A stretch of 45,753 nt of DNA from Bartonella gabonensis. Its GTDB lineage: Bacteria; Pseudomonadota; Alphaproteobacteria; Rhizobiales; Rhizobiaceae. The stretch is taken from positions 1-45,753 of the forward strand of contig NZ_CAHOYM010000015.1 of assembly GCF_903679515.1 (NCBI RefSeq), written 5' to 3'. The notes beneath the pieces are model-generated. The model did no database searches. It was given only the letters and a program-made list of their open reading frames with translations, and was not told the origin of the DNA. A program made the translations under genes and the position numbers. Shown here piece after piece: positions 1-45,753 of the stretch (positions are counted from its first letter, which is position 1; each line of letters starts with the position of its first letter).

Positions 1-20
1 ATATAATATAAGGATTTTAA

Positions 21-1226
<1,206 letters not shown>

Positions 1227-1583
1227 AATTTTTAACTTCATCTCTTGCGATTATTTTTTGCCGAATGATTATCTATCTGATAAAATATCGAAAGTTATAT
1301 CATGAACAGAGCTTATCGATTCAGCAAAAATATTCATGAATAGGGAACTTAAAATTAAGAAATTATAAACTAAATTTATATCGTATAATATTTTCCCTCA
1401 AAGTTGAAAATCTATAGAGGTCTTTCATCCTCTTATGAAAATGAACTGATTTAACTTTCGCATCTCTTTATTTTCTCTTGGTAGAAGACAAATCATATTA
1501 TATTTATCGTCACTTAAGTTATAATAAATGGTATACAGAAAAATATTGATTTATAATAATTCATCGATTTTTAATTTGAATCA

Positions 1584-1639
1584 TCCTCTTTTAAGATTCT
1601 CTTATTTCAAATCTGCCTATCTAAAACCGATTAATATCA
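1584..1639 (-). repeat. Dispersed intergenic repeat, copy 1
   Basis: On the minus strand this reads GCAGATTTGAAATAAGAGA followed by ATCTTA, matching the core of the copies at 3523, 7913 and 44616. No integrase remnant is recognisable on the plus strand after it, where the other copies would predict one. This is one of the weaker copies. Confidence 0.45.
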
Positions 1640-2094
1640 TTGTCTTACATATCAATACGCAAAGTTGATGTATTGGTAAAATACTTAAAGAAAGGAGCAA
1701 AAATATCCTCCTTTCTCAAATGCAAGGAAGACCCGACTGAAAGCTGATAAAGCATGATCATACCAACCTGCTTTTCCATAAGTGCAAAAATAGTTTTATA
1801 GAGAATCCTATATTATCTTGTTAAAACTTTTATGTAATACTATTCATGGATATCAAAAAGCTTGAGCACACTGACCAATATTTCTTAAAAAAGCACGCGA
1901 ATTGATAAAGTTTTACATGCTTTATATCACGCGCCTAAAGACAGTGTTTTTATGGTACCATAGAATAAGTCTCTCACAAATTTCTCGTTGAGCTTTAGTA
2001 TACTTAAAAAAATTTGTTGGATATCCATAAGTTTTGAAATTTTCTCTTATCAATCTTCCCATGCCCTGAAAATTCTAGGTAGTCTTTTAGGAAT

Positions 2095-2119
2095 AAAAAA
2101 AGCCGGACAAATGTCCGGC
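2095..2119 (-). terminator. Rho-independent terminator (minus strand)
   Basis: Perfect 7-base stem GCCGGAC / GTCCGGC with a 4-base loop, followed on the minus strand by seven T residues. GC-rich stems are rare in this AT-rich interval. No protein gene ends just before it, so it probably terminates a non-coding transcript or a lost gene. Confidence 0.8.
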
Positions 2120-2222
2120 AAATCTGGAAAATCCTCAGAGATAAAATCAATCTGACAGATCTTCGTAAGGGAACACTCAAGAAAATGCAATGGGAGGCAA
2201 CATAATCAAGAGATAACATTCT
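2095..2222 (-). ncRNA. Candidate small RNA ending at an orphan terminator
   Basis: The terminator at 2095-2119 has no protein gene before it. About 110 bases upstream on the minus strand is a good -10-like element (TTATAAAAT, complement of 2228-2236) with a weak -35-like TTAAGT about 18 bases before it. This would give an RNA of roughly 125 nt. I do not recognise it as tmRNA, 6S or SRP RNA. It may instead be the tail of a decayed gene. The call rests on the promoter and terminator pair only. Confidence 0.3.
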
Positions 2223-2423
2223 ATGTCATTTTATAAGCAGAAGCACAATAAAGACTTAAGCGTATCTGCTATGCAATAAACACATAGCTCTATTTTTTCT
2301 CAATCTTGTACTACTCTCTTTAAATTAAATAGAAAGAAGTTATCCTCATACGATTATATCATTTTCAGTGTTATAATAACCTTCACATTTGAGAGCATTC
2401 ATAAAAGATATTTGATCCTTTTT

Positions 2424-3499
2424 TCAAAGGTATTTATCCAAACGAAAGCCTTCCACCGTATGACCTAAAATGGTTTCAGCGACCTTATAAGAGGCATCCG
2501 TTGTGTTCAGGGAGCCAATCCCATAAACTAGAGTGCAGCCCATGCAAAAAAGCTCCAAGTTTATTTTTCTCATATACTTTGATATACAACTCTTAGCAAA
2601 GTAACCACAACCTCTAACAAAAAAAATCATTGTGAGATAGCAGACACATTTGTCTCAGTATTTCTAATATCTCTTAAAGGCACGCGAAACTCTGTTATCG
2701 TATCCGTCAACCTTTCATATTCTCGCACCAAAGATGGTAGAAACGATAACCCCTCAACCTGATTTTTATGAATATGAAGGAAAATCACGAACTCTTGTAA
2801 GAATAAGCAAATACAAAGCCAAAAGTATTACGGTTGTTATTTCGCAAAGTATTTTGTAAAAAGCTGGAATATCTCTCCAATCCATTGCCGACATATCTTG
2901 TGTTTTATCGCATTATTTCCCTAAGAAAGCCCGTGCTTATTCTACTGCTTGTAAATCAACATCCACATCTAACGTACCGCAGCATATTTGAAGACGGTTC
3001 AACACTTCATAAGCTGTATTAGCTTTTATATGCCAGATGGAAGTGAGCGTATTTCTGTTCTGTGTAATTTCTGTAACGGGAAGGCGCCTAATTTAAGGAA
3101 AATATGAAATGGGGTAAAAAAAAACCAACTTATCTCTTTACCATCAGCTTTTAATTCAACCTTTCGATTTTCAAAAGCATCTAAAGCAATATCCTTTAAA
3201 TAATAGAGATTGCCTATTGCCTTATAATTTTGTTTATCGTGTTCTTTAATGGGGGCACAACCTTCACTTAAAACAGATCGCCATTGCACTGCATATTCAC
3301 GTGCTTGTTTTAAAGAGACATCTCTCAAAGGCTTCCAAACCCATTTCGCGGCAGCGCTCCCGTGAATGTTATAACTCCCTCCATCTTTACACTTGTGAAG
3401 GAGCAAGCCGGCGCCATTACACACTTTGCCAGCTCTAAAATGTTTCAACAGCCCTTGGAACTTCAGACAGTTCAAAAGAGGTGTGTCTTTCTTATACAA
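2424..3499 (-). pseudogene. Degraded tyrosine integrase (phage type), most complete remnant
   Basis: Read on the minus strand, fragments in successive frames align in order to one integrase of the arm-binding plus catalytic-core type. The first fragment (3499-3026) has the N-terminal domain: GAGLLLHKCKDGGS, then VSLKQAREYAVQWRSVL, then PIKEHDKQ. After a stop come NTAYEVLNRLQ near 3000 and a core segment MDWRDIPAFYKILCE, ending LYLLILTR (about 2890-2780). Then come TEFRVPLRD (about 2690) and HGLHSSLWDWLPEHN (about 2540). A final frame has TDASYKVAETILGHTVEG (about 2490-2440). In the HxxR catalytic box the arginine codon now encodes histidine (HGLH). At least four frame or stop disruptions make it non-functional. 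A copy of the dispersed repeat lies just upstream at 3523. No C-terminal tyrosine motif was identified. Confidence 0.85.
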
Positions 3500-3522
3500 T
3501 TTTTATCGACATGTTCTCCCCA

Positions 3523-3596
3523 CTTGTGATGTGCAAGTAAATAATTTTGAGTGATTCAATATAAATAGGTTTGGAATGAGAGAATCTAAGGTACTC
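3523..3596 (+). repeat. Dispersed intergenic repeat, copy 2
   Basis: Begins CTTGTGATGTGCAAG, then GTGATTCAATATAAATAGG and TTTGGAATGAGAGAATC. It sits 24 bases upstream of the integrase remnant on the minus strand. The same arrangement recurs at 7913 and 44616. Confidence 0.7.
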
Positions 3597-3665
3597 AAGC
3601 TGCTAATTCAATATAAATAACGATGGATTACAATTAAAAATCAATAAGTTGTACACTTACAACGT

Positions 3666-3720
3666 CATTCAATGAATGATTTTAATTGATTCAATATGGG
3701 AAAATTTGAAACGAAAGAAT
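3666..3720 (+). repeat. Dispersed intergenic repeat, copy 3 (partial)
   Basis: TCATTCAATGAATGATTTTA followed by ATTGATTCAATATGGGAAAA and TTTGAAACGA. It is a second, more divergent copy in tandem with the one at 3523. The first 15 bases also contain a short inverted repeat (CATTCA / TGAATG). Confidence 0.5.
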
Positions 3721-3780
3721 ATTAGGAGAGTCTTAAGGTGCAAAACAACTCATTGTTCCTTATAAATTAAGGCATGAATA

Positions 3781-4686
3781 TTAAAAAGACCACTGACGCG
3801 CTTTTAAAAAAATATAATCTCGAAAAGCATTCAACCTTGCCAAATTCTTTAAATTATAAGGATAACAAAAAAAAGTATCAAAAGAAGGAATATCAACCAT
3901 ATCAGGAAAAAGGCGTACCAAACGCTCATCATTATTGACAATATAATCAGGTAGTACAGCAATCCCAAGATCACGCATAAGCGCATTCTTTATTGAAATA
4001 ATATTGTTAATTTGTAGGACTGAAAAACGCAAAGATCCATCACTTCTACCAGCTTTTTCTAACCAATTTAAACCAGACAAATAAGGAGGAACAGGTTCAC
4101 CAAAAGAAATAATACGATGTTCATCGAGGTCAGATAATTTTTCAGGTTTTCCATAATTTGCAATATACTTTTCCGAAGCATAAACATGCATATGAATTGT
4201 AAATAATTTTCTTTGTATAAGGTCAGGTTGTTGGGGTTGATGGAGGCGCACAGCACAATCTGCATGACACATTGTCAAATCAAGTTCTTCATCGGAAAGC
4301 AAAAGCTGAACCTGCATATCAGGATAAAGACTAAGAAATTCTGGCATACGCTCTGCAATCCACCCAGCCCCCATTCCGAAGGTCGAAGTCACACGCAAAT
4401 GCCCCGTTGGTTTTGCATAGCTTTCACTTAATTGCAAACGTACACTTTCAAGCTTCATCAAAACATCATGAGCCGTACGATAAAGAGTTTCTCCCTGTTC
4501 TGTAAGGATCAAACCACGCGCATGACGCAGGAATAAAGATACCCCAACCTCTTGTTCTAAAGCCGAGACCTGTCGTGAAACTGCTGATTGAGATAGATGA
4601 AGCTTTTGAGCAGCATGCGTAAAAGATCCCGCTTCTGCTGCTGCATGAAAAACCCTCAACTTATCCCAATCCAATGGTGGCGCCAC
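3781..4686 (-). CDS. lsrB: LysR-family transcriptional regulator (LsrB/VtlR type)
   Basis: A 301-residue DNA-binding regulator. The N-terminal winged helix-turn-helix spans about residues 6-65 (FTHAAQKLHLSQSAVSRQVS), followed by a periplasmic-binding-protein-like effector domain starting near 95. The start is a GTG preceded by a strong AGGAGG site. It lies 45 bases downstream of trxB on the same strand, so they are probably co-transcribed. This is the neighbourhood of LsrB in Sinorhizobium and VtlR in Brucella, which is the main reason for the symbol. LsrB in Sinorhizobium is reported to sense oxidants through cysteines; here cysteines occur as a pair in MCHADC and singly in FFCYP. The targets (small RNAs, LPS or glutathione genes in relatives) cannot be read from this sequence. 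Confidence 0.8.
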   Translation of the reverse strand: MAPPLDWDKLRVFHAAAEAGSFTHAAQKLHLSQSAVSRQVSALEQEVGVSLFLRHARGLILTEQGETLYRTAHDVLMKLESVRLQLSESYAKPTGHLRVTSTFGMGAGWIAERMPEFLSLYPDMQVQLLLSDEELDLTMCHADCAVRLHQPQQPDLIQRKLFTIHMHVYASEKYIANYGKPEKLSDLDEHRIISFGEPVPPYLSGLNWLEKAGRSDGSLRFSVLQINNIISIKNALMRDLGIAVLPDYIVNNDERLVRLFPDMVDIPSFDTFFCYPYNLKNLARLNAFRDYIFLKARQWSF

Positions 4687-4731
4687 AATTAATCCTCCTA
4701 CCTCTAGATTTTCTATATGCTCAATGAATTA

Positions 4732-5688
4732 TTAACGCTTAGATATATCCAAAAACCGCTCTGCTTCTAACGCTGCCATACATCCCCTTCCCGCGGCTGT
4801 TACAGCTTGGCGGAATGTTTCATCTGTTACATCCCCTGCAGCAAAAACACCAGCAACACTTGTTGCTGTTGAATCCGGTGCTGTCCATAAATAGCCACCT
4901 CGTTTTTGTTTCAGTTGTCCTTCAAACAGAGAAACAGCAGGATCATGCCCAATGGCAATAAATATTCCCTCTGCTTCCACTTTCATCTCATGACCTGTTT
5001 TAACATTTTTCAAACGTGCCCCTGTTACAACAGCTCCCTTTGACCCTTGAGCTGGCAGCCCTACAATTTCTTCGACAACATGATCCCAAAGAACACGTAC
5101 ATTATCGCGGGCAAGCAATCTCTCTTGCAAAATTTTCTCTGCCCGAAATTGTTCTCGCCGATGAACCACGCTTACACTTTTTGCTATATGCGATAAATAA
5201 AGGGCCTCTTCAACGGCCGTATTCCCTCCTCCTACAACAATAACATCCTTATCGCGATAAAAAAAGCCATCACATGTAGCGCAAGCAGAAATACCACCGC
5301 CCATAAAGGTCTGTTCACTTTCTAAACCAAGCCAGCGCGCTTGGGCTCCTGTCGCAATAATCAGTGCGTCACAAGAATATTGTGTTCCTGAATCCCCATA
5401 TAAGATAAAAGGATACTTCAATAAATCTGCCTTTGTAATCGCATCATAGATAATTCTTGTTCCCATCTTCTCAGCTTGTTTTGCCATTTGTTCCATCAAC
5501 CATGGTCCTTGAATGGGGTCAGCAAAACCTGGATAATTTTCGACATCGGTTGTAATTGTCAATTGTCCCCCCTGCTGCAAACCTGTCACTAAAACCGGAT
5601 GGAGCATAGCTCTTGCCGCATAAACTGCCGCTGTATAACCAGCCGGACCTGAGCCAATAATCAGCAGACGAATATGCGATTGTATCAT
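4732..5688 (-). CDS. trxB: Thioredoxin-disulfide reductase
   Basis: A 318-residue cytosolic flavoenzyme that reduces thioredoxin with NADPH. It has the N-terminal FAD-binding GSGPAGYTAA motif (about 12-21), the redox-active CATC (C136 and C139), the NADPH-binding GGGNTAVEEAL near 153, and the C-terminal FAD motif GVFAAGDVTD. Length and domain order are standard. An AAAGGGC site precedes the ATG. It is the first gene of an apparent two-gene unit with the downstream LysR regulator, which fits a redox-stress role for that regulator. Confidence 0.96.
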   Translation of the reverse strand: MIQSHIRLLIIGSGPAGYTAAVYAARAMLHPVLVTGLQQGGQLTITTDVENYPGFADPIQGPWLMEQMAKQAEKMGTRIIYDAITKADLLKYPFILYGDSGTQYSCDALIIATGAQARWLGLESEQTFMGGGISACATCDGFFYRDKDVIVVGGGNTAVEEALYLSHIAKSVSVVHRREQFRAEKILQERLLARDNVRVLWDHVVEEIVGLPAQGSKGAVVTGARLKNVKTGHEMKVEAEGIFIAIGHDPAVSLFEGQLKQKRGGYLWTAPDSTATSVAGVFAAGDVTDETFRQAVTAAGRGCMAALEAERFLDISKR

Positions 5689-5988
5689 TAAATGCCCTTT
5701 ACTTTTTATAACTTCATTATTCTATAAATTATAACGGAATACAGTTTTTTAAAAAAATATTTTTTAATAGCCTCAACTATGTTATATGTATACTCCTTTT
5801 CAAGTTTTATGAAAAGGTCTGATTACCAATTCATCAAGGCATGCTAATGTTAAGAATTAATCTTTATCCTATAAAGAGAAAAACGTAAATTCTTATGAAC
5901 ACAAAATCATAATAATAAAGAGATACAAAGATAGGGAACGGTCATTTTTCAGTTTATTATCAATGTTTGTGCACGTTTTGCGTTAATC

Positions 5989-7395
5989 ATGGGAGGAGCG
6001 ATGCTTTTGCCAATTTTTGTCGATCTGCACGACAACAACCGTAATTGGATAAACTTTCTCTATTCTTGTGCTATAACCACCATGTTAGCAACGCTAATTC
6101 TTTTAGCAACGAAGGGAGCTACTTGTCGTTTTTCAGCACGACTTGGCTTTATGCTCACTGTTTGTCTTTGGCTTACAGGAAGTATCGTAGGTGCTTTACC
6201 TCTTTATCTTTCCCCTCTTCCTATTTCTTTAGCAGGAGCCATTTTTGAATCTGTTTCTGGCATTACAACAACAGGCTCCACAGTCCTTTCTGGTCTTGAT
6301 CATTTATCGCGAAGTATTTTGTTATGGCGTTCTATTATATGCTGGATTGGGGGCATTGGTTTTATCGGTTTAGCTCTCTTACTTTTGCCTTCACTGCGCG
6401 TGGGGGGCGTACGACTTTTTCATATGGAATCATCTGATAAATCTGAAAAAATATTACCTCGTATCAACCAAATTGCGAACGGAATTATCATCGCCTATGT
6501 AGGCCTCACATTGGCTTGTATGCTTTCTTATTTTGCTGCGGGCATGAATTTATTTGATGCCATTAATCATGCAATGAGTACAGTAGCAACTGCTGGTTTT
6601 TCAACGCATGATGCTTCTTTTGGCTATTTTTCTGATACACCAGCCATCTTAATTATTTCAACAATCTTCATGTTGCTTTCTGCCTTGCCCTTCGTACTTT
6701 ATGTTAAATTAGTCCTTCCTGGTCACTCCAAACGCTTCCTTGACCCACAAGTGATTGTTTTTCTTCATATCGTTTTCCTTTTCAGCTTTGCTTTAGCAGC
6801 ATGGCTACGGTTTCATGACCATCGCGCTTTCCATTTGATTTTTCTTGATGTCATTTTTCATCTTTCATCCATTATTAGCACTACAGGTTACAGCGCTGAA
6901 GATTATCAACTTTGGGGACCCTTTGCGCTTGGAATTTTCTTCATTGTTTCTTTTACAGGCGGATGTGCTGGTTCTACTTCTGGTGGCATGAAAATCAATC
7001 GCCTCATTATTCTTTGGCGTATTACACAAACAAATATAGAAAAACTTCTGTCTCCGAATGTCGTTGTAAAGGCGCGCTACGATCACTCAAATATATCAAA
7101 CGATGTTGCTCAAGCCGTTTTGTTTTTTGTCTGTCTTTATATGTTCTGCCTTGTTATCGGAACGGCATTTTTGCTTACAACTGGTCTTGATTTTACCTCT
7201 GCCTTTACGGGCGTCTTAACAGCACTTTCAAATGTTGGCCCAGGCTTTGGAGATATTATTGGCCCCGTTGGTAATTTCTCTACAATCAACGATAATGCTT
7301 TATGGATTTTAAGTTTTCTCATGTTAGCTGGACGCCTTGAAATCATAACAATTTTCGTCCTTTTTATTCCCGCTTTCTGGCGGGAACAATTCTAA
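5989..7395 (+). CDS. trkH: Trk-type potassium uptake protein TrkH
   Basis: An inner-membrane potassium transporter of the Trk/Ktr superfamily. Four pore-loop signatures are visible with their conserved glycines: TTTGST near residue 93, ATAGFST near 200, STTGYS near 298 and NVGPGFGD near 414. These four loops form the selectivity filter. The 468-residue call starts at the first ATG, but that ATG lies inside the first membrane helix. The frame stays open 17 codons upstream to a TAG, and the added residues complete that helix. An ATT at 5944 has an AGGGAA site just before it, so the real start may be a non-ATG codon there. The partner TrkA is not in this window. Function is confident; the start is not. 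Confidence 0.9.
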   Translation: MGGAMLLPIFVDLHDNNRNWINFLYSCAITTMLATLILLATKGATCRFSARLGFMLTVCLWLTGSIVGALPLYLSPLPISLAGAIFESVSGITTTGSTVLSGLDHLSRSILLWRSIICWIGGIGFIGLALLLLPSLRVGGVRLFHMESSDKSEKILPRINQIANGIIIAYVGLTLACMLSYFAAGMNLFDAINHAMSTVATAGFSTHDASFGYFSDTPAILIISTIFMLLSALPFVLYVKLVLPGHSKRFLDPQVIVFLHIVFLFSFALAAWLRFHDHRAFHLIFLDVIFHLSSIISTTGYSAEDYQLWGPFALGIFFIVSFTGGCAGSTSGGMKINRLIILWRITQTNIEKLLSPNVVVKARYDHSNISNDVAQAVLFFVCLYMFCLVIGTAFLLTTGLDFTSAFTGVLTALSNVGPGFGDIIGPVGNFSTINDNALWILSFLMLAGRLEIITIFVLFIPAFWREQF

Positions 7396-7629
7396 TGCAT
7401 AGAGGATTTTATTCTACCATGATAAGAAATTATCAAGATAAAAAACCGTGAACAGCAAGTGCTAATAACTTTCAAAGCCATAACATATAACACCCTACAT
7501 TACATTATTGAGCTTCTTTATCCAATAAAATAGATACATAGAACATTCTTTTTTACGAATAATCTCTCATGCAAAAAATATGAATATTTGCTGATAAAAA
7601 TGTTTTTTCTCTAATAAATCATGGCCTTA

Positions 7630-7870
7630 TAAAAAATAAAATACCATTTATTATAAACTCACAAGCTTATTAAAAAACACCTCACAGTGCTCCTGCCCCC
7701 CATTTCACGACAGTCCACATGAAAGATATAAAATGGGCATTATTACTTTTACTTAAATAATAAGGTGCACGTCGATACCACAAAATAAGATATAAATTAG
7801 CAGCACTATACTCTTTTCTTTCTGTTAATGTTGTAACAGCTTGTATTTCAGACAATTTATAAAAAACCAC
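7630..7870 (-). pseudogene. Tyrosine integrase N-terminal remnant
   Basis: On the minus strand the frame begins KLSEIQAVTTLTERKEYSAA, matching the start of an integrase arm-binding domain (Lys-Leu, then a KYSDGxGL-like segment). It ends VVKWGAGAL, matching the REMGLGAL segment of the 3026-3499 fragment family. After a stop the sequence continues GVF, two stops, then ACEF, which parallels DVSLKQAREY. Only the N-terminal third is left. The alignment is by eye and weaker than for the 2424-3499 copy, but position and the upstream repeat at 7913 support it. Confidence 0.55.
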
Positions 7871-7912
7871 AGCTTGTCTTCAATAGTTTTTTCCACCACA
7901 TGAGATCTTGCA

Positions 7913-7998
7913 ATTGTGATGTGCAAGAGAATAGCTCTCATTGATTTAATATCAATAGATTTGATATGAAAAAAACCTTACAATATTTAAAGCTCTTA
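7913..7998 (+). repeat. Dispersed intergenic repeat, copy 4
   Basis: ATTGTGATGTGCAAGAGAAT, then CATTGATTTAATATCAATAG, then ATTTGATATGA. It is the clearest full-length copy, sharing GTGATGTGCAAG with the copies at 3523 and 41831. It lies about 43 bases upstream of the minus-strand integrase remnant. Confidence 0.75.
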
Positions 7999-8244
7999 TT
8001 TAAATAAAAAGGGTAAATTATCTATCCTCCCTTCTTGTATGCTTTATCATAAGCCACATATCGCTCTCAAGCGTATATATTTTTACTCTTTTATCTAAAA
8101 TTTTGCGAACTCCTTATAGCGTTCTAATAAAGACAAGATAAATTTTATAAAATAACATTTATATCATTGAGTTATTGATAATTATGAAACAAACTTTAAG
8201 GGAAGCACTTTTTATTATTCTTCAAGAAGATTTTGAATATAGTA

Positions 8245-9303
8245 TTAAGGTATTTTTTTCGCAAACAGTTCTTTGTAAACACTTTCAATTTCGCTTGCTT
8301 CTTTTTCCAAAGGAAAATGCGTACGAACATGGGTTAAAGCTTTCTTTCCGGCTGCCAATGTTTTTTCTACATCAGCAAAATAAGGTTCAATAGCTGCCGT
8401 TAAGGCTTCCCCATCTCCTACTTTAACCACTAATCCTGTTCCTTTCACCACCAATTCTTTAAAAATTCCGACATCACTTGCTACCACAGCTGTTTGTGAT
8501 GCCATTGCCTCTAATGGTGTTAAACCAAAACCTTCCAAACGAGAAGGTGTTACATAAAGCGATAAACGACGATACCACAAAGGTGTGTCTAGAATCTCAC
8601 CAAGGAAAATAATGCGATCTTCCAGGCCAGCTTTAGTAACCTTTTGGCGTAATTCTTTTTCAAAATGATAATGTTGCTCTGTCGTACGACCAGCGATAAT
8701 CGCTGTCCACTCTGGGTAGCGTGGCAATAATGCTATCATGGAATCAACAAATAAATCTGTTCCCTTTGAGCTGCGCACACGCCCAAAACACCCTACCGCA
8801 TATTTTCCTGGAAACCCAGACGAAGAAAAACAATCATCAAGAGTCTGTGGTGGTGTAAAACGTCTCACATCTACCCCATGCATAATAACCTTATGCGGCA
8901 CTTCTAGATAAGCGCCCGTATGTGTACTGGTAGCAATCACTCTATCCATACGGCGAATCAACCATTTGGTAAAAGGCTTATGATGACGTTGTGAAGCCGA
9001 CGTAAAGATAAGTTTCAGCTTCATCTTCAAGACATCACGCAAAAAGATCCCACAAAGCATCTCAATATTGCGCCTTGCATGCCAAATGCGAAACAACTTC
9101 CCTTTCGGACTTTTCCAAAGTCCGAAAAGGTCCCTAAAGGCAAGAGCTGGCAATTTTTTTGGTAGTCCAAACCCCAAAGTGGATATACGCACACCCTGTT
9201 CGCGCTGCAGTGGAACGAGCTGAATAATCGTAGATGTTACTCCCGATAAACGCCTTTTAAAATGAGGCGCAATAATCTCAGTTTCTTCCAAAGACACACG
9301 CAT
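8245..9303 (-). CDS. lpcC: Glycosyltransferase family 4, LpcC-like (LPS core mannosyltransferase)
   Basis: A 352-residue group-1 (GT4) glycosyltransferase with the GT-B fold. The C-terminal donor-binding half has VGCFGRVRSSKGTDLF near residue 170 and the conserved EGFGLTPLEAMA motif near 263. The N-terminal acceptor half has HARRNIEM and FTSASQRHH, segments I associate with Rhizobium LpcC, which adds mannose to the lipopolysaccharide inner core. The sugar and acceptor specificity is inferred from that resemblance and not proven. It follows greA on the same strand after a 14-base gap, so read-through from greA is likely. No strong ribosome binding site is seen before the ATG. Confidence 0.75.
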   Translation of the reverse strand: MRVSLEETEIIAPHFKRRLSGVTSTIIQLVPLQREQGVRISTLGFGLPKKLPALAFRDLFGLWKSPKGKLFRIWHARRNIEMLCGIFLRDVLKMKLKLIFTSASQRHHKPFTKWLIRRMDRVIATSTHTGAYLEVPHKVIMHGVDVRRFTPPQTLDDCFSSSGFPGKYAVGCFGRVRSSKGTDLFVDSMIALLPRYPEWTAIIAGRTTEQHYHFEKELRQKVTKAGLEDRIIFLGEILDTPLWYRRLSLYVTPSRLEGFGLTPLEAMASQTAVVASDVGIFKELVVKGTGLVVKVGDGEALTAAIEPYFADVEKTLAAGKKALTHVRTHFPLEKEASEIESVYKELFAKKIP

Positions 9304-9317
9304 AATTATTGAGATAT

Positions 9318-9791
9318 TTAGATATACTGAACCTTAATGATTTCGTAATTATGCGCACCACCGGGCGCATTCACTTCAATCACATCACCCTCTTGCTTGC
9401 CAATAAGCGCACGCGCAATCGGTGAAGAAATAGAGATTTTACCAATTTTTACATCAGCTTCTTGATCCCCTACAATCTGATATACCTTTTTTTCTTCAGT
9501 ATCCTCATCCAAGAGTTTAATAGTCGCTCCAAATTTGATTTTGTCGCCTGAAAGACGAGAGACATCTATAACTTCTGCCCGCGCGATATAATCTTCAAGC
9601 TCATTAATACGCCCCTCATTATGACTTTGTGCTTCTTTAGCTGCATGATACTCGGCGTTTTCTGACAGATCACCATGAGCACGAGCCTCAGAAATTGCTT
9701 CAATAATTCGTGGACGTTCCTGTTGTTGACGCCAACGCAACTCTTCTTTAAGACTTTCAAAACCAGCTGTAGTCATCGGAACTTTTTCCAT
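9318..9791 (-). CDS. greA: Transcription elongation factor GreA
   Basis: A 157-residue protein that binds in the secondary channel of RNA polymerase and stimulates cleavage of backtracked RNA. It has the N-terminal coiled coil with the acidic tip ([19 protein letters not shown], about residues 35-53) and the C-terminal FKBP-like domain ending in a GxxIEV-type segment. Length is typical. An AAAGGGA site precedes the ATG. A consensus-like promoter lies just upstream, overlapped by a terminator (see those entries). The downstream glycosyltransferase follows after 14 bases. Confidence 0.96.
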
Positions 9792-9805
9792 AATCCGTCC
9801 CTTTC

Positions 9806-9834
9806 TATTATACGGAAGGTTTAATAAAAATACA
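9806..9834 (-). promoter_or_regulatory. Predicted greA promoter
   Basis: On the minus strand TTGTAT and a perfect TATAAT are separated by 17 bases (TTTTATTAAACCTTCCG). Transcription would begin only a few bases before the AAAGGGA site and the greA ATG, giving a very short leader. The coordinates are approximate within a few bases. Confidence 0.6.
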
Positions 9835-9867
9835 AAAAACGGCTTCCAAAATTACTTCTGGAATCCG
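9834..9867 (-). terminator. Rho-independent terminator just upstream of greA
   Basis: Stem CGGATTCCA / TGGAAGCCG (one internal mismatch) with a 10-base loop, followed by TTTTTT on the minus strand. It ends right where the predicted greA promoter begins. No protein gene lies upstream on this strand before 10127, so it either ends a short leader-type transcript or marks a lost upstream gene. Confidence 0.7.
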
Positions 9868-10127
9868 AAAACTACGATCTTTTTCATTATATAGCACAGT
9901 ATCCCTGTTTTCCATATAAAAATAAATAAAGGGAACAAAACATGCACTAATAGTGTTTAAAACATCTCATTTTGGTGTTTAAAACGTTAAACTTCACTCT
10001 CCTAACTTCAAAATCTCATAAAGAAGAAAGAATTGTAATTTTTTTTATTTTATCATAGTCTAGCAAAGGAAATCATATGGGATAGGAAAAGAGAAGGATA
10101 ATTTCTAGAGAAGTTCTTTGCAGAAAA

Positions 10128-10424
10128 ATGAAAAATTTCGTCATTTTTTTTATGTTTGGCTCTTTCTTATTAGCCACAAAAATGTCTGAAGCAGCAGATG
10201 CCTTTGTGACAAAAAATCTTAATTTCAGAACAGGACCTAGCACTCAGTATGCACTTTGTGGCTTAATATCTGCTGGAGAATTGGTTTTTGTTAAAAATTG
10301 TAAAGGAAATTGGTGTCATATCCGATATAACACTCAAATAGGTTGGGTGTCATCTCGTTATCTTTCATTTAAAGACGGAAATGATCTTTATCACACATAC
10401 ACAATGTCTTTAGTTCCCAAATAG
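10128..10424 (+). CDS. Small secreted SH3-domain protein
   Basis: A 98-residue protein with a clear Sec signal peptide (residues 1 to about 22, hydrophobic core FVIFFMFGSFLLATKM, likely cleavage after SEA) and one bacterial SH3 (SH3_3) domain. The domain has the typical LNFRTGPSTQYALCG start, NCKGNWCHIRY and a GWVSSRYL end. Such domains usually bind peptidoglycan or peptides in the periplasm. Two cysteines (in LCG and NCKGNWC) could form a disulfide after export. The gene is monocistronic and its ribosome site is weak (GCAG). The exact role is unknown. Confidence 0.8.
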   Translation: MKNFVIFFMFGSFLLATKMSEAADAFVTKNLNFRTGPSTQYALCGLISAGELVFVKNCKGNWCHIRYNTQIGWVSSRYLSFKDGNDLYHTYTMSLVPK

Positions 10425-10710
10425 ACCACATATGATTATTCTCCATAACAGCCATAATAACTTATGCCCTCTTGAAGATCATCATGGCAAGAATGCAATA
10501 GTGTTCCACGAACGACCACCAATATACCCCCTCCAAAGAAATATTTCGAGGAATTTATATTAATAGAAAAAACTTTATCAATATTCTCATGAAAGCGCCA
10601 GTAAACCAAAACAAACCTGTTCAATAACGTTTTGCTGTTATCGTAATGAAATTGTAAAAATTAGTATTCCCTTTAAAATCACCAGTACTTTTCTATCAAA
10701 GGATACAACA
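10425..10710. other. Interval between SH3 protein and uvrB
   Basis: No supported gene. A 62-codon minus-strand frame (10436-10624) ends SYYGCYGE and has two cysteines near its C terminus, but has no signal peptide, no ribosome site and no domain I recognise; I leave it uncalled. The uvrB ribosome site (AAGGA) lies at the right edge. Confidence 0.4.
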
Positions 10711-13032
10711 ATGAAAAATGGTGTCACTGCAACCGTAGAAGCTCTTTCTGCTCTCATTGCTTCAGGTAATCCTCTTTTTAAAAATGGTGCGTTATGGACA
10801 CCTCACCGTCCTATTTATCCTGAAAAATCTGAAGGTGGTATTCCCTTTCAACTTGAAACATCTTTTAAACCGGCGGGAGATCAACCTCAAGCCATTAAAA
10901 CTCTGGTTGATGGAATTGAAAAAGATGAACAAACACAAGTGCTTTTGGGAGTTACTGGCTCTGGAAAGACCTATACAATGGCGAAAGTCATTGAAAAAAC
11001 CCAACGTCCAGCTCTCATCTTAGCCCCCAATAAAACTTTAGCGGCGCAGCTTTATGGGGAATTTAAAAGATTTTTTCCTCACAATGCTGTCGAATATTTT
11101 GTTTCCTATTATGACTATTATCAACCGGAAGCCTATGTTGCACGTTCTGACACTTATATTGAAAAAGAATCCTCTATTAATGAACAAATCGACCGAATGC
11201 GTCATGCTGCAACACGCGCCGTCTTAGAGCGTGATGACGTTATCATCGTTGCATCTGTCTCTTGTATCTATGGAATTGGTTCCGTGGAAACCTATACGGC
11301 GATGACTTTCCAAATAGAAAAAGGCGAAAAACTCAATCAACGAAAATTCTTGGCTGATTTAGTTTCTCAACAGTATTATCGACAAGACATTAATTTCGTT
11401 CGTGGTTCCTTTCGTGTGCGAGGAGATACCATTGAAATTTTTCCTGCTCACCTTGAAGATCGTGCTTGGCGTATCTCGCTTTTTGGTGATGAAGTAGAAA
11501 AAATTACCGAATTTGATCCTCTAACAGGACAAAAAACAGATGACCTTCAATCGATTAAAATTTATGCCAATTCACACTACGTAATACCGCGTCCAACCTT
11601 AAATCAAGCAATGAAATCGATCAAAAGAGAACTGGGACAACGTCTTGATGAATTGAATGCTGCTGGACGTCTTTTAGAAGCACAACGCTTAGAACAGCGT
11701 ACAATTTTTGATTTAGAAATGTTAGAAACTACAGGTTCATGTCCGGGGATTGAAAATTATTCACGTTATTTAACAGGACGAAATCCTGGTGAACCACCAC
11801 CAACCTTATTTGAATATATTCCACTCAATGCTCTTGTTTTTATCGATGAAAGCCATGTAACGATTCCCCAAATTGGTGGCATGTATCGCGGTGACTTTCG
11901 CAGAAAAGCAACCCTAGCAGAATATGGTTTTCGCCTACCTTCTTGTATGGACAACCGTCCTTTGCGCTTTGAAGAATGGGATGCCATGCGTCCACAAACA
12001 ATTGCTGTCTCAGCAACACCTGGACGCTGGGAAATAGAACAATCTCACGGCATTTTTGCTGAACAAATTATTCGCCCAACAGGACTTGTTGATCCAGAAA
12101 CAGAAGTTCGTCCAGCACGCACCCAAGTCGATGATGTTGTGAGTGAAATTCGTAAAACAATTCAAAAAGGCTACCGTACATTGGTCACTGTGCTGACCAA
12201 GCGTATGGCTGAAGATTTGACAGAATATCTCCACGAACAAGGCATTCGGGTACGCTATATGCATTCTGACATTGATACATTAGAGCGTATTGAAATTCTT
12301 CGTGATCTGCGACTTGGTACCTTTGATGTCCTCATTGGGATCAACCTTCTTCGAGAAGGCTTGGATATTCCAGAATGTGGTTTTGTTGCCATATTAGATG
12401 CCGATAAAGAAGGTTTTTTGCGTTCAGAAACCTCGCTCATCCAAACCATCGGACGTGCCGCACGCAACGTAGATGGTCACGTTATTCTTTATGCAGATAC
12501 CATTACGGGCTCTATAGAACGTGCTTTACAAGAAACGAAAAGACGTCGACAAAAACAGATAACCTATAACGAAAAACATCATATTACCCCAACCAGTATC
12601 AAAAAAAATATCGACGATATTCTCAATGCAGGAAGTGAAAACCATCAAACTCTTACAAATATTTCTAATTTTATTACGCAAAGTGATATGGATCGTAACA
12701 ATTTAGCAAGCCATATTCAATCTCTAGAAAAATCAATGCGTGCAGCAGCTGCTGATCTTAACTTTGAAGAAGCAGCACGGCTTCGTGATGAAATCAAACA
12801 ACTCCAAAAAATAGAACTCGCAATTGCGGATGATCCCTTACCAGATCACCGTGAACAATCTATCCATGCTCCCATGATACAATCAAATTTTTTTACAAAG
12901 CCAGGTCTTGATCACATGGGCCCAACAATGGATACTGGTATTTTAAAAAATCGAAAGAGCAAAAGCAGATCTCACCAAAACACTCTTAAGATAACAACAA
13001 AAAAACACAAAAAAAAACCACCCAATCAATAA
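10711..13032 (+). CDS. uvrB: Excinuclease ABC subunit B
   Basis: The damage-verifying helicase-like subunit of nucleotide excision repair, acting with UvrA and UvrC. It has 773 residues, longer than the roughly 670 of E. coli, because of about 45 extra N-terminal residues and a basic C-terminal tail; both occur in related alphaproteobacteria. Walker A is GVTGSGKT at 80-87. The damage-binding beta-hairpin region is [13 protein letters not shown] near 130. A DEAD-like FIDESH follows, then a helicase C-terminal domain ([21 protein letters not shown]). The UVR motif ([19 protein letters not shown], about 685-703) binds UvrC. The tail ends in a lysine-rich stretch. An AAGGA site precedes the ATG. 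It is a single-gene unit. Confidence 0.96.
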
Positions 13033-13775
13033 TCTAAAGCTCTTCAAAGCATTTACAATCAATCTTATCCCTATCAAATCTTCATAAGATCACAGGAAAA
13101 AGTACTACTCCGCAAATAAATACCCTAAATGTCAATACCCACTACAGTTGAATAAATAAGCAATTTCAGAAAATGCTTTTTCATTGTCTTCGTCTTCGCA
13201 CACAATCCAGCTGCTTTAAATATCCATCAAACGTGAAAACGACTTTAAAACTTCTCTCAATTCTAAAGTGCTAGCAGCGAAATAAAAGAATACCTTTTCA
13301 TATCTCAAAACTCCCCTATATAGCGTGATAAAGAATATAAAGCCGTGCTTTTATCATCAGCCTCTTACAAAGCCATTAAACAAGACAACATTCTTTATAA
13401 ATCATGCAAGTAAAAACAGAATTTATCATGTTCATATGAATCTGTAATAATAAGAGTAATATTTATTTTTCCTATTTCTATCGTTTATTTTAAACGATTA
13501 TAAAATAAAAAAAAGATAGAAGCATTATTGTACATCAAATTATATTACAATAATCAAAAATAAAAACTATCAATACAACATTATAAATCAAACAAAATAG
13601 GGTATATTTTGCAAACAAAATTTTGTCACGATTTTATGTATATTTATACTGATATTCAACCAAATGGCTTTTTATTCATTTTGTTAAAATAAAATCAGAA
13701 ATCGTTCAGACTGTGTTCAGTTTGATACGTGTAGAACGTAAAAAAATTGCGAATTATACAACAAGGAGCATCGCT
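13033..13775. other. Long AT-rich interval upstream of the BA14K gene
   Basis: About 740 bases with no supported gene, becoming very AT-rich from 13440 on. Just before the BA14K gene is a small direct repeat GTTCAG...GTTCAG (13704-13720). The frame of the BA14K gene is open from 13713, but the added residues do not look like part of a signal peptide. I see no clear promoter that I would defend. Confidence 0.4.
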
Positions 13776-14579
13776 ATGAAAAAAACGATCAAATTAGCGG
13801 TATTATTGGGAATGTCAAATGTAACTGTTTTTGCACCATTAAGCACAGCACTTGCGAATCTAGGAATGAATATAGAATCGATGCCTGGATCTTATATTGA
13901 GAAGCATATGGATGATATAAGGAAAAAAATGGATAGTCATTTCTCTTATCCTGGTTTTGACAAACCTTCTACTCCTAAAAAAAATCCCCCTTCTCATAAA
14001 CAACCCCAACAACAACATCACCACCACCATCACTACTATCATCATCCCGAACACCATCATCACCAACATCATATTAACCATATAAAGCGAGAACAGGGCA
14101 AGCAACATATTGAAAAGCATCACTCTTCTCATATTTCTCATGTTTCTTATAATCTTCCTAGTTATCAGTTTGACCACAGAAGGCAAGAACTAAGCAAGCA
14201 ACATATTGAAAGCAAAACATATAATTATGTCGAACGCAACAAAACAACACACCACCATATACATACGAATCCTGGAGCTCTCGATAACTCAGGGGATGTT
14301 TTAGTATTGGGTGTTCTTGGCCTTGCTGCCGGTGCACTTCTTAGTAAGGTTTTCAAAAAAACAGAAAAACCACAGAATCAAATGGTGTATCAACAAATTC
14401 CGCAAAAGCAAGTTATTTATGAAACTCAATCAACAGCCATATATCAACCGCTTCAGCAACAGTCATCCCATGATTGGCTTCAATATTGCAAGAAAAAATA
14501 CCGTTCATTCAATCCAAAAACCGGTACTTTTAGAGGCCATGATGGGCTGGATCACTTTTGTTATGCACCATTGAACTAA
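13776..14579 (+). CDS. Histidine-rich BA14K-family secreted protein
   Basis: A 267-residue protein. I start it at ATG 13776, which has AAGGAG 7 bases before it and begins a proper signal peptide (MKKTIKLAVLLGM...STALA). The mature part has three regions. First is a strongly histidine-rich block (about residues 70-175) with runs such as HHHHHH and HHHHQHH, and with a short repeated unit KQHIE. Second is a hydrophobic segment (VLVLGVLGLAAGALLSKVF, about 190-208). Third is a C-terminal BA14K-like motif: YCKKKYRSFNPKTGTFRGHD then HFCY. The family was named from a Brucella immunoreactive protein with lectin-like activity. The histidine block suggests metal or heme binding, which is inference. A bidirectional terminator follows. 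Confidence 0.8.
   Translation: MKKTIKLAVLLGMSNVTVFAPLSTALANLGMNIESMPGSYIEKHMDDIRKKMDSHFSYPGFDKPSTPKKNPPSHKQPQQQHHHHHHYYHHPEHHHHQHHINHIKREQGKQHIEKHHSSHISHVSYNLPSYQFDHRRQELSKQHIESKTYNYVERNKTTHHHIHTNPGALDNSGDVLVLGVLGLAAGALLSKVFKKTEKPQNQMVYQQIPQKQVIYETQSTAIYQPLQQQSSHDWLQYCKKKYRSFNPKTGTFRGHDGLDHFCYAPLN
14098..14211 (+). repeat. 18-base direct repeat inside the His-rich gene
   Basis: GCAAGCAACATATTGAAA occurs exactly at 14098-14115 and 14194-14211, 96 bases apart and in the same frame (KQHIE). It suggests internal duplication within the low-complexity region and could be a site of length variation by recombination. Confidence 0.85.
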
Positions 14580-14611
14580 CTTCTATTATATTCTACTAAA
14601 GAAGTTTTAAG

Positions 14612-14647
14612 TAACCGAAAAAATGCTTTCAAGTGTTTTTTCGGTTA
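14612..14647. terminator. Bidirectional terminator between convergent genes
   Basis: A 12-base perfect stem TAACCGAAAAAA / TTTTTTCGGTTA with a 12-base loop. The A and T tracts in the arms let it work in both directions, ending the BA14K gene (plus) and the MBL hydrolase gene (minus). It overlaps the hydrolase stop codon at 14645-14647. Confidence 0.75.
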
Positions 14648-15295
14648 TGTATTAAGCTCTTGAAGAAAAGGATTCCACTGGCGCTCATAGCCTAAAGAAC
14701 TTCCAGGACCATGCCCGCAAATAAAACGAACATCATCGCCTAAGGGCAAAACCTTTTCTCGAAGCGATTTCATTAATTCTTTATGAGAACAAAAAGGAAA
14801 GTCCGTACGTCCAATAGAACCACGAAACAACACATCACCCAATAAGGCAAAACGTTGTTTTTCATTAAAATAAATCACATGACCAGGAGAATGTCCTAGT
14901 GTATGAAAGACATTGAATATATGTCCAGCAAAATGAACACTATCGCCATCTTCTAACCATTGATCAGGAATACAACTGCGCACATCCGTAATGCCATAGT
15001 TTTTTGCACTCTCAACCACTGTATCCATCACAGGTTTATCATGACGATGTGAACCAATAATTTTAACATCAAGGGCTTCTTTTGCTTGCATTGCAGCTCC
15101 CACATGATCAAAATGACCATGTGTTATCCAAATAGCTTCAACGATAACATCCATCTTTTGGATCTCTGCTTGAATTTGAGACCTATCACCTCCAGGATCA
15201 ACGAGAACCCCCACTTTTTGTTCATTATCAAAAAGCAAAGTGCAATTTTGTTGAAAAGCCGTAACCGGAATAATATGGGCACTAAAATGACTCAT
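14645..15295 (-). CDS. MBL-fold metallo-hydrolase (glyoxalase II-like, YcbL type)
   Basis: A 216-residue cytosolic metallo-beta-lactamase-fold enzyme. The metal-binding THGHFDHVG motif lies near residue 58. Downstream metal ligands are in the HTLGHSPGH segment (near 132), the GDVLFRGSIGR segment and the final FICGHGPGS. Length and motif spacing match the short glyoxalase-II-like group that hydrolyses glutathione or other thioesters, without the extra C-terminal domain of true GloB. Substrate is not certain. An AAAGGGT site precedes the ATG. It is convergent with the BA14K gene and divergent from the two-component pair. Confidence 0.88.
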   Translation of the reverse strand: MSHFSAHIIPVTAFQQNCTLLFDNEQKVGVLVDPGGDRSQIQAEIQKMDVIVEAIWITHGHFDHVGAAMQAKEALDVKIIGSHRHDKPVMDTVVESAKNYGITDVRSCIPDQWLEDGDSVHFAGHIFNVFHTLGHSPGHVIYFNEKQRFALLGDVLFRGSIGRTDFPFCSHKELMKSLREKVLPLGDDVRFICGHGPGSSLGYERQWNPFLQELNT

Positions 15296-15438
15296 GATAC
15301 CCTTTTCAAAGGAAAATTTCCACGCCTATAAAGAAGAATTTTCTACTTTATAGGATAAAATAGCCTGCTCGACAGTTTTATGCAACTTATGTAAACTTGA
15401 ATTTTGTAAAAATGAAATTTTTGTCAAGGTTTTAAAGA

Positions 15439-16143
15439 ATGATCGATCATGTTCAAGTTTTGTGTGACGATGCTCCTCACCTTCTTGTGATTGATGACGA
15501 TACACGTATACGCAATCTTTTATTTCAGTTTCTTATTAAAAATGGATTTCGTGTTTCCGTTTCAGCCAATGCCAATGAGGCAAGACAACTCTTGGCAAGT
15601 TTAAATTTTGATCTTCTTATCGTTGACGTCATGATGCCGGGTGAAAACGGTATCAGCCTTACCCATTCACTCCGCCAAACAAAAAATGTTCCTATCCTCA
15701 TGCTAACGGCTTTATCAGAAACAGACAGTCGTATCCGTGGATTAGAAGCAGGTGCTGATGATTATCTGGCTAAGCCATTTGATCCTCGTGAACTTCTCCT
15801 TCGTATCAACGCCATTTTACGACGAGGTTTTCCTCTTAACCAACCCAAAATTGAGCAAATCGTTTTTGGGCCTTATATATTTTCAATTTCACGGCGCGAA
15901 CTCAAAAGGGGGAGAGAAATTATTAAGTTAACCGATAAAGAACAAAAAATGATGGTCATTTTTGCTGAAAATGCAGGGAGTATCATTCCACGCCATCAAT
16001 TTGTAATGGATGACAAAACTATCAGTGAACGTGCTATTGATGTACAAATCAACCGCCTGCGTCGTAAGATCGAAAGAAATCCAGCATTGCCTATATGGCT
16101 CCAAACCGTACGAGGAATAGGGTATAAGCTCTCAATTGAATAG
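15439..16143 (+). CDS. OmpR-family response regulator
   Basis: A 234-residue two-component transcription regulator. The receiver domain covers about residues 14-130, with acidic residues DDD near 19-21, phospho-acceptor D63 in LLIVDVMMPG, T90 and K112. The OmpR/PhoB winged-helix domain covers about 140-232 (AIDVQINRLRRKIERNP, then TVRGIGYKL). The partner histidine kinase starts 8 bases after its stop codon. The pair resembles OmpR/EnvZ rather than ChvI/ChvG (BatR/BatS) of the Bartonella virulence system. The target genes cannot be inferred. Confidence 0.9.
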   Translation: MIDHVQVLCDDAPHLLVIDDDTRIRNLLFQFLIKNGFRVSVSANANEARQLLASLNFDLLIVDVMMPGENGISLTHSLRQTKNVPILMLTALSETDSRIRGLEAGADDYLAKPFDPRELLLRINAILRRGFPLNQPKIEQIVFGPYIFSISRRELKRGREIIKLTDKEQKMMVIFAENAGSIIPRHQFVMDDKTISERAIDVQINRLRRKIERNPALPIWLQTVRGIGYKLSIE

Positions 16144-16151
16144 GCGCAAGA

Positions 16152-17492
16152 ATGATCAAACCTTTAAGATTTTTTTTTCGATGGTTAACGAAAAAGATGC
16201 CTAAACGGCTTTATGCGCGTTCTTTGATCATCATTATAGCGCCGATGGTTCTCCTGCAAACAGTGATTGCTTACGTCTTTATGGAACGTCACTGGCAAAT
16301 GGTAACTGAGCGTCTTTCAACGGCTGTCGTGCATGATATTGCAGCCATTATTGATATTATTGAAACATACCCACAACAAGATAACTATGAAGATATCAAG
16401 CGTATTGCACAACAACGTATGGGATTAAACATTGCTATTCTTCCACCGGCTCCTCTTCCTCCTCTAGGACCTAAACCATTTTTTGCAATTCTTGATTATT
16501 TTCTCAGTGAAGAAATCACCCGCCAAATCAATCGTCCCTTCTGGATTGATACTGTAGGGGATTCTGATCTTGTTGAAATCCGTATCCATCTTGGCCACAA
16601 CATCTTGCGCGTCTTTGCGCCACGCAGCCAAGCTTATGCTTCCAATACCGCTATTTTTTTAAGCTGGATGGTAGGAACAGCCCTTGTTTTATTGCTAATC
16701 GCCATTTATTTCTTGCGCAATCAAATTAAACCCATTCAACAATTGGCTGAAGCAGCTGAAAGTTTTGGACGTAGTCGCCCTTTACCAACAGGATTTCAGC
16801 CACAAGGAGCCGATGAAATTCGTCGTGCTGGCATTGCTTTTTTACGCATGCGTGAACGGATTGAACGGCAAATCGAACAACGCACCATGATGCTTTCAGG
16901 GGTAAGTCATGATTTAAGAACTATTCTTACACGCTTTAAACTTCAGCTAGCATTAGCAAATACTGATTTTGATATTAAACTGCTTGAACAAGATGTCAGT
17001 GATATGCAAAATATGTTGGAAGGTTATCTTGCTTTTGCCCGTGGCGAAGGAAGTGAGAGTGTCAAGACTTTTGATTTAAATGCTCTTATGCAAAAATTCT
17101 CTACCGATGCCAACCTTCATAAACGTCAATTTTCCTACACCATTAAAGGTCCTACACAAATACAAGTGCGTCCACGCGCCTTTACACGCCTAGTTAACAA
17201 TCTTGTATTAAACGCATTTTGTTATGCTACAACTATCAAACTCACAGCCATATGCCAACAAGAATCCTTTATCTTGACGATTGATGATGACGGACCTGGA
17301 ATTCATAAAAATATGCGTACAGAGGTCTTTAAACCATTCTTTAGACTCGACAAAGCACGCAATCAAGATGCAAGCGGAACAGGACTGGGTCTTTCTATTG
17401 CCCAAGACATAGCACGTAGCCACGGAGGCAACATTCAATTAGATGACAGCCCTCTAGGGGGCTTGCGTGCTATTCTTGACATACCTCTATGA
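16152..17492 (+). CDS. EnvZ-like sensor histidine kinase
   Basis: A 446-residue inner-membrane kinase that partners the preceding regulator. It has a first membrane segment at about 25-45 (SLIIIIAPMVLLQTVIAYVF), a periplasmic sensor of about 125 residues, and a second segment at about 172-190. A HAMP linker follows, then HisKA with H253 in GVSHDLRT, and a HATPase domain (N-box LVNNLVLNAF, G1 DDDGPGI, F FKPFFR, G2 GTGLGLSIAQDI). EnvZ-type kinases normally read HDLRTP after the phospho-histidine; here residue 258 is isoleucine instead of proline. The N-box is also slightly unusual (LVLNAF where family members usually have LIxNA). All catalytic glycines are kept, so I expect it to be functional. 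Confidence 0.9.
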   Translation: MIKPLRFFFRWLTKKMPKRLYARSLIIIIAPMVLLQTVIAYVFMERHWQMVTERLSTAVVHDIAAIIDIIETYPQQDNYEDIKRIAQQRMGLNIAILPPAPLPPLGPKPFFAILDYFLSEEITRQINRPFWIDTVGDSDLVEIRIHLGHNILRVFAPRSQAYASNTAIFLSWMVGTALVLLLIAIYFLRNQIKPIQQLAEAAESFGRSRPLPTGFQPQGADEIRRAGIAFLRMRERIERQIEQRTMMLSGVSHDLRTILTRFKLQLALANTDFDIKLLEQDVSDMQNMLEGYLAFARGEGSESVKTFDLNALMQKFSTDANLHKRQFSYTIKGPTQIQVRPRAFTRLVNNLVLNAFCYATTIKLTAICQQESFILTIDDDGPGIHKNMRTEVFKPFFRLDKARNQDASGTGLGLSIAQDIARSHGGNIQLDDSPLGGLRAILDIPL

Positions 17493-17538
17493 GCAATCTT
17501 TTAACAAACCGTCCGTAAAAAATAACAGAATTGATATT

Positions 17539-18039
17539 TTAGGCACTCCCTATCGTTTCAAATAAAGTATATTGCAGTGCCTTGTAAGCGCTTTCTCCCG
17601 ATAAAGCCACCATCTGAAAAGCAACATAATGACTTTCACAAACTTTTAGTGCGTGTATCAACAATGTTTCAACTTGTATATGAGACGGATGCGCTCCACC
17701 AGCCAAAAGAAGCCCTTGTCTATAAATAACAGAATTATTCCTTTGCCAGTAATCAAAATGTCCCAACAATAACTTTTCATTAATTGCTAGCAATAAACGT
17801 TGTATTTCCGATGTTCGAGCATTTTCAATAGAAAGATCAAATGAACAAGCCAAATGAAGTGCTTCATGCTCTTCCATCCATGAAAAAGCAAGACGATAAT
17901 TTGCCCGTTTTCCTTCTACACAAACGCTAATTTCATCTTGGGCATCCCGCTCAAATGACCAATCATATTCACAGGCAATCTGTTCGATAAAGTCAACAGG
18001 ATGCTCTTTTCTTTCTGTGGCGCAAAATGCAAGCCTCAT
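17539..18039 (-). CDS. YbjN domain-containing protein
   Basis: A 166-residue cytosolic protein of the alphaproteobacterial YbjN group, with a chaperone-like (type III secretion chaperone fold) domain. The frame is open to 18180, but family members begin near the HPVDFIEQIA segment, so I start at the ATG at 18039 (protein begins MRLAFCATERK). Conserved stretches include DWSFERDAQDEI, FSWMEEHEALHLACSFD, INEKLLLGHFDYW, LLLAGGAHPSHIQVE and YTLFETIGSA. YbjN is linked to stress and motility regulation in enterobacteria; the function here is unknown. A nine-C run lies about 125 bases upstream. Confidence 0.85.
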   Translation of the reverse strand: MRLAFCATERKEHPVDFIEQIACEYDWSFERDAQDEISVCVEGKRANYRLAFSWMEEHEALHLACSFDLSIENARTSEIQRLLLAINEKLLLGHFDYWQRNNSVIYRQGLLLAGGAHPSHIQVETLLIHALKVCESHYVAFQMVALSGESAYKALQYTLFETIGSA

Positions 18040-18423
18040 CACAATCCTCAATCCTCTTAAAACATGGTAAACAGAATATAAACCACTTAAATTGTAACAA
18101 TATTTTGTTACAATCAGAACCTTTACACCAAACAAATACACATTAAAAACATCAACACTACACACCCCCCCCCAGAACATAATCGCGCTCTTTAGGGTAA
18201 CCTGATCGTCATAAAACGAATCATCAAGTCTTTTCAGTGTATTGATACAATTTCATAGCGCCAGCCCCCCTGATTCAAAAAAATGTATTTTACCCCCAAA
18301 AAAAATTAAAAATAAAGAAATTCCCACCCTAACAGACTCAAGATTAAGCGTTTTTTAGTTTCACGCATCCTATTGAAAAATTGGGGATATTTTTTAAAAG
18401 CTTCTTTTTTTAAAGAAACTATT
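18040..18423. other. Interval between ubiK and ybjN
   Basis: Contains the C9 tract and otherwise low-complexity AT-rich DNA. I see no further gene, terminator or RNA. Confidence 0.4.
18165..18173. repeat. Nine-C homopolymer tract
   Basis: An uninterrupted run of nine C (G on the ybjN strand), the longest G/C homopolymer I noticed in the window and striking in an AT-rich intergenic region. It lies 126 bases upstream of the chosen ybjN start. Confidence 0.9.
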
Positions 18424-18681
18424 TTACTTTTTTCGTGCCTGCTTTTTTTCTAAATCATCAAGACGCCTTTTCAAATCAGCATTATCAGCATGGATTTTCA
18501 GCACCATCTCCTTAAAGGTCTCAAATTCTTCACGTGAAACAAGATCAAGTTTATTGGCTATCTTTTCGGCCTGCACACGAAAAGCTGTTCCAGCTTCACG
18601 TCGTATACCCTGCGCGACGTCAGCGGCATCTGTTGCTAATTTTGCTAATTCATCAAGAATACGGTTTGAGCCATTACGCAT
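18424..18681 (-). CDS. ubiK: Ubiquinone biosynthesis accessory factor UbiK (BMFP family)
   Basis: An 85-residue small helical protein. The N-terminal amphipathic part (ILDELAKLATDAADVAQGI) is followed by REEFETFKEMVLKIHADNADLKRRLDDLEKK, a coiled coil ending in basic residues. Members of this family (formerly DUF526, YqiC) trimerise, bind membrane and assist aerobic ubiquinone synthesis with UbiJ. The length is standard. An AAGGA site lies just before the ATG. It is divergent from lgt. Confidence 0.88.
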   Translation of the reverse strand: MRNGSNRILDELAKLATDAADVAQGIRREAGTAFRVQAEKIANKLDLVSREEFETFKEMVLKIHADNADLKRRLDDLEKKQARKK

Positions 18682-18985
18682 AACATTTTTCCTTAAATTT
18701 TAATATTGATGCACGCACTATAACGTATTCTCATAACATTTAGATACTGTAATTTGTTCCTTTTAGCCTATTTTATCCTACTATGCAGCTTCTTCATAAT
18801 AATTTTGTTTAAAATTTTTTATATTCCTTTTACCATCATAATTTTTTATTACGATAAACTAGTGGAAATCTATTCCCCTTTTTGACTTGTCTCCTTCCTG
18901 ACTTGACCATTGTGTATTCATCTGTCATTTCTGACCATCAGAGTCACTCCATATCCATCTCATATAATGTTAAAGTGCTTAATTC
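18682..18985. other. Divergent interval between ubiK and lgt
   Basis: About 300 bases that must hold the promoters of both neighbours. No element is clear enough to name. Confidence 0.35.
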
Positions 18986-19864
18986 ATGAACAATCTTGTC
19001 TGTCCAGCCATTTCTTTTCCGTCTTTTCTTGATCCTGTCATTATCCAGCTAGGCCCCATAACACTTCATTGGTATGGACTTGGTTACATCGTGGGTATTC
19101 TTTTTGCTTGGTGGTATGCGCAAAAATTATTAAAAAAATCATCTCTATGGCATAAAAACCACCCTCCTATGGATAAAGAGAAGATCGGAGATTTTGTTGT
19201 CTGGTCTGCCATAAGTATTGTTGTTGGAGGACGTTTAGGACAAGTCCTTGTATGGGATCCTATTTATTACTTTAACCATCCAAGTACTATCATCGCCGTA
19301 TGGGATGGGGGGATGTCTTTTCACGGTGGTCTCATTGGCATTATCATTGCAATGATTTTGTTCGCTCGTAAAAATAACATCAACATACGAGCCATGTTTG
19401 ATATCATTGCTGCCGGTGCACCTATCGGTATCGGCATTGTACGAATTTGCAATTTCATCAATCAAGAATTATGGGGCAACGTTACCACACAACCTTGGGC
19501 AGTTTGTTTTCCCCTAGATCCTTACTATTTACCGCGCCATCCAAGCCAACTTTACGAAGCATTTATGGAAGGATTTATTCTCTTCATTCTTCTCTTCATT
19601 GTTATTTTTACCTGCAAAGCATTCAAACGCCACGGGACTGTATCAGGAATATTTATTATAGGTTATGCAATAGCACGCAGTATCTCAGAAGTTTACCGTG
19701 CTCCTCAAGAAGATCCTGAATGGTTCTCTACTCTTTTCCATTCTACAGGCTTTACCTATGGCATGGCTTTATCTCTTCCCATGCTTCTTTTAGGGTTTTA
19801 TCTCCTCCTTCAAGCGTTTAAAGACAAATCTAGCGAAAATGGAATCCCTCAAAGAAAAAATTAA
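18986..19864 (+). CDS. lgt: Prolipoprotein diacylglyceryl transferase
   Basis: A 292-residue polytopic inner-membrane enzyme that moves diacylglyceryl from phosphatidylglycerol to the lipobox cysteine of lipoproteins. The active-site loop SFHGGLIG is near residue 111, and the Lgt signature (here [15 protein letters not shown]) is near 150. A later arginine is in [11 protein letters not shown]. At least seven hydrophobic segments are visible. The stop codon overlaps the start of the next gene by 26 bases, so they are translationally coupled. The ribosome site before the ATG is weak. Confidence 0.95.
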
Positions 19865-20918
19865 AAAAATCATCGCATCTCATGGCCCTATTACCGTCAG
19901 TGAATATATGACATTGGCGCTCACAGACCCTCAATTTGGCTATTATCAAACACAAATACCTTTTGGGCGCACTGGTGATTTCATAACAGCACCCGAGGTA
20001 AGCCAATTATTTGGAGAAATGATTGGCATTTGGCTTCTTGCAAATTGGAAGGCCCATGGTTGTCCTCAGCCTTTTATTCTTGCTGAAATAGGACCAGGAC
20101 GTGGAACTTTGATGGATGACATTTTGCGAACCATCCAAAAGCTTTCTACAACAGCATTTAATGCTGCTGAAATTTTTCTGATTGAAACAAGTAAAAAACT
20201 CGCAAAAGAACAAAAAAAAACTCTTGCTCCTTATCAGAAACAAATCCACAGTATTAAAAATTTTGATCAAGTCCCTGCAAAACCTCTCTTTTTCATTGGC
20301 AATGAATTCCTCGATACACTCCCCATCAATCAATATATTAAAGTCAATGGTGAATGGAAAGAACGCCGTATTACAGTCAATCAAGAGGGAGATTTTATCT
20401 TTATTGCTGCCCCGCATAAATTTCCCTCTTCTTGTCTACAAACCTATGGTTCTAAAGTCCCTGACGGAACAATTTTTGAACATGCGCCTTCGCGGCATCA
20501 ATTCATGCAACAAATCAGTCACCATTTAGTACAAGTCACAGGTTCTGCTCTGCTTATTGATTATGGGGCTTGTGATCTTGCCTTTGGCGATACACTGCAA
20601 GCACTCTCAAAACATAGATTTCGTGATGTTTTTGAAGCTCCAGGTCAACATGATTTAACATCCCATGTTGATTTTTCTTTTTTAAAAAATATAGCCCTTG
20701 AACAGGGCTGTTTTGCTGAAATCTTAGAACAAGGAGACTTTCTTTTAAAAATGGGGCTGTTAGAACGCGCAAAACAGCTTGGAGTGGGCAAAAATGCTTC
20801 CTTGCAAAACAAAATCCGCCTCGATATCGAACGGCTCGCTGGTCCAGATCAAATGGGCAAACTCTTTAAAGTTTTACATTTTAGTGATAAAAATATATCT
20901 ATACCTCCTCAATTTTGA
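19839..20918 (+). CDS. SAM-dependent methyltransferase, MidA/NDUFAF7 family
   Basis: A 359-residue class-I methyltransferase of the DUF185 family. The N-terminal [19 protein letters not shown] and [19 protein letters not shown] are family hallmarks. The SAM-binding glycine motif is [14 protein letters not shown] near 85-98. Further conserved parts are [10 protein letters not shown] and LLIDYGACD. The mitochondrial homologue methylates an arginine of complex I subunit NDUFS2. Whether the bacterial protein does the same is inference. It overlaps lgt and is followed, after 79 bases, by the yfiH-like gene, forming a probable three-gene unit. Confidence 0.9.
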
Positions 20919-20997
20919 TGACCCTAAATATTGACAAATCCGTGCCTCTCTCCCACCATTCTCCCTTTGAAAATAACCATCCCTATAAGGAACCTTT

Positions 20998-21711
20998 ATG
21001 AATTCTGTCTCGTCCCCCATCCTTGCAAAAGAGCTTTCCGCCTTACACGGGATAAAGCATGGTTTTTTCACACGCCAAGAGAATATTGCACAAAATCGCA
21101 TTTTAATCGCCGATTATTTTGCTGTTGAAGCGCAAAATTTTATCACTGTTAAGCAAATACATTCTTCTGACGTTGTCGTAGTAAATCAAGCTTTTATTGG
21201 CGCGCCTCCCAAAGCAGATGCCCTCGTTACCACCACACTCGGACTTGTAATCGGCATTCTTACAGCAGATTGTGGCCCAATACTGTTTGCTGATCCACAA
21301 GCTGGGGTCATCGCCGCAACGCATGCTGGCTGGCGAGGAAGCTTAAATGGAATTATCGAAAAAACAATTGCTGTTATGGAAAAACAGGGAGCCAAAAGGC
21401 AATCAATAACAGCCGTTCTTGGTCCTTGTATTGGTCCTTGCCACTATGAAGTAACAAGTGAATTTTACAACCAATTTATTGAGCGTCATAGCAAATTTCA
21501 AAAATATTTTTTAAAAACAGAAACAATCAATCACTTTCATTTTAATCTATGGGCATTTATTCTCAATAAACTCAAAGAAGCAGGTATTAATGCTTCTTGT
21601 TTGGAGCTTTGCACCTACCAAGATGAACAGCATTTTTTTTCTTATCGACGTGCAATACACCGCAACGAACCGGATGATGGGCGGCAAATTTCCGCTATTA
21701 TGTTGAAATAA
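20998..21711 (+). CDS. pgeF: YfiH/LACC1-family multicopper-type protein (peptidoglycan editing factor)
   Basis: A 237-residue protein of the family once called polyphenol oxidase or laccase-domain. Metal-ligand motifs are visible: KQIHSSDVV, TADCGPILFAD, ATHAGWRGSLNG and GPCIGPCHYEV. In E. coli the homologue (PgeF/YfiH) edits UDP-MurNAc-L-Ser in the cytosol, and vertebrate LACC1 acts on purine nucleosides; which activity applies here is not decided. A clear AAGGA site precedes the ATG. It is the last gene of the lgt cluster. The symbol is by family and not certain. Confidence 0.85.
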   Translation: MNSVSSPILAKELSALHGIKHGFFTRQENIAQNRILIADYFAVEAQNFITVKQIHSSDVVVVNQAFIGAPPKADALVTTTLGLVIGILTADCGPILFADPQAGVIAATHAGWRGSLNGIIEKTIAVMEKQGAKRQSITAVLGPCIGPCHYEVTSEFYNQFIERHSKFQKYFLKTETINHFHFNLWAFILNKLKEAGINASCLELCTYQDEQHFFSYRRAIHRNEPDDGRQISAIMLK

Positions 21712-22194
21712 ATATTTCTTTCCTCACAAAAAGATCAAAACCGTAAACAAAACAATGCCAATAAAATAAGTAAGTCTTTTTCTAATATGCTTTATAATTC
21801 TTAATTGACGTTACAAAATACGAAAACTGTAGCTATGAGAAATAAAACGAGCTCTTTTTTTCAACGTTTGCTTATAATGACCTTTAACACGTAATTATTG
21901 ATGCTGTTTTCTAAATCAAATAATTGAAGAAAAAGCTAAACTGGATGATTAAAAATCTTTCTCTATTACAAATCCCCCCCGTGCAAATAGATCGTATCCT
22001 TTGTTTTTGCTTAACAATTTCAGTAATTAACTCTAAAAGAGACAAAAATTTTGGAAAAAGAGAAAACATATCGCATAGCTCTTTAACAAAAATCGATAAA
22101 ATTGTAAGGCTTTTGTAATTGTTTTCTTGCAATTTAATAAAAAGAAATTAAAAACCGTGTCGCATTCCTACCATGATTATTCAGAGGTTCTATT
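21712..22194. other. Interval between pgeF and prs
   Basis: No supported gene. A 64-codon plus-strand frame (21924-22118) has no ribosome site, signal or domain. The prs ribosome site (AGAGG) lies at the right edge. I found no terminator. Confidence 0.4.
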
Positions 22195-23127
22195 ATGAAA
22201 CTTTTCTGCGGAAATTCTAACCCACGCTTAGCTGAAGATGTTACAAATTATTTGAACATACCCTTAGGCAAGGCAACTGTAAAGCGCTTTGCTGATCAAG
22301 AAATTTTCGTAGAATTGCATGAAAATGTACGTGGACAAGATGTGTTTGTTTTGCAATCTACTTCTTATCCCGCAAATGATCATTTGATGGAATTGCTCAT
22401 CATGATTGATGCTCTTCGTCGTTCTTCTGCACGCCGTATCACAGCAGTGATACCCTATTTTGGCTATGCCCGCCAAGATAGAAAACCTGGACCACGGACT
22501 CCCATTTCTGCAAAACTTGTTGCCAACCTGATTACTGAAGCAGGCGCCCATCGCGTTTTAACATTGGACCTTCATGCGGGACAAATTCAAGGTTTTTTTG
22601 ATATCCCTACGGATAATCTCTATGCTGTTCCTGTCATTTCTCGTGATGTCAAAATGCATTATTCTCTTGAAAATGTTATTGTTGTTTCACCTGATGTGGG
22701 TGGTGTGGTCCGTGCTCGCTCGCTCGCCAAACGCTTGAACAGTTTGCTTGCTATTGTCGATAAACGTCGTGAATGTCCCGGTGAATCAGAAGTTATGAAT
22801 ATTATTGGAGATGTAACGGGGAAAGATTGTCTTTTGCTGGATGATATTGTTGATTCAGGTGGAACTTTATGTAATGCAGCAAGTGCTCTCTTAAAACACG
22901 GGGCCAATAGTGTCACAGCTTATATTACGCATGGTGTTCTTTCTGGTAGCGCTATTGAGCGCATTACCCATTCAGAAATGAAAGAATTGGTTATTACCGA
23001 TTCAATTATGCCAACAGGGGCTATTGAGAAAGCTCATAATATTCGCGTTTTGCCCATAGCCGATCTCATTGGAGAAGCAATAGCTAGGACAGCCGCAGAA
23101 CAATCCGTTTCCAGCTTATTTGGTTAA
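22195..23127 (+). CDS. prs: Ribose-phosphate pyrophosphokinase
   Basis: A 310-residue cytosolic enzyme making PRPP from ribose 5-phosphate and ATP, the precursor for purines, pyrimidines, histidine, tryptophan and NAD. The length is typical of class I. It has the conserved [10 protein letters not shown] flexible-loop segment, [14 protein letters not shown] near 125, the Mg/ATP site [12 protein letters not shown], and the PRPP-binding [13 protein letters not shown] near 221. The start has an AGAGG site. It is convergent with the downstream HerA-like gene, whose stop overlaps its own by 4 bases. Confidence 0.97.
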
Positions 23128-24623
23128 AGTGGTTCTTTGGGATCTCCTGGTGCCGTTTCGACACCAAGATCAGGAAATGCAACAATGCGTTGACCACTAA
23201 AATGCGTATGAATAACAATGAGACCGCGCTCTTCAAAGTAGGTTAAAAGCCGACGCGCACGACTTAAAGAATGTGTCCCATAAAGACGGGCTAAAAATGC
23301 ATCGGATGGGCATGGCTTTCCACCCAATGCCGCCTGTGCCACATTCAAGAAGACTCCTTGAACATCATCTTCCAAACTTTCTGATATCTTCAAAATATGT
23401 TTCCAATGTTCACTGACAGCCGTTTGTTCATCAACAAAAGCTTGAGCAATCGCCAATTTACGCCGAAATTGTGAAAGATTAAAAGGAACCTGTGACATAC
23501 CATGGATACGGCAACGAACCGAAAAATCTTGATAAAGCACCGCTGTTGAACGATAAAAAGCCTCAGGATCCTCAAGAATTTCCCGAATGACATGTTCTGC
23601 TTGACACTCTCGCTCAACATCAGAAAACTCAGGAAATAAACTTAAGGTTTCTTCCAACACCTCTTTTTTTTTATGCACCACTTCTTCTAACATTTCGTGC
23701 ATTGATTTTTCTCTCACTGGCTCTCGTATTGGTTTAAAGGGCGTTAAAATTTCCTCTGGTGAAGCCGTAAAAACAAGTTCTTGTATATCATCTCGCTCTG
23801 TTGGAAGTGGCATTAATTTAGGGCTAGAAGAGCGTGCTAAAGTTTCAACAGAACCAATGATAATTGGTAAGGGACGTCGTGATAAAGCAGGGCCTAAAGC
23901 GATAAAATGCCCCCGTTCAAGATCTCTAAACATTTCCGCTTGACGACGCTCCATTCCCAAAAGATCAGCTGCACGCACCATGTCAATATCTAAAAAAGTC
24001 CGCCCTATTAAAAAGTTTGAAGCTTCAGCAGCAACATTTTTAGCAAGCTTAGCCAAACGTTGTGTCGCAATAACACCAGCAAGACCACGTTTACGTCCTC
24101 GACACATAAGATTGGTCATAGCGCTCAGAGAAATTTTACGAGCTTCATCGGAAACTTCTCCTGCCGCAGTTGGAGCAAACAATTGTGCTTCATCGACAAC
24201 GATAAGCATAGGATACCAATAATCACGTTCCACATCAAACAGTGCACCAAGGAAAGCCCCCACAGCACGCATCTGTTGCTCAGTATCCAACCCTTCAAGA
24301 TTAAATACCACCGAAACTCGATGTTGCCGAATACGATGAGCAATACGCGTCAACTCTAATTCACTCCGTTGAGCCTCCACAATAACATGGCCAAATTTAT
24401 CTGCTAAAGTTACAAAATCGCCTTCTGGGTCAATCACACAGTGCTGCACCCACTTAGCACTTTGCTCTAAAAGACGGCGTAAAAGATGTGATTTCCCAGA
24501 ACCCGAATTACCTTGTACAAGAAGACGTGTCGCCAATAACTCTTCCAAATCAAGAAGTGCTGGCATTGATTTATGTAAAGCACGACTCTCTGACATCTCA
24601 CCCAAGGCAATCTCAACCTTCAT
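23124..24623 (-). CDS. HerA/FtsK-type ATPase (helicase HerA-like, DUF87)
   Basis: A 499-residue AAA-like ATPase. Walker A is GNSGSGKS at 38-45, followed by [14 protein letters not shown]. Walker B is [12 protein letters not shown] near 141-152. A sensor region reads [17 protein letters not shown]. These match the HerA/DUF87 group of DNA-pumping ATPases. The C-terminal third carries a winged-helix-like region ([29 protein letters not shown]). HerA partners such as NurA are not nearby, and similar lone ATPases are common in Rhizobiales, so a role in DNA processing is likely but unproven. A GGAG site precedes the ATG. Confidence 0.85.
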
Positions 24624-24744
24624 AACATCTCCAGTGTTTGATTTTAAACATATCAGCGCCTATTGGTTGATTCTCCATCTATACCGCAATTTGTAACATT
24701 TCCTCCTTTTTAACGGTAGAAATCATCGATTTTTCCCACAACTC

Positions 24745-24773
24745 TTGCATCTATGAATAGTTTGAATTATAGA
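24745..24773 (+). promoter_or_regulatory. Predicted rplY promoter
   Basis: TTGCAT and TATAGA separated by exactly 17 bases. The expected transcription start falls at about 24780, which is the first base of the leader hairpin described next. Confidence 0.55.
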
Positions 24774-24779
24774 ACAAGC

Positions 24780-24812
24780 TTCTACGTAGACACCCTTGGA
24801 GGCAACGTAGAA
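24780..24812 (+). promoter_or_regulatory. Stem-loop at the predicted 5' end of the rplY mRNA
   Basis: Perfect 8-base arms TTCTACGT / ACGTAGAA around a 17-base loop containing CCCTTGGAGG. It begins at the predicted start of transcription and lies about 100 bases before the rplY ATG. Leaders that bind the encoded ribosomal protein are known for L25 in gammaproteobacteria; a similar role here is only inference. Confidence 0.5.
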
Positions 24813-24909
24813 TGGAGCAATCGCTGTTTTCTAGCGCATATCTTCATATCCATGCAAAAACTGTTATTGTTTTTGAAGGATCTCCAATCATGTAAAAAGG
24901 ACTTAAATT

Positions 24910-25530
24910 ATGAGTAAAAGCTACACTCTTAAGGCCGAAAAACGCGAGCGGGTTGGTAAGGGGTCCTCCCGTGAACTTCGCCGCAACGGTCTTATTCCTG
25001 CTGTCATTTATGGTGAAAAACAACCTCCTTTGGCCATAACAGTTCCCTATAAAGAAATTTTCTACAAAATCCACGGCGGTGGCTTTCGGACCACCATTGC
25101 AACGATTGTTCTCGACAAGCAAAAAATTATGGTCTTGCCAAAAGATTATCAATTAGATCCTGTGCGTGACTTTCCCCTCCATGTCGATTTCTTACGTATT
25201 TCGGCAAAATCGGTTGTAGAAGTGAATATTCCTGTCCACTTCCTCAATGAAGATATAGCACCTGGACTTAAAAAGGGTGGTGTCCTCAATATCGTTCGGC
25301 ACGAAATTGAATGTACGGCTCCAGCAAATGCTATTCCTGAAGCCATTGAAATTGATCTCTCCAGCTACTCCATTGGTGATTCTATTCACATTTCAGCTGT
25401 ACAACTGCCAAAAGATGTGACACCTATCATCCAAGATCGAGACTTTACCATTGCAACCATTGCAGCTCCTGCTAGCATGGATGTCAGTGATGACGCTTCC
25501 GAACAAGAAAAGGATGAAAACGAAGCGTAA
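24910..25530 (+). CDS. rplY: 50S ribosomal protein L25 (general stress protein Ctc form)
   Basis: A 206-residue 5S rRNA-binding ribosomal protein of the long (Ctc/TL5) type. The N-terminal L25 domain (about 1-95) begins [20 protein letters not shown], with [13 protein letters not shown] and [10 protein letters not shown]. The C-terminal beta domain (about 100-190) is followed by an acidic tail (EQEKDENEA). An AAGGA site precedes the ATG. It is followed by a terminator and then pth, a gene pair common in bacteria. Confidence 0.95.
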
Positions 25531-25547
25531 ACTTCATAAAACTCAAC

Positions 25548-25567
25548 AGGCGGGAATTTTCCCGCCT
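25548..25567. terminator. Terminator after rplY
   Basis: Perfect 9-base stem AGGCGGGAA / TTCCCGCCT with a 2-base TT loop; the effective loop is larger. Only a short TAATTT follows, so termination may be partial and allow some read-through into pth. Confidence 0.6.
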
Positions 25568-25612
25568 TAATTTATGGGACACTCCCCCCTCACATTTTGA
25601 CTGAAGGTACAC

Positions 25613-26194
25613 ATGTGGCTTATTGCTGGTCTTGGCAATCCTGGTTCACAATATCAAAATAACCGCCATAATATCGGTTTTATGGCTGTTGATGCAATTT
25701 ATCAGTCCTTTTCTTTTTCTCCTTGGTCGAAGAAATTTCAAGCAGAAATTTCCAATGGTTTCATAAATAATGAAAAAATTTTTCTTATAAAACCGCAAAC
25801 TTTTATGAATCTTTCTGGTCAAGCTATTGGTGAAGCTTTGCGATTTTATAAATTAGATTTAAAGAATTTGATCATCATTTATGATGAGTTAGATCTGTCT
25901 CCAGGAAAAGTACGTATAAAAATCGGAGGAGGAAATAATGGGCATAATGGTATTAAGTCTATTGATGCCCATTGTGGTACTGACTATTGTCGTATACGTA
26001 TAGGAATTGGTCATCCTGGAAGGAAAGAACTTGTTCATCAGCATGTTCTAGGAAATTTTACCAAATCTGATCAAGAATGGTTGCCCCCTCTCTTAGAAAC
26101 CATTGCAAAAAATATTGCTCTCCTCATAAAAGGTGACAAATCTCTGTTTATGAATGAAGTTTCTCAAACGATAAAAAACAAGAACTTACCCTAA
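25613..26194 (+). CDS. pth: Peptidyl-tRNA hydrolase
   Basis: A 193-residue cytosolic esterase that frees tRNA from peptidyl-tRNA dropped by ribosomes. The catalytic histidine is H19 in NNRHNIGF. Other signatures are GLGNPGSQY at the N terminus, [12 protein letters not shown] near 63, the DELDLSPGK segment near 93 and [13 protein letters not shown] near 106. The length is standard for bacterial Pth. It starts about 80 bases after rplY. Confidence 0.96.
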
Positions 26195-26596
26195 TCGCTT
26201 ATTTCTCTCATTGGTAAAAATCAACTTATCTCTATAAAAATTTTATATAACATTTTGATTTATAAAAATTAATTTTTTTAAGCTGAATAAAAACGTCAAA
26301 TACATAAAATTCATTTCAAATCTATTGATAATGAAACAATCAAAACCATTGGTATACATATCACCAGTTGTAGAGGTATACGGACAAAAACTCTTAAAAA
26401 AAGAAAGAAAAATGTCTCTTATAAATCTTCTCCAAAGTAAAGCCTGTTAGGATAACATGAGAAGCTGGCAAATAGAATAATGATATTTATACATACCTTT
26501 TGAAAAAGAGAGGTCTATACTCTCTTTTTGGAGAAAGAGAAGATTAGAACAGCAAACCAAAATACTCAGATGGTTCTCTCCAATCTTCTCCCTAGA
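26195..26596. other. Interval between pth and the L,D-transpeptidase
   Basis: About 400 bases with no gene. It holds a reverse-oriented copy of the dispersed repeat (26308-26347). A hairpin AGAGAGGTCTATACTCTCT-like element with T-run (about 26508-26528) may terminate transcription toward the right. Confidence 0.4.
26308..26347 (-). repeat. Dispersed intergenic repeat, copy 5
   Basis: On the minus strand TTTTGATTGTTTCATTATCA followed by ATAGATTTGAAATGAA. It closely matches the copies at 33175 and 44616. No integrase-like fragment is recognisable beside it. Confidence 0.6.
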
Positions 26597-27397
26597 TTAA
26601 AAATCATTTGGCTGAATGGTTGACTCTAGCGGATCGTAGCCATTTGATTGTTGACTATAGGCTGTAGACACACTGCTATTGTTTTGCAACACCACGACAC
26701 GCGAACCAACGGGAACACGATCATAAAGATCAATAATATCTTGATTGAGTAAACGGATACATCCGCTTGAAATAGCATGCCCAATTGACCAAGTTTCATG
26801 CGAGCCATGAATACGGAAAAGTGTATCTTTTCCATTTTTGAAAAGATAAAGTGCTCGCGCACCCAATGGGTTATCGGGTCCTGGTGGCATTCCTTTCCCC
26901 AAATGACCATAACGTTCTGGCTCCCGAGCCATCATTGCTGCAGTAGGAGCCCAATTTGGCCACCGACGCTTGCGCTGAACAACCCCCTCACCTTCAAATG
27001 CTAAGCCTTCCTTACCAACCCCAATCCCATAGCGTAAAGCTTTTCCATTTTCACCAATAAGGTAAAGAAAACATTCTTGCGTATCGATAACCAACGTTCC
27101 AGGTGGATAAGATGTATAATAAATCACTTCTTGTCGCCAAAACTTTGGATCAATTGTCGCAAGATCAATAGCAGGTAACGAATAAGTTTCATTCGTTACA
27201 GGACCGTACAAAGCCTGTATTTCTGGTGGAACGTATCGAGCTTGTTGAAAAGAAGCCGATGACATATCTGAATGACGTGTAGCACATCCAGCCAAAGCTA
27301 AAAGTTCTGCAATTAAAAAGACATAACGAGATAACACTCTTCTATTTTCTCCGATTAATTGTTTACGCAGATTTGCGTACCATGAAAAACTTAGCAC
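26597..27397 (-). CDS. L,D-transpeptidase (YkuD domain), predicted lipoprotein
   Basis: A periplasmic peptidoglycan cross-linking or anchoring enzyme of 266 residues. A lipobox LALAGC places the lipidated cysteine at C38. The YkuD catalytic domain spans about 100-235, with H197 in RIHGSHETW and the nucleophile C213 in ISSGCIRLLN. Both candidate starts are GTG: one at 27397 gives a long N-terminal extension, and one at 27337 (protein begins VLSRYVFLIAELL) gives a normal lipoprotein signal and has GGAGA upstream. I favour the second biologically but list the longer frame. The C-terminal tail of about 30 residues is low complexity. Lipidation would need Lgt, encoded at 18986. Confidence 0.85.
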   Translation of the reverse strand: MLSFSWYANLRKQLIGENRRVLSRYVFLIAELLALAGCATRHSDMSSASFQQARYVPPEIQALYGPVTNETYSLPAIDLATIDPKFWRQEVIYYTSYPPGTLVIDTQECFLYLIGENGKALRYGIGVGKEGLAFEGEGVVQRKRRWPNWAPTAAMMAREPERYGHLGKGMPPGPDNPLGARALYLFKNGKDTLFRIHGSHETWSIGHAISSGCIRLLNQDIIDLYDRVPVGSRVVVLQNNSSVSTAYSQQSNGYDPLESTIQPNDF

Positions 27398-27588
27398 ACT
27401 ATTAACATTAACTTGAAGTTTTCTTAATTAGTAAGCTAAGAAGAACTTTAAAAGGTTAAAAAAACAGATTATTTGTTGCTGTAGACTTTTTTCTCACTTA
27501 TCGCAATACAAAGACTATAACTCTTCTGAAAATATGCTATAAAAAAGTTTTATATTGACTATAAAATCAACGGAAAAGAAAGACTCTC

Positions 27589-28692
27589 ATGGGCTTTAAA
27601 TGCGGTATTGTCGGATTACCTAATGTTGGGAAATCAACTCTTTTTAATGCATTAACAAAAACAGCCACTGCACAGGCTGCCAATTATCCTTTTTGTACCA
27701 TTGAACCCAATACCGGTGAAGTTGCTGTTCCAGATTTACGCATGGAAAAAATTGCATCAATTGCAGGTTCAAAAGAAATTATTCCTACACGCATTAATTT
27801 CGTTGATATTGCGGGGCTTGTACGAGGCGCTTCAAAAGGCGAAGGTTTAGGGAACAAATTTTTAGCCAATATTCGCGAAGTCGATGCCATTATCCACGTT
27901 TTACGCTGTTTTCAAAATGAAGATATCACCCACGTAGAAGGACGTATTGATCCTATTTCTGATGCAACAACAGTTGAAACTGAACTCATGCTGGCGGATC
28001 TAGAAAGTCTTGAGAGAAGAATCGCACAAATCCGTAAGCGAGCAACTGGAAAAGATAAAGAAGCACTCACAATTCTACCCGTTATGGAAAAAGCATTAAA
28101 TATCCTGCAACAGGGAAATCCTGTCCGGTTATTACTCAAAGATATCTCTTTAGATGAACACCACATTCTAAAGAGTTTAAATCTTTTAACTTCCAAGCCT
28201 GTATTGTATGTTTGCAATGTAAGCGAAAATGATGCCGCTCATGGAAATAGCTTTAGCCAAACAGTTGAAAAAATGGCAACAGAGCAAAATGCGCAAAGCA
28301 TTATTATTTCTGCTTCTATCGAAGCGGAAATCACACAATTGAGTGATGCTGAAGCATCAGAATATCTCGATGCTCTAGGACTCTTTGAACCAAGTTTAAA
28401 TCGCCTTATTCGCGCTGGTTACCATTTACTTGATCTCATTACTTATTTCACCTGCGGACCGAAGGAAACACGAGCATGGACAATTACGCGTGGTACAAAA
28501 GCTCCCCAAGCTGCCGGCGTTATTCACTCCGATTTTGAGCGCGGCTTTATTCGTGCCCAAACCATTAGCTACGATGACTATATTGCTCTGGGGGGAGAAA
28601 GCGGTGCAAAAGAGGCAGGAAAAGCCCGCGATGAAGGAAAAGAATACATTGTGCAAGATGGTGATATCATGTTATTTAAACATAATACTTAA
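27589..28692 (+). CDS. ychF: Ribosome-binding ATPase YchF (OLA1 family)
   Basis: A 367-residue P-loop protein of the Obg-related family that prefers ATP and binds ribosomes. G1 is GLPNVGKST at 8-16, the switch region holds DIAGLVRGASKGEGLGN near 72, and G4 is the non-canonical NVSE that explains ATP preference. A coiled-coil insertion covers about 130-200. The C-terminal TGS-like domain has ARAWTITRGTKAPQAAG and IHSDFERGFIRA. The length is typical. It is convergent with the PRC-barrel gene. Confidence 0.95.
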   Translation: MGFKCGIVGLPNVGKSTLFNALTKTATAQAANYPFCTIEPNTGEVAVPDLRMEKIASIAGSKEIIPTRINFVDIAGLVRGASKGEGLGNKFLANIREVDAIIHVLRCFQNEDITHVEGRIDPISDATTVETELMLADLESLERRIAQIRKRATGKDKEALTILPVMEKALNILQQGNPVRLLLKDISLDEHHILKSLNLLTSKPVLYVCNVSENDAAHGNSFSQTVEKMATEQNAQSIIISASIEAEITQLSDAEASEYLDALGLFEPSLNRLIRAGYHLLDLITYFTCGPKETRAWTITRGTKAPQAAGVIHSDFERGFIRAQTISYDDYIALGGESGAKEAGKARDEGKEYIVQDGDIMLFKHNT

Positions 28693-28783
28693 TCTGCACT
28701 CTGCATTAATATTTTATCTTGAAGATTTTGTAATAAATCCATGAAAGTTTGTCGCCAAAACTCCCAAAGATTTCCTCAACAAA

Positions 28784-28815
28784 AAATCATTGCTACCATA
28801 TTATTATGGTAGCAA
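28784..28815 (-). terminator. Terminator for the PRC-barrel gene
   Basis: A 10-base perfect stem TTGCTACCAT / ATGGTAGCAA with a 6-base loop. On the minus strand it is followed after TGA by TTTTTT, which fits termination of the gene at 28847. In the other direction the T-run is poor, so it is a weaker end for ychF. Confidence 0.65.
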
Positions 28816-28846
28816 CTTCTTTGTATTAAAGAATGGAAACATTAAA

Positions 28847-29287
28847 TTAGCGTGCCCAATGCCCTTCATATTTAAATGTTGGAGCATCCTTTAAAGAATC
28901 CTTTGTCGCATTTGTAATAAGTTTCCACTTACCATAATCATTTGTCATCTGGATTGTTTCTGGAGAAACGACCACATAACTCTCCCCTATGCCAAGGAAA
29001 CCACCAACAGCTATCACAAACCCTGCAATATTATTTTCACGCAAAATAATATCTTTTACTTCACCAATATTTTCGTCTTCTATATTATAGACATTGGCGC
29101 CTATAAGGCTGGAAGCAACAAAATCCGTTGCCAAAGGTGTCACATAACGCACAGACTTATCGATCCCTACCTGCACGATACCTGTTGAAGAAATCATTTC
29201 AGGCTTAGAAGGTATTTCAAAAGACTGAGCATAAGTACTAGAAACCATCAAAATTGACATAAGAGTAGTACATGCAATTTTTTTCAT
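28847..29287 (-). CDS. Secreted PRC-barrel domain protein
   Basis: A 146-residue protein with a Sec signal peptide (MKKIACTTLMSILMVSSTYA, cleavage after TYA) and one PRC-barrel domain (about 53-125: LIGANVYNIEDENIGEVKDI, then AGFVIAVGGFLGIGESYVVV). PRC-barrels occur in photosynthetic reaction-centre H subunits, RimM and many secreted alphaproteobacterial proteins of unknown role. Export suggests a periplasmic or envelope function. A GGAG site precedes the ATG. It is monocistronic, with its own terminator downstream. Confidence 0.85.
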   Translation of the reverse strand: MKKIACTTLMSILMVSSTYAQSFEIPSKPEMISSTGIVQVGIDKSVRYVTPLATDFVASSLIGANVYNIEDENIGEVKDIILRENNIAGFVIAVGGFLGIGESYVVVSPETIQMTNDYGKWKLITNATKDSLKDAPTFKYEGHWAR

Positions 29288-29397
29288 TTTAACATCTCCG
29301 TTTTTACTTTGCTTTTACTTTATAAAACCTCAATGCATCATAAACAGATTTGTTCCTTATACTCTTTATACTTTCTACTCTTTCAAGAGCCGTCACT

Positions 29398-30291
29398 TTA
29401 TCCTTTTCTCTTTATTTCGCCTTTTGTTTTTTCCTCCAAATCATACCAAATACGATTTTTTAAAATATAAATAAGCCCTGCAAAAATGATTAAAAATAAA
29501 ATAACACGAAAACCGGTTTTCTTACGAATTTCCATATGAGGATCGGCAGCCCACATTAAAAAAGCAGAAACATCACGCGCGTAATATTCAACCGTTTGGG
29601 GGGTCCCATCTTCATAAGTCACCACACCATCACTCAAAGGAGGAGCCATGGTTAAAGAATTACCTGCAATAAAATAAGGATTATACCAATAACCATCCAC
29701 AATTTCTACTTCCTTTGGCGCTTCCTGATATCCTGTTAAAAGAGCTGTAATATAATCTGGGCCAGCTGTATCATAATGGGTTAATACATCCGTAATTAAA
29801 GCAGGAAACGGCAAAAATACACCACGTGCACGTGCCATCAATGATAAATCCGGAGGATCAGTACCATTTAAAGCAAATTTTCCTTCTTCTTCCTGCATAA
29901 AGGGAGAGGGAAAATAATCTGTTGCGCCCCCTAGACGTTTAAAATTTTTTCCTTCTCGATTAGGACCATCACGCACCTCATATTGTGCCGCCAAAGCTTT
30001 AATCTGTTCTTGATCATACCCGAGAGCTTTTAAATGGCGAAAAGCCACATATTTTAGCCCATGGCAGCTGGAACAAACTTGTTTATAAACCTTTAATCCA
30101 CGCCGCAATTGCGCCTTATCGTAAAATCCAAATGGTCCTGAAAAACTCCATTCTTGTTTTTTAGGAATCTGTAAAGGAAAAGAAATACGTTCTTCCTCTT
30201 GATCTAATCGCTCAGAGGCATAACTGTCCACACTCTGAACAGAAAAGCTCATAGCAACAATAACAATCAGTCCTACAAAAACATTTACCAT
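29398..30291 (-). CDS. petC: Cytochrome c1 (bc1 complex)
   Basis: A 297-residue heme-c subunit of the ubiquinol:cytochrome c oxidoreductase. A signal segment opens the protein. Heme is attached at CSSCH (C73, C76, H77), and the axial methionine is in SLTMAPPLSD. A C-terminal transmembrane anchor (VILFLIIFAGLIYIL, about 262-276) keeps it in the inner membrane with the heme domain in the periplasm. Its ATG overlaps the end of petB by 7 bases, so translation is probably coupled. In some Rhizobiales cytochrome b and c1 are encoded as one fused gene; here they are separate. Confidence 0.93.
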   Translation of the reverse strand: MVNVFVGLIVIVAMSFSVQSVDSYASERLDQEEERISFPLQIPKKQEWSFSGPFGFYDKAQLRRGLKVYKQVCSSCHGLKYVAFRHLKALGYDQEQIKALAAQYEVRDGPNREGKNFKRLGGATDYFPSPFMQEEEGKFALNGTDPPDLSLMARARGVFLPFPALITDVLTHYDTAGPDYITALLTGYQEAPKEVEIVDGYWYNPYFIAGNSLTMAPPLSDGVVTYEDGTPQTVEYYARDVSAFLMWAADPHMEIRKKTGFRVILFLIIFAGLIYILKNRIWYDLEEKTKGEIKRKG

Positions 30292-31541
30292 AGTCTCTTT
30301 TTTTCCTGTTTCAGATCTTGCATAATCGAAGAAGGAAGAGAACGACTTTTTTCAAACGTCGGCAAAATCGGCAAAATAACCAAAAAGAATATAAAATAAT
30401 AAACCGTAGCCAATTGCGTCCATAAAAGAATTCTGTCACTTATTTCTCTTGCCCCTAGCCAACCAAGAAAAACAACATCAAAAACCAATGCCCAAAAGAA
30501 AATTTTATAAACAGGTCGATACCTTGCCGAACATATTTTAGAGCGATCTAACCACGGAACAAAAATTAACACGAGTATCGAGCTGACGAAGAGAACAAAG
30601 CCTACAAAAGTTGAAGAAAAAAGACCTATATCAAAAGTTATAGCACGCAGCATCGCATAAAAAGGCAAGAAATACCATTCTGGGACCACACGAAACGGTG
30701 CCTTTAAAGGATCGGCCACGCTATAATTTTCAGCTTGCCCCATATAATCAGGCATATAAAATAAAAACCAAGTAAAAAAGATCAGAAAAACAGTAATGGC
30801 AAAAATATCTTTGATAAGCGCATAAGGTGAAAATGGTACCGTTTCCTCATCCGATTGTATAGCAAGACCCGTTGGATTCCCTTGCCCAACACAGTGGATT
30901 GCCCAAATATGAAGCCCCACAAAAAGAAGCAAAACAAATGATAAAGCATAATGAAAAACATAAAAACGATTCAATGTTGGTTGTCCTACGCCATAACCAC
31001 CAAGAAGTGTCTCATGCAACCATGTCCCTACCAAAGGTATCGTTTTTAAAAGTCCTGCAATCACTGAAGCGGCCGAAATAGACATCATCCCCCAAACAAG
31101 CACATAACCAAAAAATGCAATTGCCATCATGATGATATAAATAAAAATCCCTGTGACCCACACCATTTCTCGCATATTTTTATAAGAACCATAATAAAGT
31201 CCGCGTGCCAAATGGATATAAACGGCAATAAAAAAAAACGAAGAGCCTACACTATGCCATGGACGAAAAAGCCATCCAAACTGCCCCTCACGCCGAAATC
31301 GTTCACCCGTTTCAAAAGCCAAATGAATATCTGGAACATAATGCAGTGACAAGACAAGACCCGTCAAAAGCTGTGATAACAGCATCATGGTCAAAATACC
31401 GCCAAATGTATAAAAGTAATTAAGATTACGCGGAACAGGAAAAATCACAAATGCATTATAAAAAAAACGAGGAAGAGGAAAACGCTTATCAAACCAACGG
31501 GCAAGAGCACTTTTAGGACAATAAGGAGGAAACCTTGTCAT
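30285..31541 (-). CDS. petB: Cytochrome b (bc1 complex)
   Basis: A 418-residue polytopic membrane subunit carrying the two b hemes. It has the paired histidines of the four-helix bundle (for example in SLHYVPDIHL, the RPWHSVGSS region and the FHYALSF and LLFVGLHIWAIH segments). The Qo-site PEWY motif is in VVPEWYFLPFYAMLRA. At least eight hydrophobic segments are visible. It lies 4 bases after petA and overlaps petC, forming the operon petABC. Confidence 0.96.
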   Translation of the reverse strand: MTRFPPYCPKSALARWFDKRFPLPRFFYNAFVIFPVPRNLNYFYTFGGILTMMLLSQLLTGLVLSLHYVPDIHLAFETGERFRREGQFGWLFRPWHSVGSSFFFIAVYIHLARGLYYGSYKNMREMVWVTGIFIYIIMMAIAFFGYVLVWGMMSISAASVIAGLLKTIPLVGTWLHETLLGGYGVGQPTLNRFYVFHYALSFVLLLFVGLHIWAIHCVGQGNPTGLAIQSDEETVPFSPYALIKDIFAITVFLIFFTWFLFYMPDYMGQAENYSVADPLKAPFRVVPEWYFLPFYAMLRAITFDIGLFSSTFVGFVLFVSSILVLIFVPWLDRSKICSARYRPVYKIFFWALVFDVVFLGWLGAREISDRILLWTQLATVYYFIFFLVILPILPTFEKSRSLPSSIMQDLKQEKKRLW

Positions 31542-31545
31542 GACC

Positions 31546-32103
31546 TTATCCTATTTTGAGCAAAGTATCAGAAAGAAATTGGTAAGGAGGAATAGTCAAA
31601 TTATAATTTGCTGGACCTGAGCGTACTCTTCCAGCGGTATCATAAACAGACCCATGACACGGACACAACCACCCTCCAAATTTCCCCGATTGCCCAAGTG
31701 TTACACAGCTTAAATGCGTACAAAGATTAATGACAATAAGCCAGTTTTCACGCCCTTTGCCTGCTGAACGTGCAAAATCCGTCGCTTCTTCTTCACCTCC
31801 AAGATTAGGATTGCGCGCTTGACGATCCTTTAGAAGACTTAAATTCGTAGCGCGCGCATCAGCAATTTCTTTTGCCGTACGGTTTCGAATAACAACAGGC
31901 TGTCCGCGCCACTTTACCGTCACCGACATCCCCTCTTCAATACCAGAAAGGTCAATCTCAACAGAAGAAGATGCCAAAACAGCCTCATCTGGGCGCAATT
32001 GACGAATAAAAGGCCACCCGACAATCCCCATTCCAACTGCTCCTGCAACAGCTGTTACCAAAAACAGAAAATCCCGCCTCGTTTGCTCACCCATCACCTT
32101 CAC
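31546..32103 (-). CDS. petA: Rieske iron-sulfur protein (bc1 complex)
   Basis: A 185-residue subunit with a single N-terminal membrane anchor and a periplasmic [2Fe-2S] domain. A twin-arginine-type start, TRRDFLFL, precedes the hydrophobic anchor. Cluster ligands are in CTHLSC (C128, H130) and CPCHGS (C147, H150); C133 and C149 would form the disulfide. The frame starts at a GTG, but an ATG three codons later (32094) has a comparable context. It is the first gene of petABC. Confidence 0.95.
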   Translation of the reverse strand: MKVMGEQTRRDFLFLVTAVAGAVGMGIVGWPFIRQLRPDEAVLASSSVEIDLSGIEEGMSVTVKWRGQPVVIRNRTAKEIADARATNLSLLKDRQARNPNLGGEEEATDFARSAGKGRENWLIVINLCTHLSCVTLGQSGKFGGWLCPCHGSVYDTAGRVRSGPANYNLTIPPYQFLSDTLLKIG

Positions 32104-32408
32104 TTAAAGATATACTTTACCAAAATATTTTTTATCATACCCTCACCCATTGTACAATGCTTGATCAATCCGTTGTTTTAACCCATAAAAATATCCCTGC
32201 AGAAAACTTCTACCATTTGTGTGATTGACACAAAAAACGAGTTTAATGATAATTTATCTTTTAAAGAGTGAATAAGAAGCCAAAATACCTTAAGTTTCTT
32301 GTATTTCAAACCTCTGTTCCTATTCAATCAATCAAAACCTTTCCCTTGCTTGATAAAATGGCCCCTTAAAGAAAAAAATTTTTTTGTTATGGTCAAATCT
32401 CAGTCCAA
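32104..32408. other. Interval upstream of petA
   Basis: This should contain the petABC promoter, transcribed leftward. It has a reverse-oriented copy of the dispersed repeat (32284-32340). Nothing else could be named with confidence. Confidence 0.4.
32284..32340 (-). repeat. Dispersed intergenic repeat, copy 6
   Basis: On the minus strand AGGTTTTGATTGATTGAATA, then GGTTTGAAATACAAGAAACT, then TAAGG. It pairs in inverted orientation with the copy at 33175, bracketing a 0.9 kb segment with the small ORF and trmL. Confidence 0.5.
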
Positions 32409-32558
32409 ATGAATAACCAAACCTCATTAAATATTCTACTTTTCACCATAATGAGCCAATCCATTCCATGTATCGCTCAATCAAATGAAACCCCTCATCA
32501 GGAGATTCCCTCTTGTCTCAAACAAATCTTTGACCGTAACTTTTTCCCTGAAACTTAA
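32409..32558 (+). CDS. Tiny putative secreted protein (49 aa)
   Basis: The frame encodes 49 residues with an N-terminal hydrophobic stretch (LNILLFTIMSQSIPCIAQ) that resembles a signal peptide, and a 25-residue mature part (SCLKQIFDRNFFPET at its end). I recognise no family. No good ribosome binding site precedes the ATG, which lowers the confidence. It may be a real small secreted protein or the truncated 5' end of a once longer gene, since no similar coding sequence follows the stop. Confidence 0.35.
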   Translation: MNNQTSLNILLFTIMSQSIPCIAQSNETPHQEIPSCLKQIFDRNFFPET

Positions 32559-32664
32559 AGTGCATAAAAGCTAAATGCAAAAATCACACATTTTTCAACC
32601 ATATTTTTTCGAATAAATTATGGCACTTCTTTACAAAGTTGAAAAAAATCATATTACAGAGAAC

Positions 32665-33141
32665 ATGACACTTCATATCGCTCTTTTCCAACCTGATATT
32701 GCTGGTAATACCGGAACGATTTTACGTCTTAGTGCTTGTTTTGGTTTACATGTGCACATTATTGAACCCGCAGGCTTTAATCTGTCGGATCGTAATCTCA
32801 AACGCGCAGGCTTGGATTATCTCGAATATGCTTTCTTAGAACGACACATTGATTGGCAACATTTTATAAGCTCTATGAAACACTTTAACCTCCGTCTGTT
32901 GCTTTTAAGTACAAAAGCAAAAACATGCTATACGCAGATATGCTATCAAAAAAATGATGTTTTACTTTTTGGTCGTGAATCAGCTGGTGTTCCCGATTAT
33001 GTTCATGAATCTGCCGATTACACGTTGAAAATTCCCATGCAACCACAAGCACGCTCTCTCAATCTCGCCATGAGCGTAGCCATAACAACAGGAGAAGCAC
33101 TACGCCAAATTGGTTATTATGAAGGAAACTGCGATCTATAA
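32665..33141 (+). CDS. trmL: tRNA (cytidine(34)-2'-O)-methyltransferase TrmL (SPOUT)
   Basis: A SPOUT-fold enzyme that 2'-O-methylates the wobble base of certain leucine tRNAs. Family members start at a segment like MTLHIALFQPDIAGNTG, so I place the start at 32665 (158 residues), with AGAGA a few bases before it; the frame is open from an upstream ATG at 32620. The knotted SAM-binding region is seen in LLFGRESAGVPDYVHE, KIPMQPQARSLNLAMSVAI and the C-terminal ITTGEALRQ. The NTGTILRLSA motif is near residue 15. Confidence 0.92.
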   Translation: MTLHIALFQPDIAGNTGTILRLSACFGLHVHIIEPAGFNLSDRNLKRAGLDYLEYAFLERHIDWQHFISSMKHFNLRLLLLSTKAKTCYTQICYQKNDVLLFGRESAGVPDYVHESADYTLKIPMQPQARSLNLAMSVAITTGEALRQIGYYEGNCDL

Positions 33142-33174
33142 AAACACAACAATTTTATCAAAGCTTTAATAGAA

Positions 33175-33262
33175 TGATCAAAAGGCAATCATTTTGATTG
33201 ATGTAATATGAATAGATTTGAAATAAGATAACCTTACAATATTCGATACTCTTAATTTTATA
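33175..33262 (+). repeat. Dispersed intergenic repeat, copy 7
   Basis: Contains ATTTTGATTGATGTAATATG, AATAGATTTGAAATAAGATA, and ACCTTACAATATT. The last part matches the end of the 7913 copy (CTTACAATATT). It lies between the convergent trmL and cca genes with no integrase-like sequence left. Confidence 0.65.
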
Positions 33263-33338
33263 TGCATAATGATAACATATTGTTATAATGCATATTTTAG
33301 CTTAAAAATTTAAAAATACCAAGTTTATACTCGCCATA

Positions 33339-34592
33339 TTATAAATCAATTTTTTCTAATAATGCATGACGATCCATTAAAAATCCACTTTCAACCCATA
33401 TCATTTCTAGTTCTTTAAGCTTTTTTCCTAAAAGGATACCTTTCGAAAAACCCTTTTTTATTAAATCGTTACCATTAATAGGGAAAGTTGGAATCTGCCA
33501 TTTTTGAACAAGCTGATAAAGTCTGAGATAATCTTCTGTTTTTTGCACAACATCACTTTTTTCTAGAGCTTCGACATGTGATGCAGCGACAGACAAGGAT
33601 AATTGATCTAAAACCGGCTGTCGCCCATGAAAATAAATCAGTTTTTGCACAAAATGATCAGAACAGTTTTGGCTTATTATCCCTAACTCTGCCCATTCCT
33701 TTAACCTTGTTGTTTCCTTATGGGAAAAACGCAAGCGCTGTGCCATTTTATCAAGACGTATAGGATCAGGAGGAAGAAGACTTTCTAGCCGTAAAAATGG
33801 ATCAACTTTCCAGCCAAGCGTCTGTTCTGTTTTCACCAATGCATGAATTGCATCAATGCCCCATTTTTCTGTTTCAGGGAAAATGAGTGACAAAATTCTG
33901 CTTTGTCGCATCCACAAAAGAGCGCGTGTTGGATCAGAAGCTAAAAGAAGCTTTTTCATTTCTGCCCAAATGCGCTCAGAAGAAAGTTTTTTTAAACCGT
34001 GTTTTAAACGAACACATGCTTTCAATCCTTGCCCATCAGGTCGCCCTGCTCCATACCACGCAAAAAAGCGAAAAAAACGTAAAATACGCAAATAATCTTC
34101 GCTAATACGATTTTCTGCAACACCGATAAAACGAACTGTTCGGCTCGCAATATCACTCAAACCTCCTACATCATCATAAAGGTTGCCAGCAGCATCACAA
34201 TAAAGCGCATTAATGGTAAAATCACGCCGTTCAGCATCTTTTTTCCAATCACGACCAAATGCTACTTTTGCATGACGACCATCTGTTTCAATATCGCTGC
34301 GAAGTGTTGTGACCTCATAAGAACACGAATGCGCAATCACTGTTATTGTACCAAACGCAATCCCTGTAGGAATAGCTTTAAATCCTGCTTCTTCTACACG
34401 CGTAATAATCTGTTGCGGTAAGCAGGTTGTCGCAATATCAATATCACTAATAGGCTGCCCTAATAGTTGATTGCGCACCGCCCCCCCTACGATACGCGCC
34501 TCTTCCCCCTTTAAAGATAAAATACGAAGAAGTGTTTGAATATCACTTTGTTGTAACCACGCAACCTGTTTGAAGTTCTGCCTTATATTCAC
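33339..34592 (-). CDS. cca: CCA-adding tRNA nucleotidyltransferase
   Basis: A 417-residue class-II nucleotidyltransferase that builds or repairs the 3' CCA end of tRNA. The catalytic core motif is GGAVRNQLLGQPISDIDIAT (about 37-56), with the metal-binding DID. Next is TLRSDIETDGRHAKVAFG, then the RRDFTINALYCD motif near 125, and ISEDYLRILRFFRF near 163. A C-terminal helical domain follows. The length is typical for the alphaproteobacterial form, which lacks an HD domain. It starts at a GTG with AAAGG upstream. It is divergent from the MoxR operon. Confidence 0.92.
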   Translation of the reverse strand: MNIRQNFKQVAWLQQSDIQTLLRILSLKGEEARIVGGAVRNQLLGQPISDIDIATTCLPQQIITRVEEAGFKAIPTGIAFGTITVIAHSCSYEVTTLRSDIETDGRHAKVAFGRDWKKDAERRDFTINALYCDAAGNLYDDVGGLSDIASRTVRFIGVAENRISEDYLRILRFFRFFAWYGAGRPDGQGLKACVRLKHGLKKLSSERIWAEMKKLLLASDPTRALLWMRQSRILSLIFPETEKWGIDAIHALVKTEQTLGWKVDPFLRLESLLPPDPIRLDKMAQRLRFSHKETTRLKEWAELGIISQNCSDHFVQKLIYFHGRQPVLDQLSLSVAASHVEALEKSDVVQKTEDYLRLYQLVQKWQIPTFPINGNDLIKKGFSKGILLGKKLKELEMIWVESGFLMDRHALLEKIDL

Positions 34593-34837
34593 CCTTTAAC
34601 CTTTAAAAAAGTTGTCTTCATTGTTTTCAAAAACTCTCTTCATAAAATAAAATTTTTAAAACATCCCTTATAAAACATGCCTTTTTCTTTCAAAGAAACT
34701 TTCCTCTATCTATATACGAATATGAAAAAACGGCTTATGATACTTCTTTTCTTCTCATTTTCTGTTACAAACAATAAGATGTCCACTATCATACAGAAAA
34801 AATTACTATTTTGCGACAAATGCCTTAAGGAAAAAAT

Positions 34838-35869
34838 ATGAGTCACCGTGATCCAGCATCTCATTCTGTGGAAAAGGTTAATACTAAATATGAGGCCCAA
34901 GTCATTATTGAGGATATTGATACGGCACACAAAGAATTAGATATTATACAACAAGAAATTGACAAAGTTATTTTTGGGCAAAGTCATGTCATTGAATATG
35001 CTTTAACGGCTATTTTTGCTGGCGGTCATGCTCTTTTTGTCGGCGTTCCAGGGCTTGCAAAAACACGTCTTGTTGAAACATTGGGAACCGTCTTAGGGCT
35101 TGATGAAAAACGTATCCAATTTACCCCAGATTTAATGCCATCAGATATTATCGGTTCTGAAATTATGGATTCCGATAAAGAGGGAAAGCGTTCTTTTCGC
35201 TACGTTCAAGGTCCCATTTTCACGCAACTTCTCATGGCCGATGAAATCAATCGTGCCTCTCCACGCACACAGTCAGCTCTTTTACAAGCTATGCAGGAAT
35301 ATCATGTGACTGTTGCAGGGTCCCGTTATGATTTGCCACAACCTTTTCATGTTCTTGCAACACAAAATCCTCTCGAACAAGAAGGGACCTATCCACTTCC
35401 TGAAGCTCAACTCGATCGCTTCTTGATGCAAATTGATATTGACTATCCTGATCTTACAACAGAGCGGCAGATCATTTTAGAAACAACAAAAGAAAAAAAA
35501 TCAAATGCAAAAGCAATTTTATCCGCCCCCAAATTGCAAAAAATTCAAAATATTGTTCGCAAAATGCCTCTTTCAGAAAATGTAATCGAAGCTATTTTAA
35601 GAATTGTCCGCTCAGCCCGCCCTGATAAAGACAATAGCCTTGCCAATACTTATGTTTCTTGGGGACCCGGTCCGCGCGCATCACAAGCCCTCTCACTTTG
35701 TGTTCGCGCTCGTGCTCTTTATTATGGGCGTTTAGCCCCCTCGCTTGATGATGTTGAGGCATTGGCCTATCCCGTATTACAACACCGAATGGCTCTTAAT
35801 TTTTCTGCTCGTGCTGAAGGTATAACCGTAAAAGATATTATCAATAACCTTGTGAAAGATGCTCTTTAA
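34838..35869 (+). CDS. MoxR-family AAA+ ATPase
   Basis: A 343-residue AAA+ ATPase thought to act as a chaperone for partner proteins of its own operon. Walker A is GVPGLAKT at 69-76, Walker B is LLMADEINRAS near 130, followed by RTQSALLQAMQE and the sensor-1 region ATQNPLEQEG. A C-terminal lid domain contains GPGPRASQAL. An AAGGA site precedes the ATG. Its stop is immediately followed by the ATG of the DUF58 gene, the standard MoxR pairing. Confidence 0.93.
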   Translation: MSHRDPASHSVEKVNTKYEAQVIIEDIDTAHKELDIIQQEIDKVIFGQSHVIEYALTAIFAGGHALFVGVPGLAKTRLVETLGTVLGLDEKRIQFTPDLMPSDIIGSEIMDSDKEGKRSFRYVQGPIFTQLLMADEINRASPRTQSALLQAMQEYHVTVAGSRYDLPQPFHVLATQNPLEQEGTYPLPEAQLDRFLMQIDIDYPDLTTERQIILETTKEKKSNAKAILSAPKLQKIQNIVRKMPLSENVIEAILRIVRSARPDKDNSLANTYVSWGPGPRASQALSLCVRARALYYGRLAPSLDDVEALAYPVLQHRMALNFSARAEGITVKDIINNLVKDAL

Positions 35870-36781
35870 ATGGCTATTGGCAAAAAAGTTTCACAAAAAC
35901 CTCCATTGTCGCTGGCAAAAGAGCTGTATAAGGATAATGGCAAAATGCCATATTTCCTTTTACAAGCACGTCATATTGCCAATACACTGATAACCGGATG
36001 GCATGGGCAACGCAAACGCGGTCATGGAGAAAATTTTTGGCAGTTTCGTCCCTATATGGAAGGAGAATCCATTACCCGCATTGATTGGCGTCGCTCAGCG
36101 CGTGATGAAAATACATATCTACGCGAGCACGAATGGCAAATGACACAAACCGTTTGGCTTTGGCCTGATCAGAGCGCATCGATGCATTACTGTTCGCGCT
36201 TTTCTAAAATTTCTAAAGGCAATCATGCCATCATTTTGACCCTTGCCTTGGCATCACTTCTTGCACGGTGCGGCGAACATATTGCTATTCCCAATTTAAT
36301 GCCCCCCACAACGACATTCAATATCGTAGAACGAATAGCATTTGCTTTAGAAAATCATTTAGATGAAAATTCATTTCCGGATTTTTCAACGATTACGCGC
36401 TTTTCACATGCCATTATAATGAGTGATTTTCTCGACCATCCTGAAAAAACCATCCAACATTTAGCTTCTTTATCGACAAAACAGGTGACAGCTCATTTAA
36501 TTGAAATTGCTGATCCCGCAGAAGAAAACTTCCCCTACACAGGTCATACAGAATTTTTTGATCCTGAAACAAAAGAAAAATACACTTTTGGAAAAGCAGA
36601 AAATCTTCGTAAGAGCTATTGTAAGCTATATCAAGCACGGCGACAAGAGTTGGTAAATTTTTGCGCACGCCAAGGGTGGTCTTATCACGTCAGTTCAACG
36701 GATCAACCTTTAACAGAAACTATTTTACATCTTGCAAATACAATGAGTGACTCTTCATTGCAAAAAAGGAGGGCACTTTGA
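35870..36781 (+). CDS. DUF58 domain-containing protein
   Basis: A 303-residue protein of the DUF58 family, which sits next to MoxR ATPases across bacteria. The conserved core is GHGENFWQFRPYMEGES followed by IDWRRSARDENTYLRE (about 48-85). A von Willebrand-like part follows, with WPDQSASMHY corresponding to the DxSxS metal site: here it reads DQSAS, which keeps that pattern. It has no signal or membrane segment. It abuts MoxR with no gap and overlaps the next gene by 4 bases. Confidence 0.88.
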   Translation: MAIGKKVSQKPPLSLAKELYKDNGKMPYFLLQARHIANTLITGWHGQRKRGHGENFWQFRPYMEGESITRIDWRRSARDENTYLREHEWQMTQTVWLWPDQSASMHYCSRFSKISKGNHAIILTLALASLLARCGEHIAIPNLMPPTTTFNIVERIAFALENHLDENSFPDFSTITRFSHAIIMSDFLDHPEKTIQHLASLSTKQVTAHLIEIADPAEENFPYTGHTEFFDPETKEKYTFGKAENLRKSYCKLYQARRQELVNFCARQGWSYHVSSTDQPLTETILHLANTMSDSSLQKRRAL

Positions 36782-39576
36782 GTTTTGCTGCTCCCTTTCT
36801 GTTATTAGGGCTCTTGTTTCTACCGGTTATTTGGAGGCTGTTGCGGATAACCCCTCCCTCTCCGCGTAAAGAGCTCTTTCCTCCTTTACGTTTCTTACCC
36901 AAACTAACTCATCAGCAGGAAACAGCAAAACATACCCCTTGGTGGTTACTCTTGTTGCGTTTAACCATAGCCGCACTTGTTATCATAGCTCTAGCCCGCC
37001 CCACTTTGAATCAAAAATCAATAAGCTTTTCTGGATCTCAACCCCTTGCACTCATTATTGATAATGGTTGGGCAACTGTAAAAGAATGGAAAAAACGCAT
37101 CTCTACCGCTGAAATGCTCCTTGCACAGGCAGAAAAACAGCAAAAAAATATTTATCTTGTTGCAACGGCTGAAAATGATATCTCCAACGAGGAACCCCAA
37201 CCAGCAAAGGTTATAAAACAGTATTTAATGCATTTGCAATCGCGTCCTTGGCCTGTCAACCGTGTGCAGTCCTTAAAAAAACTTAGTCAAATAAACAACG
37301 GAAAACCTCTTGATATTGCTTATTTAAGTGATGGATTACAAACAAATGAAGATGAGCAAACTTTTGCTCTCCTTGAAGAATTAAAACCTAGAAACTTTTT
37401 ATGGTATTTGGCTGACATTTCCGATTTAGTTGGCATAACATCCATAGAAAATAACGAGGGAAATATGGTCGCGCGTATTATTCGCTCAACAACAGACGGC
37501 ACAATGTCCGCTACACTCAGCCTTTACGATTCAAACAACCAACTTCTCGGTCAATTTACGAAAAATTTCTCTGAAGGCGAAACAACAGCTCTTGTTCCTT
37601 TTGATGTCCCCCTTGAACTGCGCAACGATATCGCTTGGATAAAAATCAATAACCAAAATCATGCCGCTGCAACTTTCTTAGTAGATAGCCATAGCAGAGT
37701 AAGACGTGTTGCTCTTCTCTCCCCCGATACCAATGAAATGGCACAGCCTTTACTTGCTCCATTTTATTATATTATCAAAGCATTACGAGGTCATACACAG
37801 CTTATAACTTCTGGTGGAAGAGAACTTTCAACAGATATTGATCATTTGCTTAAACAAAATCCATCTGTTTTCATTATGGGCGACATGGTTAATATCCCTG
37901 AAAAAGCAGAAAAAAGGCTTTCTGATTTTGTGAACAAAGGGGGAACACTCATCCGCTTTGCAGGAGAAAAACTCAGTGGTGCAGAACATTACGATAGTCT
38001 TCTTCCTGTACCGCTGCGTCAAGGGCAACGTTCCCTTGGCAGTATTATGTCTTGGACGAAGCCACAAAAGCTTGCCCCTTTTGCAAAAAATAGCTTTTTC
38101 TTTGATCTTCCTTTTCCAGAAGATATCACTGTCTCGCGCCAAATCCTCGCAGAACCAACCCCAGATCTTTTCGAAAAAACGTGGCTTAGCCTTTCAGATG
38201 GAACTCCTCTTATTACCGCAGCAAAACATGGTAAAGGAACCCTCATTCTCATTCATGTTGCTCCTGATCCTACATGGTCGAATCTTCCTCTTTCTGGCTT
38301 TTTTGCACAAATGTTGCAAAAACTAATCACATTAGGGTCTTTTGAAAACACCAACCTAACACACAGAGAAAAAAGAACAATGGTACAAAAACCTTGGCGA
38401 ACTATAACCGCTAATGGACAATTACAAATACCACCCTCTGATGTTGTTCCACTGATCTGTGATACTCTAAATCCACCCCATCCTTCCTATCATACTCCCC
38501 CAGGACTTTATGGTGTCAAAAACGATTTTTATGCGCTCAATCTCTTAACTTATTCATCGCGCTTGATGAAACAATCATCATTGCCAACTTCTCTTAATAA
38601 GAACCCTTTATCTTATGATACAAAAGAAAAAAATCTGATCGGTATCCTTTTAGGATTAGCCCTCTTATTATTCGCCTTTGATAATTTTCTCATTTTATGG
38701 ATGGGAGATATTTTTTCTTTTAATAAACGACGGAACCTGTTTCTCCCCCCTCTCATCATTCTGATTGGCCTGTTTTCATATGATCCAACGCTTCAGGCAC
38801 AAACGGCAGAAAATCATCATGATAGTGTGCAAGCCGCTGGTGCAACACATCTTGCCTACGTTATAACCAACAATCATGAAATTGATACAACGAGTAAAAA
38901 TGGTCTAGAGGCCTTAAGCCAATTTATCGCAGAGCGTACAATGCTTACCCCCGGCTCTGTTAAGGCACTTGATCTCGATAAAGATGAACTCTCCTTTTAT
39001 CCTCTTATTTACTGGCCCATTGATGTTAAGAGTCCTATACTAACTTCCAAAAGCCTTGAAAAAATAAATAACTTTATGAAGCATGGGGGAACCATTTTAT
39101 TTGACACGCGCGATCAGATAAAGAGCAATCTTACCCTTGAAGGAGCTGCCACTCCAGAAACGCAAAGATTACAAACCATCTTAAAAGGGTTAAACATCCC
39201 GTCCATTGAACCCGCATCAACAGATCATGTTGTTGCTCGTTCTTTTTATATTATGCCAGATTTTCCTGGTCTCTACCGTGGTTCACCTTTATGGGTTGAA
39301 TCCTCATCAGCAAACAAAAAAAATAAAAATTCTCTTAGCTCTGGCGATAATGTAAGCTCTCTGCTCATTACCGCAAATAACCTTGCCGGTGCTTGGGCAC
39401 TCGATGAAAAAGGAACATGGAAATATCCCCTTGTTCCCAATGATCCAATGCAACGTCTAAGGGCATTTCGTGCCGGCTTAAATATTGTCCTTTATGTGCT
39501 TACTGGAAACTATAAAGCAGACCAAGTTCATGTTCCAGCACTCTTGGAACGCTTTAAAAGAGAAAGAAGGCAATGA
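36778..39576 (+). CDS. DUF4159 membrane protein with BatA-like N terminus
   Basis: A 932-residue inner-membrane protein. The N-terminal BatA-type region has two membrane segments (about 2-20 and 56-78) around PPSPRKELFPPLRFLPKL. The middle is a long periplasmic or cytoplasmic region with a glutamine-amidotransferase-like part (FIMGDMVNIPEKAEKRL, FVNKGGTLIRFAGEKLSG). Two further membrane segments lie near 619-645 and 653-668. The DUF4159 domain spans about 688-930 (HLAYVITNNHEID, ELSFYPLIYWPID, FMKHGGTILFDTRDQ). The start is a rare TTG, strongly supported by an AAGGAGGG site 6 bases away and the overlap with the previous stop. It probably works with the flanking MoxR, DUF58 and membrane proteins in envelope homeostasis. 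Confidence 0.85.
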   Translation: MSFAAPFLLLGLLFLPVIWRLLRITPPSPRKELFPPLRFLPKLTHQQETAKHTPWWLLLLRLTIAALVIIALARPTLNQKSISFSGSQPLALIIDNGWATVKEWKKRISTAEMLLAQAEKQQKNIYLVATAENDISNEEPQPAKVIKQYLMHLQSRPWPVNRVQSLKKLSQINNGKPLDIAYLSDGLQTNEDEQTFALLEELKPRNFLWYLADISDLVGITSIENNEGNMVARIIRSTTDGTMSATLSLYDSNNQLLGQFTKNFSEGETTALVPFDVPLELRNDIAWIKINNQNHAAATFLVDSHSRVRRVALLSPDTNEMAQPLLAPFYYIIKALRGHTQLITSGGRELSTDIDHLLKQNPSVFIMGDMVNIPEKAEKRLSDFVNKGGTLIRFAGEKLSGAEHYDSLLPVPLRQGQRSLGSIMSWTKPQKLAPFAKNSFFFDLPFPEDITVSRQILAEPTPDLFEKTWLSLSDGTPLITAAKHGKGTLILIHVAPDPTWSNLPLSGFFAQMLQKLITLGSFENTNLTHREKRTMVQKPWRTITANGQLQIPPSDVVPLICDTLNPPHPSYHTPPGLYGVKNDFYALNLLTYSSRLMKQSSLPTSLNKNPLSYDTKEKNLIGILLGLALLLFAFDNFLILWMGDIFSFNKRRNLFLPPLIILIGLFSYDPTLQAQTAENHHDSVQAAGATHLAYVITNNHEIDTTSKNGLEALSQFIAERTMLTPGSVKALDLDKDELSFYPLIYWPIDVKSPILTSKSLEKINNFMKHGGTILFDTRDQIKSNLTLEGAATPETQRLQTILKGLNIPSIEPASTDHVVARSFYIMPDFPGLYRGSPLWVESSSANKKNKNSLSSGDNVSSLLITANNLAGAWALDEKGTWKYPLVPNDPMQRLRAFRAGLNIVLYVLTGNYKADQVHVPALLERFKRERRQ

Positions 39577-41669
39577 ACTCACTTTTCACTTTTCAGCCTT
39601 TTTTACCTCTCTTTTGGATTCTGCTGTTAAGCGGAATACCCATTCTTTTTATTGTTGTTGGTCTTGTTACACAGCGTCAAGGGTCTTTATTTCGTCTGAT
39701 GGCATTAAGCGCCCTCATCCTTGCTTTGCTCAATCCAATGATTATCAAAGAACAGCGCGAGCCTCTGAAAAGTACGGTAGGCATTGTCATTGACCGCAGT
39801 AAAAGCCAAACTTTTGGAAAACGGATAAACGACAGTGATGAAGCGCGCGCGCAATTAATCGAAACATTGGCACATTATCCACAATTTGAACCACGTTTTA
39901 TTGAAGCTGGAAAACTTGCTGATAATCAATATGCCCCTTCAACGAATTTGTTTGATGCTTTAACACAAGCACTCTCTGATGTACCACCCTCTCGTTATGC
40001 AGGAACCATTTTTATCACTGATGGACAAGTGCATGACATTCCTGAGCTATCAGATCTTCATCATGAAGCACCTCTTAATGCTCTGATCACAGGACGCTCA
40101 GATGAATTTGATCGTCAAATCAAGTTTATTTCTCCTCCACGCTTTGCCCTTGTCAATAAACCACAAAGGCTCTCCATTTTGGTAGAAGATCAAGGAATCC
40201 GCCCAAAAACAATACCACAAAAAGCCAATATTACACTCAGCGTCAATGGACAAGAAGTTGGCCATTATTCTGTGACTCCTGGTATTATTTTTCAAACTGA
40301 AATTACTCTTCCCCATGCTGAAAAAAATATTATCCAAGCGACAACTGAACCTTACAAAGATGAACTAAGCGGTGAAAACAACCGCGCCATAACAACCATT
40401 GAAGGAATTAGAGAAAATTTACGCGTTCTTCTTATTTCAGGCGCCCCTTATAATGGAGAACGGACATGGCGTGACCTTTTGAAAGGTGACTCCAATATTG
40501 ATCTTGTTCACTTTACTATTTTGCGTCCCCCTACCAAAACCGATAATACACCCTTAAGCCAATTATCCTTAGTAGTCTTTCCCACAAAAAAACTCTTTGT
40601 TGAAGAGATTAATAACTTTGATCTCATTGTCCTTGATGGTTACCAGCACTCTGCTGTTTTGCCTTTAATCTATTATGATTATATCGCCCAATATGTACAA
40701 AAGGGGGGTGCATTGCTGATGGTAACAGGACCTGAATTTACTCAAAAAAACTCACTTGCGAAAACACCTTTAATAAGCATTTTACCGGCATTGCCTAATG
40801 GCGCTATTATTGAAAAACCTTTGCGCCCCGCATTAACTAAAGAAGGTGAGCGCCATCCTGTAACAAGGGATCTTGCCTCGCTTAACCTTCCAGCTTCTCA
40901 ATGGGGGCAATGGCTGCGACAAATTGCTATTCAAGATGCATACAAAGGTACAGCTCTCATGAAAGGAGCCGATGAACACCCCCTTTTACTTCTTTCCCAT
41001 GTTGATAAAGGGCGTTTAGGCATGTTGCTTTCCGATGAAAGTTGGCTTTGGGCACGAGGGTTTGAAGGTGGTGGTCCTTATGCGGCTCTTTATCGCCGAA
41101 TTGCTCATTGGCTCATGAAAGAACCAGAACTTGAAGAAGAAAAACTAAGCGCGACCAGCAGCCATCATCATTTAACAATTCGCCGCCAAACTCTGAAAGA
41201 TCATCTAGAACCTGCTGAAATCACTTTTCCTTCTGGAAAAAAACAAAAGATCGCCCTTACTCAAGAGAAAGAAGGCCTCTTCACTGCAACTATAGCCACT
41301 GATGAGACAGGGATTTTTACCATTAAAAATGGCGATTTAACAATACTGTCTTCTGTAGGAATGCTCGATAATCTTGAATTGTTTGACTTAATTTCAACAC
41401 AAGAAAAATTAGCCCCTATCATTAAGCACACGGGTGGCTATATTGGGCGTTTACACCCTGATGGAAAAGAAAATATTCATCTTCCTCCACTCAAGCTGAT
41501 TCAATCAAAAATAAGCTTGTCATCTTCCCCTGCACATTCAATTATTTTGAAAGAAGCTACAGAAACGCGTTTAATTAATACCTCTTATTTTTCAATATTT
41601 TCTGGTTTTTTTGCACTGCCTGTTTGCCTCTTACTGTTGAGCAGCATGTGGTATCGTGAAGGCCGTTAA
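39573..41669 (+). CDS. Large membrane protein of the MoxR/DUF4159 operon
   Basis: A 698-residue protein with two N-terminal membrane segments (about 10-28 and 35-52) and one C-terminal segment (about 672-692), leaving a large extracytoplasmic region. Inside that region is a vWA-like stretch: VGIVIDRSKSQTFG has D-x-S-x-S (DRSKS), and GTIFITDGQVHD follows. Further on is a glutamine-amidotransferase-like segment, LIYYDYIAQYVQKGGALLMVTGP. It follows the DUF4159 gene with an ATGA overlap and is the last gene of the four-gene operon. No single named function can be given. Confidence 0.8.
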   Translation: MNSLFTFQPFLPLFWILLLSGIPILFIVVGLVTQRQGSLFRLMALSALILALLNPMIIKEQREPLKSTVGIVIDRSKSQTFGKRINDSDEARAQLIETLAHYPQFEPRFIEAGKLADNQYAPSTNLFDALTQALSDVPPSRYAGTIFITDGQVHDIPELSDLHHEAPLNALITGRSDEFDRQIKFISPPRFALVNKPQRLSILVEDQGIRPKTIPQKANITLSVNGQEVGHYSVTPGIIFQTEITLPHAEKNIIQATTEPYKDELSGENNRAITTIEGIRENLRVLLISGAPYNGERTWRDLLKGDSNIDLVHFTILRPPTKTDNTPLSQLSLVVFPTKKLFVEEINNFDLIVLDGYQHSAVLPLIYYDYIAQYVQKGGALLMVTGPEFTQKNSLAKTPLISILPALPNGAIIEKPLRPALTKEGERHPVTRDLASLNLPASQWGQWLRQIAIQDAYKGTALMKGADEHPLLLLSHVDKGRLGMLLSDESWLWARGFEGGGPYAALYRRIAHWLMKEPELEEEKLSATSSHHHLTIRRQTLKDHLEPAEITFPSGKKQKIALTQEKEGLFTATIATDETGIFTIKNGDLTILSSVGMLDNLELFDLISTQEKLAPIIKHTGGYIGRLHPDGKENIHLPPLKLIQSKISLSSSPAHSIILKEATETRLINTSYFSIFSGFFALPVCLLLLSSMWYREGR

Positions 41670-41830
41670 AAAATCCTGAGATTTTGTAGAGTAATTTTAA
41701 AATTAAGCTTATCTTTTTGTGTATTTACTTATTTTTTTATAATTAGATAAGACATTGAGTTATAATGGATAATTTATCTTTTTTTCATATCGAGCCATTA
41801 TTCTCAGTAGGATTTTCCTTTCTTGTAATC

Positions 41831-41876
41831 CTTTCCATATTAAATCAATGAAAATCATTCTCTTGCACATCATCAG
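41831..41876 (-). repeat. Dispersed intergenic repeat, copy 8
   Basis: On the minus strand GATGATGTGCAAGAGAATGA then TTTTCATTGATTTAATATGG. It shares GATGTGCAAGAGAAT with the copy at 7913. It faces opposite to the other integrase-linked copies, matching the opposite orientation of its neighbouring remnant. Confidence 0.7.
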
Positions 41877-41929
41877 AATGGGGGACGTATGAATAAAAAA
41901 CATTGATAAAGAGAGTGAAATTTCTCTTA

Positions 41930-42240
41930 CGAATCCTCTTAAAGCAAGGATTTTTATAAAGTTGGGACGGGATAGTATGATAGTTTTGGTTAGTACCTTG
42001 TATAAGTATAAAGAGGGTGGTGCATGAATAAGCCTTATAAACAAGACTTTTCATAGCATTGAAGAACTTTCATGAAATGGAATCAAGCGCATTGGGAAAT
42101 ATTTCTTCAAAAAAATATGTGCGTGTACAACACAATGATATTTTATTTGGGATATTCCTCTTGAGGTGCTCTGTTTTGCGTGAAAAACATCTCCCCTTAA
42201 AAGCATATATGACAACGCAAAACCATAAAAATTTCTTATG
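41930..42240 (+). pseudogene. Tyrosine integrase N-terminal remnant
   Basis: Plus-strand fragments align to the N-terminal arm-binding domain of the same integrase family. STLYKYKEGGA (ending at a TGA near 42026) parallels GLLLHKCKDGGS of the 2424-3499 copy. After a frame change, HEMESSALGNISSKKYVRV (from about 42071) parallels REMGLGALxDVSLKQAREY, and NDILFG parallels the RSVLSEG segment. Nothing of the catalytic core is left. Confidence 0.6.
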
Positions 42241-42567
42241 AATACAATACACTCTTTTGCATTTTATACTGAGTGATTAGATTTTTTATGATAATATGTT
42301 GTCGTATAAAAGCTGTTTAAAGATCTTAAAACGTCTGACCATCATTTTAAAGTTTATCCTATCATACAAAAGACATATTGGTTGCCGAAAATGGTCTGTT
42401 GTATTATGCTTTCCTTTGTTATAAGAAATATAATACAGCATCAATTCTCCAAAGAATTTTCTCATACTTTCAAAAGCTATTTTTCATTTTACAATCCTTC
42501 TTGCCTTTAAGCACCAACTTATCTTATGCTTTTTCTTTAAATCGTTTTTAATATTCTACGAGCTTTT

Positions 42568-43452
42568 ATGTTTCATCTTGCCCATATATCCGATATACAC
42601 CTTTCCCCTATCCCGAAACCTACCCTTTTTGAACTTTCTGGAAAACGTCTGACCGGTTATTTAAATTGGCAAAAAAAACGTAAGAATCAAATGGCAACAG
42701 ATGTCTTGGAAACTTTAATAGATGCCTTGAATAAAACAAAGCCTGATCACCTTGTGATCTCTGGTGATCTTGTGAACCTTGCTCTCGATAAGGAATTTGA
42801 ACAAGCTCGTCGTTGGCTCCTTAACTTGGGACAAGCTCAAGACATTTCTTTAACATTTGGAAATCATGATGCCTATGTCCGCGGCGCCTTCCAAAAAGCA
42901 TGTACTCTCTTTAAACCTTGGATCACAGGTGATGTGCCTCAAAAAAGTGCCTTTCCTTATATGCGTATTCGCGAAGATGTCGCCATCATAGTTGCTTCTT
43001 CAGCCATCGCAACTCCCCCTTTTCAAGCTTCTGGTTATTTTGGTAAAATGCAAGCGCAAACGTTACCGCACCTTTTAAATGAAGCAGCAAAGCGCAACCT
43101 TTTTCGTGTTGTCATGATCCATCATCCCCCTTTTCCCAAGGCAACCTCTTGGCATAAAAAACTACGGGATATAAAACGTTTTCTAGACGTTATCAAACAT
43201 CACGGTTGCGAACTTATTCTGCACGGACATACTCATTTACCCACATTGAAGTGGATTGAAGGACCAATTAAAAAAATTCCTATTGTTGGTGTTCCTTCCG
43301 CATCACAAGCTTTTGGTGATAAAAAACCACCCGCAGGCTTTAATTTATTTTCCATTGAACGCTTACAAAATCAATGGCACTGTCAGTTGCAACGTTATAG
43401 CATTATCAACCCCCAAAACGAGATGGCCTGTAATGAAACAATTAATCTTTAA
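42568..43452 (+). CDS. Metallophosphoesterase (calcineurin-like, class III PDE type)
   Basis: A 294-residue cytosolic dinuclear-metal phosphoesterase. All five signature motifs are present: HISDIHLSP (D9, H11), VISGDLVNL, FGNHDAYVRG, IHHPPF and LHGHTHLP. This is the arrangement of the CpdA/3',5'-cyclic-nucleotide phosphodiesterase group, but the family also includes phospholipid-headgroup hydrolases, so the substrate is open. It stands alone between two gene-poor intervals. Only a weak GAG ribosome site precedes the ATG. Confidence 0.9.
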   Translation: MFHLAHISDIHLSPIPKPTLFELSGKRLTGYLNWQKKRKNQMATDVLETLIDALNKTKPDHLVISGDLVNLALDKEFEQARRWLLNLGQAQDISLTFGNHDAYVRGAFQKACTLFKPWITGDVPQKSAFPYMRIREDVAIIVASSAIATPPFQASGYFGKMQAQTLPHLLNEAAKRNLFRVVMIHHPPFPKATSWHKKLRDIKRFLDVIKHHGCELILHGHTHLPTLKWIEGPIKKIPIVGVPSASQAFGDKKPPAGFNLFSIERLQNQWHCQLQRYSIINPQNEMACNETINL

Positions 43453-43959
43453 ATGCTTAAACATATCCAAAGTTACCAAAACAACCTAAAGCGAAAATAT
43501 TTTCACTTCATATCCCTTTCATAAATAATAATTTTATTGCCTCATCCTCTTAAAAAGATAAAGTTCTACCTTCTTTGTTGATAGATCAATTTCTTTCAAA
43601 GAGCCCCGTTGGCTAACCCCATTTATGTGACTGACTTTACAAAGTCATTGATTTACTTCCTTCTCGTTCTCAAGGACGAAGATTTCTACCCTATCTGATT
43701 TATAAATAATCTGGATTCTTTTCGCACAGATTCTACCTGCGATTGTACATATGATTTACTTCACAAAGTTCTAAAAATCTTGCTTTGCATTTCATCGCCC
43801 CTAAACCTCTCATAGGCAAAATCCTCATAGCGCTATAGTCATGATATTTTATAAGATAATAGAGAAGCTCATTTAGCTTTTATAGCTCGATATCAATGAC
43901 GATAAAAAGCTCAATAACAACTAAAACATATAATTTTAATAATCCCCCCTTGTCATTCA

Positions 43960-44010
43960 TTAAACAAATGATGTTAATTGATTTATGATAAATAGATTTG
44001 AAATGATCTT
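43960..44010 (+). repeat. Dispersed intergenic repeat, copy 9
   Basis: ATGTTAATTGATTTATGATA followed by AATAGATTTGAAATGATC. The core matches copies at 7913 and 33175. No clear integrase remnant is adjacent on the minus strand, only an unrecognised protein-like patch. Confidence 0.6.
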
Positions 44011-44284
44011 CCACTATTATATGTGATAGTTATTATCGCACATTTAAACTTTTATAAAAATAATATATTCTATTTCAATAATAAGCACCAGTAATAATGT
44101 TTTTTATATCTCGATAAATTCCTATTTTGCTATCCATTTTTTCCGATAAAGCACTTTATAATACTCCTTAATAATTATCTATTACTCTGTATTATTATCT
44201 ATAATAAAGCATAAAATATCCAATAATAAAAAAATTATAATATGAATTTTTATTATTATTGAGTTATTTTTTGGATGTAATTTT

Positions 44285-44540
44285 ATGCTCTTTAAACAGA
44301 AAAGTCGATTGTATGAGAGGTCTTTCAAATAAAACAGAATACCATTGGCTTGCTAATTCATGCGTTTGTTTTAAAGAAGTATCTTTTCTACCCGAATCCA
44401 TTTCACGACGTCCCCCATGAATGGTTTAATGATAAAGTCCATTAAGCACCATATTCTCGTTTATGAAGAAAAAATCGCTACCATAAAACAACACTTTTCT
44501 TCCCAATGCTGCGTTAGCTCTCCACACTTGAGACGGTTTA
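44285..44540 (-). pseudogene. Tyrosine integrase N-terminal remnant
   Basis: On the minus strand fragments align in order to the integrase N-terminal domain. RFFLHKREYGA, then a stop and WTLSLNHSW, parallel GLLLHKxKDGGxxW. After a frame change, GGRREMDSGRKDTSLKQTHE and LASQWYSVLFERP parallel GRRREMGLGxLxDVSLKQAREY and QWRSVLSEG. The final FKEHK parallels IKEHDK. Compared with the copy at 3026-3499 it keeps the RREM segment that copy has lost. The catalytic core is absent. Confidence 0.75.
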
Positions 44541-44615
44541 TAAAAAGAATTTTTATTGTTTCTTTAATGTTTTTATACTCACAGTCCTCCCCGCTTTTAA
44601 CGTATAAAAGACATG

Positions 44616-44674
44616 GTTTTGATTGTTTCAACGTGGAATAGGTTTGAAATGAGATAATCTTATGATACTTAGGC
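44616..44674 (+). repeat. Dispersed intergenic repeat, copy 10
   Basis: TTTTGATTGTTTCAACGTGG, then AATAGGTTTGAAATGAGATA, then ATCTTATGATACTTA. It lies about 75 bases upstream of the minus-strand integrase remnant, the same layout as at 3523 and 7913. Confidence 0.65.
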
Positions 44675-44784
44675 CTCTCATTGCACATGAAAATAGTGAA
44701 TTATCTTTATAAATAAAACTATTATTCGAATAAAACAGTGTCTCTTCTGCGTAAAATAGTATTTTACATTATCTATTTGAAAAA

Positions 44785-44813
44785 TAAAAGCCTCATTTCA
44801 AATGAGGCTTTTA
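44785..44813. terminator. Terminator of the outer-membrane barrel gene
   Basis: A 14-base perfect inverted repeat TAAAAGCCTCATTT / AAATGAGGCTTTTA around a single C. It lies 22 bases past the stop of the minus-strand barrel gene and has T/A tracts in the arms, so it can act in both directions. Confidence 0.8.
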
Positions 44814-44835
44814 AATTGTTTAATTTTGAAAAAAA

Positions 44836-45657
44836 TTAAAATTTATAAGCTACACCCACGCGGAAATCGTTTGTCTTGTAGCTCAGTTCATATTTATCAT
44901 CTATAAACTTCTTCTTGCCGAAATCTGAATAACGATATTCTGCGCGCACAATAACATTATCAGTCATTGCAAAATCAACGCCCCCTCCAAGAGTATAACC
45001 AATCATGGTCTTTTTTTCATCATGCAACCAATCAGAAAGATCAACTGCTCTACTTTTGCTATCAGCTACTGCCGAAAAAACATTCTGAAGCTCCGTATAA
45101 GCAACTCCTCCAGAAACATAAGGCATCATACGATCAATCGCAAAACCAACTTTCACCCGTGTAGCACCAGACCATTTTTGTTTTAAAGTATGATGTATAG
45201 CCTCAATAGGCAACGCTGGAGTTTCATCTTCATCAGAAGCTCTTGTTAGACTTGCTCTTTTTGAAGATTTTGATATTTCTCCAGTTTGATTTTTTTTCGG
45301 TATAGGAATATCCTTCGTATTCTCTTTATCAAGCCACATAATGTCCGTATCAATACCTATAATAAAACCATTATTGATATCAACATTGGAACCTGCATAA
45401 ACGCCCCCGATAAAACCAGAAAGTTTAAGTAAATTCTCTTTTGTAACTGGATTCCATGTCTCATCTTTAAAATAATTTGCAGTTACTTTACTTGAAAAGT
45501 TGCCGATCTGTCCTCCAAGATAAAATCCTGTCCAAGAAAAAGCAGGCGCTGTAATAACAGGAACGGACTGTTCAGGAACAAAGATATCCGCTGCCTGTAA
45601 TACAGAAATTGAAATGAAAGAAAATATAGTTATTGGGATTAAATACTTTGTAATCAT
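44836..45657 (-). CDS. Outer-membrane beta-barrel protein (Omp25 / hemin-binding Hbp family)
   Basis: A 273-residue outer-membrane protein. It has a signal peptide (residues 1-22, cleavage after LQA) and then the family start FSWTGFYLGGQIG. Alternating barrel strands end in FRVGVAYKF, with the C-terminal phenylalanine used for outer-membrane insertion. YSDFGKKKF and VIVRAEYRYSDFG are typical of Omp25/Omp31-like proteins. Bartonella has several members (Hbp/Pap31) that bind hemin at the cell surface. A charged stretch of about 40 residues near 112-150 (KKNQTGEISKSSKRAS, DEDETPA) is probably an external loop. A GGGGAG site precedes the ATG. Which Hbp paralogue this is cannot be told. Confidence 0.85.
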   Translation of the reverse strand: MITKYLIPITIFSFISISVLQAADIFVPEQSVPVITAPAFSWTGFYLGGQIGNFSSKVTANYFKDETWNPVTKENLLKLSGFIGGVYAGSNVDINNGFIIGIDTDIMWLDKENTKDIPIPKKNQTGEISKSSKRASLTRASDEDETPALPIEAIHHTLKQKWSGATRVKVGFAIDRMMPYVSGGVAYTELQNVFSAVADSKSRAVDLSDWLHDEKKTMIGYTLGGGVDFAMTDNVIVRAEYRYSDFGKKKFIDDKYELSYKTNDFRVGVAYKF

Positions 45658-45753
45658 AATTGCTCCCCTAAAAGCTAATGTGAACGTAAATAATAGTTAA
45701 TCGTTTCACACTTTTTGAAAGAAATCTATAGCAAAAATGACACAGTTATAAAA

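What the first reader, a model, noticed from the sequence alone, without database searches (positions are those of the whole stretch)
13776..14579. Histidine-rich BA14K protein with a duplicated KQHIE unit
BA14K-family proteins are usually short and not histidine-rich. This one inserts about 100 residues packed with histidines between the signal peptide and a membrane segment, then ends with the BA14K motif. The histidine tract suggests metal or heme capture at the envelope, relevant to a hemotrophic genus. An exact 18-base duplication suggests the region changes length.
Basis: partly seen in the sequence, partly recalled or inferred. Interest (0 to 1): 0.6.

Follow-up and report, generated by a model that had tools for sequence, protein, structure and literature searches.

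The report
Histidine-armed BA14K envelope protein
This Bartonella gene is the local version of an old envelope protein shared with soil rhizobia, behind the same promoter box, but with an unusually long histidine-rich arm whose job is still untested.

Summary
In detail: a 267-residue protein with a signal peptide, 32 histidines, an exact 18-base duplication, a hydrophobic segment and a true BA14K C terminus (Pfam E 7e-12). It is not an isolated oddity. uvrB, this gene and an MBL hydrolase lie together in 66 of 71 Bartonella stretches; rhizobia carry a 133-170 residue version at a related locus with a short His/Arg/Tyr arm. In Bartonella the arm ranges from 28 to 147 residues and this one is the longest. 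All but two of 77 Bartonella copies keep at least 6 arm histidines, but two have 2, and rhizobia have a smaller form, so a specific link to hemotrophy is not supported. The duplication is shared with B. florencae. New here: a tandem TTCAG-N6-TTCAG box, 11 bp before a -10 element, conserved (<=1 mismatch) in 72 of 76 Bartonella upstream regions and 19 of 20 related rhizobial genes. That is the layout of an OmpR/PhoB-type activator site, and an OmpR/EnvZ-like pair lies two genes downstream. Best reading: a response-regulator-controlled envelope protein with a Bartonella-specific His-rich extension. What the arm binds is unknown.

The parts
13705..13720 (+). tandem promoter box TTCAG-N6-TTCAG, 11-bp direct repeat, 71 bp before the ATG
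   Evidence: 0 mismatches within 100 bp of the start in 66 of 76 Bartonella upstream regions, <=1 in 72 of 76; alignment
13732..13737 (+). likely -10 element (TAGAAC here; genus consensus TANNAT), 11 bp after the box
   Evidence: columns 27-32 after box start; T27 and A28 invariant and T32 97% in the 72 boxed promoters, this window having C at 32
13776..14579 (+). BA14K-family envelope protein gene, 267 aa
13776..13856 (+). Sec-type signal peptide (residues 1-27, ending A-L-A), by inspection
   Evidence: conserved in A1
13857..14297 (+). N-terminal arm, residues 28-174, mostly low-confidence (disorder-like) in the model, 29 His
14013..14129 (+). densest His block (residues 80-118)
   Evidence: dN/dS 0.21 against B. 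florencae versus 0.86 for the linker before it, but 0.94 for the overlapping repeat region 96-150; Fisher p 0.0035 on rounded non-synonymous counts, His block vs linker
14068..14115 (+). repeat copy 1 (ends with the exact 18-mer, KQHIE)
14164..14211 (+). repeat copy 2
14289..14351 (+). hydrophobic glycine-zipper-like helix (residues 172-192)
   Evidence: sequence; helix 175-188 in the model at low confidence
14352..14465 (+). Q/Y/P-rich tether
14475..14564 (+). BA14K domain (residues 234-263) with two conserved Cys (238, 262)
   Evidence: pLDDT block means 78-92 over residues 231-260
10711..13032 (+). uvrB, conserved upstream neighbour in Bartonella
14645..15295 (-). MBL-fold hydrolase, convergent neighbour
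15439..16143 (+). OmpR-type response regulator (candidate EssR, inferred)
   Evidence: best OmpR-model hit of the genome
16152..17492 (+). EnvZ/CpxA-like histidine kinase (candidate EssS, inferred)

Best explanation
The gene is the Bartonella orthologue of an ancestral Rhizobiaceae BA14K envelope protein. Shown by sequence: a signal-peptide-like N terminus, a hydrophobic glycine-zipper-like helix, a Q/Y/P-rich tether and a small two-cysteine BA14K domain; a conserved locus next to an MBL hydrolase and close to an OmpR/EnvZ-type two-component pair; and a deeply conserved tandem promoter box spaced like an OmpR/PhoB-family activator site. Inferred: a response regulator (EssR or its partner CenR are the candidates) binds the box and switches the gene on under envelope stress; the protein is anchored in the envelope, the BA14K domain contacts envelope or host carbohydrate, and the disordered His-rich arm is a multivalent, pH- and metal-sensitive binder of anionic envelope polymers that lengthened within Bartonella.
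For: Synteny: uvrB, BA14K and MBL together in 66 of 71 Bartonella rows (the other five lack a partner in the stretch fetched, some at contig ends). S. meliloti CP090106 has BA14K - MBL - four genes - response regulator - ATP-binding protein (kinase position) - tRNA-binding - proC - YbjN - UbiK - lgt - methyltransferase. Of 29 MBL loci of other genera in the family, 16 have a short BA14K gene of this type within the roughly 1.5-kb flank, 3 only a long different BA14K-domain protein, 10 none; three plasmid-collection records (S. meliloti, Shinella, R. leguminosarum, two of them found through BA14K itself) add three more. Box: <=1 mismatch in 72 of 76 Bartonella upstream regions, the reversed pattern never better than 2 mismatches (3 of 76); 19 of the 20 related rhizobial genes at -67 to -105, 15 exact, the miss being a second copy in L272; 25 of 69 order-wide BA14K genes with <=1 mismatch against 0 of 69 for the reversed pattern. 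-10 element at a fixed distance. GTTCAK-N5-GTTCAK occurs 8 and 6 times in the S. meliloti and Shinella records, control 0 and 0; genes after it include a further BA14K protein, a secreted His/Arg/Tyr-rich 99-mer, other exported proteins and Hsp20. In Brucella ovis the BA14K gene BOV_A0688 loses expression in cenR and essRS deletions; EssR is closest to OmpR and EssS resembles CpxA and EnvZ (PMC10746171, passages), as does the pair here.
Against: That the local pair is EssRS is inferred; no labelled EssR sequence was compared. No binding or expression data exist for the box. The CenR motifs I read are TGA-N8-TGA (PMC9275681) and an inverted AgTCAC repeat (PMC9561847); the box holds TGA-N8-TGA only on the opposite strand, whereas 28 of 31 CenR sites run with transcription. 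In this genome the box has no good match before the second BA14K gene (best: one mismatch in the 8-base TTCA core, at -172), none before the local response regulator and none before Hsp20, and TTCAG-N6-TTCAG is at chance level genome-wide (3 sites, control 4). Several S. meliloti and Shinella sites precede housekeeping genes or lie inside a gene on the other strand. His-block constraint rests on few changes, and the overlapping repeat region (dN/dS 0.94) and the helix (8 non-synonymous, 1 synonymous) show none. Some copies have lost much of the helix. Inner- versus outer-membrane topology is open. The BOV_A0688 protein was not compared and may be another BA14K paralogue.
Confidence: 0.55

Rival explanations
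1. The arm is a metal (Zn, Ni, Cu) or heme trap in the envelope, useful to a blood-borne genus.
For: 29 His in the arm and His-block amino acids more conserved than the linker before it; poly-His binds divalent metals in general (established chemistry).
Against: Arm His in a smaller form in free-living rhizobial relatives and elsewhere in the order; nearly lost in G010 and G041; no Pfam family other than BA14K above its cut-off; no heme gene recognised by eye among the ORFs of 9000-20000; the listings for Bartonella with histidine-rich and heme (4 papers) show nothing on this subject.
Confidence: 0.2
2. The arm is a surface-exposed, fast-evolving antigen or adhesin whose length and composition drift under host pressure.
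For: Arm length 28-147 across the genus; N-linker dN/dS 0.86 and repeat region 0.94; two copies at this locus in several genomes; BA14K first described as an immunoreactive protein and called lectin-like (PMC11466379, passage).
Against: His block more conserved than the linker before it; surface exposure not shown; no homopolymer of 9 or more in 73 of 77 copies, so no sign of phase switching in most.
Confidence: 0.15
3. The arm is near-neutral low-complexity sequence that grew by slippage and is merely tolerated.
For: Repeat-like CAY tracts; His fraction falls as the arm lengthens (rho -0.48); long polyQ/polyH in some copies that also lost much of the helix.
Against: Mixed CAT/CAC codons (21/11); conserved positions just before the helix (H143, T148, E153, T157 invariant in the 12 proteins of A1); at least 6 arm His in 75 of 77 copies.
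Confidence: 0.1

Closest known systems
BA14K family PF07886 (lectin-like 14-kDa proteins of Brucella and rhizobia)
   Same: C-terminal domain, signal-peptide-like N terminus; zipper-type members share the whole core
   Different: Arm of 147 residues with 29 His, versus 11-58 residues in the 16 of 20 related rhizobial proteins where my pattern could measure it
BA14K proteins of S. meliloti (UIJ94077.1), R. leguminosarum pSK03 (WP_017961454.1) and Shinella (L278)
   Same: Same promoter box and core architecture; an RR/kinase pair nearby in S. meliloti and R. leguminosarum, the MBL neighbour in S. meliloti
   Different: 139-151 aa with 2-4 His; in R. leguminosarum pSK03 an oxidoreductase stands where the MBL gene is expected
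CenR / EssRS envelope-stress regulon (PMC10746171, PMC9275681)
   Same: Includes a BA14K gene in B. ovis; OmpR/EnvZ-like pair
   Different: Box not shown to be an EssR or CenR site
Bartonella hemin-binding proteins (Hbp)
   Same: Envelope, same genus
   Different: No barrel family among the Pfam hits; no direct comparison with Hbp was made

Membership tests
BA14K (PF07886) | C-terminal 30-residue motif over the curated cut-off | tested here: met
   45.5 bits vs 26, residues 234-263
BA14K (PF07886) | exported protein with an N-terminal signal peptide | tested here: inconclusive
   seen by inspection and conserved; no signal-peptide predictor available
BA14K (PF07886) | lectin-like sugar binding | not testable with these tools
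   needs protein
Ancestral Rhizobiaceae BA14K locus | MBL neighbour and same promoter box | tested here: met
   13 of 29 MBL loci in the family lack a short BA14K gene in the flank
Metal- or heme-binding envelope protein | binds metal or hemin | not testable with these tools
   no binding data; composition only
Bartonella Hbp hemin-binding proteins | outer-membrane barrel family | tested here: not met
   no barrel family among Pfam hits at E up to 1
CenR/EssR regulon | regulator binds the promoter | not testable with these tools
   box conserved; identity of regulator inferred
SSR contingency locus (PMC11466379) | homopolymer of 9 or more in the gene | tested here: not met
   longest run here is A8; 4 of 77 orthologues have A9. 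The second BA14K gene of this genome (C6) has A9 near its start, so it is the likelier match to the published locus

The most novel reading that the evidence does not exclude
A small, previously undescribed regulon marked by GTTCA[GT]-N5-GTTCA[GT] controls secreted His/Arg/Tyr-rich and BA14K envelope proteins across Hyphomicrobiales, and Bartonella has stretched its main BA14K member into a long His-rich arm that works as a pH- or metal-gated envelope binder.
Probability: 0.25. Interest if true: 0.6.

Novelty: new variant of a known kind. Interest (0 to 1): 0.4.

Why it matters
BA14K proteins were found in 85 of 121 genomes sampled across the order and one is needed for normal spleen colonisation by Brucella abortus in mice (passage in PMC10746171), yet their job is unknown. 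A promoter box conserved from Bartonella to Sinorhizobium gives a directly testable handle on what switches them on, in harmless bacteria, and the graded arm length across Bartonella gives a natural series for asking what the histidines do.

Tried and rejected
Phase variation by homopolymers: not supported for this gene. Known fold for the model: Foldseek gave 3 PDB matches, best E 6.9; VIA-align aligned 14 chains, none with Z 2 or more; whole-model confidence is low (mean pLDDT 51.7, pTM 0.19). PDB sequence search at E up to 10 gave 30 matches, best E 0.026, mostly on the His block like purification tags. Broad box regulon in this genome: the 19-base pattern with 2 mismatches gave 30 + 56 matches against 28 + 25 for the control, an excess not followed further; the core pattern is at chance level. 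Box before Hsp20 in this genome: absent. B. quintana temperature transcriptome: no lectin, 14 kDa, uvrB or envelope mention in the main text (PMC3595295, find). BvrR papers: PMC9491525 has no BA14K or lectin mention, PMC10538546 no TTCA; passages only. Tree: 15 of 71 locus rows were dropped because too little uvrB or MBL had been fetched and several supports are low, so it is only a guide.

Full report
What is there. The ORF at 13776-14579 encodes 267 residues. Read along the chain: a Sec-type signal peptide by inspection, ending A-L-A at residue 27; an arm of 147 residues with 29 histidines; a hydrophobic, glycine-rich helix (about 172-192); a Q/Y/P-rich tether; and the BA14K domain at 234-263 (Pfam E 7.1e-12). 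AlphaFold is confident only for the BA14K domain (block means 78-92 over residues 231-260, a helix and a short hairpin); most of the arm has pLDDT under 50. No solved structure was found to resemble it by sequence or fold.

How unusual it is. I compared it with 69 BA14K proteins from other genomes of the order (70 loci, one dropped for want of a start; 30 top-scoring hits and 40 hand-picked from a capped list). Median length 156 and median His fraction 0.029; this protein has 267 and 0.120. Two of 69 reach its His fraction, none its densest 20-residue stretch.

The Bartonella series. BA14K matches occur in 71 of 71 Bartonella genomes, and relatives of this very protein in 70 of 71 (the miss, G062, is 85% complete). 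I fetched 70 stretches, read the genes, and with the window's own copy obtained 77 proteins of 100 residues or more. uvrB, BA14K and MBL occur together in 66 of 71 rows. Arm length runs from 28 to 147 residues (median 97) and arm His from 2 to 32; this protein has the longest arm. The part after the arm is 77-110 residues. His number grows with arm length (rho 0.72) while His fraction falls (rho -0.48); related sequences were not corrected for. Genomes G010 and G041 have 2 His each in the arm; the other 75 copies have 6 or more. Short, His-dense arms (28-37 residues, 9-10 His) belong to 13 larger genomes (G003, G004, G014, G043-G045, G056-G061, G063); those in the tree branch deepest.

The duplication. 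The closest relative is B. florencae (L064; 77% identity in A1). It has both KQHIE units with a 17-base core common to all four copies, 29 residues apart instead of 32. The next relative on the tree, G011, has one. So I infer one duplication in the common ancestor, then small length changes between the copies. Between these two species the His block (residues 80-118) has dN/dS 0.21, near BA14K itself (0.13) and unlike the linker before it (0.86) (Fisher p 0.0035 on rounded counts). Against this, the overlapping repeat region 96-150 has 0.94 and the helix 8 non-synonymous to 1 synonymous change. The numbers are small.

An older locus. The response regulator downstream led to S. meliloti CP090106, whose record shows cold-shock protein - BA14K - MBL hydrolase - four genes - response regulator - ATP-binding protein - tRNA-binding protein - proC - YbjN - UbiK - lgt - methyltransferase. 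The window shows BA14K - MBL - response regulator - kinase - two reverse-strand genes (the second with the look of UbiK) - a gene with the look of lgt - a methyltransferase-like gene (these labels are mine). The S. meliloti protein is 141 aa with two His. I then looked near the MBL gene in the family (matches in 59 of 61 genomes, 30 loci given, one of them the window's): of the 29 others, 16 have a short BA14K gene of this type in the flank, 3 only a long different BA14K-domain protein, 10 none. Three records of the plasmid collection add S. meliloti, Shinella and R. leguminosarum; the last has an oxidoreductase in place of MBL but the regulator pair nearby. The 20 genes of these 19 loci encode 133-170 residues with 1-9 His. 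The ancestral form is therefore most likely short-armed, and the long arm a Bartonella elaboration.

The promoter box. Aligning upstream regions of 19 Bartonella genes showed a block in poorly conserved DNA: TTCAG-N6-TTCAG at 13705-13720. Within 100 bp of the start it is exact in 66 of 76 and within one mismatch in 72 of 76 Bartonella upstream regions; the reversed pattern does no better than two mismatches (3 of 76). Because the box was found on that set, the independent tests matter: 19 of the 20 related rhizobial genes carry it with at most one mismatch (15 exact; the miss is a second copy in L272), and 25 of 69 order-wide BA14K genes do (15 zipper-type, 10 not), against 0 of 69 for the reversed pattern. 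A -10 element follows at a fixed distance (T27 and A28 invariant in the 72 boxed promoters). A tandem 11-bp direct repeat about one helical turn before the -10 is how PhoB/OmpR-type activators sit (established knowledge). In the S. meliloti and Shinella records the GTTCAK-N5-GTTCAK form occurs 8 and 6 times, control none. Genes after it include a second BA14K-like protein in Shinella, a secreted His/Arg/Tyr-rich 99-mer in S. meliloti, exported proteins, and Hsp20 in both, but also pgsA, a GST, one site inside an antiporter gene on the other strand, and sequences I recognise (recall) as coaD and galU. In the window's own genome the core pattern is not enriched (3 sites, control 4), is absent before Hsp20 and before the local response regulator, and has no good match before the second BA14K gene. 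In Bartonella it may serve this gene almost alone.

Which regulator. The neighbouring response regulator is the best OmpR-model match of the genome (203 bits against 150 for the next), with an EnvZ/CpxA-like kinase after it. In B. ovis, EssR is closest to OmpR, EssS resembles CpxA and EnvZ, CenR and EssR share binding sites, and a BA14K gene loses expression when cenR or essRS is removed (PMC10746171: abstract, section 12 and passages). The kinase RL3453, reported there as 68% identical to EssS, is needed for root attachment, and its authors conclude that its mutation affects the whole bacterial surface (PMC11406972, passages). The match of the local pair to EssRS is an inference. The CenR motif published for Rhodobacter (PMC9275681, section 11 part 1) fits the box only on the other strand. 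Other regulators are linked to Brucella ba14k too: VjbR and CtrA with MucR (PMC12548446, passage) and RpoE1 (PMC8315932, passage); BA14K genes also change when RdsA is depleted in Rhizobium etli (PMC9022086, passage).

What the arm does. Nothing here tests binding. The comparative pattern - a short cationic His/Arg/Tyr arm in free-living rhizobia, a longer His arm in Bartonella, near loss in two Bartonella genomes - fits a general envelope binder better than a heme trap, but does not exclude metal or heme binding. Searches for Bartonella with BA14K (3 papers), with histidine-rich and heme (4 papers) and with zinc, histidine-rich and envelope (0 papers) gave no description of this arm in the listings; of these papers only PMC11466379 was opened (passages). 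Its A9-10 BA14k repeat more likely belongs to the other BA14K gene, which here has A9 near its start.

Noticed in passing
L212 (genome contig C13:42500-47500): Three tandem genes that look (recall) like Bartonella Bep effectors; two carry poly-His stretches near the C terminus, the only other places with six consecutive His codons in the genome.
   Followed up: no
L213:1830-2297 (contig C6): Second BA14K protein, 155 aa, without a zipper, with A9 near its start; likelier candidate for the published A9-10 BA14k repeat.
   Followed up: partly
loci of G006, G016, G051, G053, G064, G065, G069; G043: Two BA14K copies (tandem in six; in G053 on two contigs); some long poly-His copies have lost part or most of the hydrophobic helix. 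G043 has two further partial matches beside its copy.
   Followed up: partly
L298:1144-1443 (S. meliloti CP090106): Secreted 99-residue His/Arg/Tyr-rich protein with the GTTCA box 59 bp before its start.
   Followed up: partly
L293, L296: Hsp20 genes of Shinella and S. meliloti both follow a GTTCAK-N5-GTTCAK box; the two Hsp20-like genes of the window's genome do not.
   Followed up: yes
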